A DNA stretch of 64,000 nt from Methylophilus sp. TWE2 (lineage in GTDB: Bacteria; Pseudomonadota; Gammaproteobacteria; Burkholderiales; Methylophilaceae), in assembly GCF_001183865.1 (NCBI RefSeq), contig NZ_CP012020.1, forward strand, positions 2,661,839-2,725,838, given 5' to 3'. Shown here piece after piece: positions 1 to 64,000 of the stretch; the stretch's first letter is position 1; every line of letters starts with the position of its first letter. A program made the position numbers and the translations under genes. The notes beneath the pieces were generated by a model, which saw nothing but the letters and a program-made list of their open reading frames with translations, ran no database searches and was not told where the DNA came from.

Positions 1-1397
1 ACCCACTCGGCATCACTGAACGGATATCTAATTCCCTGGATTTCCTGATAGTCCTCGTGGCCTTTACCAGCAACCAACACCACATCTCCTTTTGCTGCCT
101 GGCTGATGGCAAGTGCAATCGCTTTGGCCCTATCTGTTTCTATTTCCACATCCCGTGTCATGCCCTCTGCAATGGCAGCAATAATCGCGTAGGGATTCTC
201 AGAGCGTGGATTGTCGTTGGTTACAATCACGGTATCAGCCAGTTCGTCGGCAATACGGCCCATTTCACTGCGTTTGCCCGCATCGCGGTCACCGCCACAA
301 CCGAATACGCAGAGCAATCTGCCACGCGCCTGGATACGCAAAGTGTGTAAAGCCTTTTCCAATGCGTCTGGCGTGTGGGCATAATCGACCACTACCAGCG
401 GTAAATCCCCCCCACCAAACATCTGCATACGACCAGCGACTGGGACCAGACCAGAGACTGCCTGCAACGCCGCTGGCAAAGCCACATCATTCGCAAGCAG
501 GCTGGTCAGCACTGCCAGCGCGTTATACACATTGAACTGTCCCAGGGCATGCAACTGGATATCGCCACGGCCTTGCGCCGTGCGCACCTGGATTTCAAAA
601 CCCGTGGCATGCATGGTAACGGCAGTAGCACAGACATCAGCTTCCTGGTGCAAGCCATAACTCAACACTTTTTTGCCCTGCTTGCGCAGCGCATCGATCA
701 AGCTCAGGCCAAAGGTATCATCCGCATTAACGACAGAAGCAGAGAGGGTTTGCCAGTCAAACAGTTTGCGCTTGGCTGCTTGGTAAGCCTCCATCGTCTG
801 GTGGTAATCAAGGTGGTCACGCGTCAGGTTAGTGAACACAGCCACATCAAAAGCAACGCCATTGACTCGACCCTGGTCCAGGCCATGTGAAGACACCTCC
901 ATCGCCACCATGCGCACTTCATCCAGTACGAAGGTAGCCAGCAACTTTTGTAATTCCACCGGCCCTGGCGTGGTGTTCTGGGTTGGCTGCAAATCATCCA
1001 ATGCCCCGTTACCCAGCGTGCCAATCACGGCCGATTTTTGCTGCAGGAAGCGGTAGGCTTGCGCCAGCCAATGGGTGACTGTTGTTTTACCGTTAGTGCC
1101 CGTGACACCCACGCACCACAGCTGTTCGGAAGGATCCTTATAAAACTGGCTGGCAATATGCCCAACTTGCGACTTGAGGTTAGGGATGGCGATATTGTGC
1201 ACCGTCCATTCCGGGTTCCAGTCAAATCCCTGGCTGTCCCAGATCACGGTATTCACCCCTTTGGCGATGGCGTCTTCAATATAGTCGCGGCCATCGCTGT
1301 GCTGTCCTGGATAGGCCAGGAACAAGCCATGCTTTTCCACCTGGCGGCTGTCTGCCGTAATGCCGTGCACGGGCGCTGGAATAATGTATTTACTCAC
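1..1397 (-). CDS. murE: MurE, UDP-MurNAc-tripeptide ligase (3' end outside window)
   Basis: Cytoplasmic ATP-dependent ligase that adds meso-diaminopimelate to UDP-MurNAc-L-Ala-D-Glu in peptidoglycan synthesis. The reading frame opens with GTG at 1397 (VSKYIIPAPVHGITADSRQV), typical of the MurE N-terminal domain. It runs unbroken to the window edge, where the family C-terminal GHEDYQ motif is seen followed by IRYPFSDAEW. About 465 residues are present, so only a short C-terminal tail should be missing. The GTG start overlaps the ftsI stop by four bases (GTGA), indicating translational coupling in the division and cell wall cluster. Identification rests on the conserved motifs and the gene order. 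Confidence 0.93.
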   Translation of the reverse strand, partial: MSKYIIPAPVHGITADSRQVEKHGLFLAYPGQHSDGRDYIEDAIAKGVNTVIWDSQGFDWNPEWTVHNIAIPNLKSQVGHIASQFYKDPSEQLWCVGVTGTNGKTTVTHWLAQAYRFLQQKSAVIGTLGNGALDDLQPTQNTTPGPVELQKLLATFVLDEVRMVAMEVSSHGLDQGRVNGVAFDVAVFTNLTRDHLDYHQTMEAYQAAKRKLFDWQTLSASVVNADDTFGLSLIDALRKQGKKVLSYGLHQEADVCATAVTMHATGFEIQVRTAQGRGDIQLHALGQFNVYNALAVLTSLLANDVALPAALQAVSGLVPVAGRMQMFGGGDLPLVVVDYAHTPDALEKALHTLRIQARGRLLCVFGCGGDRDAGKRSEMGRIADELADTVIVTNDNPRSENPYAIIAAIAEGMTRDVEIETDRAKAIALAISQAAKGDVVLVAGKGHEDYQEIQGIRYPFSDAEW

Positions 1398-3127
1398 ATC
1401 GCCTCCTTCACTTCAGCCGCATCAGCAGGGGTTGCGATTGGCAATGCATTGCCATCCTGCGGAATCACCAGCATACGCAACACATCGTTCATGACCGCAC
1501 TAAACACCGGCGCCGCCACGCTGCCGCCGTAATATTCGCCATTGTTAGGCTCATCTATCATCACCGCCATGATCAGGCGTGGATTGGAAGCCGGCACCAT
1601 ACCGACAAAGGAACCCACGTATTTATCATGCTCGTATCCACTCGCACCCAACTTGTGCGCTGTTCCTGTCTTACCTGCCACACGATAGCCTGTGACTTGC
1701 GCTTTCAGTGCGGTACCACCCGGTTGCACCACCAGTTCCAGCATATCCTTGACTGCGTTGGCAACCTTGGCTGAGAACACCTGGCGCCCCACTGGCGGCT
1801 CAGGCAGCTTGGTCAGCGTGACGGGCAACAGCTCACCCTCATTAGCAAACACGGTGTAGGCGCGCGCCAATTGCAGCAAGGTCACGCTGATGCCGTGACC
1901 GTAAGACATGGTGGCCTGCTCAATGGGGCGCCAAGTTTTATAATCGCGCACTTTGCCAGAAGCCTCACCCGGGAAACCAATTTTGGTGGGTGTGCCAAAA
2001 CCCAGTTGCACATAGGTATTCCACAACTGCTCGCGATTCAGGTCGAGCGCCATTTTGGCCGAACCGACATTGGATGACTTTTGAATCACTTGCGATACGC
2101 TTAACACCTGATTTGGGTGTGCGTCGTGTATGGTCGCCGAGCCTATGCGCAGGTAACCTGGTGCCGTCTGAATCTTGGTATCGGGCTGGTAAGGGCCGAA
2201 CTCCATGGCCGCCGCCGCAGTCACCGGCTTCATGGTGGAGCCCGGCTCAAAAATATTGACGATGGCAGAGTTGCGCAATTTGCTGGCAACATTCACCGGA
2301 TTGTTCGGGTTGTAAGTGGGAATATTGACCAAGGCCAGGACTTCGCCTGTTTTGGCATCCAGCACGACAGCGGCGCCTGCCTTGGCCTTGTGCTTTTCAA
2401 CTGCACGGGACAATTCACGGTGGACCACATATTGCACGGTCCGGTCTATGCTCAACACCAGGTCCTGACCGTCATGGGGCAATTTCACGGCGACCAGATC
2501 TTCTACCACATGCCCCTTGCGGTCACGCACAAAGTCGCGTTTGCCTGGCGTACCAGACAGCACATTGTTGCGGTACAGCTCCATGCCTTCTACGCCTGTG
2601 TCATCGACACCCGTGAAACCGACGATATGCGCCGCCACTTCTGCCGCAGGGTAGAAGCGTTTGTATTCTTTCTGACTGAATACGCCGGGCACTTTCATCG
2701 CCATCACCTGTTTTGCCACATCGGGCGCCACTCTCCGTTTGATATACACAAATTCTTTTTTCTTTTGCTGCACTTTTTGCTGCAGCTCTTTTGCTGGCAT
2801 GTCCAGCAATTTAGCCATCTGTTTCAGTTGAACCGGCGATATTTGCACGTCGGTCGGGTTCACCCATAACGACTCCACCGGCAGGCTGATGGCCAATGGC
2901 TTGAAGTGTCGGTCATAAATCTTGCCTCTGTGCGGCATTAGCACTACTTTGCGCCGTGAGAAAGCTTCACCCTTTTTAATCAGGTAATCCTTATGCAGGG
3001 TTTGCAGGTAGAACCCGCGCCCCAGCAGCAGGCCAAAACTCAACAGCAGCAACACCAGCAGCGTCCTGCGCCGCCAGGCCGGCAGCTTCACCAGCTTGTG
3101 TTGACTCTCTTTAAGCAGCATGACCAT
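1394..3127 (-). CDS. ftsI: FtsI / PBP3, septal peptidoglycan transpeptidase
   Basis: Class B penicillin-binding protein that cross-links septal peptidoglycan. It has a short cytoplasmic tail, one N-terminal membrane segment (LLVLLLLSFGLLLGRGFYL), a dimerisation domain and a C-terminal transpeptidase domain. The three catalytic motifs are visible: STMK (active-site Ser), SSN and KTGTA. The frame remains open to a GTG at 3145, immediately after the ftsL stop. ATG 3127, with GGAG about ten bases upstream, is a more usual start and gives 577 residues, normal for FtsI. It lies between ftsL and murE, as in most proteobacterial dcw clusters. Confidence 0.95.
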   Translation of the reverse strand: MVMLLKESQHKLVKLPAWRRRTLLVLLLLSFGLLLGRGFYLQTLHKDYLIKKGEAFSRRKVVLMPHRGKIYDRHFKPLAISLPVESLWVNPTDVQISPVQLKQMAKLLDMPAKELQQKVQQKKKEFVYIKRRVAPDVAKQVMAMKVPGVFSQKEYKRFYPAAEVAAHIVGFTGVDDTGVEGMELYRNNVLSGTPGKRDFVRDRKGHVVEDLVAVKLPHDGQDLVLSIDRTVQYVVHRELSRAVEKHKAKAGAAVVLDAKTGEVLALVNIPTYNPNNPVNVASKLRNSAIVNIFEPGSTMKPVTAAAAMEFGPYQPDTKIQTAPGYLRIGSATIHDAHPNQVLSVSQVIQKSSNVGSAKMALDLNREQLWNTYVQLGFGTPTKIGFPGEASGKVRDYKTWRPIEQATMSYGHGISVTLLQLARAYTVFANEGELLPVTLTKLPEPPVGRQVFSAKVANAVKDMLELVVQPGGTALKAQVTGYRVAGKTGTAHKLGASGYEHDKYVGSFVGMVPASNPRLIMAVMIDEPNNGEYYGGSVAAPVFSAVMNDVLRMLVIPQDGNALPIATPADAAEVKEAM

Positions 3128-3145
3128 TTTTATGCAACTCCACAC

Positions 3146-3424
3146 TCAAGGTGCAGGTGGAACATCCACCATGATCACCTGTGTTTGCTGCATGCTCGGG
3201 CTATGCATATGCAAACGAGTGGTCGCAAAGTCTTCCAGCCGCGAATGCATGGCCCAGGTACTTTGCTCAATCTGTAACTGGTCATATTCGGTCATATACT
3301 GCTTGGTCAGCATTTCCTGCCTGTCCAGCTCAAAATACAATTTGCGCGCCTTGTATTGCGCAGTCACCACGCCCAACGCCATGGCGATAGTCACTGCAAA
3401 CAAAATCAAATTCAGGCGCAGCAT
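3146..3424 (-). CDS. ftsL: FtsL, cell division protein
   Basis: Small bitopic divisome protein of 92 residues. It has one N-terminal membrane helix (LILFAVTIAMALGVVTAQY) followed by a periplasmic segment rich in Lys, Glu and Gln that fits the FtsL coiled coil (KARKLYFELDRQEMLTKQY). FtsL pairs with FtsB and FtsQ and helps activate FtsW/FtsI. Sequence conservation in this family is low. The call therefore depends mainly on size, topology and position between rsmH and ftsI, nine bases after the rsmH stop. Confidence 0.9.
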   Translation of the reverse strand: MLRLNLILFAVTIAMALGVVTAQYKARKLYFELDRQEMLTKQYMTEYDQLQIEQSTWAMHSRLEDFATTRLHMHSPSMQQTQVIMVDVPPAP

Positions 3425-3433
3425 AAATTAGCT

Positions 3434-4423
3434 CTATTGCACAATGGTGCGCTCAGCCACACGCAGCACCGCGCTACGTGAACGGACATTGGCGGCGACT
3501 TCTGCCTTGCTCGGCTTAATCGTTTTACCGACCGAGACCAGGCGCGGCTGCGGTAAATCCTTGGCGCGCACGGGCAGTCCTGCAGGCAGATTGTCCCGGT
3601 CCTCCTCAGACTGGATAAAGCGCTTGACGATACGGTCTTCCAGCGAATGAAAGCTGATCACCGCCAACCGGCCTTGCGGCCGCAGCAGGCGCAAACAATC
3701 CGGCATCACTAGCGAGAGTTCCTCAAGCTCTTGATTGACGAAAATCCGTAGAGCCTGAAATGTGCGCGTTGCAGGGTTCTGGCCCGGCTCATTCTTGGGG
3801 ATGGCGCCTGCCACGACCTTGGCAAGTTGCCCTGTAGTGGTGATGGGACGCCCATCTTCGCGCTCCTTAACAATCGCCCTTGCAACCTGCTTAGCAAACC
3901 GTTCTTCACCATAATCCCTTATCACCTCAACCAATTGCTTCTCTGAAATAGCGGCCAACCACTCTGCGGCAGTCTGCCCCCGGCTTTGATCCATACGCAT
4001 ATCCAGCGGCCCGTCAAAACGGAAGCTGAATCCGCGCTCACCTTCATCAATCTGCGGCGACGAAATACCCAAGTCGAGCAAAATGCCATCCACCGCCTGC
4101 ACACCCAACTCCGCCAAAACAGTAGCCATCGATGAAAAGTGTGCGTGCACCATGCTAAAACGCGCATCTGCAATCGCTTGCCCATGCGCCACCGCCGCCA
4201 GATCCCGGTCCAGGCCGATCAGGCGACCTTGACTACCCAATTTGGAAAGGATGAGCCGGCTATGGCCGCCGCGACCGAAGGTGCCATCGACATAAATGCC
4301 ATCAGCCCGCACGTTTAATGCCTCTACCGCCTCATTGAGCAATACGGTGATATGACTGGCGGCGACTGGTGACACTGACGTTTCCGTCAAGGACGCGGGC
4401 GCTGACTTCGCGCCCCGCGTCAT
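3434..4423 (-). CDS. rsmH: RsmH, 16S rRNA m4C1402 methyltransferase
   Basis: S-adenosylmethionine-dependent methyltransferase (formerly MraW) that N4-methylates C1402 of 16S rRNA in the ribosomal P site. The 329 residues include the SAM-binding glycine motif [10 protein letters not shown] near residue 48, GLDRD, and the family motifs [10 protein letters not shown] and ISFHSLEDR near the C-terminus. Its start overlaps the mraZ stop by four bases (4420-4423). The first roughly 20 residues, rich in Ala and Ser, are variable, and a slightly later start is possible. Confidence 0.96.
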
Positions 4424-4866
4424 AGCGAGAATCCTTCTAGCTCTTGCGGAATCTGTAGCTGGTCAGCCGCCATCAGGCTCTCCAATTGCTGATCCCATGC
4501 GGCGACATCCCATAGTTCAAAATGACTACCTTGCCCGACCATCATCACGTCCTTGTCGAGCTTGGCAAACTTGCGCAGCACGGCATTCACCAGCAAGCGG
4601 CCAGCAGAATCCAGATGCATCACATCTGCCTGGCCCACGATCATGCGTTGAATACCACTGGTTTGAGGATTAAAACTGGACAAACTGGTCAGCTTGGTTT
4701 CAATCGGCTCCCAAGCTGCTTGCGGATAAAGAATCAGGCAACGATGGGGATGCGCTGTCAGCACCACTTCACCTTGCCCGCCTGCGGTCAGGGCGTCACG
4801 GTGCTTGGCCGGCACACTGAGCCGCCCCTTTGCATCCAAACTTAACTGTACCGCCCCACGAAACAT
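4420..4866 (-). CDS. mraZ: MraZ, transcriptional regulator of the dcw cluster
   Basis: DNA-binding AbrB-fold protein of 148 residues. It carries two copies of the MraZ motif ([14 protein letters not shown] near the N-terminus and [10 protein letters not shown] in the second half). In other bacteria MraZ binds repeated GTGGG-type boxes upstream of its own gene and modulates the division cluster. It is the first gene of the mraZ-rsmH-ftsL-ftsI-murE run. Two GTGGGAA repeats lie just upstream (see the regulatory entry), consistent with autoregulation. Confidence 0.96.
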
Positions 4867-4877
4867 GATTTATCGTT

Positions 4878-4919
4878 CCCACAACCCGTTTTTGATTAAA
4901 AATGGAAAAAATTTCCCAC
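4878..4919 (-). promoter_or_regulatory. Candidate MraZ boxes upstream of mraZ
   Basis: Read on the minus strand, GTGGGAA occurs twice, covering 4915-4919 and 4878-4882 for the GTGGG cores. A further GGGTT lies directly before the second copy. MraZ is known to bind repeated GTGGG/TGGGN elements. The spacing here (37 bp) is not the usual 10-bp period, so the assignment is tentative. Confidence 0.35.
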
Positions 4920-4956
4920 AATTCAACACAAAACCACCCTTTTGCACACTATAGAT

Positions 4957-4983
4957 AAAAAAAAAGTGCTTGGCAAGCACTTT
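4957..4983 (-). terminator. Minus-strand hairpin with T run upstream of mraZ
   Basis: Inverted repeat AAAGTGCTT / AAGCACTTT with a three-base loop, followed on the minus strand by a run of nine T. It has the form of an intrinsic terminator. It lies about 90-115 bp upstream of mraZ, so it either stops antisense read-through from the gene at 5711-6871 or acts as a leader attenuator. Confidence 0.6.
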
Positions 4984-5192
4984 GGATGAAAAAATCTCTT
5001 TTAAAGACAATGACTTAGGTCATTTTAACAAAGCAATTCAAATCAATAGATTGGCGCAATAAACACATAAAGTTGTTTAATAAAAATAGATATCTCATTG
5101 AAATTATTGAATAATTAAAAAACGTTATTTTTTGATGATTTTTTACGCAAAAAACCGGTCCATTTCATCATGCCTATTTCTCTCAACCACCT

Positions 5193-5570
5193 ATGACTAT
5201 AAAGCTTTCCCCGCGACTGAAATTCCTACTCATCGGGACGGCCATTCTCATCGCCACGGAATGGCGCACGTGGTGGTTTTACTTGAATCCACCGCCTGAC
5301 TTTAGTCACGGAAAAGTAGTGCTCTATGCCACCGACTGGTGTCCATATTGCGAAAAAACACGCACCCTGCTGACAGCCAAAGGCATTCCTTATCAGGAAA
5401 TGAATATCGAAACCTCAGAAGAGGCGCGCAGCCAGTACCAGCGACTGGCCGGGGATGGCGTGCCAGTATTGCTGGTGGCAGGGGATGTGGTGCGAGGTTA
5501 CAACCAGAAAAAAATGGAAGCAGTGCTAGATCAGTGGCAACAACAGAAGTCAGCCAGCCCGACCAAGTAG
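5193..5570 (+). CDS. Membrane-anchored glutaredoxin-like protein
   Basis: A 125-residue protein with one N-terminal hydrophobic segment (FLLIGTAILIATEWRTWWFY) and a glutaredoxin/NrdH fold carrying the dithiol motif CPYC near residue 50. Further fold signatures are a cis-proline GVPVLL and a C-terminal RGYNQKK. The domain probably faces the periplasm or sits at the inner membrane surface, acting as a thiol-disulfide oxidoreductase. Its substrate is not evident. It stands alone, convergent with the unknown membrane protein at 5711-6871. Confidence 0.8.
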   Translation: MTIKLSPRLKFLLIGTAILIATEWRTWWFYLNPPPDFSHGKVVLYATDWCPYCEKTRTLLTAKGIPYQEMNIETSEEARSQYQRLAGDGVPVLLVAGDVVRGYNQKKMEAVLDQWQQQKSASPTK

Positions 5571-5619
5571 TAGATCAAATCGAAATGCCTGGCGTGACGG
5601 CGAGAAAAATGCATGATAG

Positions 5620-5673
5620 AAAAATCTGCTGTGAGGTGAGGCCGAAGTGAATAACGCCGGCCTCACCTCACAG
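5620..5673 (-). terminator. Perfect 16-bp inverted repeat between convergent genes
   Basis: Arms at 5629-5644 and 5658-5673 are exact reverse complements (CTGTGAGGTGAGGCCG) around a 13-nt loop. On the minus strand a TTTTT run follows the stem by four bases, so it can terminate the gene at 5711-6871. On the plus strand no T run follows the stem. Confidence 0.7.
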
Positions 5674-5710
5674 GGTGCTGAGCAAACAATGGGACATGCG
5701 CCCCACAGCA

Positions 5711-6871
5711 TTAATGCTTGTGACCATTATTGAGGATACTGGTGTTAAACCCAAACACCTTGCCCGCCCAGATAAACACCACCCATACCAGCACCCCAAA
5801 TGGCAAATAGCCGGCAAAGCCTAGCAAGGGCATTTCAGCATGAATATGAATCACATTCACGTAAGGAATATCGTATACCCAGTAATTCGGGTTGGTGACA
5901 GGCAAAGCAGGATGCGCGCTGCCGTAGTTCCAAACCTCCCAGAAAAATCCGTTAAACAATGAGCTGAGCGCCATCAGCAGGACAGGACTCCAATTGCCAT
6001 TGGCGAGATCAGTAAACGGCGTCCATATACACCGCATCATCAATATGCCAGCGATGCCTATCAGTGGGGCGATCCACATGGCCCAGAACAAAGGATAAGG
6101 CCAGAACGGCACGGCGGCAAACAACACAAAACTCAAAGACAACATTGGCTTTGCCGGGAGCGCGAGTGCGGGGCCTTGTGAATAACGACCTGCAATCTTA
6201 GGGAAAGCATTCAGCAAGGTATACCACTCAAAAACAGCAGGCCAAACGGTGGTATAGGCAAAAATAAAAATCCACACAATCGTGGTATGGCTTAATCCCG
6301 GGATATCGGTATTGGGGTAATACCAGTTACCCAAGGCAAAATAATCGAAATATTCAAAGAAATACCAACCGCCAATCGACACAATGGCACTGATGAGAAA
6401 TGTTTTAGGGCGGCTGGCAAACAATGAATATCCGTTAGAATAACGGAATGTGAGGCCGTCAAGCACGAAGATAAATCCCCACCACATAGGGGTAAAGGCA
6501 TAGTAGACCAAGTCACCAAATGGCGTCGTGCGTGTCCACAATAACCACCAGAAAAACAGCGTGGCAACCCCCCCCGCCCAAAACCACCAGGGAAATGCAA
6601 GCGGGTTTGGCGCTGGCGATGGGGCAACTGGTTTAAAACCAAACCATTGCGGAAAAATCAGAAAGACAGCAAATGCTGCTTCTAGCAGGGCCAATACAAT
6701 AAAAACTGTCAGGTTAAACCCAGGCGGCTGCTCCACAAACTGTGGTGGAAAAACGCCAAAACCGGGAGGCAGATGCGTGGATGGATAAGCAAACCAGGAA
6801 GCGGCCAACGGGATCAACACCATCGCCAGAACAGCCATTACCAGCACATAACGTGTTTTAGTAGAAAACAT
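5711..6871 (-). CDS. Uncharacterised polytopic membrane protein
   Basis: I do not recognise a named family. The 386 residues contain roughly nine or ten hydrophobic segments, unusually rich in Trp, Phe and Tyr. The first begins at residue 8 and the loops are short. A conserved-looking C-terminal block, WVYDIPYVN then HAEMPLLGFAGYLPFG, resembles the EMPLLGY-GYIPF pattern seen in several multi-pass proteins of unknown function and some carotenoid-cyclase-like proteins; that is a weak similarity. The gene is transcribed alone and ends at the 16-bp hairpin. Location in the inner membrane is well supported; function is unknown. Confidence 0.75.
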   Translation of the reverse strand: MFSTKTRYVLVMAVLAMVLIPLAASWFAYPSTHLPPGFGVFPPQFVEQPPGFNLTVFIVLALLEAAFAVFLIFPQWFGFKPVAPSPAPNPLAFPWWFWAGGVATLFFWWLLWTRTTPFGDLVYYAFTPMWWGFIFVLDGLTFRYSNGYSLFASRPKTFLISAIVSIGGWYFFEYFDYFALGNWYYPNTDIPGLSHTTIVWIFIFAYTTVWPAVFEWYTLLNAFPKIAGRYSQGPALALPAKPMLSLSFVLFAAVPFWPYPLFWAMWIAPLIGIAGILMMRCIWTPFTDLANGNWSPVLLMALSSLFNGFFWEVWNYGSAHPALPVTNPNYWVYDIPYVNVIHIHAEMPLLGFAGYLPFGVLVWVVFIWAGKVFGFNTSILNNGHKH

Positions 6872-6974
6872 GCACTCCCCCGCTTGATTTATAAATGACT
6901 TATTTAATGATCAGAACTGATTGAATGTTGCATGGCCAGATAGTGATTGCATTGCCACTTTAGCACTGCAATCG

Positions 6975-8603
6975 TCACCCCTGCTGGCGCGACCGCTTAT
7001 TTTCATACATACGCTCGTCGGCGATGCGCAAGAGTTCTGCGATGGTATCTGCCTCATAATAATAGGCATAACCCGCGCTGGCACCAGAAAACTCAAACCC
7101 CTCAAGGCGTACGCGTTCAATCGCTTGCTGCAGCGCCCGCTCGACAACCGTCACCTCACCCTTGTAACTCATCACCGCAAACTCATCGCCTCCCAGCCGG
7201 TACAGGACGAGATCACTACCCAAAGAATGCTGATAGTTTTTTGCAAAGCAAATAAGCAGTTCGTCCCCACGCGCATGGCCATACTGATCGTTGTAGAATT
7301 TGAGTCCATCCAGATCAATAAAGGTCAGGCTGCCTTGCATGGTCATCTGCTCCAGCGCCTTTGCAAACGCATAGCGGTTCGGCAAGCTGGTTAACGCATC
7401 TGAATGAGCCACTTTTTCTGTCATGCCCAGCGCTTCCAGCGCCTCCTCTTTTTCTTGACGTAATTGCGAGAACTGGAAGGAAAGCACCAAGGCCAGCAAT
7501 ACCACCTCAATGGCCACACTCACCAATCCAAGATGTTCAATATACAAATCAAACTGCTGGTCAAGTTTGCTAAGACTAATCGCAATAATGCCGCATACAA
7601 AAAACAGGCTGATCGCCACCAAATAGCGTTTGGCGGTTGCATTTTTACGTTGACTTTGCCGGATAGCCACTGCTAGCCCATAGCATAAAAACAGCGCAAC
7701 CTCATAGCGACAAAACTCCAGGGCCCAATTGGGGAATGCGATCCCCAGGCAAAGAAACAACACCATCATGAGCAAAATGAAAACACCAGCATAGTACAGT
7801 CGCTTGTGCTGATAAGGATTGATTTCCAAAAGACGCATCACAAACAACATGTAAGCCATGCTGGAAACCAGCACCGGCATAGAAACCAGATAAATCGAGT
7901 GCAGATTGAGAAGATCAGAGATAACAAGCAGCGCGGCACTGTTATAAATAAAGTTACCGGCAATAAAAATGGCATACATCGCTTCTACGCTGCGATTACG
8001 GCTCGCCGCAAGGACTGTATAGTAAATTCCCAGTCCCCAAAATATCCCCAGGCCAAACAATGTCAGTGCATTGCCGCGCTTGATCGCATGCATGTAGCTT
8101 GCCTGGTCATCCAGATAAGGTTCAGGAATCGCCAGATAATTGGTAGAAATCAATTGTGTGGCCAGGACATATTTTCCTGGCACCAGGGTCACAATGCGTC
8201 CATGCCTCAAGAAAAAAGGATTTTCCGCTCTAAGGCCGATGCCCCCCTCCAGGCTGACCACTTCACGACCTTGCTGGTCATATACCTGATGCCGGAAAAA
8301 CTCTATCGTACTGGTGTTTTTGAAATCAATCACATACGCCTGCGCCTTGCTGATTTCAAAAGAAGCAATATAAAGATAATGCCCACCCGTCGGGCTCACT
8401 GTGTTAACTGAGGAGTATTTCTTTTGTAGCGGCTTAGAGAGAAATTGATGGTGATTTTGCGTACGCTCGTACGGATGTACAAGATACCAGTCACCCTCGA
8501 TAGACTGAGGGAGTGCCTGTGCCGAGCCAATGGACAGCAAAGCGATCATGATCGCTATCACCCCCCGGCCGAAACAATCAAACATCCCCACTATAAAACT
8601 CAC
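6975..8603 (-). CDS. 7TMR-DISM receptor diguanylate cyclase (GGDEF)
   Basis: Cyclic-di-GMP synthase with a receptor front end. A signal peptide at residues 8-31 (ending QALPQ) precedes a periplasmic beta-rich domain of about 150 residues of the 7TMR-DISM extracellular type. Seven membrane helices (about 180-390), a short coiled coil (FSQLRQEKEEALEALG) and a C-terminal GGDEF domain follow. The active site is intact as RLGGDEF near residue 475. The inhibitory RxxD site five residues upstream is absent, so product inhibition is not expected. Ligands of such receptors are usually carbohydrates or other small molecules. The gene stands alone. Confidence 0.9.
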   Translation of the reverse strand: MSFIVGMFDCFGRGVIAIMIALLSIGSAQALPQSIEGDWYLVHPYERTQNHHQFLSKPLQKKYSSVNTVSPTGGHYLYIASFEISKAQAYVIDFKNTSTIEFFRHQVYDQQGREVVSLEGGIGLRAENPFFLRHGRIVTLVPGKYVLATQLISTNYLAIPEPYLDDQASYMHAIKRGNALTLFGLGIFWGLGIYYTVLAASRNRSVEAMYAIFIAGNFIYNSAALLVISDLLNLHSIYLVSMPVLVSSMAYMLFVMRLLEINPYQHKRLYYAGVFILLMMVLFLCLGIAFPNWALEFCRYEVALFLCYGLAVAIRQSQRKNATAKRYLVAISLFFVCGIIAISLSKLDQQFDLYIEHLGLVSVAIEVVLLALVLSFQFSQLRQEKEEALEALGMTEKVAHSDALTSLPNRYAFAKALEQMTMQGSLTFIDLDGLKFYNDQYGHARGDELLICFAKNYQHSLGSDLVLYRLGGDEFAVMSYKGEVTVVERALQQAIERVRLEGFEFSGASAGYAYYYEADTIAELLRIADERMYENKRSRQQG

Positions 8604-8811
8604 CGCTTTTTTATTAATTAATAAGCAAACTATACAAGAAAGTCATCCCATCGCCCAGTTTAACCAATCATCGCCGCTCCAATCTGAACGACCCAGGCGT
8701 TCAAAGCGACAGACTGATCGGAAGTCACCCAATGGCAAAAGCAGGCAACATTGCATGACCTGATTGAGATTTAAGAAGAGTCTTATAAAAAGATTGCAAG
8801 ATGAGGGAAAA

Positions 8812-9153
8812 CAAAGCCAACCGGTAAGCCGGGTTCTGTAACTACTTGCGTAGCTGACAGTCATTCCTCTAGGCGTGCAATTACTCACACGCTCAAGCTA
8901 TCTACCCGCTGGCAGCGCGAGCCACGCCTTATGTCTTGCGACAAATGCCAGCCTATTTGATATTGCTGCAGATGGAGGTTACCGCGTTTCACATCCACCT
9001 CCCGAAAGAGGTTTACTCGTCTCTGTGGCCCTATTCCTCGCCTTATACTGTTGCCAGCTTTCAGCGTACGGCCGTTAGCCGTCATCCCGCTCTGTGCAGC
9101 CCGGACTTTCCTCCCCCTGTTTGCACAGGCGGCGACTGTCTGGTTGGCTTCAC
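8812..9153 (-). ncRNA. rnpB: RNase P RNA (class A)
   Basis: Catalytic RNA of ribonuclease P, which matures tRNA 5' ends. On the minus strand the 5' end reads GAAGCCAACCAGACAGTCGC, followed by the nearly invariant GGAGGAAAGTCCGGGCT, and the RNA ends with AGAACCCGGCTTACCGG and a GGTTGGCTT that pairs with the 5' end as helix P1. The length, about 342 nt, is normal for a type A bacterial RNase P RNA. Ends are set from the P1 pairing and could be off by several bases. Confidence 0.95.
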
Positions 9154-9218
9154 TGCTATTTTACCACGCATGGGTGAACACCCTATAATGTGCAAAATCG
9201 TTACTCACTTCAATACTA

Positions 9219-9905
9219 ATGCACCTACAAGAAAAACCCGGTCAACTCGATCCCTCCTGGCAAGCTGTACTCGGCGCAGAATTTGAGAAGCCTTATATGC
9301 AGTCACTCAAGGCGTTTTTGCAACAGGAAAAGGCCGCAGGCAAAACCATCTTCCCCCCAGGTCCGTTGATTTTCAATGCCTTTAATCACACGCCTTTCAA
9401 TCAAGTACGCGTGGTGATTATCGGCCAGGACCCTTACCACGGCCCTGGTCAGGCACATGGCCTGAGTTTCTCTGTCCAAGCCGGGGTTGCATTACCACCC
9501 TCTCTGGTCAACATCTTTAAGGAGATTCAATCAGATTTAGGGATACGCATGAGTGGCAACGGCGATTTAACACCTTGGGCAGATCAGGGCGTATTGTTAC
9601 TCAATGCCACGTTAACCGTGCAGATGGCTAATGCCGGTTCACACCAGAATCGCGGCTGGGAGACTTTTACTGATGCGGCGATTGCCGCTCTCAATGCGCA
9701 ACGCGAGGGCTTGGTATTTGTGTTATGGGGCAGCTATGCACAAAAAAAAGGGGCCATGATAGACCCGCATAAACATTTGGTTTTAAAGTCAGTGCATCCT
9801 TCACCACTCTCCGCGCACCGAGGTTTCTTTGGTACGCGACAGTTTTCAAAAATCAATGACTATTTGGTTTCGCATGGGCAAACGCCTATCAACTGGCAAC
9901 TTTAA
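9219..9905 (+). CDS. ung: Uracil-DNA glycosylase (family 1)
   Basis: Base-excision repair enzyme that removes uracil from DNA. The 228 residues include the catalytic water-activating motif [16 protein letters not shown] near residue 68 and the C-terminal [13 protein letters not shown] loop that inserts into the minor groove. Length matches family 1 Ung. The stop overlaps the pyrC stop region by four bases (9902-9905), so the two genes are tightly convergent with no room for a separate terminator. Confidence 0.97.
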
Positions 9906-10936
9906 ACCAGCCTCCACGCCACTGTTTGTCCTGCGCGCAATGGCACCAGCACATCCTCTGCAAAAGGGATGGTTTCAGGCACCAGCCAGCTCTCGTTCCG
10001 CAAGGTGATTTTGTCAGTATTGCGTGGCAAGTTGTAAAAATCTGGCCCATAGAAACTGGCAAAGCCTTCGAGTTTATCCAACGCCCCGGCCTCCTCAAAG
10101 GCCTCAGCATACAACTCAATCGCTGCGTGTGCTGTATACATGCCTGCACAACCACAACTGGCCTCTTTGGCAGACTTAGGATGTGGAGCACTGTCCGTGC
10201 CCAGGAAGAACTTTCCAGAATCCGAAATAGCCGCTTTCACCAAGGCTTGCCTATGCGTCTCACGTTTCAGGACGGGTAAGCAATAATGGTGCGGGCGAAT
10301 ACCGCCGGTGAACATGGCGTTACGATTCATGAGCAGGTGATGCGCAGTGATGGTCGCCCCTAATGTATCAGGGCCTGTAGCTACGAATTCAGCGGCATCC
10401 TTGGTTGTAATATGCTCAAACACCACTTTCAGGCCAGGGAAGTCTTTTAACAGTGGCCGTAAATGACGCTCGATAAATACCTTCTCACGGTCAAACACAT
10501 CCACATCAGCATCAGTCACTTCACCATGAATTAGCAGCGGCATGCCTTGCTTTTCCATCTCTGCCAGCGCACTAGCACATTTATACAAACTCGTCACACC
10601 AGAATCGCTATTGGTGGTCGCACCAGCAGGATACAGTTTGACCGCATGTATGACACCACTTGTACGGGCTGCGGCAATCTCCTTTGCTGGCGTGTTGTCA
10701 GTCAAATATAAAGTCATGAGTGGCTCAAAAACCAGCCCTACTGGCAACGCCTGCTGGATGCGCTGGTAATAGGCAAGCGCAGCTTCGGCAGTCGTCACGG
10801 GCGGACGCAAATTGGGCATCACAATGGCACGCGCAAACTGCCTAGCCGTATCCGGCAATACAGCCTTCAGGCCGTCACCATCGCGCAGGTGCAAGTGCCA
10901 GTCATCGGGGCGGATCAGGGTTAATTCAGTAGTCAT
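9902..10936 (-). CDS. pyrC: Dihydroorotase (PyrC type)
   Basis: Zinc amidohydrolase that cyclises carbamoyl-aspartate to dihydroorotate in pyrimidine synthesis. The 344 residues carry the metal-binding start [11 protein letters not shown] (HxH pair), the [12 protein letters not shown] segment whose Lys is normally carboxylated and bridges the metals, HGE and the DSAPH motif near residue 250. This is the short class II dihydroorotase typical of Gram-negative bacteria. It sits 14 bp after rsmI on the same strand. Confidence 0.97.
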
Positions 10937-10950
10937 TCTATTACCTTTTT

Positions 10951-11799
10951 TTAGCTTCCGGCCTTGAGCGCAAGGGCCGTTTCATACAATTCATTTTTCT
11001 TGTGGCCAGTGATATCGGTTGCCAGCGCTACGGCCTGCTTGAGAGGGAGTTCCTGTAGCAAGCGCTGCAAAATTCTTAACGCCTCTTCATCCAGTCCTTC
11101 TGCCTTCTCCTGAATATCAGGATGCACCAGCAGGACAAACTCTCCGCGCTGCTGGTTGGGATCAGCCTTTAACCAGTCTACCGCCTGTGTCAATAGGCAG
11201 GTGTGTATGGTTTCAAAAGTTTTGGTCAATTCACGCGCCAGCGTCAATTGACGCGCTCCACCCAGCACATCATGCAGGTCCTGAACGCACTCCACAATGC
11301 GGTGTGGCGCCTCATAAAAAACCAGTGTTGCCGGAATTGCTTTCAGCGCCTGTAAACGCTTGCGACGTTGTGACCCGGAGGCTGGCAAAAAGCCTTCAAA
11401 ATAAAAGCCTGGTTGTGTAATGCCTGATGCTGACAACGCTGTAATCACCGCACTCACACCGGGTACAGGCACCACCCGGATGCCTGCCTGACGCACCGAC
11501 TGCACCACGACCGCCCCCGGGTCGCTTACTGCGGGCGTTCCCGCATCCGTCACCAGCGCGATAGACTCTCCAGCCAGCAATCGCTTGATCAAACCCTGTG
11601 CAGACTGGTGTTCGTTGTGCTCATGCACGGCCAGCAAAGGTTTGCTGATACCGAAATGACGCAACAGGCCCACGCTGTGGCGCGTATCTTCGGCAGCAAT
11701 CGCATCCACTTGCTGCAAGGTAGCGAGCGCTCGCTGGGTCACGTCGCCCAGATTGCCGATGGGCGTTGCCACTACATATAATATGCCTGCTTCATTCAT
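10951..11799 (-). CDS. rsmI: RsmI, 16S rRNA 2'-O-ribose C1402 methyltransferase
   Basis: SAM-dependent tetrapyrrole-methylase-fold enzyme that methylates the ribose of C1402 in 16S rRNA, the same nucleotide modified by RsmH in this window. The 282 residues show the family motifs [13 protein letters not shown] at the N-terminus, [20 protein letters not shown] and FYEAPHRI. The gene is divergent from yraN, with about 65 bp between the starts, the usual rsmI/yraN arrangement. Confidence 0.97.
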
Positions 11800-11865
11800 T
11801 TCATTATTTTAAGGCATCGTGCTGGTTTCGCTAAGTAATAAAATAACTCCGGCAAACTCAAGACC

Positions 11866-12222
11866 ATGAAACTTAACCAGAATAACCAGGGGTTGGCGGC
11901 AGAAAAGGCGGCGGCGTTATTTCTGCAGCAGCAAGGCTTGTCTTTGCTTGCGCAAAACTATAGTTGTCGTTATGGGGAGATAGACCTGATTATGCGCGAA
12001 AGCAAAACGCTGGTCTTTGTAGAAGTCCGCTTGCGTACTCATCGCGGATTTACCAGCGCGGCCGACAGCATAGACCAGCGCAAACAACAAAAACTGATCC
12101 GGGTTGCACAGTTTTACTTACAAAGCCACGACCTGAATATGCCATGCCGCTTTGATGCCATCCTGTTTGATAACAGCGAATACCAGTCTCCAAACTGGAT
12201 TCGTAATGCAATAGACACATAA
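11866..12222 (+). CDS. yraN: YraN / UPF0102 family endonuclease-fold protein
   Basis: Small cytoplasmic protein of 118 residues with a restriction-endonuclease-like fold: GLAAEKAAALFL at the N-terminus, then YSCRYGEIDLIMRE and FVEVRLRT, which match the E..D..ExK-like active-site layout of the family. The last position is R rather than K (EVRLR). The function in bacteria is unsettled; nuclease activity is inferred from the fold. It is divergent from rsmI, as in many proteobacteria. Confidence 0.9.
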   Translation: MKLNQNNQGLAAEKAAALFLQQQGLSLLAQNYSCRYGEIDLIMRESKTLVFVEVRLRTHRGFTSAADSIDQRKQQKLIRVAQFYLQSHDLNMPCRFDAILFDNSEYQSPNWIRNAIDT

Positions 12223-12297
12223 AAAGCGTAGAATTTTATTTATTACCTGCTGTCACACCCAACATCTTTAGTTTTTCTCACAGATCTAGGAAGCTTC

Positions 12298-12882
12298 ATG
12301 ACCCAAAAAAAATTCACTGGTAAGATCTCCGCTATTGCCTTGTTACTGATCAGCACCCAATTGAGCGGTTGCTTTCCAGCCGTCGTCGGTGGTGCGGCAG
12401 CTGGAGGTGCCATGGCAGCAGACCGCCGCACTTCAGGCATTTATGTAGAAGATGAAAACATTGAATTAAAAACATTGAAACGCCTGTCGCAATATATGGA
12501 CAAGGCGTCTCATATCAATGTGACCAGCTATAACCGCATTGTTTTATTGACAGGCGAGGTGCCTAACGAGGGCCAGCGTACGCAGGCGGAAACACTGACA
12601 AAGGAAATTTCCAGCGTCCGCAACATCCACAATGGCCTGACCATAGGCCCGGCTTCTTCCATCGGCGATCGCAGCAATGACACCTACCTGACCACCAAGG
12701 TTAAAGCACGCTTTGTCAGCGAAAACCTGTTCCCGGCCAATGTGGTAAAAGTAGTGACCGAAGCCAGCGTGGTATACCTCATGGGCATCGTGTCTGAAAA
12801 AGAGGCCAATGACGCGGTGGAGATCGCCAGAACGACAGAAGGCGTGAGCAAGGTCGTCAAGGTATTTGAATACACCAATTAA
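12298..12882 (+). CDS. dolP: BON-domain outer-membrane lipoprotein (DolP/YraP-like)
   Basis: A 194-residue lipoprotein with a signal peptide and lipobox LSGC at about residues 22-25. Two BON (OsmY/nodulation) domains follow at about 45-115 and 120-190. The glycine pattern GEVPNEGQR and VYLMGIVSEKEANDAV marks each domain. DolP-type proteins bind anionic phospholipid at division sites and support outer membrane integrity. The position after yraN matches the conserved yraN-dolP neighbourhood. A run of Ala and Gly follows the lipobox. Confidence 0.88.
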   Translation: MTQKKFTGKISAIALLLISTQLSGCFPAVVGGAAAGGAMAADRRTSGIYVEDENIELKTLKRLSQYMDKASHINVTSYNRIVLLTGEVPNEGQRTQAETLTKEISSVRNIHNGLTIGPASSIGDRSNDTYLTTKVKARFVSENLFPANVVKVVTEASVVYLMGIVSEKEANDAVEIARTTEGVSKVVKVFEYTN

Positions 12883-12910
12883 TTATCAACTACATTCTCA
12901 AGGAATTTGA

Positions 12911-13198
12911 ATGGAAAATCAGGAAATCATCATCCAGGGCATTACACTGGCTGGCAAGCCTTTCCGCCCTAGCGACTGGGTGGACCGTATGTGCAGCACT
13001 TACGCGTCATTTGGCGACGACAAGAAATTGCGCTACTCGCCTTACCTCAAGCCCAAACTGGTGAATAACGTGCGTAGCCTGTCAGTAGACATGAAATTAA
13101 AGGATGTGAATCCGGCTGGTTTTGAGCAATTAATGCAATTTGCCAAAGAAAACCAGCTCAGCGTGATTAATCCGGCGGGTGAAGCAGTAACCATTTAG
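12911..13198 (+). CDS. DUF3579 family protein
   Basis: A 95-residue soluble protein matching the betaproteobacterial DUF3579 family. It has the opening IIIQGITLAGKPFRPSDW, the central FGDDKKLRYSPYLKP and the closing VINPAGE. No function is known for the family. It follows the BON lipoprotein by 28 bp with AAGGAATTTGA upstream, so it is probably co-transcribed. Confidence 0.85.
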   Translation: MENQEIIIQGITLAGKPFRPSDWVDRMCSTYASFGDDKKLRYSPYLKPKLVNNVRSLSVDMKLKDVNPAGFEQLMQFAKENQLSVINPAGEAVTI

Positions 13199-13206
13199 TT
13201 TCAGCA

Positions 13207-13725
13207 TCATTTGGACGCTGACGCGGCCTCCTTGAGCAAGGTTTCCAACCAACCTCTACTCAAGGCGCCGCGTTTTACTTTATAGAGCGAGCCATCGGGG
13301 GCATAAATATACGTCGTCGGCAACACCTCAGGTTGCAATAGTGCGCTTTTTTGCGCATCCCCCAGGATGATGGGATAAGAAATGAGCATATCGTCGACAT
13401 AATCACGCACCGACCGCTCCGTTTTATATTGCACTGCCACGCCCAGCACGACGGCATCATGCCTGGCATGCGCGTCATAAAAAGTGACCAGGTCAGGCAT
13501 CTCTTCCAGGCAGGGCGGACACCATGGTGCCCAATAATTCAAGATCACCCAGCGCCCCTTGTACTGGGATAGCTGGTGTGTGTGCCCAGCCATATCCTGC
13601 ATGACCCAGCTCGGGCTCGCCGCTAAGCACGGATTGGGCCGTAACAAGCAGGCAACTAGCGCCAACGTGCCAAATAGGCAGAAGAGCTGGCAGCTCCTCT
13701 TGTTTTTATCCAAAATATTCCCCAT
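13207..13725 (-). CDS. TlpA/ResA-like periplasmic thioredoxin-fold protein
   Basis: Thiol-disulfide oxidoreductase of 172 residues. A hydrophobic N-terminal segment (LFGTLALVACLLRPNPCLA) serves as a signal peptide or membrane anchor. It is followed by a TlpA-like domain with the active site APWCPPCLEE near residue 72 and a cis-proline at LPTTYIYA. Such proteins reduce periplasmic disulfides, often for cytochrome c maturation or copper delivery. Here it stands alone, convergent with the DUF3579 gene. A TTG at about 13725 may not be the true start. Confidence 0.85.
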   Translation of the reverse strand: MGNILDKNKRSCQLFCLFGTLALVACLLRPNPCLAASPSWVMQDMAGHTHQLSQYKGRWVILNYWAPWCPPCLEEMPDLVTFYDAHARHDAVVLGVAVQYKTERSVRDYVDDMLISYPIILGDAQKSALLQPEVLPTTYIYAPDGSLYKVKRGALSRGWLETLLKEAASASK

Positions 13726-13916
13726 ATTGAATGACGTAGACGGAAAAAACTTGATTATGCTGGAAAACTGTTGCTATACTAGCCTTATCCCGTTTGGTAA
13801 TTTCACCTTTCAGCAAATTACTCATCCAAACAAAAATTAGCCACACATTCAAAATTTTTCTGTTTAAATCCAGTCTACATTTGATTTAAATCCTTTACCA
13901 TTCTTAAGAGGCAATA

Positions 13917-14243
13917 ATGAGCGACAACATTACCCATTTAAGCGACGCCAGCTTTGAACAAGAAGTATTGCAATCCACGATTCCGGTACTGGTTGACTAC
14001 TGGGCTGAATGGTGCGGACCTTGTAAAATGATTGCGCCTATCCTGGACGACATCAGCAAAGAATATGCTGGCCGCCTGAAGGTCGCCAAATTGAATATTG
14101 ATGACAACCAGAATACTCCGCCAAAATATGGTATTCGTGGCATTCCAACCCTGATGTTGTTTAAAAACGGTAATGTTGAAGCCACCAAAGTTGGCGCATT
14201 GTCCAAGTCTCAACTCAGCGCGTTTATTGATAGCAACATTTAA
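13917..14243 (+). CDS. trxA: Thioredoxin
   Basis: Cytoplasmic thioredoxin of 108 residues with the canonical WCGPCK active site at residues 35-40, preceded by DYWAEW, and the cis-proline motif RGIPTLMLF. It donates electrons to ribonucleotide reductase, methionine sulfoxide reductase and others. AGAGGC lies a few bases upstream of the ATG. It is followed by a strong terminator and then rho, a common trxA-rho order in proteobacteria. Confidence 0.97.
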
Positions 14244-14251
14244 TTCTCTTG

Positions 14252-14287
14252 CCCGGTTTCCAGTCTGCGAAACCGGGTTTTCTTTTC
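14252..14287 (+). terminator. Intrinsic terminator after trxA
   Basis: Nine-base stem CCCGGTTTC / GAAACCGGG with an eight-base loop, followed by TTTTCTTTTC. It lies inside the long upstream extension of the rho reading frame, which argues that rho starts downstream at 14324. Confidence 0.88.
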
Positions 14288-14323
14288 AATCTCTCCGGCG
14301 TTTCTCAGTCTAGCGAGTTACTC

Positions 14324-15583
14324 ATGCACTTATCCGACCTCAAACATCTTCCCGTGACCGAACTGGTCGAAATGGCAATTGCCAATGACATTGAAAATGC
14401 CAGCCGCATGCGCAAGCAGGATCTTATTTTTGCGATCCTCAAAAACAAGGCAAAAAAAGGTGACAGCATTTTTGGTGATGGCACACTGGAGGTATTACCG
14501 GACGGATTTGGTTTCCTGCGATCCCCGGACACTTCTTACCTGGCGGGTCCGGACGACATTTACGTGTCACCTTCGCAGATTCGCCGCTTTAACCTGCATA
14601 CCGGTGACACCATCCAAGGCGAGATTCGTACTCCTAAAGATGGCGAACGTTACTTCGCCTTGGTGAAAGTCGATAGCGTCAATGGTGAAGCGCCAGAGAA
14701 TACCAAACACAAGATTCTGTTTGAGAACCTGACACCGCTGTTCCCCACTGTGCCACTGACACTGGAACGCGACATCCGTGGCGAAGAAAACATTACCAGC
14801 CGCGTCATTGACATGATTGCGCCAATTGGTAGAGGCCAGCGCGCCTTACTGGTCGCGAGCCCCAAAAGCGGTAAAACCGTCATGCTGCAGAATATTGCAC
14901 ATGCGATTACCGCCAACCATCCCGACTGTGTCCTGATCGTATTGCTGATTGACGAACGTCCGGAAGAAGTGACCGAAATGACCCGCTCCGTACGTGGCGA
15001 AGTGGTGGCGTCTACGTTTGACGAACCTGCAACCCGTCACGTGCAAGTGGCTGAAATGGTGCTGGAAAAAGCCAAACGCCTGGTTGAGCACAAAAAAGAT
15101 GTGGTGATCCTGCTTGACTCCATTACCCGCCTGGCCCGCGCTTACAACACGGTGATCCCATCTTCGGGCAAAGTCCTGACCGGCGGTGTGGATGCCAATG
15201 CGCTGCAAAAACCCAAACGTTTCTTCGGTGCAGCACGTAACGTAGAAGAAGGTGGTTCATTAACCATTATTGCCACGGCCCTGGTGGATACCGGCTCGCG
15301 GATGGATGACGTGATCTACGAAGAATTCAAGGGTACCGGCAACATGGAAATCCACCTGGATAGACGCATGGCCGAGAAACGGATTTACCCAGCCATCAAC
15401 GTCAACAAGTCAGGCACCCGCCGCGAAGAGTTGTTGCTGGACAAAGATGTACTGCAAAAAATATGGGTTCTGCGCAAATTGCTTTACCCCATGGACGACC
15501 TCGAAGCGATGGAGTTCTTGCTCGATAAGATCAAAGGCACCAAGAGCAACAACGATTTCTTTGACAGCATGCGTCGGGGCTAA
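14324..15583 (+). CDS. rho: Transcription termination factor Rho
   Basis: Hexameric RNA-dependent ATPase that ends transcription. From ATG 14324 ([18 protein letters not shown]) the protein has 419 residues, exactly the common Rho length. Domains in order: N-terminal helix bundle, RNA-binding cold-shock domain ([10 protein letters not shown]), Walker A SPKSGKT, Q-loop and R-loop, and Walker [17 protein letters not shown]. The frame is open to 14249, but that stretch contains the trxA terminator, so it is not coding. Confidence 0.98.
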
Positions 15584-15686
15584 ACCTCAGACGGATGCAA
15601 TTATTTATCGAGTTGCTATTGATAAATCTGTCAAAATCATAGATAATCGCGCGTTTACTGCAACTGCTTAAGATTAGAGAGAAAGC

Positions 15687-15887
15687 ATGAAAGCTGATAT
15701 TCACCCAAATTACCCGGAAATCAACGTCACATGTAGCTGTGGCAACAAATTCAAAACCCGTTCGACTACCGGTAAAGACCTGAACATTGAAGTATGTTCA
15801 CAGTGTCACCCGTTCTACACCGGCAAACAAAAGATCGTCGATACTGCTGGTCGCGTTGAGAAATTCCGCCAAAAATACGGCATGTAA
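15687..15887 (+). CDS. rpmE: 50S ribosomal protein L31, zinc-binding type
   Basis: A 66-residue ribosomal protein. It carries Cys residues of the zinc site (CSCG near residue 16 and [13 protein letters not shown] near residue 37), so it is the C+ form of L31. The C-terminus VEKFRQKYG is typical. It lies about 100 bp after rho with its own ribosome-binding site (AGAGAG). Confidence 0.97.
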
Positions 15888-15907
15888 TTTCGGCACAGTA
15901 TGTACAG

Positions 15908-15937
15908 AAAGGCAGCATGGCTGCCTTTTTTGTTTTA
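15908..15937 (+). terminator. Intrinsic terminator after rpmE
   Basis: Stem AAAGGCAGC / GCTGCCTTT with a three-base loop, followed by TTTG and further T residues, about 20 bp after the rpmE stop. Confidence 0.9.
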
Positions 15938-16025
15938 TCTGCAGCAGTTCACTCTGGGCGCATACGCTTTGCGCTAATATATAACAACCGTATCATGCGT
16001 TTTATTCTGCGACTCGAATTCAAAC

Positions 16026-17705
16026 ATGCAGTTTTATATTGATCACGACTGGCAAGAAAACATGGCCACTCCCCGCGCCAAGGTGGGTGAGCGAGCAAAA
16101 ACGCATTTATTGATTTTGCTGTGTGCCATCTGGCTTTGTGTGGGCCTGGTCGGCCACTCACCCTGGAAACCTTTCGAGTCCCAGTCAGCGAGCATCATTC
16201 AAAATCTGATTAACCACCCTTTTTTATCTCTTGATAGCTGGACAAATGGCTATTGGATTGCCCCAACTTCTGCCGGGCATCCGCTTCTGGAAACACCCCC
16301 ATTATTTTATTGGGCAGCCACCGGCTTTGCTCATCTGCTCTCTCCATTGCTTCCTACCCACGATGCAGCACGTCTCAGCGTAGGCCTGTGGATGCTACTG
16401 ACACTGATCATGACCGGACTCAGTGGCCGTGAGTTATGGAATCTGGGGGTAGGCCGCCAGACCAACTTTATTTTTATCGGCTGCCTGGGATTGGTAGTCA
16501 GCGCACACACCATGATGCCAGCTGTCGCTGCATTGAGTGGGATCACCATGGCGTTTTATGCGCTGGCGCTGGCAAAGCGCAAGCCTATGCGGGCCATGTG
16601 GTTATTGTGCACCGGATTATTAGTCGCCTTTCTCTCCGGTGGCGTTGTGCCAACACTGATGATTGTGTTGTCCGTCAGCTGCCTTCTATTACTGCCCTCC
16701 ATTCGCCAGCAGAAAGTCGCTTCCCGAGCAATGATCATCGGCACAATTTTGGCCTTGCCTGGCATCTACTTATGGTGCTGGCTCTGTCAGCAATGGGCGC
16801 CAGGACTTTGGCACGCTTGGTGGGAAACACAATGGCAGGTACAGTGGCCCAGCAATCATGGCTATTTTCTGAGAACACTGGCTTGGTATGCCTGGCCAGC
16901 GCTGCCATTTGCCATGTGGGGCATATGGCGCTTCAGGCATTCTGTACTGACAACTTACCGCTTTCAGTTGGGACTGATTTTTTTTGGCATTGCCTTTATC
17001 CTGATTGGTTTTTTAAGTGATCGCAGCGAAGTCAGTGCTTTACCGTTACTGGTTCCCCTGACGGTGTTGGCAGCAGGCAGCATAGAAACCCTTAAACGTG
17101 GCGCAGCCGGTGCATTAAACTGGTTCGGACTCATCCTGTTTGGCATCCTGATCGCCCTCGCCTGGATTGGCTGGTGGGCGATGCTCAACGGCACACCGGT
17201 CAGGTTTTACCAACGTTTAAGCTACCTATCTGGTCTGCAAACCATCCCCTTCAGCCTGCTATATGGAGCGATTGCCGTTGCAGTGACGCTGATCTGGCTC
17301 TCCATTGTCTTGCGTTCCAAGCACTCCAACCGGTCCAGTGCCACCAACTGGGCCATCGGCATGACTTGCGCATGGACGGTGTTCATGAGTTTATGGCTGC
17401 CCATGATAGAAGCCGCACGTACCTACCAGCCGCTGTTTGAAGACCTGCGCAAACACTTGCCTGCGCATTACAATTGTATCCACGCCCAAAACATTGGCGC
17501 TTCACAGGCGGACCTGCTGCACTATCATGCTGGCATAAGGTTGAATTACCATATACCGAGCAACCCCACGCACTGCAATTTGTACCTGATTGAAGATCAG
17601 CCCGGGAAACGCCACGCATTACCCGGTGAAGGTTGGCAAGTGATCTGGGAAGGTGAGCAAACCCGTCAAAACAAGGAATCTTTCAGGTTGCTTCAACACC
17701 GCTAA
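16026..17705 (+). CDS. ArnT-like GT39/GT83 membrane glycosyltransferase
   Basis: Integral membrane protein of 559 residues with about 11-12 hydrophobic segments. It has the layout of the ArnT/PMT family, which transfers sugars from polyprenyl-phosphate carriers to lipid A or other acceptors in the periplasm. The first periplasmic loop contains PWKPFESQSASIIQNL followed by YWIAP and ETPPLFYW. These correspond to the family's acidic loop and P-P-L-x-Y motif, though the usual DE pair is reduced to a single Glu. A short soluble domain closes the protein. ATG 16062 (MATPRAKVG) is an alternative start. The acceptor is unknown. Confidence 0.78.
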   Translation: MQFYIDHDWQENMATPRAKVGERAKTHLLILLCAIWLCVGLVGHSPWKPFESQSASIIQNLINHPFLSLDSWTNGYWIAPTSAGHPLLETPPLFYWAATGFAHLLSPLLPTHDAARLSVGLWMLLTLIMTGLSGRELWNLGVGRQTNFIFIGCLGLVVSAHTMMPAVAALSGITMAFYALALAKRKPMRAMWLLCTGLLVAFLSGGVVPTLMIVLSVSCLLLLPSIRQQKVASRAMIIGTILALPGIYLWCWLCQQWAPGLWHAWWETQWQVQWPSNHGYFLRTLAWYAWPALPFAMWGIWRFRHSVLTTYRFQLGLIFFGIAFILIGFLSDRSEVSALPLLVPLTVLAAGSIETLKRGAAGALNWFGLILFGILIALAWIGWWAMLNGTPVRFYQRLSYLSGLQTIPFSLLYGAIAVAVTLIWLSIVLRSKHSNRSSATNWAIGMTCAWTVFMSLWLPMIEAARTYQPLFEDLRKHLPAHYNCIHAQNIGASQADLLHYHAGIRLNYHIPSNPTHCNLYLIEDQPGKRHALPGEGWQVIWEGEQTRQNKESFRLLQHR

Positions 17706-17793
17706 CAGATTATCAATGCTAGAAGTGATTAAGGCTGTATGTAGCTAGGTAATCACAGCCTTGCTGAGATAATTGCTTATTGTTAACGCTAAT

Positions 17794-18012
17794 TCAGAGA
17801 TGCACATGCTGCTGAATCGCAGCAATCACTTTGGGATGCAAACCCTGCCCCTGTTGCTGCTGCACATGCGCCACCAGGGTTTTAATCATGATTGAATTCC
17901 AGAACTTCTTCAGGTGACTGGCAATTTCCCGCTTCGCCTCTTCAACATCTGGATTTGCCTCAAAAAAATCGCCAATCTGGTTGGCCATTTTGATTAACTT
18001 TTCCACTTCCAT
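17794..18012 (-). CDS. fdsD: Formate dehydrogenase delta subunit
   Basis: A 72-residue protein matching FdsD. It begins with KLIKMANQIGDFFEANPD and contains HLKKFWNSIMIKTLVAHV. FdsD is a small accessory subunit required for full activity of soluble NAD-dependent formate dehydrogenases. It is the last gene of the fdsG-fdsB-fdsA-fdhD-fdsD run, about 25 bp after fdhD. Confidence 0.93.
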   Translation of the reverse strand: MEVEKLIKMANQIGDFFEANPDVEEAKREIASHLKKFWNSIMIKTLVAHVQQQQGQGLHPKVIAAIQQHVHL

Positions 18013-18037
18013 ACTTGCTTACTCTTTCTAGCGACTT

Positions 18038-18943
18038 TCAACGCTTACGATGGTCACGCAATTCCCCGCTATACACGACACATTGCGTGGCTCTAGCAAA
18101 TCCAACCAGCAAAAAATCATACTCCTTTGCCAAACTGACAGCCAGCGCTGTCGGGGCTGACAATGCAACCAATGTCCTTCCGCCACAGACAGCCACTTTC
18201 TGAACCATTTCGTAACTTGCACGGCTGGTGGTTAATACCCAATGCGACGTCCAGAATACTGAAAAATCATGGCCTTGACGCAACAAGCTACCTATCAGTT
18301 TATCAAGCGCATTGTGGCGGCCAACATCTTCCCGCACGCATACCACCTGTCCGTGTGCATCTGCGATAGCGCTCGCATGTGTAGCACCCGTCAGCTGCTG
18401 CAGCGGCTGACGGGTCTTCAATCCATTCAATGCGGCCTCTAGCGCGGTTAATGCCAGTGACACCAGAGGGCCACTGGCTGGCATGGGCTGTTTAAAAACC
18501 TGCTGCAAACTCTCGGCACCACACAACCCACATCCGGTGCGACCGGTTAAATTGCGCCGCTGTGCTTTGAGCGCGACAAATTGCTCTGTCGCCAGCTCAA
18601 TATGCAGTTCAATTCCTTGCAATTGACCATCTGCCTGCGTCAATGCTCTGGGCTCTACGCCATAGATTTGGCCGCGTTCGGTGATAATGCCTTCGGTAAA
18701 TGAAAAACCATAAGCAAAATCCTCAAGATCCGCCGGTGTTGCCAGCATCACCACATGCGAAATACCGTTATATATCAGCGCAACAGGCACTTCCTGCGCC
18801 AACGCATCCGCCACAGTGGTGGACTGATCTTCACGCCACCGGGTGACGATCAGCGTAGTCGCAGCCTGTTCTGCAAGCATAGGCTGCCATTCCTGGCTAT
18901 CAACCAACGCATAATCCTGCTCGTTTACGACGTCCAATGCCAT
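18038..18943 (-). CDS. fdhD: FdhD, sulfurtransferase for formate dehydrogenase
   Basis: Accessory protein that transfers sulfur to the molybdenum cofactor so that formate dehydrogenase becomes active. About 301 residues. The essential CGLCG motif is visible (GRTGCGLCGAESL near residue 137), as is the C-terminal VREDVGRHNALDKLIG block. The ATG at 18943 overlaps the fdsA stop in a TGATG junction; a TTG one codon earlier is in frame. In fds operons this position is called fdsC. Confidence 0.95.
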   Translation of the reverse strand: MALDVVNEQDYALVDSQEWQPMLAEQAATTLIVTRWREDQSTTVADALAQEVPVALIYNGISHVVMLATPADLEDFAYGFSFTEGIITERGQIYGVEPRALTQADGQLQGIELHIELATEQFVALKAQRRNLTGRTGCGLCGAESLQQVFKQPMPASGPLVSLALTALEAALNGLKTRQPLQQLTGATHASAIADAHGQVVCVREDVGRHNALDKLIGSLLRQGHDFSVFWTSHWVLTTSRASYEMVQKVAVCGGRTLVALSAPTALAVSLAKEYDFLLVGFARATQCVVYSGELRDHRKR

Positions 18944-21834
18944 CAAGAAACGACCGTTTGCGGATCCATCCCAGACAGTTCAATTTGGGTATCACTAAAC
19001 GAACGATACTGCTTCTGCCAATCAGACAGCTGGTTGACTTTGGACACCTGAACTGCAGTCACCTTGTATTCAGGGCAATTGGTCGCCCAGTCAGAGTTGT
19101 CTGTAGTAATCACATTGGCACCAGATTCAGGATGGTGGAAAGTGGTATACACCACGCCTGGCTGCACGCGATCGGTAATCTTGGCCCGTAATACCGTCTG
19201 CCCGGCACGGCTGGTAATGCCCACCCAATCGCCTTCAGCAATGCCACGGTCTTCGGCGTCATGCGGATGAATTTCAATCACATCCTCATGGTGCCATGCC
19301 ACATTATGCGTACGACGGGTCTGTGCGCCGACATTATATTGAGACAGGATACGACCGGTGGTTAAAATCAGCGGGTATTTTTGGTTGACGCGCTCAGTGG
19401 TCGGCACATATTGGGTAATAAAAAACTTACCTTTACCACGCACAAACTCATCCACATGCATGGTTGGCGTCCCCGTAGGAGCTTCGTCATTACATGGCCA
19501 CTGGATACTGCCCAGTTCATCCAGTTTTTTGAAGCTGACACCAGTAAAGGTCGGCGTCAGGGCCGCAATCTCATCCATGATTTCACTGGCATGAGCGTAA
19601 TGCATGGGGTAACCCAAGGCCTCTGAGAATTTAGCAGTAATCTCCCAGTCTTCCATGCCATTTTTTGGCGTCATCACTTTACGCACAGGTGAAATACGGC
19701 GCTCGGCATTGGTGAATGTGCCGTATTTCTCCAGGAAAGAAGCCCCTGGGAAGAAAACGTGGGCGAACTTGGCCGTTTCGTTCAGGAACAAATCCTGCAC
19801 AATGACGCACTCCATGTTTTCCAGCGCATGTGTCACATGCTGGGTATCAGGATCAGATTGTGCAATATCTTCGCCTACACAGTACACCGCTTTAAAGCTA
19901 CCTTCCGCAGCCAGGTCCAGCATATTGGGAATACGCAAACCAGGGTCTGCACTCAACGTCACGCCCCAGGCCTTTTCAAACTGTGCGCGAGTGGCATCAT
20001 CAGAGACATGCCGGTATCCTGGGAACTCATGCGGCATGGAGCCCATGTCACAAGACCCTTGTACATTGTTTTGACCACGCAATGGATTCACCCCTACGCC
20101 TTCGCGGCCAATATTAGCGGTTGCCATCGCCAAGTTGGCAATCCCCATCACTGTGGTGGAGCCCTGGCTATGTTCGGTGACACCCAGGCCATAATAAATA
20201 GCAGCATTACCGCCTGTTGCATATAAACGTGCCGCTTCGCGTACATCGTTGGCTGGTACGCCTAATTCTTTTTCCAGCGCTTCTGGGGAGTTTTCCGGCT
20301 TGGCAGCAAAGTCGCGCCAGGCTACATAAGAATCCCACTCGCAACGGGCTTTGACAAATTCTTCCTGTACCAGACCTTCAGTCACAATCACATGTGAAAT
20401 CGCGGAAATCATGGCCACGTTGGTGCCAGGACGCAGTTTGAGGTGATAATCAGCACGTATATGCGGGGAGTTATCCACCAGGTCAATTTCACGTGGATCA
20501 ACCACAATCAGCTTGGCCCCTTCACGCAAGCGGCGCTTCATGATGGAAGCAAATACCGGGTGGCCATCAGTGGGGTTGGCGCCCATGACAAAAATCACGT
20601 CAGACTTCATGACAGAATCAAACGTTTGTGTACCGGCTGATTCGCCCAAGGTTTGTTTCAGTCCATAACCAGTTGGACTATGGCAAACACGTGCGCAGGT
20701 ATCCACGTTATTGACGCCGAATACGGCGCGGATCAATTTTTGTGTGACATACACCTCTTCATTGGTGCAACGGCTGGAGGTGATCCCACCGACGGCTTCT
20801 TTGCCATATTGAGCCTGAATACGCTTGATTTCGCTGGCAGCGTAATTAATCGCCTCATCCCAACCGACTTTTTGCCAGGGATCATGAATACTCTTACGTA
20901 TCATAGGCGTGGTAATACGGTCAGCATGGGTCGCATACCCCCAGGCAAAACGGCCTTTGACACAGCTATGCCCATGGTTGGCACCACCCTCTTTGCTCGG
21001 GGTCATGCGTACGACCTGCTCGCCTTTCATCTCGGCATCAAAGCTGCAACCAACGCCACAATAAGCGCATGTTGTGGTAATTTTGTGTTCAGGCGTACCC
21101 GCCTCAATCACGGTTTTTTCCATCAGGGTGGCAGTTGGGCACGCCTGTACGCAGGCGCCACAAGAAACACACTCCGAGTCGAGGAAATCCTTATTGCCGG
21201 CAGAGACTTTGCTATCAAAACCGCGCCCCTGAATCGTGAGTGCAAAAGTCCCCTGCGTTTCTTCACAGGCACGTACACAGCGTGAGCAGACGATACATTT
21301 AGAGGGATCAAACGTGAAATAAGGATTGGACTCATCCTTGGCCTGGCCCAGGTGATTTTCACCTTCATAGCCATAACGCACTTCGCGCAAACCGACAGCG
21401 CCAGCCATGTCCTGCAATTCGCAGTCGCCATTGGCAGCACAGGTCAGACAGTCCAGCGGATGGTCAGAGATATACAATTCCATGACGCCGCGACGAACAT
21501 CTGCCAGTTTGGGCGTCTGGGTTTTGACTTTAAGCCCGGGGGCAACAGGCGTGGTACAAGAAGCCGGGTAGCCGCGCCGACCTTCAATCTCCACCAGACA
21601 TAAACGGCAGGAACCGAAAGGCTCTAAAGAATCAGTAGCACACAGCTTGGGAACGGTGACACCTCCCAGTTGCGCCGCATGCATGATGGAAGTTCCGTCT
21701 GGCACTGTCACATCTACGCCGTCAATGTTCAGGGTCACCATGGTGGCACTGTCAGACTTCGGCGTGCCGTAATCCTTGTCAGGATCATACTTCGGCATCT
21801 GTGGCTGGGAAGAGGAGTATTTGATGTCGTCCAT
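18943..21834 (-). CDS. fdsA: NAD-dependent formate dehydrogenase, catalytic alpha subunit
   Basis: Molybdenum (or tungsten) bis-pyranopterin enzyme of 963 residues that oxidises formate to CO2 in the cytoplasm. In order: an N-terminal [2Fe-2S] domain (CRLCLVEIEG), a His-Cys cluster region, two ferredoxin-type [4Fe-4S] motifs (CIVCSRCVRAC and CVSCGACVQACP), the cofactor-proximal cluster CAYCGVGC, and the catalytic domain. The metal ligand is Cys in CARVCHSPTGYGL, so this is not a selenoprotein. The domain layout is that of FdsA/FdhF-like NAD-linked enzymes. It supplies NADH in methylotrophs growing on methanol. Confidence 0.97.
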   Translation of the reverse strand: MDDIKYSSSQPQMPKYDPDKDYGTPKSDSATMVTLNIDGVDVTVPDGTSIMHAAQLGGVTVPKLCATDSLEPFGSCRLCLVEIEGRRGYPASCTTPVAPGLKVKTQTPKLADVRRGVMELYISDHPLDCLTCAANGDCELQDMAGAVGLREVRYGYEGENHLGQAKDESNPYFTFDPSKCIVCSRCVRACEETQGTFALTIQGRGFDSKVSAGNKDFLDSECVSCGACVQACPTATLMEKTVIEAGTPEHKITTTCAYCGVGCSFDAEMKGEQVVRMTPSKEGGANHGHSCVKGRFAWGYATHADRITTPMIRKSIHDPWQKVGWDEAINYAASEIKRIQAQYGKEAVGGITSSRCTNEEVYVTQKLIRAVFGVNNVDTCARVCHSPTGYGLKQTLGESAGTQTFDSVMKSDVIFVMGANPTDGHPVFASIMKRRLREGAKLIVVDPREIDLVDNSPHIRADYHLKLRPGTNVAMISAISHVIVTEGLVQEEFVKARCEWDSYVAWRDFAAKPENSPEALEKELGVPANDVREAARLYATGGNAAIYYGLGVTEHSQGSTTVMGIANLAMATANIGREGVGVNPLRGQNNVQGSCDMGSMPHEFPGYRHVSDDATRAQFEKAWGVTLSADPGLRIPNMLDLAAEGSFKAVYCVGEDIAQSDPDTQHVTHALENMECVIVQDLFLNETAKFAHVFFPGASFLEKYGTFTNAERRISPVRKVMTPKNGMEDWEITAKFSEALGYPMHYAHASEIMDEIAALTPTFTGVSFKKLDELGSIQWPCNDEAPTGTPTMHVDEFVRGKGKFFITQYVPTTERVNQKYPLILTTGRILSQYNVGAQTRRTHNVAWHHEDVIEIHPHDAEDRGIAEGDWVGITSRAGQTVLRAKITDRVQPGVVYTTFHHPESGANVITTDNSDWATNCPEYKVTAVQVSKVNQLSDWQKQYRSFSDTQIELSGMDPQTVVS

Positions 21835-21854
21835 AATGTCTTCCTTTGCTACCC

Positions 21855-23420
21855 TCAGGCAGCAGCTTCTTTATTGCTTAGACCAAAATCTTCAGGGAAA
21901 TGATTCAAGGCGCTTAACACCGGATATGGCGTCATGCCGCCCAGTGCACACAACGAACCATTGAGCATCGTATCGGACAAATCGCGCAGCAATTGCACAT
22001 TTTGCGGATGGTTTTTGCCAAGCACTATCTTGTCCATGACTTCAACGCCGCGCGTCGAACCTATGCGGCACGGTGTACATTTGCCACAGCTTTCTTCAGC
22101 ACAGAACTCAAACGCATAGCGCGCCATTTTGGCCATATCCACGCTATCATCAAAGGCGACGATACCGCCATGGCCCAGCACCGCCCATATCTTGGCAAAC
22201 TCTTCGTAGTCCAGCGGTGTATCAAACTGGCTCTCTGGCAAGTAAGCGCCTAAGGGCCCACCCACTTGCACCGCGCGAATAGGCTTACCAGAAGCTGAAC
22301 CACCACCAAAGTCGTACAGCAACTCGCGCAAGGTGGCACCAAAAGCCAGCTCAACCAAACCAGTTTGCTTGAGATTGCCTGCCAACTGAATAGGCAAAGT
22401 ACCGCGTGAACGGCCCATGCCGTAATCGGCATAATATTGCGCGCCCTTATCTAAAATAATCGGCACCGTAGCCAGTGAAATCACATTGTTGACGATGGTC
22501 GGCTTGCCAAACAAGCCTTCTATCGCAGGGAGCGGTGGTTTGAACCGCACCAGTCCACGCTTGCCTTCCAGGCTTTCAAGCAAGGAGGTTTCTTCGCCGC
22601 AGACATAAGCGCCAGCGGCACGACGCACTTCAAGATGAAATGTATGGCCAGAACCGAGAATATTTTCACCTAAATACCCTTCCAAATTGGCTTTGCGGAT
22701 GGCTTCATTGAGCGTTTTCAGCGCATGCGGGTATTCACTGCGCAAATAGATATAGCCTTGTGTGGCACCCACTGCAATACCGGCGATAGTCATGCCTTCA
22801 ATCAAGACAAAAGGATCGTCTTCCATGATCATGCGGTCGGAATACGTACCTGAATCACCTTCGTCAGCGTTACAGACCACGTATTTTTGCTCTGCTGGCG
22901 TATTGAGCACAGTATTCCATTTGATCCCTGTCGGGAAAGCTGCGCCGCCACGGCCGCGCAAGCCAGAGTCTGTCACGGCTTTTACGATATCCGCACCGGA
23001 CATCGCCAAGGCATTTTTCAAGCCCTTATAGCCATCATGCGAAACATAATCCTCCAGGGATAACGGATCAATAATACCCACACGCGCAAAGGTCAAACGT
23101 TGCTGTTTTTTCAGCCAGGCCAATTCATCCGTGAGGCCTAAATACAAAGCATGTGCTTTAGCTTTGTCGGCGAGGGCGTTGGTAAACTCTGCATCGAACA
23201 AGCTGGCCACATTTTTCGGTTGCACCGGCCCAAAAGCCACTCGGCCTTGCGCAGTATCCACCTCAACGAGTGGCTCTAGCCAAAACAGACCTCTCGAGCC
23301 GTTGCGAACCAGTTCAACCTGTATTCCACGCGTTTGCGCTTCTTGAACGATTCTGTTGGCGGTGCGCTCAGCGCCTAAAGAAAGCGCCGTCGAATCAATA
23401 GGCACATAAACCTTAACCAT
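21855..23420 (-). CDS. fdsB: NAD-dependent formate dehydrogenase, beta subunit (NADH/FMN)
   Basis: About 521 residues, NuoF-like. An N-terminal thioredoxin-like domain is followed by the NADH- and FMN-binding domain ([30 protein letters not shown]) and a C-terminal [4Fe-4S] domain ([15 protein letters not shown]). It passes electrons from the Fe-S chain of FdsA to NAD+. ATG 23420 is preceded by AGAGGTG and overlaps the fdsG end by eight bases. The longer upstream frame start at 23435 has no better ribosome-binding site. Confidence 0.96.
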
Positions 23421-23913
23421 GACACACCTCTGCAATCAACTCTGTCACTTTTTCTGTGTTCATGCGCCCATAGACCTCATCGTCGAGCATCACGGCTGGT
23501 GAACAGCCACAGTTCCCCAGGCAATAGACAGGTAATAGAGTCACACTACCGTCAGCAGTGGTCTGATGGTAATCCACACCGAGTTTTGCCTTGAGTTCAG
23601 CCTCCATTTTTTCGGAACCCATGGACTGGCAGGACTCCGCACGGCAAACCTGCAACACATGTTTACCGATGGGATGGGTGCGGAAATGATGGTAAAAAGT
23701 GACGACACCATGCACTTCAGCCACAGACAGGGCCAGCGCTTTGGCAATCTCGGGATACACGACTTCAGGGACATAGCCGATATCGTCCTGAATCGCATGT
23801 AACAAGGGCATTAAGCCGCCTGGCACATGCTGGTGTGCTTGAATATGCGCTTGAATTTGCGCGTGTTGCTCATTGCTTAATGTGTTATCCAAACCGACCT
23901 CACATCCAACCAT
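23413..23913 (-). CDS. fdsG: NAD-dependent formate dehydrogenase, gamma subunit ([2Fe-2S])
   Basis: NuoE-like electron-transfer subunit of 166 residues with a thioredoxin-like [2Fe-2S] fold. The four ligands appear as CRAESC and CLGNCGC, preceded by the helical domain [15 protein letters not shown] and [13 protein letters not shown]. First gene of the formate dehydrogenase operon, divergent from moaA with about 115 bp between starts. Start choice is uncertain by a few codons. Confidence 0.95.
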
Positions 23914-24029
23914 TTACAATTCAGTTACATTCTACCATCCTCGAATCATATCCTCTATTTATGCCTTGTGAAAGCACAAAAAGGGCATAAAATACGAATT
24001 ACTTTAGGCGTTCACCAGTCAAACCGACA

Positions 24030-25031
24030 ATGACCAACATTCCTTCACAATTGATAGACCAGTTTGGCCGACGTGTGGATTATATCCGCCTGTCGATCAC
24101 TGACCGTTGTGATTTTCGTTGCCAATACTGCATGGCCGAAGACATGACTTTTTTGCCGCGCGAGCAAGTCCTGTCACTCGAAGAATGTGCACGTCTTGTT
24201 AAACTCTTTGTCCGTATGGGCGTACGCAAAGTTCGCGTGACAGGAGGGGAACCCCTGGTACGCAAAAACGCCATGTGGCTGTTTGAAGAAATCGGCCATT
24301 TACCAGGACTGGATGAGTGTGTACTTACCACCAATGGTGGCCAATTGGATAGATACGCCATTGACTTAAAAAACGCTGGCGTCAAACGCATTAATATTTC
24401 CATCGACAGCCTGCAAGAAGACCGTTTTAAAACCATCACGCGTGTGGGTGCGCTTTCAAAAGTGCTGACCGGACTGGATGCCGCGATTGCGGCTGGTTTC
24501 GACAATATCAAGATCAATACGGTGCTGATGCGCGGCATCAATGAAGACGAAGCAGAAGCGCTGGTAAGCTTCGCTATTCATAAACAGGTGGATATCAGCT
24601 TTATTGAAGAAATGCCTTTGGGCGAAGTGAATCATGACCGTGAACAAAGCTGCGTCAGTAATTCAGACACCCTGGCCCTGTTAAAAAGTAAGTTCTCACT
24701 CACACCTAGCACGCACCGTACAGGTGGTCCGGCCCGTTATTGGCAAGTCAATGGTCATGCCACCAAAATCGGGTTTATTTCTCCGCATAGCCATAACTTC
24801 TGCGAAAGTTGCAACCGTGTTCGCATCACTTGCCAGGGAGAGCTATTCCTGTGCTTGGGGCAAGATCATCAGGTGAATCTGATGCCCTTACTGCGCGACC
24901 ATCCTGATGACGACCAGCCATTAGTTGACGCCATACTGCATGGCATGCGTATCAAACCACAAGGCCATGACTTTGATTTGCGCCGAGCAGCGCCTGCGGT
25001 AGTACGTTTTATGTCTCATACAGGTGGTTAA
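24030..25031 (+). CDS. moaA: GTP 3',8-cyclase MoaA (molybdenum cofactor)
   Basis: Radical SAM enzyme of 333 residues catalysing the first step of molybdopterin synthesis from GTP. The N-terminal cluster motif is CDFRCQYC, followed by VTGGEPLVRK. The C-terminal cluster Cys residues appear as CESCNRVRITCQGELFLCLG, which bind the second [4Fe-4S] and GTP. The usual C-terminal double Gly is present (HTGG). It begins the moaA-mobA-moeA operon facing the molybdenum-dependent formate dehydrogenase. Confidence 0.97.
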   Translation: MTNIPSQLIDQFGRRVDYIRLSITDRCDFRCQYCMAEDMTFLPREQVLSLEECARLVKLFVRMGVRKVRVTGGEPLVRKNAMWLFEEIGHLPGLDECVLTTNGGQLDRYAIDLKNAGVKRINISIDSLQEDRFKTITRVGALSKVLTGLDAAIAAGFDNIKINTVLMRGINEDEAEALVSFAIHKQVDISFIEEMPLGEVNHDREQSCVSNSDTLALLKSKFSLTPSTHRTGGPARYWQVNGHATKIGFISPHSHNFCESCNRVRITCQGELFLCLGQDHQVNLMPLLRDHPDDDQPLVDAILHGMRIKPQGHDFDLRRAAPAVVRFMSHTGG

Positions 25032-25603
25032 TGCAGATTACCGCAGTGATTCTGGCCGGTGGCCGCGGTATGCGTATGGGTGGCGTGGATAAGGGGCTGG
25101 TAGATTATCAAGGCCAGGCCATGATTGAACATGTACTATCCCGCATGACGCCGCAAGTCGATCAAGTCATGATTAACGCCAATCGGAACCTGGACCGCTA
25201 TCAACAATACGGTGTTCCGGTGATCACCGATGAGACCGACCAGTTTGATGGCCCGCTGGCTGGCATGCAGGCTGGCATGCGTCATGCCAAGCATGACTGG
25301 GTACTCAGTGTGCCTTGCGATTCGCCTTTATTGCCCTTGGACCTAGCAAATCGGCTGAGCCAGGCCATACAAACCATGCAAGCCCTCTCCCATCCGCCCT
25401 CCATCCTAGCCATCGCCCGAAGTGCCAGCGGCACGCATCCCGTGTTTTGCCTCATGCCACGTCAACTGGGCAATGATCTGGATGCCTTTCTGCAAAGCGG
25501 CCAGCGCCGTGTCAGTGCCTGGCAAGACAGGCATCCGCATGTATTTGTGGACTTCAAGGACGAGCAAGCGTTTACTAACATCAACCAGCTTCAGCAGACA
25601 TGA
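25031..25603 (+). CDS. mobA: Molybdenum cofactor guanylyltransferase MobA
   Basis: Nucleotidyltransferase of 190 residues that attaches GMP to molybdopterin to make the guanine dinucleotide cofactor used by FdsA. It has the N-terminal signature AVILAGGRGMRMGGVDKGL, the DQFDGPLAGMQAG segment and VPCDSPLLP. Its ATG shares a base with the moaA stop (TAATG), and its own stop overlaps moeA by four bases. Confidence 0.96.
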   Translation: MQITAVILAGGRGMRMGGVDKGLVDYQGQAMIEHVLSRMTPQVDQVMINANRNLDRYQQYGVPVITDETDQFDGPLAGMQAGMRHAKHDWVLSVPCDSPLLPLDLANRLSQAIQTMQALSHPPSILAIARSASGTHPVFCLMPRQLGNDLDAFLQSGQRRVSAWQDRHPHVFVDFKDEQAFTNINQLQQT

Positions 25604-26871
25604 ATATGAATAACCAAGATCTTTTACAGCAGCTGGCTAGCAACCCTTCTTGCGCAGACGACTATGACCCGAATGCCATGTCAGTGACGCAAGCACGCCA
25701 GTATATCCAGCAATTTCTGTCTCCCGTGCAGGAAATCGAGACCGTTCCGATCAAGCAGTCTTTGGGCCGTACGCTCGCCGCACCCATTATTTCTGCCATC
25801 AATGTCCCAGGGCACAACAATTCCGCCATGGATGGTTTTGCCTTCAGACATGCTGAGGCGGCACAGCCGTTGAAAATAGCTGGCACAGCCTTGGCTGGCA
25901 AGCCATTTACCGGATCGCTGCCTCCAGGTGGTTGCATCAAAATCATGACAGGTGCCGTGATTCCAGCTGACGTAGATACCGTGGTCATGCAGGAACATAC
26001 TTCTACACAAGGTGACATGGTGACGTTGAGCAAGGTCCCGCCATTGGGTGCCAATATTCGCCTGGCCGGGGAAGATATCTCCATCGGTCAAACCGTGCTA
26101 GCTTGTGGTCATCAGATGCATCCGGCCGACATGGGCCTGCTGGCCTCGCTAGGGATCGCTGAGATTCAAGTGTATCGCCAATTAAAAGTCGCTTTTTTCA
26201 GCACAGGCGATGAACTGATCAGCGTCGGCAAGCCATTGCAAACAGGCCAGATTTACGACAGCAACCGCTACAGCTTATGGGGCATGTTGCAGGCACTGGG
26301 GGTGGATGTGCATGATTTGGGAAATGTAGGCGACAACCCAGATGCATTAGAAAAAACACTGCTACAAGCAACGGCGGAACATGATGTGGTGATCACCAGT
26401 GGCGGCGTCTCTGTCGGTGAGGCAGACTTCATGAAGCAACTGTTGGCCAAACACGGACAAGTCCTGTTCTGGAAAATCAATATGAAACCGGGCCGCCCAC
26501 TCGCTTATGGCAAAATTGGCCAGTCTCATTATTTTGGTTTGCCAGGCAACCCGGTCTCTACCATGGTGACCTTCTACCAGTTTGTACAGGAAGCGCTGAA
26601 ATGTTTGATGGGATCCAGCAGTCCCCTCGTTCCTTCATTCAGGGTGGAATGTGTGACTGCCATCAAAAAAGCACCTGGGCGCACTGAGTTTCAACGCGGC
26701 ATCCTATTCAAGGAAGGATCTGACTGGAAGGTAAAAACCACAGGCGGACAAGGCTCAGGCATATTAAGTAGCATGAGCCAAGCCAATTGCTTTATTGTGC
26801 TGGATGAACAATCAGGTACGCTAGAAGCTGGCACGCTGGTGGAGGTTCAGCCCTTTTACGGTATTTGCTAA
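25600..26871 (+). CDS. moeA: Molybdopterin molybdenumtransferase MoeA
   Basis: Inserts molybdate into adenylated molybdopterin. The 423 residues show the family motifs NSAMDGFAF, MTGAVIPADVDTVVMQEH, FFSTGDELI, GQIYDSNRYSL and SGGVSVGEADF, then KPGRPLAYG and GLPGNPVS. The ATGA overlap with mobA suggests coupled translation. The first roughly 40 residues extend beyond the core fold, which is common in betaproteobacteria. Confidence 0.96.
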   Translation: MNMNNQDLLQQLASNPSCADDYDPNAMSVTQARQYIQQFLSPVQEIETVPIKQSLGRTLAAPIISAINVPGHNNSAMDGFAFRHAEAAQPLKIAGTALAGKPFTGSLPPGGCIKIMTGAVIPADVDTVVMQEHTSTQGDMVTLSKVPPLGANIRLAGEDISIGQTVLACGHQMHPADMGLLASLGIAEIQVYRQLKVAFFSTGDELISVGKPLQTGQIYDSNRYSLWGMLQALGVDVHDLGNVGDNPDALEKTLLQATAEHDVVITSGGVSVGEADFMKQLLAKHGQVLFWKINMKPGRPLAYGKIGQSHYFGLPGNPVSTMVTFYQFVQEALKCLMGSSSPLVPSFRVECVTAIKKAPGRTEFQRGILFKEGSDWKVKTTGGQGSGILSSMSQANCFIVLDEQSGTLEAGTLVEVQPFYGIC

Positions 26872-26954
26872 ACCCTATCTCAATCTGAAATCCTTACTCA
26901 GTCTGGCAACAACCATCAAAAATAGCTTATAGTTATGGGTCGTAGTGGGGGTTA

Positions 26955-27755
26955 ATGATTAAGGATAGTGGCGTGCAAGCCGTTTTAAAAGAGTCAAAAC
27001 AGTTCAATCATTTATTAGAGTGGTGCCTGGTTGCTTCGCTACTGATACATGCATTGTTTATGTTTACGCTGCCCAAGCCGGACTACGACCTGCCGCCACC
27101 CCAAAAGCAGGAAATTCGTATTGAGCTGGTGAAAGAACAGCCGCCAGTGCCTGTGCAGCCCGCGGCCGAGCCTGAGCCTACACCACCCAAGCCACTCCCG
27201 GAGCCTCCTAAACCAAAGCCGACACCGGTGAAACAAGAGCCCAAACTCACTAAACAAGAGCCGGTACCGCAAAAACCCACACCAGTCCCCGAACCTGTCG
27301 TGGAAGCTCCTCGCCCGGCTGTTGAGTCCCACACACCACCAGTGATTGCTGCCAAACCGACTGTCAGCGAAGCAAGACCGGAAGTGGTCGTTCCGCCCCC
27401 GGCTCCGCCAGCACCCCCACCTGAACCCATCAAAGTAGGGCCCAGTGAAGGTGATATTGAGGCGGCACGCAATGCCTTCAGAAATGCAGCCCATAGAGAG
27501 CTCAAGAAAAACCAGCGCTACCCCAGAATTGCCCAAGACAGGGGCATTGAAGGAGACGTAAAGTTAAGCATCAATATTGATGAACACGGCAATATCACTG
27601 GCATCGAAATCGTGGAGTCCAGTGGTAACAAAGCCATTGATCATGCAGCAATGACAGCTGCGCAAAAGTCTCAATTAAAACCGCACTTCAACGAAATACT
27701 GCGTGGCAAAATCAATAATATTATTGTCACGGTCAGCTTCAAACTGACCAGTTAA
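26955..27755 (+). CDS. tonB: TonB-family energy transducer
   Basis: A 266-residue TonB: a short cytoplasmic end, one membrane helix (VASLLIHALFMFTL, with the characteristic Ser and His), and a long Pro/Lys/Glu-rich periplasm-spanning stretch (about residues 40-170). The C-terminal TonB domain contains YPRIAQDRGIEGDVKLSI. It couples the proton-motive force to outer-membrane receptors. No exbB, exbD or receptor gene lies next to it, so its partners are elsewhere. GGGGG precedes the ATG. Confidence 0.92.
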   Translation: MIKDSGVQAVLKESKQFNHLLEWCLVASLLIHALFMFTLPKPDYDLPPPQKQEIRIELVKEQPPVPVQPAAEPEPTPPKPLPEPPKPKPTPVKQEPKLTKQEPVPQKPTPVPEPVVEAPRPAVESHTPPVIAAKPTVSEARPEVVVPPPAPPAPPPEPIKVGPSEGDIEAARNAFRNAAHRELKKNQRYPRIAQDRGIEGDVKLSINIDEHGNITGIEIVESSGNKAIDHAAMTAAQKSQLKPHFNEILRGKINNIIVTVSFKLTS

Positions 27756-27762
27756 CTCCTTC

Positions 27763-29238
27763 ATGTTTTTCCAGCGTACATCTTCATCAGCTCACGGTGC
27801 TCACGACAAGCCGCTCCGGTACCTGCTCTTATTTCATGACCTGTATTTCATTGCCCTTATCATTCTGGCCGTCGCAAGTGGCGGCTATGGTATTTACCTA
27901 TGGGACAAAGCATCCGCGCAATCACAGCGCATTAATTTCGTGATTCAGGAAATTTACCTGGTGCGTGGCGACCTTTACCGACAGACCAAGGAATTATTCG
28001 ACGCTTTTTTCTTGCAGGAAGAAAATGCCTTGCATGAATATAACCAATACACTACCTCCATCCTTGCGCATCTGGAACGTCTCCAAAACATTGCAATTGA
28101 TCAGCAGGAACGCGAAGCACTCATGGAAATTGAGCGCAAATACCGCAGCCTGGTGAACGAAGCGCCTGCTCTGTTCTATCGCTATCAAAACAATCCTAAC
28201 CGCAAAGCACAAAAGTCTATTTACCAGGATATTGAAACCGGGATATTCCGGCATTATGAGGAGGTTTCCAAGCGGGCAGAATACCTGCTCATGGTTAAAC
28301 AAGAGGAAATCAAACACCGTTTAGATGATGCCAGAAGCAACTCGATTGCCGTACTATCCATGCCGTTGATACTTGGCTGCATCCTCATTATCTATTCCCG
28401 TCGGATTTTGAAAAACTCTATCGTCAGGCCGATTAATGACATCATGCAAGCCACCAATGCCATCAGTGCTGGCAATCTGAGCCACCAGGTGCCGGAAGCT
28501 GGCGCAGAAGAACTGGCAGTCCTTTCCCGGGAAATCAATAAAATGGCTGAAGACCTGGCCGCCAGCCGCGACGCACTGGTTAAAAGTGAGAAACAGGCCG
28601 CGCTTGGCTTACTGGTCCCCATGCTCGCCCACAACATCCGCAACCCACTGGCTAGCATCCGCGCCACGGCACAAGTGATTGATGACCCGCTGCTGGATAA
28701 AGATACGCAGGAGTCCATCCAAGGGATTATGCACACGGTAGATCGCCTGGAGCGGTGGACTGGCAGCCTGCTGTCTTACCTGCATCCGATCAAACCCATG
28801 CTCAATCAGTTGCTACTGTCTTCCATTGTGCAGGGAGCCGTTTCGACCTTGCAACCCAAACTCGACGAAAAGCAGATCGCAATCATAGAAGACAGTGCAA
28901 ACGTCAAACAACTGATCCTCACCGACGAGCATTTGCTGGAACAAATGCTTTATAACCTGCTTCTCAATGCAGCTGAAGCATCGCCCAAAGGCGCTGAAAT
29001 CAAGATTTTGTGTAGCCTGGCGAATAATCTTTTAACGCTGGTGATGATTGACCAGGGGCCGGGCATGCCGTTTAAACCAGATCCACATGCCCTCACCCCA
29101 GGACCAACAACCAAACGATTCGGTACCGGCCTGGGCATTCCGTTTGCGTTCAAGGTCTGCGAAGAACTGGGGGGTGCCATGTCCTTTGAAAGCGATGCGG
29201 GTAGAGGCACTCGTATTACCATTACATTGCCACAGTAA
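27763..29238 (+). CDS. Sensor histidine kinase, orphan
   Basis: Membrane sensor kinase of 491 residues. Two membrane helices (about 28-47 and 195-212) flank a periplasmic helical sensor rich in Glu and Gln. A HAMP domain (RPINDIMQATNAISAGNLSH), a dimerisation domain with phospho-acceptor His290 in MLAHNIRNPLAS, and an HATPase domain with N, G1 (DQGPGMPF) and G2 (GTGLGIPFAF) boxes follow. It follows tonB by seven bases, so it may be co-transcribed with it. No response regulator is adjacent; the cognate partner is unknown. Confidence 0.9.
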   Translation: MFFQRTSSSAHGAHDKPLRYLLLFHDLYFIALIILAVASGGYGIYLWDKASAQSQRINFVIQEIYLVRGDLYRQTKELFDAFFLQEENALHEYNQYTTSILAHLERLQNIAIDQQEREALMEIERKYRSLVNEAPALFYRYQNNPNRKAQKSIYQDIETGIFRHYEEVSKRAEYLLMVKQEEIKHRLDDARSNSIAVLSMPLILGCILIIYSRRILKNSIVRPINDIMQATNAISAGNLSHQVPEAGAEELAVLSREINKMAEDLAASRDALVKSEKQAALGLLVPMLAHNIRNPLASIRATAQVIDDPLLDKDTQESIQGIMHTVDRLERWTGSLLSYLHPIKPMLNQLLLSSIVQGAVSTLQPKLDEKQIAIIEDSANVKQLILTDEHLLEQMLYNLLLNAAEASPKGAEIKILCSLANNLLTLVMIDQGPGMPFKPDPHALTPGPTTKRFGTGLGIPFAFKVCEELGGAMSFESDAGRGTRITITLPQ

Positions 29239-29324
29239 TATGCCTACCAGCCACTGTAATTAAATTTGCGTTTTGTGCTTGCTTAATTTTGTATTTTTAT
29301 CAACAATGTGATTAAGTGATTGTC

Positions 29325-29795
29325 ATGACTACTATGTTGAATTCACCTGTTCCAGAACTCTCCTTACCGGCTACCTCCAGCCTGCAATTTAATAGCAAAG
29401 ACTATTTGGGTAAGTTTCTTGTTCTCTATTTTTACCCCAAAGATGCAACGCCCGGCTGTACCACACAGGGCATGCAGTTCCGCGATATGCATGATCAGTT
29501 TGCCGCAGCCAATGCTGTCATCTTTGGCATTTCACGCGACAGCCTGAAATCCCATGAAAACTTCAAAGCCAAGTACAGTTTTCCTTTCGAGCTGATTTCT
29601 GACAGCGAAGAAACCGCTTGCCAGGCCTTCAATGTGATCAAAATGAAAAACATGTACGGTAAACAGGTACGTGGCATTGAGCGCAGCACATTTCTTGTTA
29701 ACCCACAAGGCATCATCGTCCGCGAGTGGCGGGGTGTCAAAGTGGATGGTCATGCCGCTGAGGTATATGCCAGCATCCAGTCTTCCCACTCATAA
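29325..29795 (+). CDS. bcp: Peroxiredoxin, Bcp/PrxQ type
   Basis: Thiol peroxidase of about 156 residues. It has the peroxidatic site PKDATPGCTTQGMQF and the downstream pattern VIFGISRDSLKSHENF and STFLVNPQG. The resolving Cys usually five residues after the peroxidatic Cys in Bcp is not present here (Gly and Met occupy that region). A second Cys lies later in EETACQAF. ATG 29325 or 29334 is likely; the frame is open to 29316. It is followed 11 bp later by the PhoH-like gene. Confidence 0.9.
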   Translation: MTTMLNSPVPELSLPATSSLQFNSKDYLGKFLVLYFYPKDATPGCTTQGMQFRDMHDQFAAANAVIFGISRDSLKSHENFKAKYSFPFELISDSEETACQAFNVIKMKNMYGKQVRGIERSTFLVNPQGIIVREWRGVKVDGHAAEVYASIQSSHS

Positions 29796-29806
29796 AGTGA
29801 TTTTCT

Positions 29807-31201
29807 ATGGCACGTGCTCCACACACCAAGCTGTTTGTTCTTGATACTAACGTCCTGATGCACGACCCATCGTCGCTGTTCAGGTTTGAAGAGCATGATG
29901 TCTATTTGCCAATGGTGACATTGGAGGAACTAGACAACAATAAAAAGGGATTAACTGAAGTCGCCCGCAACGCGCGCCAGGCAAGCCGCTTTCTTGAAGA
30001 AATCATCGGCAGCATAGAGACAGACAAACTGGAAGAAGGCTGCCCCCTTGGTATTCAGGGAAATCGTCACCTCACCGGCAAGCTATTCTTCCAGATGGAA
30101 CATGTGCCGACAGACCTGCCAGGCCTCGCAGGTAGCAAGGCCGATAACCAGATTATCGGTGTCGCCCTGGCACTAAAAAAACAACACTCTAAACGCAGTG
30201 TGATCCTTGTTAGCAAGGATATCAATATCCGGATTAAAGCCCGTGCCATGGGCGTGCCGTCTGAAGATTACTTCAATGACAAGGTGCTGGAAGACAGCGA
30301 CATGCTGTATACCGGCTTACGCGAGTTGCCAGAAGACTTCTGGGAATCCCACAGTAAGGATATGCATTCATGGCAAGAGTCTGGCCGCATGTTCTATAAA
30401 ATCAGCGGGCCTATCGTCAAGTCGCTGCTGGTCAATGAGTTTGTGTTTTACGAATACAACAAACCGTTCCATGCCATCGTACGCAAAATTGAAGACAACT
30501 CTGCCGTGTTGGAAGTGATACAGGATCACCAGAATCCTAAACACAGCGTTTGGGGGATCACCGCCCGCAATCGTGAGCAGAACTTCGCCCTGAATTTGCT
30601 CATGGATCCTGACATTGATTTTGTCACTTTGCTGGGTCAGGCCGGTACCGGTAAAACCTTGCTGACACTGGCAGCGGCGCTGACGCAAACACTGGACAAG
30701 AAACGCTACTCCGAAATCATCATGACTCGCGTCACCGTTCCGGTCGGCGAAGATATTGGTTTCTTGCCAGGCACGGAAGAAGAAAAAATGGCACCATGGA
30801 TGGGTGCGCTCGAAGACAACCTCGACGTGCTGAACAAAACGGATGAAGATGTTGGTGAATGGGGTCGCGCCGCAACGCAAGACCTGATCCGTACACGCAT
30901 AAAAATCAAGTCGCTGAATTTCATGCGTGGCCGCACCTTCCTTAACAAGTTTTTAATTATAGACGAAGCGCAGAACCTCACACCCAAGCAGATGAAAACA
31001 CTGATTACGCGTGCGGGACCGGGTACAAAAGTCGTTTGTTTAGGTAACATTGCCCAAATTGATACGCCTTACCTCACCGAAGGCAGCTCTGGCCTGACTT
31101 ATGTGGTGGACCGCTTCAAGAACTGGTCACATAACGGCCACATTACGCTGGTTAGAGGTGAGCGCTCACGCCTGGCAGACTTTGCGGCAGAGGTCTTGTA
31201 G
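29807..31201 (+). CDS. PIN domain plus PhoH-like ATPase (YlaK type)
   Basis: A 464-residue fusion. An N-terminal PIN nuclease domain (KLFVLDTNVLMHDP, then EELDN and SKDINIRIKARAMG) precedes a PhoH ATPase/helicase domain with Walker A GQAGTGKT and Walker B LIIDEAQN. PhoH2-type proteins with this layout unwind and cut RNA in other bacteria. The PIN acidic residues appear intact. Role here is inferred from the family. Probable operon with bcp upstream and lplT downstream. Confidence 0.9.
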   Translation: MARAPHTKLFVLDTNVLMHDPSSLFRFEEHDVYLPMVTLEELDNNKKGLTEVARNARQASRFLEEIIGSIETDKLEEGCPLGIQGNRHLTGKLFFQMEHVPTDLPGLAGSKADNQIIGVALALKKQHSKRSVILVSKDINIRIKARAMGVPSEDYFNDKVLEDSDMLYTGLRELPEDFWESHSKDMHSWQESGRMFYKISGPIVKSLLVNEFVFYEYNKPFHAIVRKIEDNSAVLEVIQDHQNPKHSVWGITARNREQNFALNLLMDPDIDFVTLLGQAGTGKTLLTLAAALTQTLDKKRYSEIIMTRVTVPVGEDIGFLPGTEEEKMAPWMGALEDNLDVLNKTDEDVGEWGRAATQDLIRTRIKIKSLNFMRGRTFLNKFLIIDEAQNLTPKQMKTLITRAGPGTKVVCLGNIAQIDTPYLTEGSSGLTYVVDRFKNWSHNGHITLVRGERSRLADFAAEVL

Positions 31202-31222
31202 ACACTCGTCTGCTCGTTTGTC

Positions 31223-32389
31223 ATGGTTAAAGGCTTTTATACCTTACTGATTGCCCAATTCCTATCGGCAATCGCAGACAATGCGCTCCTGTTTGCAGCG
31301 ATTGCCTTGCTGGCCAAACTTAACGCGCCTAGCTGGCACGAACCGTTGCTGCGGGAGTTCTTCGTCATCTCCTACATCCTGCTGGCGCCTTTTGTCGGCC
31401 CATTTGCCGATGCCCTGCCCAAAGGACGCGTCATGTTCCTGAGCAATGGTCTGAAGTTTATTGGCTGTTTCATGGCACTGATAGGCGTACCCCCTCTGTA
31501 TGCCTATGCCATGGTTGGTGTTGGTGCGGCAGCTTACTCCCCTGCCAAATACGGCATCCTCACGGAGATGCTCCCCTCCCACTTGCTGATCAAAGCTAAT
31601 GCATGGATGGAAGGCACGACTGTGACCGCCATTATCCTGGGGCCAGTGCTTGGATCCACCCTTTCAGCCAACAACCCCTACATCGGTATCGCATTCATCA
31701 TGCTGCTGTATTTACTTGCGGCCGGGTTTAATTATTACATTCCCAAAGTACCTATCGACCATCAAGTTGAACAAAAGACCTTGCGGTTTTTACTCAAAGA
31801 CTTCTGGCACGCGTTTATTACACTCTGGAAAGATCCACAAGGCCAAGTTTCGCTGGCAGTGACAACATTGTTTTGGGGCGCAGGTGCCACATTACAATTT
31901 GTCGTATTGCAGTGGGCAGATATCAGGCTAGGCTTTTCACAGCAGCAAGCCACATATCTGATTGCCATTCTGGCAGTCGGTATCGCAGTTGGCTCGGTGG
32001 TTGCATCGCGTTATGTCCAATTGGAAAACGCGGTCAAGGTCCTGCCTGCCGGTATTTATATGGGAATACTGGTCATGAGCATGATAGTCATCCACAGCCC
32101 CATCCTTGCAGGAGTATTACTCTTCGTCATCGGCATCCTGTCAGGTTATTTTCTGGTACCGCTGAACTCCCTTTTACAGCATAGAGGACATCATTTACTG
32201 GGTGCCGGGCATTCAATTGCCGTGCAAAACTTTAACGAAAACATAGGCATACTGCTACTATTGGGCGCTTACACCTGGATGGTAGGTGCCAAACTTGACA
32301 TCAATACCATCGTGGCTATCTTCGGCGTATTTATTATTATAAGCATGTCCCTCATTACATTGGTCTACCGAAAACAGATTAAACATTGA
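31223..32389 (+). CDS. lplT: LplT-like lysophospholipid transporter (MFS)
   Basis: Inner-membrane major facilitator of 388 residues with 12 predicted helices. The N-terminus FYTLLIAQFLSAIADNALLFAAIALLA and the DALPKGRVMFLSNGLKFIG loop match LplT, which flips lysophospholipids inward for re-acylation by Aas. No aas gene is adjacent. It ends at a strong bidirectional terminator shared with the convergent NDH-2 gene. Confidence 0.9.
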   Translation: MVKGFYTLLIAQFLSAIADNALLFAAIALLAKLNAPSWHEPLLREFFVISYILLAPFVGPFADALPKGRVMFLSNGLKFIGCFMALIGVPPLYAYAMVGVGAAAYSPAKYGILTEMLPSHLLIKANAWMEGTTVTAIILGPVLGSTLSANNPYIGIAFIMLLYLLAAGFNYYIPKVPIDHQVEQKTLRFLLKDFWHAFITLWKDPQGQVSLAVTTLFWGAGATLQFVVLQWADIRLGFSQQQATYLIAILAVGIAVGSVVASRYVQLENAVKVLPAGIYMGILVMSMIVIHSPILAGVLLFVIGILSGYFLVPLNSLLQHRGHHLLGAGHSIAVQNFNENIGILLLLGAYTWMVGAKLDINTIVAIFGVFIIISMSLITLVYRKQIKH

Positions 32390-32414
32390 GATGAACAATG
32401 CACTGCTAAAAAAT

Positions 32415-32442
32415 AAAAGGGCGCTAAAGCGCCCTTTTATTT
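32415..32442. terminator. Bidirectional terminator between lplT and ndh
   Basis: Stem AAAAGGGCGC / GCGCCCTTTT with a four-base loop. A runs on one side and T runs on the other make it suitable for both converging transcripts. Confidence 0.92.
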
Positions 32443-32451
32443 AGCCTAGTT

Positions 32452-33783
32452 TTAGTGCAGTTTTACATGCGGCTCAGTGCGTCTTGAAATGATACGGCCT
32501 ATGGTATGTACAATCACAGCAAAAATGCCATGCAAAGCCATCAAGTGCATTTTGTATAACGAGCGATACATCACACGCGCAAACAGCCCTTGAATATACA
32601 TGCTGCCACCAGCCACAGCCCCCATCAGGCTACCTACCGTTGAGTATTTACCCAGGTTCACCAATGAACCGTAATCATGGTAATGGAACTCCGGCAATTG
32701 TGATTTACCAGCGACACGTGCCTTCACTGTTTTTACCAGCAAGGAAGACTGCTGATGTGCGGCCTGAGCACGTGGCGGGACCGTCGTATCATGCCCCAAC
32801 CATGGACAAGCAGCACAATCACCAAACGCAAAAATATTTTCATCACGTGTCGTTTGCAGGTTTTGGTTTACAACCAACTGATTAATTCTGTTAGTTTCCA
32901 AACCATCAATATCCTTCAGAAAGTCAGGTGCCTTGATCCCCGCCGCCCATACCACCAGTTCAGCCGGAATTGTACGGCCACTGTGCGTTGTGATGCCTTT
33001 GGGTGAGACCTCAGTGACACGCTCACCGGTAAACACGTTGACGCGCAACTTGCGTAACTCGACATCTACCGCATAAGATAATTTTGGCGGCAGGGCAGGT
33101 AGTATTCGGTCACTAGCTTCAATCAGTGAGATCTTAACATCACGGTCTGCGTCAATTTTGTCCAGACCATAAGCGGCCAGCTCACGTGTGGTGTTGTGTA
33201 GCTCAGCGGCAAGCTCAACACCGGTAGCTCCGGCACCTACAATCGCAACTTCCAGCTGGCCGGGTTTCAACGGCTCTGGCTGTGTCTGGGCACGCAATAA
33301 GGCATTATGCAGATATCGATGGAATTTCTGCGCTTGTTCCTGGGTATCCAAGGCCATCGAATACTCACGCGCGCCTTTGATCCCGAAATCATTGGTCGTA
33401 CTTCCCACTGCAATAATCAATGTATCGTATTTAAATGAACGGCGCGCAATAATCTCATTACCATCTTCGTCATAAACTGGTGCCAGGAACACTTCTCGAG
33501 TGCTACGATCCAGGCCATCCATACGTCCCAGACGGAATTTAAAATGATGCCAGTGTGCCTGAGCCAAATACTCCAGCTCATGCCGATCCGGGTCCATGCT
33601 GCCAGCTGCGATTTCATGCAGCAATGGCTTCCAAACATGGGTCCTGGTGGCATCTATCAGCGTAATACGGGCTTTTTTCTTTTTGCCCAGTGAATCACCC
33701 AGTTTGGTCGCTAATTCCAGGCCACCAGCACCGCCACCAACAATGATGACATGGTGTAAATCATTTTCGTCTGTTACGCTCAC
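32452..33783 (-). CDS. ndh: Type II NADH dehydrogenase (NDH-2)
   Basis: Single-subunit, non-proton-pumping NADH:quinone oxidoreductase of about 443 residues. FAD-binding motif VGGGAGGLELATKLG at the N-terminus, NADH-binding motif VGAGATGVELAAEL near residue 170, and a C-terminal helix region (MHLMALHGIFAVIVHTIGRI) that attaches to the membrane. GTG 33783 with GAAGGA upstream is preferred. The frame continues upstream to 33834, but that part overlaps the terminator of the cytochrome gene. NDH-2 can re-oxidise NADH made by formate dehydrogenase. Confidence 0.92.
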   Translation of the reverse strand: MSVTDENDLHHVIIVGGGAGGLELATKLGDSLGKKKKARITLIDATRTHVWKPLLHEIAAGSMDPDRHELEYLAQAHWHHFKFRLGRMDGLDRSTREVFLAPVYDEDGNEIIARRSFKYDTLIIAVGSTTNDFGIKGAREYSMALDTQEQAQKFHRYLHNALLRAQTQPEPLKPGQLEVAIVGAGATGVELAAELHNTTRELAAYGLDKIDADRDVKISLIEASDRILPALPPKLSYAVDVELRKLRVNVFTGERVTEVSPKGITTHSGRTIPAELVVWAAGIKAPDFLKDIDGLETNRINQLVVNQNLQTTRDENIFAFGDCAACPWLGHDTTVPPRAQAAHQQSSLLVKTVKARVAGKSQLPEFHYHDYGSLVNLGKYSTVGSLMGAVAGGSMYIQGLFARVMYRSLYKMHLMALHGIFAVIVHTIGRIISRRTEPHVKLH

Positions 33784-33801
33784 GCTTCGATCCTTCAATA
33801 A

Positions 33802-33832
33802 AAAAGCGCGCCTGCCGTACTGCCAAGCGCGC
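33802..33832 (-). terminator. Terminator after the lipoprotein cytochrome c gene
   Basis: GCGCGC repeats (33806-33811 and 33827-33832) can form a short GC stem, followed on the minus strand by TTTTTT. The loop is 15 bases long, so this is weaker than the other terminators here. Confidence 0.55.
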
Positions 33833-33851
33833 ACAACACTTCAAAATACCG

Positions 33852-34364
33852 TTATTCGTTACCAGTAATTTTGGCATGGCTACGGATAAAGGCGATGACT
33901 TTCAATACATCATCTGGCTTCAATCCATCATCGGGTGCCATCAGGCCAAATCCTTTCGCACCCATCCCACCATTGGTGCCATGCCAAATGGTTTCAAACA
34001 TACCTTTATTGGTTGCATTTTTAGCGTAGCGGAAATTCTCACCTATCAAGCCAGGTCCCACTGCGCCTTCACCGTGTCCACCGTGGCAAGCCACACACGA
34101 AAACAGGTTAAACTTTTTCTTCCCTTCTTTGATGGCCTCTTCGTTGCCAATATAAGGGTTTTTACCAGTAGCCAAAAATTCCTTGGCGGCCGGTGTATCA
34201 AACATTTTTTGATCAATTTCCAGAGGCTGACCATCCTGCGTTGTCACAAACTGGATAGCCTTCACATCGCCACCTGTATCCGCAGCTGCACCAGATGATT
34301 GGCCATCCTTACTACATGCCACCACCAATGTCGCCAGCAACGCCATTAAAAGCATATTTCTCAT
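33852..34364 (-). CDS. Cytochrome c lipoprotein, XoxG paralogue
   Basis: Single-heme c-type cytochrome with the heme motif CVACH in FSCVACHGGHGEGAVGPG and a distal Met-containing segment GLMAPDDGLKPDDVLK. From ATG 34364 the signal peptide is MRNMLLMALLATLVVAC, ending in a lipobox-like VVAC, so the protein is probably lipid-anchored. ATG 34376 is an alternative start. It is strikingly similar to the XoxG cytochrome at 34509 from residue 50 onward. It lies between two terminators and so probably has its own promoter. It may carry electrons between the methanol dehydrogenase and oxidases. Confidence 0.88.
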   Translation of the reverse strand: MRNMLLMALLATLVVACSKDGQSSGAAADTGGDVKAIQFVTTQDGQPLEIDQKMFDTPAAKEFLATGKNPYIGNEEAIKEGKKKFNLFSCVACHGGHGEGAVGPGLIGENFRYAKNATNKGMFETIWHGTNGGMGAKGFGLMAPDDGLKPDDVLKVIAFIRSHAKITGNE

Positions 34365-34466
34365 CTTTACCCCCATCTTTCCATGTATCCAAATGTTCTT
34401 TGAAATAAAACGGTTTTTAATTGTTTTTTATAATCAAACCGACTGCATTTATTGTGCCACAAAAAC

Positions 34467-34497
34467 AAAAAACGGTCACCTCAGTGACCGTTTTTAT
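34467..34497 (-). terminator. Terminator after xoxG
   Basis: Stem AACGGTCAC / GTGACCGTT with a four-base loop and flanking A and T runs. On the minus strand it ends the xoxG transcript. Confidence 0.92.
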
Positions 34498-34508
34498 TCG
34501 CAACGAAT

Positions 34509-34991
34509 TTACTCGTTACCTGTCGTGCCTACATTGCTGTTGCTACGAATGTAAGCAATCACCTTCAGCAATTCATCTGGTTTAATACCATCATCTGGAG
34601 CCATCAAGCCATAGCCTTTAGCACCCATACCACCGTTAGTGCCGTGCCAGATAGTTTCAAACATCCCTTTGTTAGTTGCGTTTTTCGCATAACGGAAGTT
34701 TGCACCGATCAAGCCTGGACCGACAGCACCTTCACCTTTACCACCATGACAGGCGACGCAGGAATACAGGTTGAAAATTTTCTTGCCTTTTTTAATGGCT
34801 TCATCGTTACCGATGTATGGGTTTTTACCAGTCGCCAAGAATTCTTTAGCAGCGTCTGTATCAAACATTGCTTTGTCGATGTTGATGGTTGAGCCGTCTT
34901 GAGTAGCTGAAAATGTAATATCAGCCATTGCACCCGTGGCAAATGCCATCAAGGAAATCAACAATGCTGATTTAAAAGTGTTGCCTAACAT
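34509..34991 (-). CDS. xoxG: XoxG, cytochrome c electron acceptor of XoxF
   Basis: Periplasmic single-heme cytochrome c of 160 residues. It has a cleavable signal peptide (SALLISLMAFATGAMA), the heme motif CVACH in LYSCVACHGGKGEGAVGPG, and the conserved FRYAKNATNKGMFETIWHG block also found in cytochrome cL of methylotrophs. XoxG takes electrons from lanthanide-dependent methanol dehydrogenase. TAGGAG precedes the ATG. It follows xoxJ on the same strand after 226 bp, so it may have its own promoter. Confidence 0.92.
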   Translation of the reverse strand: MLGNTFKSALLISLMAFATGAMADITFSATQDGSTINIDKAMFDTDAAKEFLATGKNPYIGNDEAIKKGKKIFNLYSCVACHGGKGEGAVGPGLIGANFRYAKNATNKGMFETIWHGTNGGMGAKGYGLMAPDDGIKPDELLKVIAYIRSNSNVGTTGNE

Positions 34992-35218
34992 GTTTTCTCC
35001 TAATCCTAAACAAAATGAGCGACGTTAACATCCATCCCAACCAAAATATTAACGTATGCTCATTTAACGAATCGTTCCAGAAACGGTTGACGAATTTTTC
35101 CGAATCTCTGCACAGAAACTTTCACTCACCCATCTCAAAACAAGCCAATGATTCTACTGTGTTTTTTTTAGATTGTCATCAGTGACTGCCTGTTTTTAAA
35201 ACTTTTCCGCCATGCCTG

Positions 35219-36097
35219 TTACTTTTTATACACACTATCACCTTCAACTACTGGCACAGTTGGAATGCCGTAATCTTTCAGGATCGCATCAATCTTGTCC
35301 TTATTACGCTCGAGCGCTTCGTTGATCATCTTGATACGATCCTTGTCCTTCATACGCACGGCAACCGAAATGTTCCAGTATTCTTTACCCTTGAGGTTCA
35401 CCTTGTTGTATTCAGGAATCAGGCGCACCTCTAAAGGCACTTTTGATTGCTTGGCAAAATAACCTGCAATCGGCCCCCACATCACAGCAACATCAATATC
35501 ACCTTTGACCAGATCATCAATAATAAAGCTGGTGGGTAAATTCAGGTCACGTTGCAAACGATATGGGCGTGCATTCGTCATCAAACCATAATCATTCAAA
35601 GGAATAGTTGCTGGACTCTTGTCAACAATACCAATGATGCCCTTTTTCAGATCTGGGGAATCCCAGTTATTAATGTCGTAGTTACTGTCTTTACGCCAGA
35701 CAAACACATGGCCGGAACGATAGTAAGGTTTGGAGGTTCTCAAGCCATCAAAGTCAGAGGTCATACCGATAATCACATCACATCGCATCGCATTGATGGT
35801 ATTACGCAAAAAGCCCTGGCGATTGTATGCATATTGAAAGGTCAATTTCTTACCGAGATCATCAGCCAGTACTTTAGCGATCTTGTCTTCAAAGCCTTCC
35901 AGCTTGATATTGGAGTATGGCATATTATCCGGGTCTGAACAGACCTTGAACTCTGACTCATCCGCGACACGACGTATTTCACCAATACGGCCTTCGTCCG
36001 GGTTAATGGACGGGATATCAATTTCTTCAGCAAACACCACACTTTGTGTGGCAAACATCATCGCAAACGCACCCAGAATATTCCATGTAATTCTCAT
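35219..36097 (-). CDS. xoxJ: XoxJ, periplasmic binding-like protein of the XoxF system
   Basis: Periplasmic solute-binding-fold protein of about 292 residues. The signal peptide MRITWNILGAFAMMF...VFA precedes FKVCSDPDNMPYSN, LGKKLTFQYAYN and CDVIIGMTSDFDGL, the typical XoxJ/MxaJ pattern. XoxJ is thought to bind apo-XoxF and assist its activation. ATG 36097 gives the proper signal peptide; the frame is open 20 codons further upstream to 36157, but that part lacks a signal. Located between xoxF and xoxG, the conserved xoxFJG order. Confidence 0.93.
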   Translation of the reverse strand: MRITWNILGAFAMMFATQSVVFAEEIDIPSINPDEGRIGEIRRVADESEFKVCSDPDNMPYSNIKLEGFEDKIAKVLADDLGKKLTFQYAYNRQGFLRNTINAMRCDVIIGMTSDFDGLRTSKPYYRSGHVFVWRKDSNYDINNWDSPDLKKGIIGIVDKSPATIPLNDYGLMTNARPYRLQRDLNLPTSFIIDDLVKGDIDVAVMWGPIAGYFAKQSKVPLEVRLIPEYNKVNLKGKEYWNISVAVRMKDKDRIKMINEALERNKDKIDAILKDYGIPTVPVVEGDSVYKK

Positions 36098-36266
36098 TTT
36101 GACTTCATCCTTTTTTGTGATTGTTTCCTGTCGTTTTTTGAACTTATTCACCGGCAAAAGTTCGATTAACTCACGACAAACGCAGCAATCTTATCGCGAA
36201 TACGTATGCATTTGTAGAGAAACACTACTTAATTATTCATTCATAATTTTGAATCATGATATTCAT

Positions 36267-36297
36267 GAAAAAAAACACCCTGCCGAAGCAGGGTGTT
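36267..36297 (-). terminator. Terminator after xoxF
   Basis: Ten-base stem AACACCCTGC / GCAGGGTGTT with a CGAA/TTCG tetraloop, followed on the minus strand by a run of eight T. It separates xoxF from xoxJ, so full-length xoxFJG read-through is probably partial. Confidence 0.93.
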
Positions 36298-36341
36298 GAG
36301 GAGTCAACGTATTACTACGTGTAACTTAAGACTAGCTCAAA

Positions 36342-38207
36342 TTACAGTGAGAAAACGTTCAGTGCACCGCCGCCAGGAGCAGCGTTGTACTTGGTCAACT
36401 CTTTGTAGCCACCAGCAGCACCCAGTGCGTCGGTGTCGTTGGTCATACCCAAGTTCATCGCAACACCAGCCCAACCGCCGATACCGGACAGTACGCCAAC
36501 GTATTGTTTACCCTTGTTGCCGTATGTGAATGCGTTACCAATCACGCCGGAACCAACTTGGAATTTCCACAGTTCTTTACCGTTTTGTGCATCAACAGCT
36601 TTGAACCAACGATCCAAAGTACCGTAGAACACGATGTTAGAAGCTGTAGTCAGAGCACCGCCCCAAGCAGAGAACTTCTCTTTGTTGTACCAAACTTTTT
36701 TGTTGGTCATTGGGTCGTAAGCACCGAAACCACCCATCACGCCGTCTGGACCAGCAAACATGGTCAGTGTCGCACCAACCCATGGTTGACCAGCAACGTA
36801 TTTGGACTCAACTGGCTCGTATGTCATACATACGTGGTTCAATGGTGTGTACATCAAACCAGTTTTTGGAGAGTAAGCAGCTGGCTGTTGGTCTTTAGTA
36901 CCCAGAGCCGCTGGGCAAACACCCTTAGCGTTGTAGTCTTGGTGAGTAGAAGCAGATGCCAGTTTGTTAGGCACACCTGTTTTCAGGTCAACATCAGTTG
37001 CCCAGTTAACGAATGGGTGCACTTTTTCAGCAGCTACCAATGTGCCGTTACCAGCTTGCCATGTGTAGATGAAACCGTTACGGTCATGGTGCCATGCGTA
37101 TGTTTTGCCACCTTTGTCGAACAGGATCACTTCGTTAATACCGTCGTAGTCCCACTCATCGTGTGGAGTCATTTGCATGCCCCATTTAGCCACGCCAGTG
37201 TCCAAATCACGAGCAAAAATTGTCATGGACCATTTGTTGTCGCCTGGACGTACATCTGGGTTCCATACGGATGGGTTACCAGTACCGTAGTAAACCAGGT
37301 TTGTACGTGCATCATATGGCCACCAGCCCCATACGGAACCACCACCATGCTGCCAGCCGTCTTTCACAGCTTGTGGTTTCAACCAAGTACGTGTACCCAG
37401 TTCTTTTTCACCAACTTTGATGCTGTCGTTAGCCAGTTTTTTGAAGGAACCGCCTTGTTTGTTACCGCCGTTTACATCTTCGTAAACTGACAGAGCACTG
37501 TAAGATGGATTTTCCTTGTTGAAGTCAGCACCGATCAATACTTCGCTGTCTGGACCTGTAGAGTAAGCTTTCCATGCCAAAGAACCATCTTTCAGGTTGT
37601 ATGCAGCGATAAAGCAACGTACGCCGAATTCAGCACCTGAACAACCGGTCAATACTTTGTCTTTGATTACGTGTGGCGCGTTGGTGTTAGTTGCACCGAC
37701 TTTTGGATCAGTGTTTTTAACATCCCATACTTTAGCACCAGTTTTTGCATCTAAAGCAACCAACATACCGTCGTTTTGTTGCAGGTAGATTTTACCATCG
37801 CCGTAGCCCAGACCACGAGAAACGTTGTCACAGCACAGAACTGCTTGAACGCTTGGGTCTTGTTTAGGGAAATAAGACCAAACGATTTTTTGGTTATCGT
37901 TCAAGTCCAAAGCATATACGTTGTTTGGGAAAGCAGTATGAACATACATCATGTTGCCCACAACCACTGGTGAACCTTCGTGACCACGGTTTACACCAGT
38001 CGCAAATGTCCAAGCAGCTTTCAGGTTTTTAACGTTGCCTTTGTTGATTTGAGCCAAGGCACTGTAACCGTTGTTGTTATGTTGACCACGTGGGTGAACC
38101 CAGTTGTTTGAATCTTTCATTGCAGCTTCTTGGTCTGCAGCTGCGAAAGCAACCATTGGCAATGCTGCCACCAGACCCAAGGCCAGTTTGATTTTGTTAA
38201 CTTGCAT
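36342..38207 (-). CDS. xoxF: XoxF, lanthanide-dependent methanol dehydrogenase
   Basis: Periplasmic PQQ enzyme oxidising methanol. From ATG 38207 (GGAG upstream) the protein has 621 residues with a signal peptide ending AFA. The eight-bladed propeller carries repeated W-docking motifs. The vicinal disulfide pair is seen in VLCCDNVSRG. The lanthanide signature is WDYDG at 37143-37151: the second Asp, two residues after the catalytic Asp, is Ala in calcium-type MxaF. The ORF has 15 more upstream codons that lack a signal peptide. Codon use is strongly biased, which suggests very high expression. Its terminator, xoxJ and xoxG follow. Confidence 0.97.
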   Translation of the reverse strand: MQVNKIKLALGLVAALPMVAFAAADQEAAMKDSNNWVHPRGQHNNNGYSALAQINKGNVKNLKAAWTFATGVNRGHEGSPVVVGNMMYVHTAFPNNVYALDLNDNQKIVWSYFPKQDPSVQAVLCCDNVSRGLGYGDGKIYLQQNDGMLVALDAKTGAKVWDVKNTDPKVGATNTNAPHVIKDKVLTGCSGAEFGVRCFIAAYNLKDGSLAWKAYSTGPDSEVLIGADFNKENPSYSALSVYEDVNGGNKQGGSFKKLANDSIKVGEKELGTRTWLKPQAVKDGWQHGGGSVWGWWPYDARTNLVYYGTGNPSVWNPDVRPGDNKWSMTIFARDLDTGVAKWGMQMTPHDEWDYDGINEVILFDKGGKTYAWHHDRNGFIYTWQAGNGTLVAAEKVHPFVNWATDVDLKTGVPNKLASASTHQDYNAKGVCPAALGTKDQQPAAYSPKTGLMYTPLNHVCMTYEPVESKYVAGQPWVGATLTMFAGPDGVMGGFGAYDPMTNKKVWYNKEKFSAWGGALTTASNIVFYGTLDRWFKAVDAQNGKELWKFQVGSGVIGNAFTYGNKGKQYVGVLSGIGGWAGVAMNLGMTNDTDALGAAGGYKELTKYNAAPGGGALNVFSL

Positions 38208-38369
38208 ATTGATCTCCAAAGTTAGTACTAAGGGTTTAATATAAGTACACATTTAATTTTGCCAACACTAGGATCAGCACAATTAAATTTTAGCGCATAC
38301 TTTACACATTAATGGTTAGGGAAAAACTCCTGATTGATCGTGGAATTTATCACTTACCGCATGTGAGGA

Positions 38370-38427
38370 TTGCAATATAGAACAATTTGTTTTCAATTGC
38401 AACAGTTTGGTTACAAATTGGTTACAA
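38370..38427. promoter_or_regulatory. Repeat elements in the xoxF/pip divergent region
   Basis: Two direct copies of TTGGTTACAA start 11 bp apart (38407-38416 and 38418-38427). Just before them is an inverted pair TTGCAAT / ATTGCAA (38370-38376 and 38396-38402). The surroundings are AT-rich. Helically phased direct repeats suggest an activator or operator site, about 200 bp from xoxF and 90 bp from the aminopeptidase gene. No regulator is assigned. Confidence 0.4.
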
Positions 38428-38514
38428 TTTTTTCGAATTATTTTTCGTTAGTTTTTTGCCACCTTTTTTATTCATTTTTTCTCAATAAAAATCATATAGT
38501 TAAGAAAATAAACC

Positions 38515-39465
38515 ATGACAACATCCTCCCTGCACCCCGAATGCCTGCCTTATAACCAGACTGTCATTCCTGTTACAACCACACACTCTATTTATGTAGA
38601 GGAATGTGGCAATCCAAATGGCATGCCTGTCATTTTCTTGCATGGCGGCCCAGGCAGTGGATGCAATCCGGCTCAAAGACGCTTTTTCGATCCAAACTAT
38701 TATCGGATCATCCTGTTTGATCAGCGCGGTTGCGGCCGTAGCCAGCCCGCTGGGGAAACGAGAGAGAACAACACACAGGCCCTGGTCGCAGATATTGAAA
38801 CCATACGAAATTACCTGCAGATAGAACGCTGGCATGTATTTGGTGGGTCGTGGGGCAGCACACTCGCGTTAGCATATGCCAACACCCACCCCACACTGGT
38901 GGTTAGCCTGACGTTACGAGGCATATTTCTTAGCAGGCCACATGAAATCCGCTGGTTTCTCGGGCAGGTAGCTCTATTTTTCCCGGAAGCCTGGCAGACC
39001 TTGCTGGCACCCGTCCCCACCAGCCAGCGGGAAAATGTCCTGGATTACTACGCGAGCCTGGTGTTTGATGAAGATATCTCCATCAGCATTCCGGCAGCCA
39101 TACGCTGGAACGCTTTTGAAGCGAGCATCATGAGCCTCATTCCAAAGATGGACAGTGCTGAGGTGAATGGCGCAGTTGAATTGGCACGTGCAAGGGTGCA
39201 AATCCACTACATACAACATTTATGTTTCGTCGATGGTGATGAGATGTTAAAGACTGCAGCCAAGCAGCTAGCTGCCATCCCGACGACCATTGTGCAGGGT
39301 CGTTATGACATGGTATGCCCGCCACAAACTGCCTGGGAACTCGCACAGGCCTTACCGCATGCAAGTTTGGTCATGGTACCCGATGCCGGACATTCGGCAA
39401 TGGAACCTGGTACTTGCCAGGCTTTACTGGCAGCGACCGAGCAATATAAACGGTTGGCTGCATAA
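38515..39465 (+). CDS. pip: Prolyl aminopeptidase (proline iminopeptidase)
   Basis: Alpha/beta-hydrolase of 316 residues that removes N-terminal proline from peptides in the cytoplasm. The oxyanion region HGGPGSGC, the RG-C-RS motif (DQRGCGRSQP), the nucleophile elbow GGSWGSTLAL, and the catalytic Asp and His (QGRYDMVCPP; PDAGHSAMEPG) are all present. Divergent from xoxF. No functional link to methanol oxidation is visible. Confidence 0.95.
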   Translation: MTTSSLHPECLPYNQTVIPVTTTHSIYVEECGNPNGMPVIFLHGGPGSGCNPAQRRFFDPNYYRIILFDQRGCGRSQPAGETRENNTQALVADIETIRNYLQIERWHVFGGSWGSTLALAYANTHPTLVVSLTLRGIFLSRPHEIRWFLGQVALFFPEAWQTLLAPVPTSQRENVLDYYASLVFDEDISISIPAAIRWNAFEASIMSLIPKMDSAEVNGAVELARARVQIHYIQHLCFVDGDEMLKTAAKQLAAIPTTIVQGRYDMVCPPQTAWELAQALPHASLVMVPDAGHSAMEPGTCQALLAATEQYKRLAA

Positions 39466-39490
39466 TTGATCGCAAAGTGGAACGGACTTT

Positions 39491-40780
39491 ATGCAATCTG
39501 CCTCATGGAAACTGTTGCTACAGCAATGGCTAAATGCAAAACAGCGTCTATTGTCTTATCGCTACTGCACGCCGCTATTTGTCGTTCATACTACCTTGCA
39601 AGGGGTCACCAGGCACCGCCTGATGGGGCTGGCTGCAGCACTCTCATTTTATGCGTTGTTTGCCCTGATCCCGTTGATCGTGCTGATTTTCTTTTTAATC
39701 AGCCACCTGGTGTATTCATCTGATTACGCAATTGTAAAACTGGCCATACTCACCAGCAATCTGCTGCCGGAATTCAGCCAGCGTATCATGGTCGAGGTTT
39801 ATCACAATACACGCACCAAGGCAGGCTGGGGAGTGATTGGTTTCCTGATCTTGTTATGGACGATTACGCCCCTCGCAGCCTATATGCGATCAAGCTTTCA
39901 TCTGATTGCGAGCCGCAATGATGCCAACTCGTTCTGGTATAAGAAATTTCATGATGTGATGGCCGTGCTGGGTGTTCTACTCGTCTTTTTTTTATTTACT
40001 GCTGCGGGCTTTGTGCTGGAAAGCATGATTGTTTTTTTAGCCAACCACCTCCCGGCAACATTCATCAACCATGTCGGCTCCATCCTCTCACTCACCTTGA
40101 CGACATTGCTGATTGCTGGCTTTTATCATGCGTTTTCCCCGCTCCAGGTACACTGGCGCCACCTCTTGCTTTCAGCTTTTCTAACTGCAAGTCTATGGAT
40201 GCTCATGCGGCCGGCTTTTGGCTTGTTTTTGAGTTTGAACAAGAACTTTGGGGCTGTATTTGGCAGCATGAAAGCCATGTTTATCTCCATCAGTTGGCTA
40301 TATCTGAATTTTGCCGTATTTTTAATTGGCATCGAATTGATGGTGACACTCAAGCAAAAAGACGTTTTGCTATTGAAAGGCCTGTTCGACGACATTCCCA
40401 ATCAGCAGCATTATTTGCAGGCGCTGATGCAGACCTATGGACAGACTTATACAGAGGGCCAGTATGTGTTTAAAGAAGGGGATGCGAACCACCATTACTA
40501 CATGGTGATAGATGGCACACTACATTTAAACCAGCAGCAAGCAGATGGCACCGATAAAACATTGCGCATTCTGCAGTATGGTGATTTTTTTGGCGATATT
40601 GCTTTGTTTTCATCCATGCCAGTGACTGCCAGCGCAGTGGTTGTTTCGCCCCAAGCCTCCGTGATAGAGATTGAGGCCGACGTCATGGAAAACCTGCTCA
40701 TTGAAGATCCGAAAATTGCCGTGCGTCTGCTAAAACAACTGTCTCATCATGCGCAAGTGAAGCCGGCGATGCCTATATAA
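39491..40780 (+). CDS. YihY/BrkB membrane protein fused to a cyclic-nucleotide-binding-like domain
   Basis: A 429-residue fusion. Residues about 1-290 form the YihY/UPF0761 family: six hydrophobic segments, MGLAAALSFYALFALIPL early, and FGSMKAMFISISWLYLNFAVFLIGIEL near the end. Residues about 315-425 resemble a cNMP-binding domain (FKEGDANHHYYMVIDGTLHL and GDFFGDIALF). The Glu and Arg that normally bind the cyclic phosphate are not conserved (GDIAL; SMPVTASAVV), so ligand binding is uncertain. The family was once called RNase BN, a claim since withdrawn. Twenty-five bp after pip, possibly co-transcribed. Confidence 0.88.
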   Translation: MQSASWKLLLQQWLNAKQRLLSYRYCTPLFVVHTTLQGVTRHRLMGLAAALSFYALFALIPLIVLIFFLISHLVYSSDYAIVKLAILTSNLLPEFSQRIMVEVYHNTRTKAGWGVIGFLILLWTITPLAAYMRSSFHLIASRNDANSFWYKKFHDVMAVLGVLLVFFLFTAAGFVLESMIVFLANHLPATFINHVGSILSLTLTTLLIAGFYHAFSPLQVHWRHLLLSAFLTASLWMLMRPAFGLFLSLNKNFGAVFGSMKAMFISISWLYLNFAVFLIGIELMVTLKQKDVLLLKGLFDDIPNQQHYLQALMQTYGQTYTEGQYVFKEGDANHHYYMVIDGTLHLNQQQADGTDKTLRILQYGDFFGDIALFSSMPVTASAVVVSPQASVIEIEADVMENLLIEDPKIAVRLLKQLSHHAQVKPAMPI

Positions 40781-40843
40781 CCGTTGTGCTAACGATATTT
40801 GCGCCAAATCAATGCAGACAAACATTGCGAAATTGTAAGATGT

Positions 40844-40859
40844 GTTACAAAATTGTAAC
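40844..40859. promoter_or_regulatory. Palindrome GTTACA-N4-TGTAAC
   Basis: Perfect six-base arms around AAAT, 21 bp upstream of the TPR/oxygenase start. It looks like a dimeric regulator site and shares GTTACA with the repeats upstream of xoxF. Tentative. Confidence 0.3.
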
Positions 40860-40880
40860 TATCTTTGGAATTTTCGCATC

Positions 40881-42386
40881 ATGGCTGCTCCCCTTTCACA
40901 AGAGATCAATACACTGATACAACAATTGAATCACGGGCAATTTGAAACCGTGATTCAGCGCGCACGTCCTTTGGCTGCACAATATCCACGAGAATTTATT
41001 CTGCACCACCTGCTGGCATTGGCACTCGACCAAACCCAGCAATACGTGCTGGCTGCCCAGGCCTATGAAAAAGCGTTGCAACTCAACCCCAAAGCAGCAG
41101 AGCTTTGGTTCAACTATGCCATCGTCCAAACACAATTGGATGCGTTGCCAGCGGCCGAGCAGGCCTATCGCAAGGCGATTGCATTGAATCCGCAGTTCTT
41201 TGAGGCGCATGGCAACCTGGGGACGGTCTTGCAAAAGCAAGGGCGCCTGGATGAGGCCATGGCAAGTTACCAACAGGGATTGCGCATCCAGCCGCAAGAC
41301 GCGCGAGGTCACTTCAACCTGGGGACAGTATTGCGTGACAAAGGACAGCTGTTGGCAGCTGTGCAGAGCTACGAGCGTGCGATTATGCTGTTTCCCAATT
41401 ACGCCGATGCCTATAACAACTTAGGTGAAACCTGGCGCGACCAAGGCGATATGACCAAGGCGGTGCAATACTATCAAGAGGCCCTGCAGCGCAATCCACA
41501 ACATCCCGGTGCCAATTACAACATGGGCGAGTTTTTATACCTGGCCAAACGCTTTGAAGAAGCGATCCCACATTTTGAGGCCTCTCAGCTGGATGACTGG
41601 CAAGCCCGTGTGCTTTATTGCTTATACCGGGCCGAAAAATTCGGCGCCTTCAAGCAACTACGTGACGACATTATCAAGCAAGCCCCGCATACCGCACCAT
41701 TTATTGCAACATTGTCCACCCACTACAGCCTTAACCATGGCGAACCAGACCCCTACCAGTTTTGTCCGGATGGACTCTCGTTTGTTTATCACCGCAGCTT
41801 GCCTGAACTAGCGCCTGGCAGCCCGTTATTAACAGCGCTCCTGGAAAACATTGCGCAAGCGGACATCGCAGAGCGCAAGCAAGCACGCCTGACCAATGGC
41901 AAACAGTCCGCTGGCAATTTGTTCAAACGGCCCGAAGAAGCCTTCAGGACATTGGGCGAATTGGTTAAGCGGGAATTCCGTCAATATCGTGACCAATTCC
42001 AACATGCGGACTGTGCCCTGATCACCCATTTTCCGGAGACACTGGAATTTACCAGCTCATGGTATGTAAAAATGCAAAAAGGGGGACACTTGGATGCGCA
42101 TATTCATGAAATCGGCTGGATCAGTGGCGCTGTTTACCTGGCAATGCCACAAACATTAGATCCACAAGAAGGTGCCTTTGAATATGGCACCCATGGCGAT
42201 CATTATCCCCAATTGCATCACAATTTTCCCACGCGCTTTATCAAGCCCAATATAGGCGATATCGTCCTTTTTCCTTCATCCCTGTTTCACAGAACCATCC
42301 CTTTTAATGCGGATGCGGAACGCATTTGCGTCGCGTTTGATTTAAAACCGGCAGCACATCTGGTAAGCGCAAGAAACCAGTACTAG
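40881..42386 (+). CDS. TPR protein with C-terminal 2OG-Fe(II) oxygenase-like domain
   Basis: About 501 residues. The N-terminal 240 residues hold six or more TPR repeats (A-YEKALQLNPKAAELWFNYA; AYRKAIALNPQFFEAHGNLG; YERAIMLFPNYADAYNNLG). The C-terminal third fits the putative 2OG-Fe(II) oxygenase family seen fused to TPRs. It contains HLDAHIHEIGW with a candidate metal-binding His-x-His/Glu, and a distal FHRTIPF followed by ERICVAFDL. The substrate is unknown; hydroxylation of a protein or small molecule is an inference. ATG 40881 (MAAPLSQEI) is preferred over the frame start at 40842, which overlaps the palindrome. Confidence 0.82.
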   Translation: MAAPLSQEINTLIQQLNHGQFETVIQRARPLAAQYPREFILHHLLALALDQTQQYVLAAQAYEKALQLNPKAAELWFNYAIVQTQLDALPAAEQAYRKAIALNPQFFEAHGNLGTVLQKQGRLDEAMASYQQGLRIQPQDARGHFNLGTVLRDKGQLLAAVQSYERAIMLFPNYADAYNNLGETWRDQGDMTKAVQYYQEALQRNPQHPGANYNMGEFLYLAKRFEEAIPHFEASQLDDWQARVLYCLYRAEKFGAFKQLRDDIIKQAPHTAPFIATLSTHYSLNHGEPDPYQFCPDGLSFVYHRSLPELAPGSPLLTALLENIAQADIAERKQARLTNGKQSAGNLFKRPEEAFRTLGELVKREFRQYRDQFQHADCALITHFPETLEFTSSWYVKMQKGGHLDAHIHEIGWISGAVYLAMPQTLDPQEGAFEYGTHGDHYPQLHHNFPTRFIKPNIGDIVLFPSSLFHRTIPFNADAERICVAFDLKPAAHLVSARNQY

Positions 42387-42589
42387 ACCACTTGGTGAGT
42401 ATACCAATCACTCCCCCAATTAACCTGAAGGCAAACCGCCTTATCAAACCGATACAGAAATTATCAGTTTTGCGGATTGTGGATTCCATGGCGCAAGGTA
42501 TGATGCTTTATGGGTATAGTGCGGTCCAGGCATCATCACCGCAGCTCCCCCATTCGCGCGATTAACAACCTTAATGGAGTCCGATCAAT

Positions 42590-43117
42590 ATGAGCTCAGT
42601 TCGCCGGACATATGTATTATTATTCCTGCTCAGCATGGGCTTCATTCATATGGCTCAAGCGCAAACGGAAGACGTGCGCGCAACCAAGAGTGAATTGATC
42701 TTCAATTTAGCGCTGCTAAGCCAGGCACCGAACCGACCGCAACAGGATACATACGTCATTTGCGCCTTTGAAGAAGACATCGCCCATCTAAAAGCCACGA
42801 CGCTGGAGTCACAAAAGCTGCAAAATCTGCAAATTTTTCTGGTCACAGTAAAATCCCTTGCGGATGTTAAACGTTGCAATCTGTTATTTATTCAAGACTA
42901 TGTCGTACAAAAAACGCTAGAATTGCAACAGATCATTCAAAAAGATTCTGTACTAACCGTGGTCCATCGAAGCAATAAATTTTCCGAATACAGCCATGTC
43001 GAAATCAGTGAGCAGGACAAACACTATCAGTTCGCACTGCACCTCACCTCAGCAAAAGTGGCAGGTCTCGTCTTTGACACACGACTGATCAAACTGGCGA
43101 CTAATATCATCAATTAA
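42590..43117 (+). CDS. YfiR-like periplasmic regulator (DUF4154)
   Basis: A 175-residue periplasmic protein with a signal peptide (LLFLLSMGFIHMAQA) and a YfiR-type fold. The family signatures are the early KSELIFNLALL, YVICAFEED and CNLLFIQDY, with two Cys that could form a disulfide, and VHRSNKFSEYSHVEI. YfiR represses the diguanylate cyclase YfiN in Pseudomonas by binding its periplasmic domain. The next gene, seven bases away, encodes a membrane GGDEF-EAL protein, so the same pairing is likely. Confidence 0.82.
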   Translation: MSSVRRTYVLLFLLSMGFIHMAQAQTEDVRATKSELIFNLALLSQAPNRPQQDTYVICAFEEDIAHLKATTLESQKLQNLQIFLVTVKSLADVKRCNLLFIQDYVVQKTLELQQIIQKDSVLTVVHRSNKFSEYSHVEISEQDKHYQFALHLTSAKVAGLVFDTRLIKLATNIIN

Positions 43118-43124
43118 TGTTCTT

Positions 43125-45203
43125 ATGATTAGACTGCTACCTCATCTCAAAATCGCACACAAGCTACTGCTCACCGAGCTGGTGATGACATTGAGTATGT
43201 TGCTGGTATTTATTGTGTTTGCATTTGGCAGTCACTACCATAGCTTGCGCACGCACCTGATTCGAGACATTCTGGTACAAATGAATGTGGTGGCCAACTC
43301 GATTGGCCCGGCAGTCATGTTTGGAGAAGTGAGTTCCGCAGCCAAAACGCTGGAACCGCTCACCGACAACCAGAATATCCGCAGCATTGTCATTCTTAAC
43401 CAGCAACAGCAGCCAATACAAAGCTTGCATCCAGAACATCCAAGAACCGCGGCCGTCTGGCAATGGCTATATCCCTTTTTTGGCGACCTGGAAATATCGA
43501 CGCCGATCATCGTCAACGAAAAAAACGTTGGTAGCTTGCAAGCGACGATCAAGCAGGAACAGATCGTGGATGTGCTGATCGGCTTTGCCTGGTCAAACGC
43601 CATTGCTGTCCTGGCGGCGGCATTGACGGGCTGCCTGATCATGTGGCGACTGAACCGTAATATTATTGATCCCATCCATGCCTTGCAAACCTTCGTCAGC
43701 AATATCACGCGTAATCATCATTACGATCAGCGCGTCAAAATCACCAGCGCAGATGAGATAGGCATGCTGGGCCATGACATCAACAACATGCTGGAAAGCA
43801 TACGCCAGCGTGACTCACAGCTGCAAAAAGAACTGGAACACCGCAAAATCATTGAAGAAAAACTGCAGTTTTTAGCGCATTACGATAAAAACACGCAGTT
43901 ACTTAACCGTCACGCGTTTGAGGAAGCAATTACCCGCAAAATCACTGCCACGCCGGATGACCGCAAACATGTCTACCTGCTATTACTTGATCTGGACCGC
44001 TTCAAGATTGTTAACGATGCCTTTGGCCACGGCACCGGGGATAAATTGCTGCAACAAGTGGCCCATCGCCTGCGCGGCAACCTCTCACAAAAAGATGCCA
44101 TTTTCCGCCTGGGCGGCGACGAATTCGCCATTCTGCTGGACGCCTCCGGACGCACGACCATAGAACAGGTCTGCAAACGCATTATCCAAACCATTTCTGC
44201 CCAGTTTATTGTCGATGATCATGAAATCCATATCGGGGTCAGTATTGGCATTGCGCTACTCAGGCCGGGCTTTGACTCAAAAACAGAGGTCATGAAAAAC
44301 GCGGATGTCGCGCTTTACCAGGCCAAGGATGCTGGTCGCAATACATTTCGTTTTTATAGTGACGAAGATGAGGCTAGCACCTCTGAATTACGCACCCTGC
44401 GCGAGGAATTGCATTTTGCGTTGCAGAACCAGGAGCTGGAGCTGTATTATCAACCGATTATTCATACCCAGCAATTGAAAACCATCGGCTTTGAAGCCCT
44501 GCTGAGATGGCGCCACCCCACCAAAGGCTTGCTGGCACCAGACCAGTTCATCAGCCTGGCTGAAGGCTCAGGGCTCATTATCAGCATCGGCGCTTGGGTG
44601 ATTCACCAGTCACTCAAGCAACTGGCAATGTGGCAGGAGATGTTTGACAGCGACCTGTTCATGAACGTGAATATCTCTTCACGCCAGCTCGACGACGACA
44701 GCTTGTCAAACACCATTCGCCATGCACTGGACTTCTACCGTATTGCCCCGCGGACGCTTAACCTGGAAATCACCGAGTCCATGGTGATGCGGAATATTGA
44801 ATCAGCCAAACAAATCCTTTATGCACTCAAGCAACTCGGCATAGGCATTGCGATTGATGACTTTGGCATCGGGCATTCTTCCATGAATTACCTCAAGCAA
44901 TTGCCCGTTGATATCCTCAAAATCGACAAACAATTTACTGCAGGGATCCCGCAGGACAAAGTGGATATCGCCATTGTGGATGCCCTGGTGGCGCTCGCGG
45001 TTAGCCTGAACCTCAAAGTAGTTGCCGAAGGTGTGGAAAGCGCGATCCAGTTTGAATATTTGCAATACAAGCTGTGCCATCATGTACAGGGCTACTTATT
45101 CAGTGCAGCACTGTCTGCCAGCCAAACCACTGTATTTATGGCCGAGTTTCCCGAGAGTATTCCGGCCATGTTTCGTAAAGTTGCGGGCTCTACAGGTTCT
45201 TAA
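43125..45203 (+). CDS. YfiN-like membrane GGDEF-EAL protein
   Basis: A 692-residue cyclic-di-GMP enzyme. In order: membrane helix (about 15-37), periplasmic sensor of CHASE8 type, second helix (about 150-170), HAMP (RLNRNIIDPIHALQTFVSNI), GGDEF (RLGGDEF at 328-334) and EAL (EALLRW at 457-462). Both active sites look intact, including DDFGIGHSS in the EAL domain. The RxxD inhibitory site is absent. Pseudomonas YfiN has only GGDEF, so the EAL domain is an addition. Probably controlled by the YfiR-like protein upstream. Confidence 0.9.
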   Translation: MIRLLPHLKIAHKLLLTELVMTLSMLLVFIVFAFGSHYHSLRTHLIRDILVQMNVVANSIGPAVMFGEVSSAAKTLEPLTDNQNIRSIVILNQQQQPIQSLHPEHPRTAAVWQWLYPFFGDLEISTPIIVNEKNVGSLQATIKQEQIVDVLIGFAWSNAIAVLAAALTGCLIMWRLNRNIIDPIHALQTFVSNITRNHHYDQRVKITSADEIGMLGHDINNMLESIRQRDSQLQKELEHRKIIEEKLQFLAHYDKNTQLLNRHAFEEAITRKITATPDDRKHVYLLLLDLDRFKIVNDAFGHGTGDKLLQQVAHRLRGNLSQKDAIFRLGGDEFAILLDASGRTTIEQVCKRIIQTISAQFIVDDHEIHIGVSIGIALLRPGFDSKTEVMKNADVALYQAKDAGRNTFRFYSDEDEASTSELRTLREELHFALQNQELELYYQPIIHTQQLKTIGFEALLRWRHPTKGLLAPDQFISLAEGSGLIISIGAWVIHQSLKQLAMWQEMFDSDLFMNVNISSRQLDDDSLSNTIRHALDFYRIAPRTLNLEITESMVMRNIESAKQILYALKQLGIGIAIDDFGIGHSSMNYLKQLPVDILKIDKQFTAGIPQDKVDIAIVDALVALAVSLNLKVVAEGVESAIQFEYLQYKLCHHVQGYLFSAALSASQTTVFMAEFPESIPAMFRKVAGSTGS

Positions 45204-45256
45204 ACAAACGCGTTTTTAAAATAAGCAAGTAACAAAAAATATGTCTGGGGGAATAC

Positions 45257-46531
45257 ATGTTGCGATTTAAATCATCCTACCTTTGGCTAAGCCTGTCACT
45301 TTCTATTTACCAATTAAACAGCCATGCTGCAGGTTTTGCGCTGTCTGAGCAAAATGCAAGCGGTCTGGGCAATGCATATGCAGGTGCCGCAGCGGTGGCA
45401 GAAGATGCCAGCACGATTTTCTTTAATCCAGCGGGCATGACTTATCTGGAAGGCAACCAAATAGTAGGTGCCTTGCATTTGATTAGAACGACTGGGGATT
45501 TTGATAACAGGAACAGCCAGCCCGCTGGTGTACAACCATTGGGGAATGAAGGCGGAGATTTCGGCAGTTTAGCGGTCATCCCTAATTTTTATTACAAACA
45601 AGATATCAATGACCAATTTAAAGTCGGGATTGGCATAGGAACCCCCTTTGGGTTGAAAACCGAGTATGACAAAAACTGGCTAGGCCGCTTTCAGGCGCTT
45701 AAATCCGAGCTTAAAACCCTCAACATCAACCCTTCCTTCGCCTGGAGACTTAACGAGCAATGGTCGTTTGGCTTTGGTATCTCGGCCATGTGGGCACAAG
45801 CCGAGTTAACCAGCTCAGTCAATCTGGGCGCAACAGCTTCCACCATTAATAACAAAGGCAAAGATTGGGGATTTGGTTACAACCTGGGGGCGATTTACCA
45901 AGTCACGCCGGATACCAGGCTGGGCCTGGCCTATCGGTCAAAAGTTGAGCAACACTTGAAAGGGGATGCGCGTTCACCTTTTACTGCATTGAATGGTGTC
46001 CCTGGCAGCACCTTGAATACTGATATCACAGCCGATCTTACCTTGCCGGAAACACTTTCCCTGAGCAGTTTCAGTCGGCTGGACGAGCATTGGGATTTAC
46101 TGGCAGATATCACCTGGACACGCTGGAGCCAATTCCAGACACTCAGCATTTTGCGGGACAATGGTTCAAATACCCTTATCGGGTCAACACAGGAGCATTG
46201 GAATAACACGCTGCGTTACTCTGTAGGATTGAACTATCGATATTCAGACAGCATTAAATTGCGCACTGGCGTCGCCTATGACCAAGAGGCGATTGATAAT
46301 GATCGCAGAACGTCACGCATTCCTGGTAATGACCGACTCTGGCTCTCATTTGGTGCCAGCTGGCAATATAGTCCGCAGACTAGATTAGATGCTGGTTATG
46401 CACATCTTTTTATCAAAGAGGCCAGCATTTATGATGATCAGCGCACACCTGCCCCCAGCAAAGGGCTGATTGACGGCAAATATTATGGCAGCGCAGATAT
46501 CCTCAGCCTCCAATTCACGCACCAGTTCTAA
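45257..46531 (+). CDS. OmpP1/FadL/TodX outer-membrane transporter
   Basis: Outer-membrane beta-barrel of 424 residues for uptake of hydrophobic compounds. Signal peptide ends near SHA. The mature N-terminus AGFALSEQNASGLGNAYAGAAAVAEDASTI is the FadL plug signature with an NPAGMTYL motif. It ends with a Phe (LQFTHQF) as expected for barrel insertion. The natural substrate is unknown; relatives carry long-chain fatty acids or aromatic hydrocarbons. It has its own terminator. Confidence 0.93.
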   Translation: MLRFKSSYLWLSLSLSIYQLNSHAAGFALSEQNASGLGNAYAGAAAVAEDASTIFFNPAGMTYLEGNQIVGALHLIRTTGDFDNRNSQPAGVQPLGNEGGDFGSLAVIPNFYYKQDINDQFKVGIGIGTPFGLKTEYDKNWLGRFQALKSELKTLNINPSFAWRLNEQWSFGFGISAMWAQAELTSSVNLGATASTINNKGKDWGFGYNLGAIYQVTPDTRLGLAYRSKVEQHLKGDARSPFTALNGVPGSTLNTDITADLTLPETLSLSSFSRLDEHWDLLADITWTRWSQFQTLSILRDNGSNTLIGSTQEHWNNTLRYSVGLNYRYSDSIKLRTGVAYDQEAIDNDRRTSRIPGNDRLWLSFGASWQYSPQTRLDAGYAHLFIKEASIYDDQRTPAPSKGLIDGKYYGSADILSLQFTHQF

Positions 46532-46555
46532 GCCTCATCACATCTGAAAAAACTA

Positions 46556-46598
46556 CAAACAGCCAAACGTTTTAAAAACTGCCTGGCTGTTTGTTTTA
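46556..46598 (+). terminator. Terminator after the FadL-family gene
   Basis: Eight-base arms AACAGCCA / TGGCTGTT around an 18-base loop, followed by TGTTTT. Confidence 0.7.
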
Positions 46599-46722
46599 TG
46601 ATTGATATACACATTTTTTTATTCGTAAGTTTCATGTAAGCCGGCTGTCATCCAACATTCACACACAAACTCGAAAATCCCTGTTCTGAAATCACCAGCA
46701 AAACCGTTTTCAAGGATAGAGG

Positions 46723-48195
46723 ATGAACATCAAGCATTTTTTCAAACTGGCACTCCTGCCGTTAATCATCAACCAAGCATTTGCAGCCCAAACACAAACC
46801 ACGACTGATACATCTATTACCACTACACAAGAATCACCTTCTCTTGTCTCCCGTTTTATGAATGATGATAATCCGTTCCGTATTAATTTCGATCTGGGCG
46901 ATCATCCTTCTTATTTCCAGGTTTACGGCCTGGTGGATATTGGCCTGTCCCATATCAATCACTCTCTGCCCGAGAACTACGAGTTAGCCAATAACTTTTA
47001 CCCTTATGCAGGCGCAAAAAAAACCAGCAGGGTCACGTCACGGACTAACTGGGTAAACGGTGGCTGGCAAGGGTCACGGCTGGGCTTTAAAGGTGAAGTG
47101 ACCAAACTGCAGGCGTGGGACCATGACTTTAAATTCATCTACCAGTTTGAAGCTGGTTTTAACACGCTGGACATGAAGTTACATGATGCCGCACAAACAC
47201 TGGCAGACAACTCTGGCACCAATGCCAACTCCAGCGTCAGCGCCAACTCCTCCATGAACGGCGAGTTGTTTACCCGGCAAGCCTGGGCGGGTGTTGATGG
47301 TGGCTCATTAGGTAAGTTGACTTACGGCACCCAATACAACCCGTTCTTTGAAATCACTGTGACCTATGATCCTAACGGCAAAGCCGATAGTTTTTCACCG
47401 CTGGGTGAGAGTGGTACTGTTGGCGGCGGCGGTGGCGTGTCAGAAAACTCTCGTATGAAAAACTCACTGAAGTATGCCAATGTGTACGAAACTGAGGATC
47501 ATGACAAAATCAATTATGCCGTCATCAACCAGTTCGGTAACTCCGCCGGCACAGCTCACGGTAATGGCTATACAACGCAATTGGGCTATGAAAGCAGTGC
47601 GTTCGGCATTCAGTTGGCCTATGACAGATTCTTTGACTCCGTAAAATCAAACTCTGCTGCGCCTGGCAATCCGTTAGCGAATGACACAATCGCAGTCTCG
47701 CTGTATAACACCCAAGCCGTGTTGCTCACAGGCCGATGGATGCCAACGAAAGACCTGAAATTAATTGGCGGGATGGAGTGGTATCAATTACAACCGTCAT
47801 CATCGCCTTCTATCAGTTATCACAACATCTATGATCAAACCGTGTTTGGCGGCGTGGCTACTTCGGCATTAAAACCGGGTTTCAAGCAAGATAACTATGT
47901 GTATTACCTGGGGGCCAACTTTGACTTTGCGCAACGCGTGCCTGCCCTGGCCGGACTGACAACATCGGTTGGTTACTACCTGACCAAGGCAGATGCGATT
48001 GAAGGCCCCACCGTTTCAACCAACTCGCAGGGTAAAATTGATACTTGGACGGCGATGGTGGACTATAAAATCAACAAGCGTTTCGATACTTACCTCGCCT
48101 ATACCACCAACCACTTTTCAGGCGATAAATATCCAAGCGCGACAAACTATACGAATGTGACCAGCTACGGTGCCGGCTTACGTATGAAGTTCTAA
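46723..48195 (+). CDS. Outer-membrane porin (Gram-negative porin type)
   Basis: A 490-residue beta-barrel protein. Signal peptide ends QAFAA. A Thr- and Ser-rich stretch follows, then barrel strands beginning YFQVYGLVDIGLSH and a typical porin block TRQAWAGVDGGSLGKLTYGTQYNP. It ends with LRMKF, the aromatic C-terminus used for outer-membrane insertion. Length is greater than the usual 350-400 residues of betaproteobacterial porins because of longer loops. Substrate unknown. AGGATAGAGG precedes the ATG. Confidence 0.85.
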   Translation: MNIKHFFKLALLPLIINQAFAAQTQTTTDTSITTTQESPSLVSRFMNDDNPFRINFDLGDHPSYFQVYGLVDIGLSHINHSLPENYELANNFYPYAGAKKTSRVTSRTNWVNGGWQGSRLGFKGEVTKLQAWDHDFKFIYQFEAGFNTLDMKLHDAAQTLADNSGTNANSSVSANSSMNGELFTRQAWAGVDGGSLGKLTYGTQYNPFFEITVTYDPNGKADSFSPLGESGTVGGGGGVSENSRMKNSLKYANVYETEDHDKINYAVINQFGNSAGTAHGNGYTTQLGYESSAFGIQLAYDRFFDSVKSNSAAPGNPLANDTIAVSLYNTQAVLLTGRWMPTKDLKLIGGMEWYQLQPSSSPSISYHNIYDQTVFGGVATSALKPGFKQDNYVYYLGANFDFAQRVPALAGLTTSVGYYLTKADAIEGPTVSTNSQGKIDTWTAMVDYKINKRFDTYLAYTTNHFSGDKYPSATNYTNVTSYGAGLRMKF

Positions 48196-48234
48196 CTATC
48201 AGCAAAAGGCAATCATTTGAATTGCTTGTTGCAA

Positions 48235-48270
48235 TAAAAAAGACTCAAGTAGCACTTGAGTCTTTTTTAT
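48235..48270. terminator. Bidirectional terminator between porin and GGDEF-EAL gene
   Basis: Stem AGACTCAAGT / ACTTGAGTCT with a three-base loop, flanked by A and T runs on both sides. Serves two converging transcripts. Confidence 0.92.
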
Positions 48271-48299
48271 TTGATGATGCTACTGTTTCACAAAACTGC

Positions 48300-50936
48300 C
48301 TACCTGGCTGAGGCAATCTCACGAGACTGCTGTACAAGCATTTGTTCAAAAGCCTCTGCCGGGACAGGTGGGGAATAGAAAAAGCCCTGCGCGTAATCGC
48401 AATGAATGTCTATCAGCAAGTCTCGTTGCAGGGCGGTCTCCACCCCTTCAGCAATGACTTTGAGCCCAAGTTTGTGTGCCATCACGATAATTGCCTCGCA
48501 CAATACATAACTTTCGTTACCGGCATTCAGATTTCGCGTGAAGGACTGGTCAATCTTCAGGTAATCAATATCGAATTTGCTTAGGTAAGAAAGCGATGAA
48601 TATCCGGTGCCAAAATCATCAATGGCTACCTGGATGCCCATGTCTCTGAACTGCAGCAAACGCTGCTCAACGATAGGGTCCGGATTAAGGAGCAATCCTT
48701 CGGTAATTTCCACCACAATCCGCTTACCTTCCACCCCCATGCTGCGCAAGGCGTGCACCCAGTCATTTTTTGTATCCATCTGTTCTACGAACTGGACTGG
48801 TGATTTATTGACGCTAATGGCAAAGGCGTCATCATTCACCAGTGACTGCCATTGCATTGCATGTTGTGCGGCCTGGGTTAAAATCCAGTCACCCATGGCA
48901 ACAATATCGCCGGTTTCTTCGGCCACCGGAATAAACAAACTTGGACTGATCAAACCGCGTTGCGGATGTTGCCAGCGCATCAACGCTTCTGCTTTGGCAA
49001 TTTTGCCTGTGGCAAGGTCAACGATGGGTTGGTAATAATCGCGCAATTCGCCGTTTTCAAGCGCCACGCGCAAATCACGCGCCAAACTGACGCGTTGTGA
49101 CAGGGCCTCTTTAATCGCCATTGAGAAAAAACGCAGGTTGTTACGGCCACGATTTTTCGCCTCATACATGGCTTGGTCTGCATGCTGTATCATTTCTTCA
49201 GCATTGACCGCATCTTCAGGATATTGGCTGATGCCGATACTGACTGTGACATAGACGCGTTCACCTCCCAGAATCATCGCTTTGGAGATTTCCTGCAGTA
49301 ACTGCTGGCCAAAGGCTTGTACATCGGCACAGGCTGGTTCTGGCAAAATAATGGCGAACTCATCGCCTCCCAAGCGGGCTACCAGCATTTGATCAGACAA
49401 GCATTGACGGATTCGTTGGGCGATCTCTATCAGCAATTCGTCACCACTGCGGTGACCCAGCGTATCATTCACCTCTTTAAACCGGTCCAGATCCAGTAAT
49501 AACAGTCCGAGTTTTTGCTGATGGTCAGCGGCCTCGGCAATTGCCTCATGCAAGTGACTATTGAAATAACGCCGGTTGGGCAATTGCGTCAGGCTGTCGT
49601 AATTAGCCTGTTGCCAAATCACTGCATCCGCCTCTTTCTTGTCAGTGATATCAATATGGGTACCACGCATGATCCATGGCTCACCACTGCTGGTACGTGA
49701 AATCAGCCGTCCCCGATCAGTCATCCACACCCAGTGCCCGTCGTGGTGACGCATACGGATATCGCACTCATAAAAATCAATTTCCCCCTTGAGATGGCGC
49801 TCAACTACTGCAAGCGCAGTTTGCCAGTCATCAGGATGGGTTAATGATTTGACCTTGTCAGCATTGAGCGGAGCCAGCGTTTCAAGCGTATAACCCAGCA
49901 TTTCTGCCCAGCGATGATTCACCTGGCACACACCTGTTTGTATATCCCATTCCCAGGTCCCGGCCCGGGTGGCATCAATAATGTCGGTCAACCGCAAGCG
50001 CTCAAGCTCAAGCTCCTCACGTTTACTTTCTATTTCAGCGGTTTTTCTTTTCACAGCAAGCCGCAGCATGAACACCAGCAAGACCAAACTCACAGCAACC
50101 GTCAACGCCGCAACCAACGCCCACAAAGCTTGGCCGTAATAGAGATGTTTCTGCAAAGGGCGGCCCTTCCATTTTGCCTCAATCGCCGCTAGTTCGGCAG
50201 GCGTGATCGCCGCCATGCCTTTTGCAATCAAACTGAGTGTTTGCTCATTCCCTTTTTTCACTGCCCGGTGAAATTCACCCTGGTAAAGTGTAAAGGCTCG
50301 CAATATGGTTTGGTCTGCGTGGGCACGATAGAGGTAATAAGTGGCCGGATAATCATCCATACACAGGATTTTGATCTCACCTTTGAGAGTGGCTGTGATC
50401 ATTTCTTCGTAGTTGTTATACAGCCGGAATGATTGAACCCCGGCTTGCTTGAGGTGAAAAATACAGCCATCACCCTTTTGCACACCTACAGTAAAGCCAC
50501 TTAAATGGTTGGAAGTCGCAAGACCGCCTATGCTTTCATGGGCATAGATCCCGACAGGCAAGGTGGCATACGGCGCACTGAAGCTGAATCGTTTTTCACG
50601 CTCGGGATCCTGATAAATCATTTCAATGACATCGGCATGCCCACTCTGCAGTTGCTGGAGCGCCTGTTCCCAGACAATCGCCAGCAAGGTCACCTTGACG
50701 CCTGTCTTTTGTTCCCACAATTTCCAGGTGTCAGCCACAATACCCACGGTATTACCGTTGGTATCTTTGAATAAATACGGTGGATAATTATCATCGCTAA
50801 TCACCGTGATGGATTCAGCAGCGCTCACATTTATCGCGATGCTCAGACACAGCATCACCAGGCTGCAAAGACAGCAGAATCGTGACAGTTTGCCGTCAAC
50901 AAAAGCACGTAAGAACCTGGCAACACACTTATTCAT
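48300..50936 (-). CDS. Periplasmic-binding-protein sensor, PAS, GGDEF-EAL protein
   Basis: A large cyclic-di-GMP enzyme of 878 residues. Signal peptide or first helix (about 20-40), a periplasmic amino-acid-binding-like domain (VISDDNYPPYLFKDTNG to about residue 265), a membrane helix (LWALVAALTVAVSLVLLVFMLRL), coiled coil, a PAS/PAC domain (GTWEWDIQTGVCQVNHRWAEMLG), GGDEF (RLGGDEFAIIL) and EAL (EALMRW). Both catalytic motifs are intact; the RxxD site is not. The sensor suggests control by an extracellular small molecule. Single gene, ending at the shared terminator. Confidence 0.92.
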   Translation of the reverse strand: MNKCVARFLRAFVDGKLSRFCCLCSLVMLCLSIAINVSAAESITVISDDNYPPYLFKDTNGNTVGIVADTWKLWEQKTGVKVTLLAIVWEQALQQLQSGHADVIEMIYQDPEREKRFSFSAPYATLPVGIYAHESIGGLATSNHLSGFTVGVQKGDGCIFHLKQAGVQSFRLYNNYEEMITATLKGEIKILCMDDYPATYYLYRAHADQTILRAFTLYQGEFHRAVKKGNEQTLSLIAKGMAAITPAELAAIEAKWKGRPLQKHLYYGQALWALVAALTVAVSLVLLVFMLRLAVKRKTAEIESKREELELERLRLTDIIDATRAGTWEWDIQTGVCQVNHRWAEMLGYTLETLAPLNADKVKSLTHPDDWQTALAVVERHLKGEIDFYECDIRMRHHDGHWVWMTDRGRLISRTSSGEPWIMRGTHIDITDKKEADAVIWQQANYDSLTQLPNRRYFNSHLHEAIAEAADHQQKLGLLLLDLDRFKEVNDTLGHRSGDELLIEIAQRIRQCLSDQMLVARLGGDEFAIILPEPACADVQAFGQQLLQEISKAMILGGERVYVTVSIGISQYPEDAVNAEEMIQHADQAMYEAKNRGRNNLRFFSMAIKEALSQRVSLARDLRVALENGELRDYYQPIVDLATGKIAKAEALMRWQHPQRGLISPSLFIPVAEETGDIVAMGDWILTQAAQHAMQWQSLVNDDAFAISVNKSPVQFVEQMDTKNDWVHALRSMGVEGKRIVVEITEGLLLNPDPIVEQRLLQFRDMGIQVAIDDFGTGYSSLSYLSKFDIDYLKIDQSFTRNLNAGNESYVLCEAIIVMAHKLGLKVIAEGVETALQRDLLIDIHCDYAQGFFYSPPVPAEAFEQMLVQQSREIASAR

Positions 50937-51094
50937 GGTTAATTAGATGTGGTCCTGCGATTGGTCGAAAAAGGCTCACCGCGCCATTATGAGCTGCATC
51001 ATACAAACATTTACGGAAATTGTCCCTTGTACCTTTAACACAAGCCGTTATTTACGTTAAAAATACGGGCTCCCTCATCAGGCAAACAATCAAC

Positions 51095-51120
51095 AAAAAA
51101 GCGCCAGGATCACCTTGCGC
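51095..51120 (-). terminator. Terminator after the pyridoxamine-oxidase-like gene
   Basis: On the minus strand GCGCAAGG / CCTGGCGC (one mismatch) with a four-base loop, followed by TTTTTT. Confidence 0.8.
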
Positions 51121-51144
51121 CTTCATGAAAAAGTCTGTTGATGG

Positions 51145-51819
51145 CTAAACGTCCGGAGCCCCAGCCTTGATTTTCGCAATCCAGTCTTCCACTTGGATGA
51201 AACCGGCCTCTTGCGCTTTTTTCGCGTCCGCCTCGGAAATCACATCTTGCACAAACTCAAGGCGCTTCCATTCAGCCAACGGGGTCTGGCATTGGGCAGT
51301 TGGCACGTAGCGTGAATTGCTCTCTCGGGTATAGCGATGGATATAGCGCGGGCAGTTTTGCCACAATTCGGACAGTGTGACCTTCACCACGAACTCGGCT
51401 TCCTGGTAAAGAGCCAACAGAGCTGGCTCCCTGGAAACCTGGCTGACGCCTTGCAACCGGATACGATGCGGGCGCTCGAATGAAATAAACAACATACCGA
51501 TCTCCGCATTGCCAACCATATTGCCCACGGAAAGCTGCATGCCATTACCGTTATAAATGGGAAAAGTCAGCGTCTTGTCATCAATCACTCGCACAAAGCC
51601 AGGAAAGCCTCCTTTATATGAAACGGTAGGCCTGCCATTGTGGTCAACGGTAGACAGGAAAAACATGTCAAGGGACTCAATAAAGCCTTTGGCATCCTCA
51701 TCAATCTCGGTTTTACAGGCAATTTCCTCAATGCGGTCCGCCAGCTTTCTTGTGCCTTGTTCATCCTGCACCTTGCGGTGCGTTTCTCCAAATAAACGAC
51801 TCATCATTGCCCCATTCAT
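51145..51819 (-). CDS. Pyridoxamine 5'-phosphate oxidase-like flavoprotein
   Basis: A 224-residue soluble protein with a split-barrel flavin-binding fold. It has FFLSTVDHNGRPTVSYKGGFPGFV, then LTFPIYNGNGMQLSVGNM and RIRLQGVSQVSRE. It lacks the substrate-binding residues of true PdxH as far as I can judge. It belongs to the broad family of FMN- or F420-dependent reductases of unknown substrate. The start could be one of two closely spaced ATGs. Single gene with its own terminator. Confidence 0.8.
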   Translation of the reverse strand: MNGAMMSRLFGETHRKVQDEQGTRKLADRIEEIACKTEIDEDAKGFIESLDMFFLSTVDHNGRPTVSYKGGFPGFVRVIDDKTLTFPIYNGNGMQLSVGNMVGNAEIGMLFISFERPHRIRLQGVSQVSREPALLALYQEAEFVVKVTLSELWQNCPRYIHRYTRESNSRYVPTAQCQTPLAEWKRLEFVQDVISEADAKKAQEAGFIQVEDWIAKIKAGAPDV

Positions 51820-51910
51820 TGACTAATTAGTATTGCATAGCATCCTACACGCGGCTTCTGGCACTTGATCGAGACAGTACGATTGCCGCGTACCTCATCA
51901 GGAGATGCCA

Positions 51911-52678
51911 TTAAAATACACGGATAAGACGGAAACTCCATAGCCGCTCTGTTTTATCGGCCCGATCCAGCGTAGACCATGCCGTGCCCAGCTGCAAGGT
52001 GTAATATTGGCTGACATCATAATGCAACTGCGGGGTCAGCCGATAGCGCCAACTGCCTCGATGGCTGACCTCCTGGTTGAGCTCCAGGCCCAGGGTCAAC
52101 CGGGGGGACACATCATAAAAAACCGTATTATTCAGCAGATAATCGACTTGAGCGCTACGATTGATATTGTGGATACGCAGCCCCAGCATACTCAAGCTTG
52201 ACCATTGCGCTGCTAACTTCAGACCATAAATGTAAGTGGCATCGGCCGAAAGCGCACGCGTATGTTTGTTCACATCCACAAACGCCTGCCAACCATGTGC
52301 CATCCCCTGGCTGGCATCCATGCCCAAGGTTTTCTGCACGGCCAATTTATAGCGTTCATGGCTTGCATTCTGGAAAGGTAATTCGACTTCGATCGCCAGA
52401 TCATCGGCCAGGCCATACTCCAGTTCAGGGGCCCAGTTGATATCACCCGTAAACGGGTTGTAGTCGCCTAATGCATTGATTTCAAGCTCACCCTGCTTGA
52501 CGCCCAGAGGACGCACCAAGTCATAAACCATGGGCTCTGGAATTCTTAGGGAATGATCGCTATGGGCTGCATCCGGCTCGATGAATACCGGTTCGGGGAG
52601 CCTTTCTGAAGCATGCACGGAAGGATGCGCTGCCAGACTCGCGAGCCATCCGAGTAAAGGATAAAAACACTTCATCAA
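51911..52678 (-). CDS. Probable outer-membrane beta-barrel protein of unknown function
   Basis: I do not recognise a family with confidence. The 255 residues start with a signal peptide (LLGWLASLAAHPSVHA). Alternating hydrophobic and polar strands typical of a small beta-barrel follow (LEINALGDYNPFTGDINWAPELEYGLADDLAIEVELPF; GLELNQEVSHRGSWRYRLTP is a later strand pair). It ends LIRVF, with a terminal Phe. No partner gene is obvious on either side. Confidence 0.7.
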   Translation of the reverse strand: MMKCFYPLLGWLASLAAHPSVHASERLPEPVFIEPDAAHSDHSLRIPEPMVYDLVRPLGVKQGELEINALGDYNPFTGDINWAPELEYGLADDLAIEVELPFQNASHERYKLAVQKTLGMDASQGMAHGWQAFVDVNKHTRALSADATYIYGLKLAAQWSSLSMLGLRIHNINRSAQVDYLLNNTVFYDVSPRLTLGLELNQEVSHRGSWRYRLTPQLHYDVSQYYTLQLGTAWSTLDRADKTERLWSFRLIRVF

Positions 52679-52806
52679 TAGATTTATATCAATAAAATGT
52701 TATGTTAGCACACTCACTAAAGGATTCTTTGCATGCCTACGTGGTTAGTGAAAAGCGGATGCGGAAACCTTACCAATAACAAACATGTCTGCCATTTTTA
52801 AAGAGC

Positions 52807-54150
52807 CTATTTCCAGAGCCTGTAGGTATTTCGGCCTCTATGTTTTGCCTGGTAAAGCGCCATATCGGCCTGCTTTAATAGCTGCTTCAAAGTGACTTCA
52901 GTGTCCGGGTCAAACAAGGCAAGGCCTATACTAATATGCACCGGGATTTCCTTGTCATTGATCAACAGCGGTGTATGAAAAATGTCTAGCAGATTAATGG
53001 CAATCTGGATCAATGCTTGCTCCGACTGCTGATCTTTTACCACAATCACAAATTCGTCGCCCCCCAGGCGGCTGACCGTATCCAGATCGCGAATATTTGA
53101 TTTCAGCCTGGCTGCCACGGCTTTGATCACTTCATCGCCGACATCATGGCCGTACTGGTCATTGATTGCTTTGAAATGGTCGATATCCAGCGCCATTAAA
53201 CCAAACCTTTTGCGGTCACGCTTGGCTTCCGAATGCGCATAACTCAGACGGCTCTCGAGTAATCTGCGATTCGGCAGACCTGTCAGGCTGTCCATCAAAG
53301 CACCCTCTGATAAATAATAACGTTCCTGGGCAAAGAAATATGCCAGACTACCTATAAACAAGCTTAATAATGCACTCAAGACTATCCCCAGTTTGTGACT
53401 CGGTAACGATTGCATACTTTTGTTTTCAATCGCCCACTCCCATTTACCGTTCGGTACGCTGCTATGCATGATGAAAATGTTCTTTTGCTTGAATAGCGCA
53501 GCATCTCCATAAAAGACCTGTTTGTGATCTTGCGTCCTGATGGCAAAGGCAAACTGCGGGTTATGATCGCCCTTAAACGCAGCCTGCATAAAGCTGCTGG
53601 TATCAATCACTGTCGACATAATGCCCCAATAGTGATCATCCACAAAAATCGGGAATCGGAATATCATGCCATTCCCGCCCTGAATCAGCTCGAGGGGACC
53701 ATCCAATACGCCTTGCCGGGAATCAATCGCAAATTTGACCTTGGGCCACTGGGAAGGCAGATCCCGATAATCCATGCCGATGATTTTCTCATTGTTTTTT
53801 TCAGGGTAAACATAGGTGACTTTATAGTTAACGGCAACAGCGAGATTTCTGACATGACGGGCATTCGACCAGAGGTCGGCCAATATGGCCTGCATTTTTT
53901 CATGCTTCAACTCATGGCGGTACGCTTTAATAAAGCTGGAAAAACCATTGGAAATAAACAATAGCGAATTTAACTCACGATCGAGTTCTGCGCGCAGCAG
54001 GCTGCCATAGGTGGCAGCTTCAATATACGCTTCATTTTCAGCCTTCTGGCGCTGGTAATCGAACAGGGAATGCCAGAATAAAAAAGCTAACATGGCTGCC
54101 AACACAGCAATGATCTGGCTTTTGAGTCTCTGACTTAACTTTTGAGGCAC
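52807..54150 (-). CDS. CHASE-domain diguanylate cyclase
   Basis: A 447-residue membrane GGDEF protein. First helix at about 12-30, a periplasmic CHASE sensor (VTYVYPEKNNEKIIGMDYRD and GNGMIFRFPIFVDDHYWGIM), a second helix near 260-280 and a C-terminal GGDEF domain with RLGGDEF. An inhibitory RxxD site is present (RDLD five residues before GGDEF), so this cyclase should be feedback-inhibited by cyclic-di-GMP, unlike the other GGDEF proteins in this window. CHASE domains bind small ligands such as cytokinin-like or other organic molecules. Confidence 0.9.
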   Translation of the reverse strand: MPQKLSQRLKSQIIAVLAAMLAFLFWHSLFDYQRQKAENEAYIEAATYGSLLRAELDRELNSLLFISNGFSSFIKAYRHELKHEKMQAILADLWSNARHVRNLAVAVNYKVTYVYPEKNNEKIIGMDYRDLPSQWPKVKFAIDSRQGVLDGPLELIQGGNGMIFRFPIFVDDHYWGIMSTVIDTSSFMQAAFKGDHNPQFAFAIRTQDHKQVFYGDAALFKQKNIFIMHSSVPNGKWEWAIENKSMQSLPSHKLGIVLSALLSLFIGSLAYFFAQERYYLSEGALMDSLTGLPNRRLLESRLSYAHSEAKRDRKRFGLMALDIDHFKAINDQYGHDVGDEVIKAVAARLKSNIRDLDTVSRLGGDEFVIVVKDQQSEQALIQIAINLLDIFHTPLLINDKEIPVHISIGLALFDPDTEVTLKQLLKQADMALYQAKHRGRNTYRLWK

Positions 54151-54319
54151 AATACGTTTTAAGGTAACGAAGAGTTCATGAACGAATCTGCTTACGATTT
54201 TACCTCAAGAAAACTGTTATCTTTGCAATAAACAGCCACGTGATAACTATCTACTTCGAAAATAATTACTGCGGAAAATTATTTCTCGTCAATGCCAGTT
54301 CTGGTATGGCGATCAATGG

Positions 54320-54484
54320 TTATAAATCAATAAACCCTATCGTAAACGCCAGAACCAGTAATATCGCCAACAATACACCTATGGCCCGGGCAGGATCAAT
54401 GCTCCAATCAACGGAGGCCAGACTCACCCGGCAGGCATGTGCGAGCATGAGGACAAACAGCACAAGGAGTAGCATACTTAACAT
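54320..54484 (-). CDS. Small membrane protein, 54 residues
   Basis: Short gene with a good ribosome-binding site (GGGAG, about eight bases before the ATG). It encodes two hydrophobic helices: MLSMLLLVLFVLMLAHAC and, after a short loop (SVDWSIDPARA), IGVLLAILLVLAFTIGFIDL. No family recognised. It lies downstream of motif copy A (54621-54638), which points toward it. The coding call rests on the start signal and the clear two-helix pattern. Confidence 0.65.
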   Translation of the reverse strand: MLSMLLLVLFVLMLAHACRVSLASVDWSIDPARAIGVLLAILLVLAFTIGFIDL

Positions 54485-54620
54485 ATCTTTCTCCCGCTCA
54501 AAAGTAATCAGTAATAACGATCAATTTGCCACGCTAAGATCTTTGCAACGCTAAACCCTTTGCAAAGTTAGATAAGCGCCATCATGCATTCGTCAACAAA
54601 CAATTTCGAGTCTATGAAGA

Positions 54621-54638
54621 CTGAATTTTCTGTAGGAA
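54621..54638 (-). promoter_or_regulatory. Motif copy A, TTCCTACA-N4-ATTCAG
   Basis: On the minus strand TTCCTACA, GAAA, ATTCAG. It lies 137 bp upstream of the small membrane protein at 54320-54484 and reads toward it. One of five copies in this end of the window. Confidence 0.55.
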
Positions 54639-54657
54639 AGATCGGACAGGATGCATA

Positions 54658-55107
54658 TTAAGACAAGATGAATGTTAAATAAGGCCCGACGCCTGTTTGG
54701 GAAATCGAATTCAAGGCTGCGCCAGCACTCTGTTGCTCACTTAAAGCAAGGTCGCCAAGTGAAACAATCCCCACCAGCCGGTGATCACGATCTACCACCG
54801 TCAATCGGCGAACTTGCAACTCACTCATATAACGGGCAGCCTCTTCAACCGGATAGTCATCAAAAATATATTCCACTTCCGAGGTCATCACCTGTTGTGC
54901 CCCGGTTTCCATAGGAGACAAACCTTCAGCAACGGCTCGAACGGTAATGTCACGGTCAGTCAGCAGACCGATTAACCTGTATTCTTCTCTCTCATCCGGA
55001 TTTTTAACTCTCGCCTGACCACGCCATCGTTGATTGTCAGGTATGGGATGAAAGTTGCGTAGGAAATACGAAGTTTTCAGCACAGCCCACGGAATTCTGA
55101 CAGGCAT
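54658..55107 (-). CDS. CBS-domain protein with atypical first CBS
   Basis: A 149-residue protein. A CBS domain normally comes as a pair. The second is intact here (VMTSEVEYIFDDYPVEEAARYM to LVGIVSLGDLAL), and the end of the first is recognisable (RLIGLLTDRDITVRAVAEG). The first 50 residues (PVRIPWAVLKTSYFLRNF onward) do not look like the start of a CBS domain, where REIMT-type sequence and its helix are expected. The N-terminus may have been replaced or frame-disrupted. Ligand would be an adenine nucleotide. Confidence 0.7.
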   Translation of the reverse strand: MPVRIPWAVLKTSYFLRNFHPIPDNQRWRGQARVKNPDEREEYRLIGLLTDRDITVRAVAEGLSPMETGAQQVMTSEVEYIFDDYPVEEAARYMSELQVRRLTVVDRDHRLVGIVSLGDLALSEQQSAGAALNSISQTGVGPYLTFILS

Positions 55108-55181
55108 ATCAGGGAAGCACCTATAAAAACAGTGTAGCAGTCAATGTATTTTGTTAACCATCCATTTTAAGGAGATTAAAA

Positions 55182-55346
55182 ATGCATATTGCGAACTTGG
55201 TCACTGACAGCCTGGGAGATGAAAACACCCATCCGGTGTTTCCCGATGAGAGCCACAAGCCCATCAAGCCAGATCCGGACACCCCCTATCAACCCACGGA
55301 ACCGGCAGAGCCCGATATCCAGCCGGAAATCATAGGAGATCAATAG
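55182..55346 (+). CDS. Small acidic proline-rich protein, 54 residues
   Basis: Short gene with a strong ribosome-binding site (AAGGAG, eight bases before ATG). The protein begins MHIANLVTDSLGDE and then runs into Pro- and Asp/Glu-rich sequence (PIKPDPDTPYQPTEPAEPD), ending in IIGDQ. Likely disordered. No family recognised. It ends three bases before the start of the P450 gene, so the two are almost certainly translated together. Confidence 0.7.
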   Translation: MHIANLVTDSLGDENTHPVFPDESHKPIKPDPDTPYQPTEPAEPDIQPEIIGDQ

Positions 55347-55348
55347 CG

Positions 55349-56602
55349 TTGGCGGCTTTACCTCAAGATACCGCCTTTGACAGTACCTTATCGCTGATAC
55401 GCAAGGGCTATCGGTTTATTTCGGACACATGTCGTGCGCTGGATACTGACGTATTTGAAACACGGTTATTATTCAGAAGCGTGATTTGCATGCGAGGTGC
55501 AGAAGCCGCCCGGATTTTCTACGATCCTGATAAATTTCTTCGTCATGGTGCCATGCCCACGCGCGCTCAAAAGACGTTGGTCGGCGTAGGCGGGGTGCAA
55601 AGCCTGGATGGTGCTGCCCATAGACACAGAAAGCACCTGTTTATCAGCCATTTGATGAATCATGAACGCATCAACGCGCTGGCAGAGCTTCATCGCATGC
55701 ACTGGCATTCAACATTAGCCCTATGGCCAATTCATGAGGAGATGGTGTTATTTGAGCATGCGCAAAACACCTTATGCCGATCTGTATGTGCTTGGGCGGG
55801 GGTGCCATTGCCACCCAGTGAGTGTAGCCGACGCGCAAAAGAGTTTGGACGAATGATTGATAGCGGGGCGCGTCTTGGATGGCATCACTGGCGTGGCCGC
55901 ATGGCAAGAAGTTCAAGCGAAAAATGGCTCATGGCCGAGATTGAAAAAATCAGATCAAGCAAACAGGAAGCAGCAACCAGCATTCTGCAAGCCTTTGCCT
56001 GGCATAGAGACGAACACGGTGACTTGCTCCCGTGCCACACCGCCGCTGTCGAGTTGATCAATGTGTTGCGCCCCACCGTGGCCATCGCCCAACTCGTGGC
56101 ACTCAGTGCGCTTGCTATTCACCAATATCCACACGTGCGGGAAAAATTACTCAACCAACATTCAGAATACCTTGACTGGTTTATTCTGGAGGTACGCCGG
56201 TTTTATCCTTTTTTCCCGTTTCTTGCGGCATATGCCCGCGAAGATTTCAACTGGAAAGGATGGCACTTCAAAAAAGGCACCTTGACCCTGCTGGACATTT
56301 ACGGAAACAATCATGACGGCCGACATTGGGAGCAGCCGGATGAGTTCAAGCCGGAACGCTTTAAAAATTGGTCGCAAGACGAGTACAGCTTTATTGCCAA
56401 TGGTGGCGCGACCTATGCAGAGCACCACCGCTGTCCAGGCGAATGGATTACCAACCGTTTAATGAAGGTGGCGCTTAAACTCCTGGTACAAAATCTTCGC
56501 TACACCGTACCCAAGCAAGATTTAAGTGTCTCGCTGGCGCGCATCCCTACTTTACCCAAGAGCGGGATGATTATTGCGCCACTCAGTTACTCTGCTTCAT
56601 GA
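55349..56602 (+). CDS. Cytochrome P450 of the CYP152 peroxygenase type
   Basis: A 417-residue P450. The heme-binding Cys is in GGATYAEHHRCPGEW. The I-helix segment LRPTVAIA lacks the usual acid-alcohol pair and carries the Arg-Pro found in CYP152 enzymes, which use H2O2 to hydroxylate or decarboxylate fatty acids. The ExxR motif is visible as EVRR. Start is TTG 55349, with AGGAG about ten bases upstream; no better ATG is close. It is preceded by the 54-residue acidic protein. The substrate is inferred from the family. Confidence 0.85.
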   Translation: MAALPQDTAFDSTLSLIRKGYRFISDTCRALDTDVFETRLLFRSVICMRGAEAARIFYDPDKFLRHGAMPTRAQKTLVGVGGVQSLDGAAHRHRKHLFISHLMNHERINALAELHRMHWHSTLALWPIHEEMVLFEHAQNTLCRSVCAWAGVPLPPSECSRRAKEFGRMIDSGARLGWHHWRGRMARSSSEKWLMAEIEKIRSSKQEAATSILQAFAWHRDEHGDLLPCHTAAVELINVLRPTVAIAQLVALSALAIHQYPHVREKLLNQHSEYLDWFILEVRRFYPFFPFLAAYAREDFNWKGWHFKKGTLTLLDIYGNNHDGRHWEQPDEFKPERFKNWSQDEYSFIANGGATYAEHHRCPGEWITNRLMKVALKLLVQNLRYTVPKQDLSVSLARIPTLPKSGMIIAPLSYSAS

Positions 56603-56898
56603 CCAACCGTATACCCGGCCTCAGTCAATGTGAAGGCTTCATCGACTGAGTAAATCCATCTCTTTGCTTTGGCATATTCCAACCCTTCGACAAGATCGGT
56701 TTGTCCCTTGTGTTTTTCGTACCAGGCGCCACTGAGCCTGACCGCCGTAAGGGTTTCCCCGGCAAACAGCCCGAAGTGATGCACGAAAATAACCGCGATC
56801 ATGCGCGCATTCTGCTCAGGGGAGTGAATGGTATCAGCGGCGGTCTCCTGATTGGGCAGCGCCTGATCCATCCCGGTTTCAGTTTCTTTAGTCACCAT
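56587..56898 (-). CDS. Hypothetical protein, 103 residues
   Basis: No family recognised. A soluble acidic protein with a polar N-terminus (residues 1-30), a central segment RMIAVIFVHHFGLFAGETLT and a C-terminal block ending LTEAGYTVGHEAE. It begins four bases after the stop of the DUF3309 gene, so it is probably the second gene of that transcript. It overlaps the convergent P450 gene by 16 bp at their 3' ends. Confidence 0.6.
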   Translation of the reverse strand: MVTKETETGMDQALPNQETAADTIHSPEQNARMIAVIFVHHFGLFAGETLTAVRLSGAWYEKHKGQTDLVEGLEYAKAKRWIYSVDEAFTLTEAGYTVGHEAE

Positions 56899-56902
56899 GG
56901 AT

Positions 56903-57055
56903 TTATTTTCCCGTCAATGCCAGCACCAGCAGAATAATGAGGATCAGCCCCAGCCCGCCACTGGGGTAATATCCCCAATTGGTGCTGTAAGGCCAAGTTG
57001 GCAAGGCACCGATTAAAGCAAGAATCAGAACTACCCAAAGGACTGTACTCAGCAT
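56903..57055 (-). CDS. DUF3309 family small membrane protein (copy 1)
   Basis: A 50-residue protein of the DUF3309 family: helix VLWVVLILALIGALP, the family signature TWPYSTNWGYYPSGGLG, helix LILIILLVLALTG. AGGAG precedes the ATG. Its paralogue is at 61129-61281. Function unknown. First gene of a two-gene unit downstream of motif copy B. Confidence 0.85.
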   Translation of the reverse strand: MLSTVLWVVLILALIGALPTWPYSTNWGYYPSGGLGLILIILLVLALTGK

Positions 57056-57124
57056 CACCGTCTCCTATGATTATGTGAATGTTTATAATGCCGGTAGAGA
57101 AAGGCATGCGCCATGCATATTCAG

Positions 57125-57142
57125 CTGAAATGATTGTAGGAA
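57125..57142 (-). promoter_or_regulatory. Motif copy B, TTCCTACA-N4-TTTCAG
   Basis: Minus-strand copy 70 bp upstream of the DUF3309 gene at 56903-57055, reading toward it. It forms a divergent pair with copy C, whose distance to its own gene is almost identical (71 bp). Confidence 0.6.
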
Positions 57143-57171
57143 TCAGCGGACACACTTTTTAAATCAGCCCT

Positions 57172-57189
57172 TTCCTACAGAAAATTCCG
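57172..57189 (+). promoter_or_regulatory. Motif copy C, TTCCTACA-N4-ATTCCG
   Basis: Plus-strand copy 71 bp upstream of the DUF421 gene at 57260, reading toward it. Divergently paired with copy B 29 bp away. Confidence 0.6.
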
Positions 57190-57259
57190 CTTTATCTGAT
57201 AAGTCCTCGGGGCTGCGGTTTTATAGCATGCGTTTATCGGAGTGATAAAAGGTTGATCC

Positions 57260-57739
57260 ATGGATAGTTCTACATTTCATTTATCCGTCCCTTTGCTCGA
57301 AATTATCTTGCGTGGCTCTGTTGTTTTTTGGTTTCTTTTTCTTATTTTCAGGTTGATTCTCAGACGCGATATGGGCAATGTGGGTGTAGGGGATTTTTTA
57401 TTTGTCGTGATTGTGGCTGATGCTTCACAGAACGCCATGACTGGCGAAGCAAAATCAATTGCCGATGGCCTGGTTTTAATTTCGGTATTGGTATTTTGGA
57501 ATGTATTAATTGATTGGCTCGGCTACCATCACAGATGGATCAAGAAACTGGTAGAACCTCCTCCGCTCATCCTCGTGCGCAAAGGCGTATTGCAAACACG
57601 CGCCATGAGAAAAGAGTTTATTAGCCGCGACGAGATTGAGGCCAAACTTCGTGAAGAAGGCATTGAGCATCTTTCACAAGTGAAACAACTGCAACTAGAG
57701 GCAGATGGTCAGCTCAGTATTATTCAATACGATAACTAA
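57260..57739 (+). CDS. YetF-like DUF421 membrane protein
   Basis: A 159-residue inner-membrane protein of the DUF421/YetF family. Membrane segments lie at about 12-35 (RGSVVFWFLFLIFRLILRR), 45-62 and 70-90. A conserved cytoplasmic domain follows with PPLILVRKGVLQTRAM and LREEGIEHLSQVKQLQLEADGQLSII. Function is unknown; some relatives respond to envelope or salt stress. Start lies 71 bp after motif copy C. Confidence 0.88.
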   Translation: MDSSTFHLSVPLLEIILRGSVVFWFLFLIFRLILRRDMGNVGVGDFLFVVIVADASQNAMTGEAKSIADGLVLISVLVFWNVLIDWLGYHHRWIKKLVEPPPLILVRKGVLQTRAMRKEFISRDEIEAKLREEGIEHLSQVKQLQLEADGQLSIIQYDN

Positions 57740-58045
57740 ACATGCACTTCTTCACAGTAACTGTTATGCTGCGACTATCAAAATAAATAAAATTAACATT
57801 TTTGCGGCAGACGCTACAGATGGGTTTTTATCTGCCGATACTGAAGTAGCAGTAGACAAGATTTTAATCAGAACACCAAGACGATATTCAGATAACCCTA
57901 AAAAAATGATGCCTATCACTCTTGCATTTTGCACCTACTCGATCACTTCCAGATTGCGCACGCTCATTACATAACCAATATAGGCCAGTGACGAATGTCC
58001 TGGCTTTTTTATTTTGGGCGATGTCGATAGATTAACGTTGGAAAG
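57740..58045. other. Intergenic region with a possible small minus-strand ORF
   Basis: This 306-bp gap separates the DUF421 and CSS-EAL genes. On the minus strand a GTG-initiated frame (57764-57934, 56 codons) encodes two hydrophobic segments (VIGIIFLGL and MLILFILIVAA), but no clear ribosome-binding site precedes it and I recognise no family. I do not annotate it as a gene. No terminator stands out. Confidence 0.4.
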
Positions 58046-59656
58046 ATGCATCACATGGACTATATTTTCAAGCAGGGTTGGCGACACAAGAAAATACTCG
58101 TCGGCCTGATTGTCTTCATCATTGTGGTGGCCGCATTCATCTCCATTTACCTGTCGTTAATCATTGCGCAAAACCAGGTCATCTCGAAAGAAACCAAACG
58201 CCTGCGCGACATTACAAATGGTGTACTGATGCGCATGAGTACTACCCGCGACCAGTTTGCCAACATCGTGAACCATTTCTCTTCTGTGCCAGAAAAGGAT
58301 GCCTGCTTACCTGAGCACATCCAGAAAATGCAGGAATTTAATGTCACGGGATTTTTCCTGCATGCAGTGGCCCATATCCAGGGTAGCCGGATTACATGTT
58401 CTTCCATGTCGGAAGTTTTTAATGGCATGGAACTCGGCCCGCCATTCCGGATAGAGCAGGACGGCACCCGGATGTGGGCGAATATCAAGGTTGCTGACTG
58501 GCAGAATCATCACTTGGTGATCATGGAAAAATCAGGGTGGGCCGTCGTCTTTGTGCCATCCCATGCAATTGAGGCCTTGAATGATACGGAAGTGTCTGTA
58601 GGCGTATTTGGCATTCTATCCCACCGCCTCTATATCTCAAAAGGGGAGATAGCGCAGGCATGGCTTACGAAATACCAGGGTAAGCAACCGCTTACCTTTA
58701 TCGATAAAGACCGCCAAACGCTGGTGTATATGGCGCCTAACAAACTGAACCTGACTGCCGTCGTCGCTGCCCTGCCACTCAAGGACACCAATCATGACAT
58801 TGTGACATTTATCCAGATCCTCATTCCGCTGGCCATGGTCGTGGGATTGGCGCTGGCAGGGCTGTTTGTCTACATGCAAAGAACCAGGTACTCTACCAAA
58901 TCGGCCATTTTGCGGGCGTTGGCCAACAACCAGTTTTATCTGGAATACCAACCGATCATGAATCTGCATCTCAACACTTGCGTCGGTGCCGAGGCATTGA
59001 TTCGATGGAAAACGCCGGACAATACATTTATCAGTCCGGATACCTTTATTCCTGCCGCAGAAGCCTCCGGCGTCATCTGCCAGATTACACGGCGTGTGTT
59101 TGAAATCGTGGCGAGGGATATGCGCAATGCATTTGCCATGCACCCCGACTTCCATGTTGGGATCAATATCTCCTCCCACGATATCCGTTCAGGCGAGCTA
59201 CTAGGACTGATCAAGAGCCTGATAAAATCGTCCGGCGCTCAAGGCAAACAGATCCTGATTGAAGTCACCGAACGCGGTTTCCTCGATGATGATGAAGCAC
59301 TGACCACCATCAAAAATATCCGCGACTGCGGCGTACGCGTGGCGATTGATGACTTTGGCACCGGTTATTCCAGCCTGTCTTACCTGACCAAGTTCCAGCT
59401 GGACTACCTGAAAATTGACAAGACATTTGTGGATTCCGTCGGCACAGATGCCGTGACCAGCCATGTCGCGTTTCATATTATCGAAATGGCCAAAACGCTC
59501 AAACTGGATATGGTGGCTGAAGGAGTGGAAACGGCCACGCAGGCAGACATCTTGCAGTCACGCGGTGTGCATCATGTGCAAGGCTGGCTGTATTCAAAAT
59601 CGCTTAAACGCAAAGAGTTTTATGCTTATCTGGAAAAGCATAGCCAGCCTGCTTAA
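58046..59656 (+). CDS. CSS-motif EAL cyclic-di-GMP phosphodiesterase
   Basis: A 536-residue phosphodiesterase. Membrane helix at about 15-40, a periplasmic domain with the redox-sensitive CSS motif (ITCSSMSEVF), and a second helix (LIPLAMVVGLALAGLFVYM). A C-terminal EAL domain follows (EALIRW, DDFGTGYSS and the KIDKTFV segment present). There is no GGDEF domain. In Escherichia coli such CSS proteins form disulfides under Dsb control that hold the enzyme inactive; whether this applies here is inferred. ATG 58055 (MDYIFKQG) is an alternative start. Confidence 0.92.
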   Translation: MHHMDYIFKQGWRHKKILVGLIVFIIVVAAFISIYLSLIIAQNQVISKETKRLRDITNGVLMRMSTTRDQFANIVNHFSSVPEKDACLPEHIQKMQEFNVTGFFLHAVAHIQGSRITCSSMSEVFNGMELGPPFRIEQDGTRMWANIKVADWQNHHLVIMEKSGWAVVFVPSHAIEALNDTEVSVGVFGILSHRLYISKGEIAQAWLTKYQGKQPLTFIDKDRQTLVYMAPNKLNLTAVVAALPLKDTNHDIVTFIQILIPLAMVVGLALAGLFVYMQRTRYSTKSAILRALANNQFYLEYQPIMNLHLNTCVGAEALIRWKTPDNTFISPDTFIPAAEASGVICQITRRVFEIVARDMRNAFAMHPDFHVGINISSHDIRSGELLGLIKSLIKSSGAQGKQILIEVTERGFLDDDEALTTIKNIRDCGVRVAIDDFGTGYSSLSYLTKFQLDYLKIDKTFVDSVGTDAVTSHVAFHIIEMAKTLKLDMVAEGVETATQADILQSRGVHHVQGWLYSKSLKRKEFYAYLEKHSQPA

Positions 59657-59691
59657 TAATCATTGTTTCACTAATGTGAGTGACTACTCAC

Positions 59692-60639
59692 TTAATGCAT
59701 CGCCTGCCTGATTTCAATCAGTGTCTGTGCAATCTGTGATTTTAATTTCTCATTGTTTCCCGCAATTGCCAATCCTTTTTGGGCCACCGTCTCCGCCTGT
59801 ACAATCTCTTTTTGGGCAAGCAATACATTGGCAAGATTATTGTAAGCCGCCGCTGAATCGGGATGCACTTCCGTCATATGCCTGAAAGTCGCGGCCGCCA
59901 AAGGCAAATCGTTCGTGGCATAGGCAGCATTCCCCAGCCCCATCAACAAAACCTGATGATCCGGCCATTTATCCACGGCGGACTGGTACGCCTTTTTTCG
60001 ATCTGTGGCAGAAGCATTTTTTTCATACGTCACCAAGGCTTTTGCCACCTCATCCGCACTGACGCTAGCTGGCAGTTTGCCTGGGGGCAGCGCCACAAAA
60101 GCCCAATGCTCGCTACGCGCCCAGGTGCGCTGGAAGGCGTTCAAAGACATTTCAAAGCGTTCAAATGTCCCTGAGCGCAGCCAGACCAATTCTTTATCCA
60201 GGTCGTAACCCACTACTACCGCATAGTGCCACGAAGGTACCCATGAAAATCCCAGATTCTGCATGACCACGACGACGTTGCCAGCCGAAACCTCTTGTAT
60301 CACCGCTTCCAGCTGCGGCGGGATTTGCACTGCCAGGGCGCCATGGCGTCTTGCGGCGGCGAGCATTTCAATCTGTAGACTACCTTGCCTGCTTGGCACA
60401 TACACTTCTGGCGTCAATTGATCAGGCGTGACTGGTATATCAACTGCGGTTAAAGCAGTCGCCAACGCGGCTGGACCACACTGGTATTCTGCTTGCGGGA
60501 AGAATGGGGTACTTGTGAGCTCGGCATGGCGCGGTAACTGTGTGTTCTGTGTTGTCTCACGCACACCGTTGGCCGCGCATGCGGTTAGCAGGCAGAAAAA
60601 AGCCAGTATGCAAATACGTAACACGCTGGCTTTGATCAT
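59692..60639 (-). CDS. PA2778-like cysteine peptidase lipoprotein with TPRs
   Basis: About 315 residues. From ATG 60639 there is a lipoprotein signal with lipobox LLTAC. The peptidase-C39-like domain has the active Cys in QCGPAALATAL and the His in SWHYAVVVG. A C-terminal region with TPR-like repeats (AAYNNLANVLLAQKEI) follows. Matches the PA2778 family of unknown function. The frame continues upstream to 60687, overlapping the PA2779 stop in a TAATG junction. Third gene of the DUF3309-PA2779-PA2778 run. Confidence 0.82.
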   Translation of the reverse strand: MIKASVLRICILAFFCLLTACAANGVRETTQNTQLPRHAELTSTPFFPQAEYQCGPAALATALTAVDIPVTPDQLTPEVYVPSRQGSLQIEMLAAARRHGALAVQIPPQLEAVIQEVSAGNVVVVMQNLGFSWVPSWHYAVVVGYDLDKELVWLRSGTFERFEMSLNAFQRTWARSEHWAFVALPPGKLPASVSADEVAKALVTYEKNASATDRKKAYQSAVDKWPDHQVLLMGLGNAAYATNDLPLAAATFRHMTEVHPDSAAAYNNLANVLLAQKEIVQAETVAQKGLAIAGNNEKLKSQIAQTLIEIRQAMH

Positions 60640-60686
60640 GCGCCTGTCAACCAACCTCGCGTAGAAATTGTCGGCAAAAAATAGCA

Positions 60687-61085
60687 TTAGCGCACTGAGC
60701 GGGTGAAAGGGAAGATTTTTGTAAAGCCCAGGATATCAGTCAACAGCAATACCAGGAATACCAGCACAATCGCACCAATAATGCCGCCACCGGCCGGTGC
60801 TTTATCCATTTGTGATGCGAGGTTGCTAGCTTCTTCATCCGTCAGTGCAGCCACGCGAGATTTGGCCTCTACCGGATCGATGCCACGCTTCACCAGTTCG
60901 GTCTGCACCTCATCTCTAGACAACATGCTGACAATTTTTGCCCTGTCCTGATCCCCTTTTGCGGAGATGGTAGACTGTGCGACCTGTTCAGTACTGATCA
61001 TGGCCGCCTGGACAGCCTGCATTGAGCCGGTAAATAACATGGATGCCACCAAAAAGGCGCTTAATAAACGTTTAGCCATCATCAT
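60687..61085 (-). CDS. PA2779 family membrane protein
   Basis: About 132 residues. Signal-type N-terminus (LLSAFLVASMLFTGSMQAVQA), a middle region with MLSRDEVQTELVKRGIDPVEAKSRVAALTDEEA typical of the PA2779 family, and a C-terminal membrane helix (IIGAIVLVFLVLLLTDILGF). AAGGAAC lies before the ATG. Usually found next to the PA2778 peptidase, as here, which suggests a functional pair in the envelope. Confidence 0.85.
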   Translation of the reverse strand: MMMAKRLLSAFLVASMLFTGSMQAVQAAMISTEQVAQSTISAKGDQDRAKIVSMLSRDEVQTELVKRGIDPVEAKSRVAALTDEEASNLASQMDKAPAGGGIIGAIVLVFLVLLLTDILGFTKIFPFTRSVR

Positions 61086-61128
61086 GATCTTGGTTCCTTT
61101 GTATTGAGAGTGAATGGACAGTTGAGCA

Positions 61129-61281
61129 TTACAGCCTGCCGGTGAGCGCAAGTATGAGCAATATTAAAACGATTAGACCGAGACCTCCACTTGGATAATA
61201 ACCCCAGCCAGCACTATAGGGCCAGGTGGGCAATGCACCGATTAATGCCAATATTAGAATCAGCAGCAATATCGTCCTCAT
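61129..61281 (-). CDS. DUF3309 family small membrane protein (copy 2)
   Basis: A 50-residue paralogue of the protein at 56903-57055. It has TILLLILILALIGALP, the signature TWPYSAGWGYYPSGGLG and a second helix LIVLILLILALTG. It is preceded by TAGGAG. It lies just upstream of PA2779 on the same strand and downstream of motif copy D. Confidence 0.85.
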   Translation of the reverse strand: MRTILLLILILALIGALPTWPYSAGWGYYPSGGLGLIVLILLILALTGRL

Positions 61282-61613
61282 AACAATAGTCTCCTAACGC
61301 AACATATTGCCGCTTGCGCTGGCAATGGTTTTGTAATGTGTGAGGCCTCATCATGCAGGGACGCAAAACCAGACACCATGCCAGTATTGCTGAATCTGTT
61401 GTAGGAATACTCTGATTTTTTATTGAACACCTTGAAACCACGCCATGCCATGCAGGAATGCTTCGTTTGCAGGCTGTTATTTTTCGCAGGGGGCTTACCG
61501 GGCACATCCGCCGATGCTGCGCGATGGATGACAGGGCTGTGAGGGAAAGAGAAAAATTCGAGGGGTGATCTGGGATTCAGGATGAATTAACAGAGGAAAA
61601 CACAGTGAATGTG
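61282..61613. other. Intergenic region upstream of DUF3309 copy 2
   Basis: A 332-bp gap that holds motif copy D at 61390-61407. Two short minus-strand frames cross it, but neither has a convincing start signal or a protein-like composition. Nothing else recognised. Confidence 0.5.
61390..61407 (-). promoter_or_regulatory. Motif copy D, TTCCTACA-N4-ATTCAG
   Basis: Minus-strand copy 109 bp upstream of the DUF3309 gene at 61129-61281, reading toward that gene and the PA2779/PA2778 genes. Confidence 0.6.
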
Positions 61614-62399
61614 TTAACCATGTGCATTTATCTTATCAAGCTCAATATTATTTTCCGTGGCGTGACATTCCAGAATGTCTACTTCCCTTTTGTTAAAGCT
61701 TAACTTTTCCGCCGTATTGATGTTACTGGCAAATTTATTATCCAGCTCACCACATTTGCGGGAACGCTGAAGGACAAAATTCAGATAGTCCTTTTTTCTG
61801 GCCTCTATTTGCGAAGGCGACAGCGCACTGTCGTTCATAAAAGTGGTGTAAGCACTCCTTAAGCGCAGCTCGGACACGCTCCAGATATTAAACACAAGCA
61901 TGTTTGTGGAGGCGTTTTCGGGAGAAACAGACTCTGACGAGGTGTTGGCATGACCGGCCTTGTCCTGACCGGTGGATGCCGGACTGGTACGCACACTCAC
62001 TACAGGCCCTGACGCTAACACTGGTGAGACTTCGACTTTTTTGGGCTGCTTGTCGCTTGTTTTGGAGGTCACTTTTGGTAGGGCAGTTGTCTCCACTTCA
62101 GGAACATTACTTTCCTGTAATGCCCCTGGCGCCTCTATGTCAACTTCAGGAGCTTCCGCTTGCACTATCTGCGACTGCAGACGTGGTGCGGCGTGAGAAA
62201 AAGCTGCTGTTGGCTCTTCCTTGGCAATCAGTGTAAACAATATCACCACAATCAGGCCAATCAGAATGAGGTTGATTTTTCCAATCTCAATCGCGCCACC
62301 CTCACGACGAAATGACCTGGTTACAGGTTTTTCACCTGAAGGCAGCCAGGGCGACTTATAGGCGGCCTCTATATCTTTGCAATGAAGCATATTTCTCAT
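61614..62399 (-). CDS. Membrane-anchored hypothetical protein
   Basis: A 261-residue protein of no recognised family. One membrane helix (INLILIGLIVVILFTLIA) near residue 42-60, a long Pro/Thr/Ser/Glu-rich linker (about 65-170) and a helical C-terminal domain rich in Lys, Glu and Arg containing two Cys (RKCGELD and ILECHATE). Likely a bitopic inner-membrane protein with a periplasmic C-terminal domain. Start may be ATG at residue 1 or residue 4. Confidence 0.65.
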   Translation of the reverse strand: MRNMLHCKDIEAAYKSPWLPSGEKPVTRSFRREGGAIEIGKINLILIGLIVVILFTLIAKEEPTAAFSHAAPRLQSQIVQAEAPEVDIEAPGALQESNVPEVETTALPKVTSKTSDKQPKKVEVSPVLASGPVVSVRTSPASTGQDKAGHANTSSESVSPENASTNMLVFNIWSVSELRLRSAYTTFMNDSALSPSQIEARKKDYLNFVLQRSRKCGELDNKFASNINTAEKLSFNKREVDILECHATENNIELDKINAHG

Positions 62400-62579
62400 A
62401 ACCTCAATCGATTATGTTTTGATACCAATTTTTACTCAATGTCGAACAATGCCTCAAATCTGGCCAAGATTCAATCATCTGGGCCAATTCAATGATGTAT
62501 GCCATCACTGAAGGCGACTGAAAGTGCTATTGTATTCTTTTAAATGGGAATGTGTAACGCAGAAAAAAGAGGGGATTGC

Positions 62580-62990
62580 CTAGATTTGAATGAGATGGGT
62601 TTGATTCGGTGATACGCTTGAGATGGCATAAACACGTGCAGGTCTGGAAGATGGCTGGGGATGACGATCAGAGGAATTGGCTGAATGCCTGTTGCCCTCA
62701 TTGCGTAACAAGGCATCTACGAAATAGCCTTTCCTGGCCTGTGTTTTTTGATGATCAGTCATATTCTTGCTGTCTGCCACAAGCGTGATGGTCATTGCTG
62801 GTCTCTCATGATGCAGGCTGGCCGTCAATTGCGAATTGCCACCTAAAGACATCATGGTCAAAAACAATCCGACAAACATGATGAACAACGCCACAGAGAC
62901 TGTGCCTGCCGTGATGGCAATCAAGGAAAGCACACTGGTGGTGGCAGCTGAATTTCTGCTTGGATGCGTACTTGCATGTGTTTTTTGCAT
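62580..62990 (-). CDS. Hypothetical single-pass membrane protein
   Basis: A 136-residue protein with one hydrophobic segment (TVSVALFIMFVGLFLTMMSLGG, about 30-51) followed by a polar, low-complexity tail rich in Ser, Arg and Pro. No family recognised. Motif copy E lies 81 bp upstream and points to it, which is the best evidence that the gene is real and co-regulated with its neighbours. Confidence 0.55.
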   Translation of the reverse strand: MQKTHASTHPSRNSAATTSVLSLIAITAGTVSVALFIMFVGLFLTMMSLGGNSQLTASLHHERPAMTITLVADSKNMTDHQKTQARKGYFVDALLRNEGNRHSANSSDRHPQPSSRPARVYAISSVSPNQTHLIQI

Positions 62991-63070
62991 GATGGAGTCC
63001 TCCCCTGTTTTAGCTTTTGCTCAGGTCACCATCTTGCGGCATCAGTCGCCCATCCCCTATCCCATTCCGG

Positions 63071-63088
63071 CTGAATCTCCTGTAGGAA
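63071..63088 (-). promoter_or_regulatory. Motif copy E, TTCCTACA-N4-ATTCAG
   Basis: Minus-strand copy 81 bp upstream of the gene at 62580-62990, reading toward it. Confidence 0.6.
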
Positions 63089-63160
63089 TTTGCTGACTTA
63101 GTGGCAAAATGATCTGCAACCTTTCTCACGTTATAATGAAAAATGCGTTAAGGAATCATC

Positions 63161-63394
63161 ATGGACTTCAATGTTTTTTCTGCGTTTTATTTAGTACCCC
63201 TGGTCATCTCAGCGATAGGTGGTCTCATTGAATTCAGGAATTGTGAATTTGCTACGCCCAGGCATGCCTTTAGCAAAGCCTTTTTTCTCGCGTTCCGCAG
63301 CATGGTGCCCGTCCTGAATATCTTTTCGGCCATTTTGTACCTGATCACCTGTGGCACCTATACCTGGAAAAAATCCCCATTGTCTAAAAAGTGA
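63161..63394 (+). CDS. Small two-helix membrane protein
   Basis: A 77-residue protein with AAGGAA upstream of the ATG. Hydrophobic segments FYLVPLVISAIGGLIEF and VPVLNIFSAILYLITCGTY flank a basic loop (TPRHAFSKAF). A Lys-rich C-terminus faces the cytoplasm. No family recognised. Confidence 0.6.
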   Translation: MDFNVFSAFYLVPLVISAIGGLIEFRNCEFATPRHAFSKAFFLAFRSMVPVLNIFSAILYLITCGTYTWKKSPLSKK

Positions 63395-63656
63395 CTATCT
63401 CATTGCTTGTCAGCCATTAAACAGTTTGATGATTTTGTCGCTCAACCTTTGTTTGAGATTGAGGTATTCCTAATAGGGGTGGACTGCAACTGTGCCAGAT
63501 GCAGCCCCCACCTCGTTCCAATTTACCGGCGGTAATCCACAGGCGCAACATCAGGCGCGACATCACATTCTCCAGCCATTGATTACTCCTATCCCCGCCT
63601 CTGCTGGCCCCAGAGGGACAAGCGGACCGGAATAGAAAGCCATGGTGCCTATGCAG

Positions 63657-63731
63657 TTAACGTACAAATAAAGCAATCAGAATAATTAATGGAATAGGTA
63701 CACCTAGAAAATAAAGCAGTAATGAACGCAT
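63657..63731 (-). CDS. Very small membrane protein, 24 residues
   Basis: Gene with a near-perfect ribosome-binding site (GGAGG, four bases before ATG). It encodes MRSLLLYFLGVPIPLIILIA and then LFVR. Very short hydrophobic proteins with the LGVPIP core recur in proteobacteria and are often unannotated. It lies downstream of the partial gene at the window edge and may be co-transcribed with it. Confidence 0.6.
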   Translation of the reverse strand: MRSLLLYFLGVPIPLIILIALFVR

Positions 63732-63767
63732 ATCGCCTCCAAAATGAACAAAATGGAATTAAGGTTT

Positions 63768-64000
63768 TTACGCATCTCGGCAACGACCACCCCAGGTCGC
63801 TGCCAGGCTGGCTGAAAATGCACCCACCAATAAAGACACAAATAGCCACAGAGTGATATAAATCGAAGCTTTGCGTACTTTATCTGCAGCCGCTTTGGCT
63901 TTAGTTTCAGCATCCTTGGCTTTCGCCTGCAACTCGTGCACTCGTTGCTCAGCTTCCTGCTCTGTCAAACCGGTATTTTTTGCCACAAGCTGGGACAGGT
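63768..64000 (-). CDS. Coiled-coil membrane protein, 5' end outside window
   Basis: The frame stays open to the window edge, so the gene starts beyond it. The visible part has a Glu/Ala/Lys-rich coiled coil (TEQEAEQRVHELQAKAKDAE then AADKVRKA) and a membrane segment (YITLWLFVSLLVGAFSASLA) ending in TWGGRCRD. A GTG at 63986 could be read as a start but has no clear ribosome-binding site, and the upstream codons fit the same protein. It resembles the C-terminal part of unnamed membrane proteins with an LTPEEA-type coiled coil. Confidence 0.6.
   Translation of the reverse strand, partial: LSQLVAKNTGLTEQEAEQRVHELQAKAKDAETKAKAAADKVRKASIYITLWLFVSLLVGAFSASLAATWGGRCRDA

Follow-up and report, generated by a model that had tools for sequence, protein, structure and literature searches.

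Five copies of an 18-bp motif in a 64,000-nucleotide stretch of the Methylophilus sp. TWE2 genome (the window) probably form the core of activator-dependent promoters bound by a GacA/UvrY-like regulator, for which a degenerate response regulator is the likeliest candidate. The 18-mer was found to bridge two inverted repeats, the second 22 bp downstream of the first, taking in the right half of the former and the left half of the latter.

All five copies reported in the original prediction were found, at 54621-54638 (-), 57125-57142 (-), 57172-57189 (+), 61390-61407 (-) and 63071-63088 (-), and the first 54 kb, judged by eye to be free of exact copies, indeed contain none; the remaining near-copies in the window have two mismatches each. 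In 100 dinucleotide shuffles, the mean number of copies was 0.00 and the largest 0. The whole genome (3,079,044 bp) contains seven exact copies, all within 2716459-2731376, two of them outside the window, while the reversed pattern, used as a control, gave one copy; the seven span 14.9 kb, and the uniform-placement bound for this clustering, calculated post hoc, is approximately 1e-13. It is extremely improbable that the copies represent a dispersed repeat or chance: the presence of seven copies inside one 15 kb region fits such an origin, but only discrete columns are conserved, with freely varying spacers, shuffles produced no copies, and the longer composite described below is conserved across genomes.

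In the genus alignment, conserved columns extend both upstream and downstream of the 18-mer, representing a longer spaced structure. Among 121 centres ranked for dyad symmetry, in sites chosen by columns 1-18 only, the first and second are 22 bp apart. The top centre corresponds to columns -9 to 8 and is a 6-6-6 inverted repeat with the column consensus TGTCCG-N6-CCTACA; the second dyad (0.41) exceeds the third-best centre (0.37) by a small margin. Eight loci with the exact 18-mer, composite-less by eye, were excluded from one of the two genus-wide dyad tests, and the dyad results were obtained both with and without them. Five of these eight loci (L133, L134, L135, L139 and L141) have another conserved sequence in common; the ORFs around two of the five were looked at. 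The operator is asymmetric, with a variable left half (TGTCCG in 16, CGTCCG in 6 and AATCAG in 4 of 52 sites); read in the same sense, the two halves differ (TGTCCG versus TGTAGG), a difference with which a homodimer is compatible.

The original prediction described the motif as an operator or activator site, or as part of an alternative-sigma promoter. An activator-type operator is well supported by the promoter-proximal position, the single orientation, the fixed distance from the tandem repeats to a -10-like element and the conservation upstream of orthologues. As a binding unit in itself the 18-mer does not stand, since it joins the facing halves of two inverted repeats arranged in tandem. 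An activator of another family (AraC, OmpR or similar), acting on direct repeats TCMG 22 bp apart with coincidental dyads, is improbable. The 18-mer is asymmetric and keeps to a single orientation, RTCMG and WTTCMG resemble direct repeats at this distance, and the second region has at its edge a gene (845743-846642) recognised by eye as LysR-like; however, dyad symmetry ranks first and second of the 121 centres at Gac-box spacing, and no AraC- or OmpR-type gene was recognised by eye among the ORFs scanned in the two regions. The 18-mer as a single AraC- or OmpR-type direct-repeat site had been considered and was dropped after the dyads were found.

Recognition of the promoters by an alternative sigma factor through ATRG and GCATGAT, the 18-mer playing an accessory role, is more doubtful still and very improbable. 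Both elements are conserved where sigma factors bind, at approximately -36 to -33 and -13 to -7 of the inferred start, and ECF-type sigma genes are located at 872247 and 873330, near a second gene cluster; but GCATGAT (columns 52-58, conserved in the 79 aligned sites, 1 of 80 composites having dropped out) resembles an ordinary -10 element, ATRG shares bases with the right half of operator 2, and columns 1-18, the most conserved, are upstream of where sigma contacts fall. The 18-mer itself lies at approximately -64 to -47 of the inferred start, too far upstream for a sigma contact.

In the tandem-operator arrangement, site A comprises operator 1, TGTCCGATCTTTCCTACA (54631..54648, - strand), in whose register the dyad ranks first of 121 centres in the genus alignment, operator 2, ATTCAGTCTTCATAGACT (54609..54626, -), the second dyad, 22 bp from the first, and the -10-like element GCATGAT (54581..54587, -; conserved columns 52-58). 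It precedes an ORF for a 54-residue membrane protein (54320..54484, -) without a Pfam family, and the composite precedes similar proteins of 54-56 residues in other genomes of the genus. Site B contains operators TGTCCGCTGATTCCTACA (57135..57152, -) and TTTCAGCTGAATATGCAT (57113..57130, -) and the element GCATTAT (57085..57091, -; composite with 0 mismatches), upstream of the gene for a DUF3309 small membrane protein (56903..57055, -, ATG at 57055; PF11752, E 3e-22). Site C, with operators AATCAGCCCTTTCCTACA (57162..57179, +) and ATTCCGCTTTATCTGATA (57184..57201, +), is absent from the composite matches at up to 3 mismatches; its candidate -10 element, TAGCAT (57224..57229, +), was read with the upstream sequences of DUF421 orthologues included, and its target encodes a DUF421 (YetF C-terminal domain) protein (57260..57739, +; PF04239, E 2.8e-15). 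Site D, with operators AATCAGAGTATTCCTACA (61400..61417, -) and ATTCAGCAATACTGGCAT (61378..61395, -) and the element GCATGAT (61350..61356, -; 0 mismatches), precedes another DUF3309 gene (61129..61281, -; PF11752), followed by a DUF6627 gene (60687-61151; PF20332). Site E, with operators AGTCAGCAAATTCCTACA (63081..63098, -) and ATTCAGCCGGAATGGGAT (63059..63076, -) and the element GCAAGAT (63031..63037, -; 1 mismatch), precedes an ORF for a 136-residue single-pass membrane protein (62580..62990, -), and proteins like it are preceded by the composite in other genomes of the genus. The motif-to-start distances given earlier (137, 70, 71, 109 and 81 bp) agree with the ORF list, that of the first DUF3309 gene resting on the ATG at 57055. 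The Pfam search likewise bore out the two DUF3309 targets and the DUF421 target, and for two small target proteins no family was found at E 0.001.

The composite TCCTACA-N5-TTCMG-N10-ATRG-N19-GCATNAT (57 bp, up to 3 mismatches) has 80 matches in 14 of the 22 Methylophilus genomes, and its reversed control has 0 in the 22. Sites were found upstream of 13 of 14 BON orthologues, 11 of 12 DUF2383 orthologues and the cytochrome c gene in 13 of the 14 composite-bearing genomes; two of eight DUF421 orthologues are without a good site. Of the local or genome-wide regulon proposed initially, the local one is well supported, and the regulon reaches further: a second stress-gene cluster of the same genome, at 848-868 kb, is also marked by the composite, in weaker copies. 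Neither a random spread inside genes nor a lack of conservation upstream of orthologues was seen for this genome; outside the genus, some exact copies of the 18-mer stand apart from such a promoter context.

The candidate regulator, an atypical GacA-like protein of the NarL/FixJ family, is encoded outside the window (857769-858422 of the genome), inside the second cluster and about 2 kb from a composite; no site was seen before its own gene in this genome. Its best NCBIfam match is the UvrY/SirA/GacA model NF007018, with 87 bits versus the curated cut-off of 280. The same model is the best for the canonical paralogue (2238392-2239018, in a DUF883/holin operon), with 181 bits, also below the cut-off. 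The receiver of the regulator keeps the aspartate and has lost the metal-binding pair, Ser/Thr and Lys, four of the five active-site residues, which read YGDNY in all 13 whole orthologues versus DDDSK in all 15 paralogues looked at; of the 51 best database relatives, 50 also have YGDNY.

Orthologues of the regulator (at least 60% identity) are whole in 13 of the 22 genomes, and G099 has one split in two; these are the same 14 genomes that carry composites, G036 having the regulator and only one composite. The other eight genomes contain only relatives of at most 44% identity and no composite. In a midpoint-rooted RpoD tree, some supports of which are weak, composite bearers form one group, into which G145, an 80% complete assembly with neither the regulator nor the composite, also falls. 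Phylogenetically, the joint presence of regulator and composite counts as about one gain, so the degenerate regulator is named here as the putative binder. Two tested targets, DUF421 and DUF2383, are also absent from the eight regulator-less genomes, so the loss of sites could have followed the loss of genes.

The main alternative, according to which the canonical phosphorylatable paralogue alone binds the sites, with no part played by the degenerate regulator, is possible but unlikely. Paralogue-type relatives occur in other genera. In another genus, without the degenerate regulator, five of six genomes have a BON-domain gene preceded by a site of the form GTAAG or GTCAG-N6-CCTACA-N4-WTTCAG, followed at the same spacing by a TANAAT hexamer; genome G048, also lacking the degenerate regulator, has a variant BON site and an exact copy of the 18-mer ahead of the operon of the paralogue. 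Against this, the eight Methylophilus genomes without the degenerate regulator have no composite, though six of them have a paralogue-level relative; none of the five BON sites in the other genus showed the TGTCCG or CGTCCG left half, which 22 of the 52 sites from bearing genomes have; and the paralogue gene is far from both clusters in its own genome.

We favour the degenerate regulator, in the following model. Two dimers of the GacA/UvrY-like NarL/FixJ-family regulator, likeliest the atypical protein encoded at 857769-858422, would occupy the two inverted repeats, whose centres, at approximately -65 and -43 from the inferred start, are 22 bp apart. They would direct RNA polymerase, probably carrying the housekeeping sigma factor, to promoters in which the -35 is poor and the -10 is of the GCATGAT type. 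Because the metal-binding pair, Ser/Thr and Lys are lost, the receiver may be active without phosphorylation, control being exerted by the protein amount or by a partner, perhaps in response to a stress signal. The regulon would comprise small envelope and stress genes. A search of the genome with Sigma70_r2 (15 matches, 13 over the cut-off) revealed no RpoS; the best four matches are RpoD (assigned by eye), RpoH, RpoE and FliA, and the remaining ones, at 166-203 residues, have the length of ECF factors. For this reason, the system may be part of the general stress response of this bacterium.

A broader scenario is a conjecture that we consider rather unlikely: the regulator would have arisen by duplication in Methylophilaceae, lost its pocket stepwise, presumably in the order DDDSK, DGDSK, GGDNK, YGDNY, come to heterodimerise with the phosphorylatable paralogue on asymmetric tandem operators and taken over a general envelope-stress regulon in the absence of RpoS, new promoters having arisen in a burst within a single 15 kb island.

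In the open-access literature searched, no description of this regulon was found, nor any regulon of this lineage under atypical response regulators, nor any pairing of EvgA with octamers or of DUF3309 with stress; among the titles listed by an octamer search, none concerned such a regulon. For the uncharacterised small envelope proteins DUF3309, DUF421, DUF2383 and DUF2171 in methylotrophs in which no RpoS was found, the system provides a promoter code that can be tested and a regulator candidate. It also provides a natural series in which to follow the loss of the phosphorylation pocket from a receiver that nevertheless keeps its link to a regulon.

Several known systems resemble the one proposed. 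The EvgA and BvgA half-sites, TTCYTACA and TTTCCTA, resemble TTCCTACA, and BvgA binds as tandem dimers about 22 bp apart; unlike EvgA, the regulator scores 60 against the 251-bit cut-off of the NCBIfam EvgA model. BldM and WhiI of Streptomyces belong to the NarL-type family. In PMC4125116, these atypical response regulators are described, with a non-palindromic BldM-WhiI site, one half of which is that of the BldM homodimer. The predicted system would likewise have an atypical response regulator acting at promoters; the half-site letters and the organism are different. By the definition in PMC12632262, a response regulator is atypical when one or more of the five conserved receiver residues are missing; the protein described here, with four gone, is of this kind and, unlike pseudo-receiver regulators, retains the aspartate. 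The Gac box of GacA/UvrY, published as TGTAAG-N6-CTTACA with 6-6-6 spacing, differs in that its consensus letters are not reproduced, the left half here being mostly different (TGTCCG is the commonest), in that a second repeat lies 22 bp downstream and the targets are protein genes, and in that the proteins score under the family cut-off. In common with it are the 6-bp halves with a 6-bp spacer upstream of the promoter, the right half CYTACA and the best match of both the regulator and its paralogue to the UvrY/SirA/GacA model.

The original prediction placed five copies of the motif TTCCTACA-N4-WTTCMG in the window, and all five were found at their positions, 54621–54638 (−), 57125–57142 (−), 57172–57189 (+), 61390–61407 (−) and 63071–63088 (−), with none in shuffled sequence. 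The whole genome of Methylophilus sp. TWE2 (3,079,044 bp, one contig) contains seven exact copies, all within 2716459–2731376, two of them just past the end of the window (2661839–2725838); the reversed control pattern gave one match. At up to two mismatches, the excess in this genome was small (39+47 matches versus 37+34 for the control), and the near-copies are concentrated at 848–868 kb, in a second region containing DUF2383, Yip1, cytochrome c and BON genes. The first cluster also includes a cytochrome P450-like gene (window 55349–56602 (+), named by eye), which is not directly preceded by an exact copy.

The exact 18-mer is present in 24 of 150 genomes of the family. Within the genus, 61 matches were found in 12 of 22 genomes versus 8 for the control, while the remaining 128 family genomes gave 21 matches (12 genomes) versus 13. 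When 60 exact sites were aligned, further columns proved to be conserved, namely GTCCGA at −8 to −3, ATRG at 29–32 and GCATGAT at 52–58. A 57-base composite was derived from columns 2–58 and searched at up to three mismatches. It gave 72 matches in 720 kb of fetched sequence, consisting of partly overlapping loci picked mostly for having sites, and none for the reversed pattern; in the 22 genus genomes there were 80 matches in 14 genomes and no control matches. Eight composites are present in the TWE2 genome, six of them in the first cluster; the DUF421 site (57172–57189) is absent among them, since its downstream elements deviate. Five other fetched loci (L133:5874, L134:5060, L135:5493, L139:4521 and L141:5014) have an exact 18-mer but no composite; the 18-mer sits there in a separate conserved stretch that includes CTGATAC and AAAATTTAAAT and may be another promoter or a hotspot for insertions. 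Two loci in other genera (L037 of genome G030 and L055 of G001) each have a single exact 18-mer, ahead of a gene for a Ku-like DNA-repair protein and of one for a small membrane protein; both genes were named from their translations.

Target genes were called by a simple script scoring ribosome site, start codon and length, for open reading frames 8–300 bp past the −10 element; it sometimes skipped a nearer small gene, as at 61390–61407 (−), where the DUF6627 gene behind the DUF3309 gene was picked. A frame was assigned for 79 of the 80 composites, at no more than 116 bp in 65 of the 79, the sole exception being at a locus edge. Recurrent targets across genomes, with one example searched per family, are DUF3309, a 54–56-residue membrane protein, DUF6627, cytochrome c, DUF2383, hemerythrin, DUF2171, BON, Yip1 and two further membrane proteins, one mostly of 125–149 and one of 287–308 residues. 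A TIR-domain protein is a target in TWE2 and in genome G075. In TWE2 this TIR_2-domain protein (L009:6075–7208, genome 2730074–2731219) lies 3′ of the seventh exact motif, with a similar one in G075; such a product would be unusual in a set of envelope-stress genes.

The DUF2383 genes of the cluster have a composite (up to five mismatches) in 11 of 12 genomes, at approximately matching positions; at this threshold none was found at five DUF2383 paralogues elsewhere. In 13 of 14 genomes, the BON gene (at least 68% identity) is preceded at 73–100 bp by an 18-mer-like match (up to four mismatches), and three weaker homologues have matches at five or six mismatches only. Among eight DUF421 genes, the 18-mer is present within one mismatch in four, TTCCTACA is kept with three mismatches in two, and the site is absent from two.

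Judging from the family names, the targets appear to be of the general-stress and envelope type, and the regulon may therefore do part of what RpoS does elsewhere. RpoS was not found in the TWE2 genome by sigma profile searches. There are 15 Sigma70_r2 matches, 13 above the cut-off; the four top matches correspond to RpoD (named by eye), RpoH, RpoE and FliA, and the others are open frames of 166–203 residues. The RpoH protein scored 182 bits on the RpoS model versus a cut-off of 379. No description of the regulon was found in the open-access full-text literature searched; subscription papers fall mostly outside such a search, so earlier print is possible.

A gene at 857769–858422, some 2 kb away from the DUF2383 composite, encodes a NarL/FixJ-type response regulator of 217 residues (PF00072 and PF00196). 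Orthologues sharing at least 60% identity were found in 13 of the 22 genus genomes, and in G099 the gene is split into two pieces (59% and 69% identity); composites occur in exactly these 14 genomes, and the other eight contain only relatives at no more than 44% identity. In the 150-genome family sample, the regulator was not found at 60% identity or more in any other genus, and all eight named records that contain a relative belong to Methylophilus, among them M. methylotrophus DSM 46235 (98% identity). The split in G099 (G099:C1:2301221–2301866) represents a frameshift or an assembly error; the five composites of this genome agree with those of G087, a close relative. In a midpoint-rooted RpoD tree of 21 of the 22 genomes (G120 had no match passing the threshold), the bearers fall in one group, so that the co-occurrence of regulator and composites amounts to approximately a single gain rather than a series of independent events. 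This group also includes G145, an 80% complete assembly with neither regulator nor composites.

The recognition helix, positioned by alignment with the family, most commonly reads IAPGSVSVFRSKILKKM in the regulator versus ISIKTVSTYRSRILEKM in its canonical paralogue (2238392–2239018). The five receiver active-site positions read YGDNY in 13 of 13 orthologues versus DDDSK in 15 of 15 canonical paralogues examined; among the best 51 of 112 database relatives, 50 have YGDNY and one HGDNY. More distant relatives (among P0052–P0112) show graded loss, with DGDSK in four and GGDNK in 18, and a Methylotenera sp. protein (P0060) belongs to this group. Degenerate receivers of this family are not confined to Methylophilus. 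The regulator's receiver is a pseudo-receiver as defined in PMC12632262.

Column complementarity of the 60 exact sites was scored at 121 possible dyad centres. The highest values were at −0.5 (0.49) and 21.5 (0.41), followed by 0.37 (mean 0.26, standard deviation 0.05), and rose to 0.52 and 0.43 after eight composite-less loci were dropped; because selection fixed columns 1–18 only, the outer arm of each dyad (left in the first, right in the second) was free. The seven TWE2 sites gave the same centres, scoring 0.50 and 0.45 and closely followed by a third (0.43), and 79 of the 80 composites gave 0.53 and 0.41, the second value being partly selected for. The 18-mer thus represents the right half of operator 1 joined to the left half of operator 2, located 22 bp downstream. 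With the hexamer 53–58 as the −10 element and the start placed accordingly, the centres would lie at about −65 and −43, with ATRG at about −36 to −33. ATRG and GCATGAT occupy positions where a sigma factor binds, and for this reason the reading of these promoters by an alternative sigma factor, also envisaged originally, is slightly less improbable than before but still very unlikely.

A site also precedes the BON gene outside the bearers. In genus g11, the 18-mer was found there in five of six genomes, one of three copies being unread in the sixth; the left half is GTAAG or GTCAG, and a TANAAT hexamer stands at the same spacing. These genomes contain only relatives of the regulator at 40–42% identity, and G048, likewise without the degenerate regulator, also has a BON site. 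This suggests that the BON promoter is an ancestral target and that the clusters in Methylophilus are an expansion. The binder may be the degenerate regulator, the canonical paralogue or a heterodimer of both, the sole hint of the latter being an asymmetric operator in one orientation. Operator 1 has the spacing of the Gac box, TGTAAG-N6-CTTACA (PMC4950607, PMC11837529), and the putative heterodimer would resemble that of BldM and WhiI (PMC4125116).
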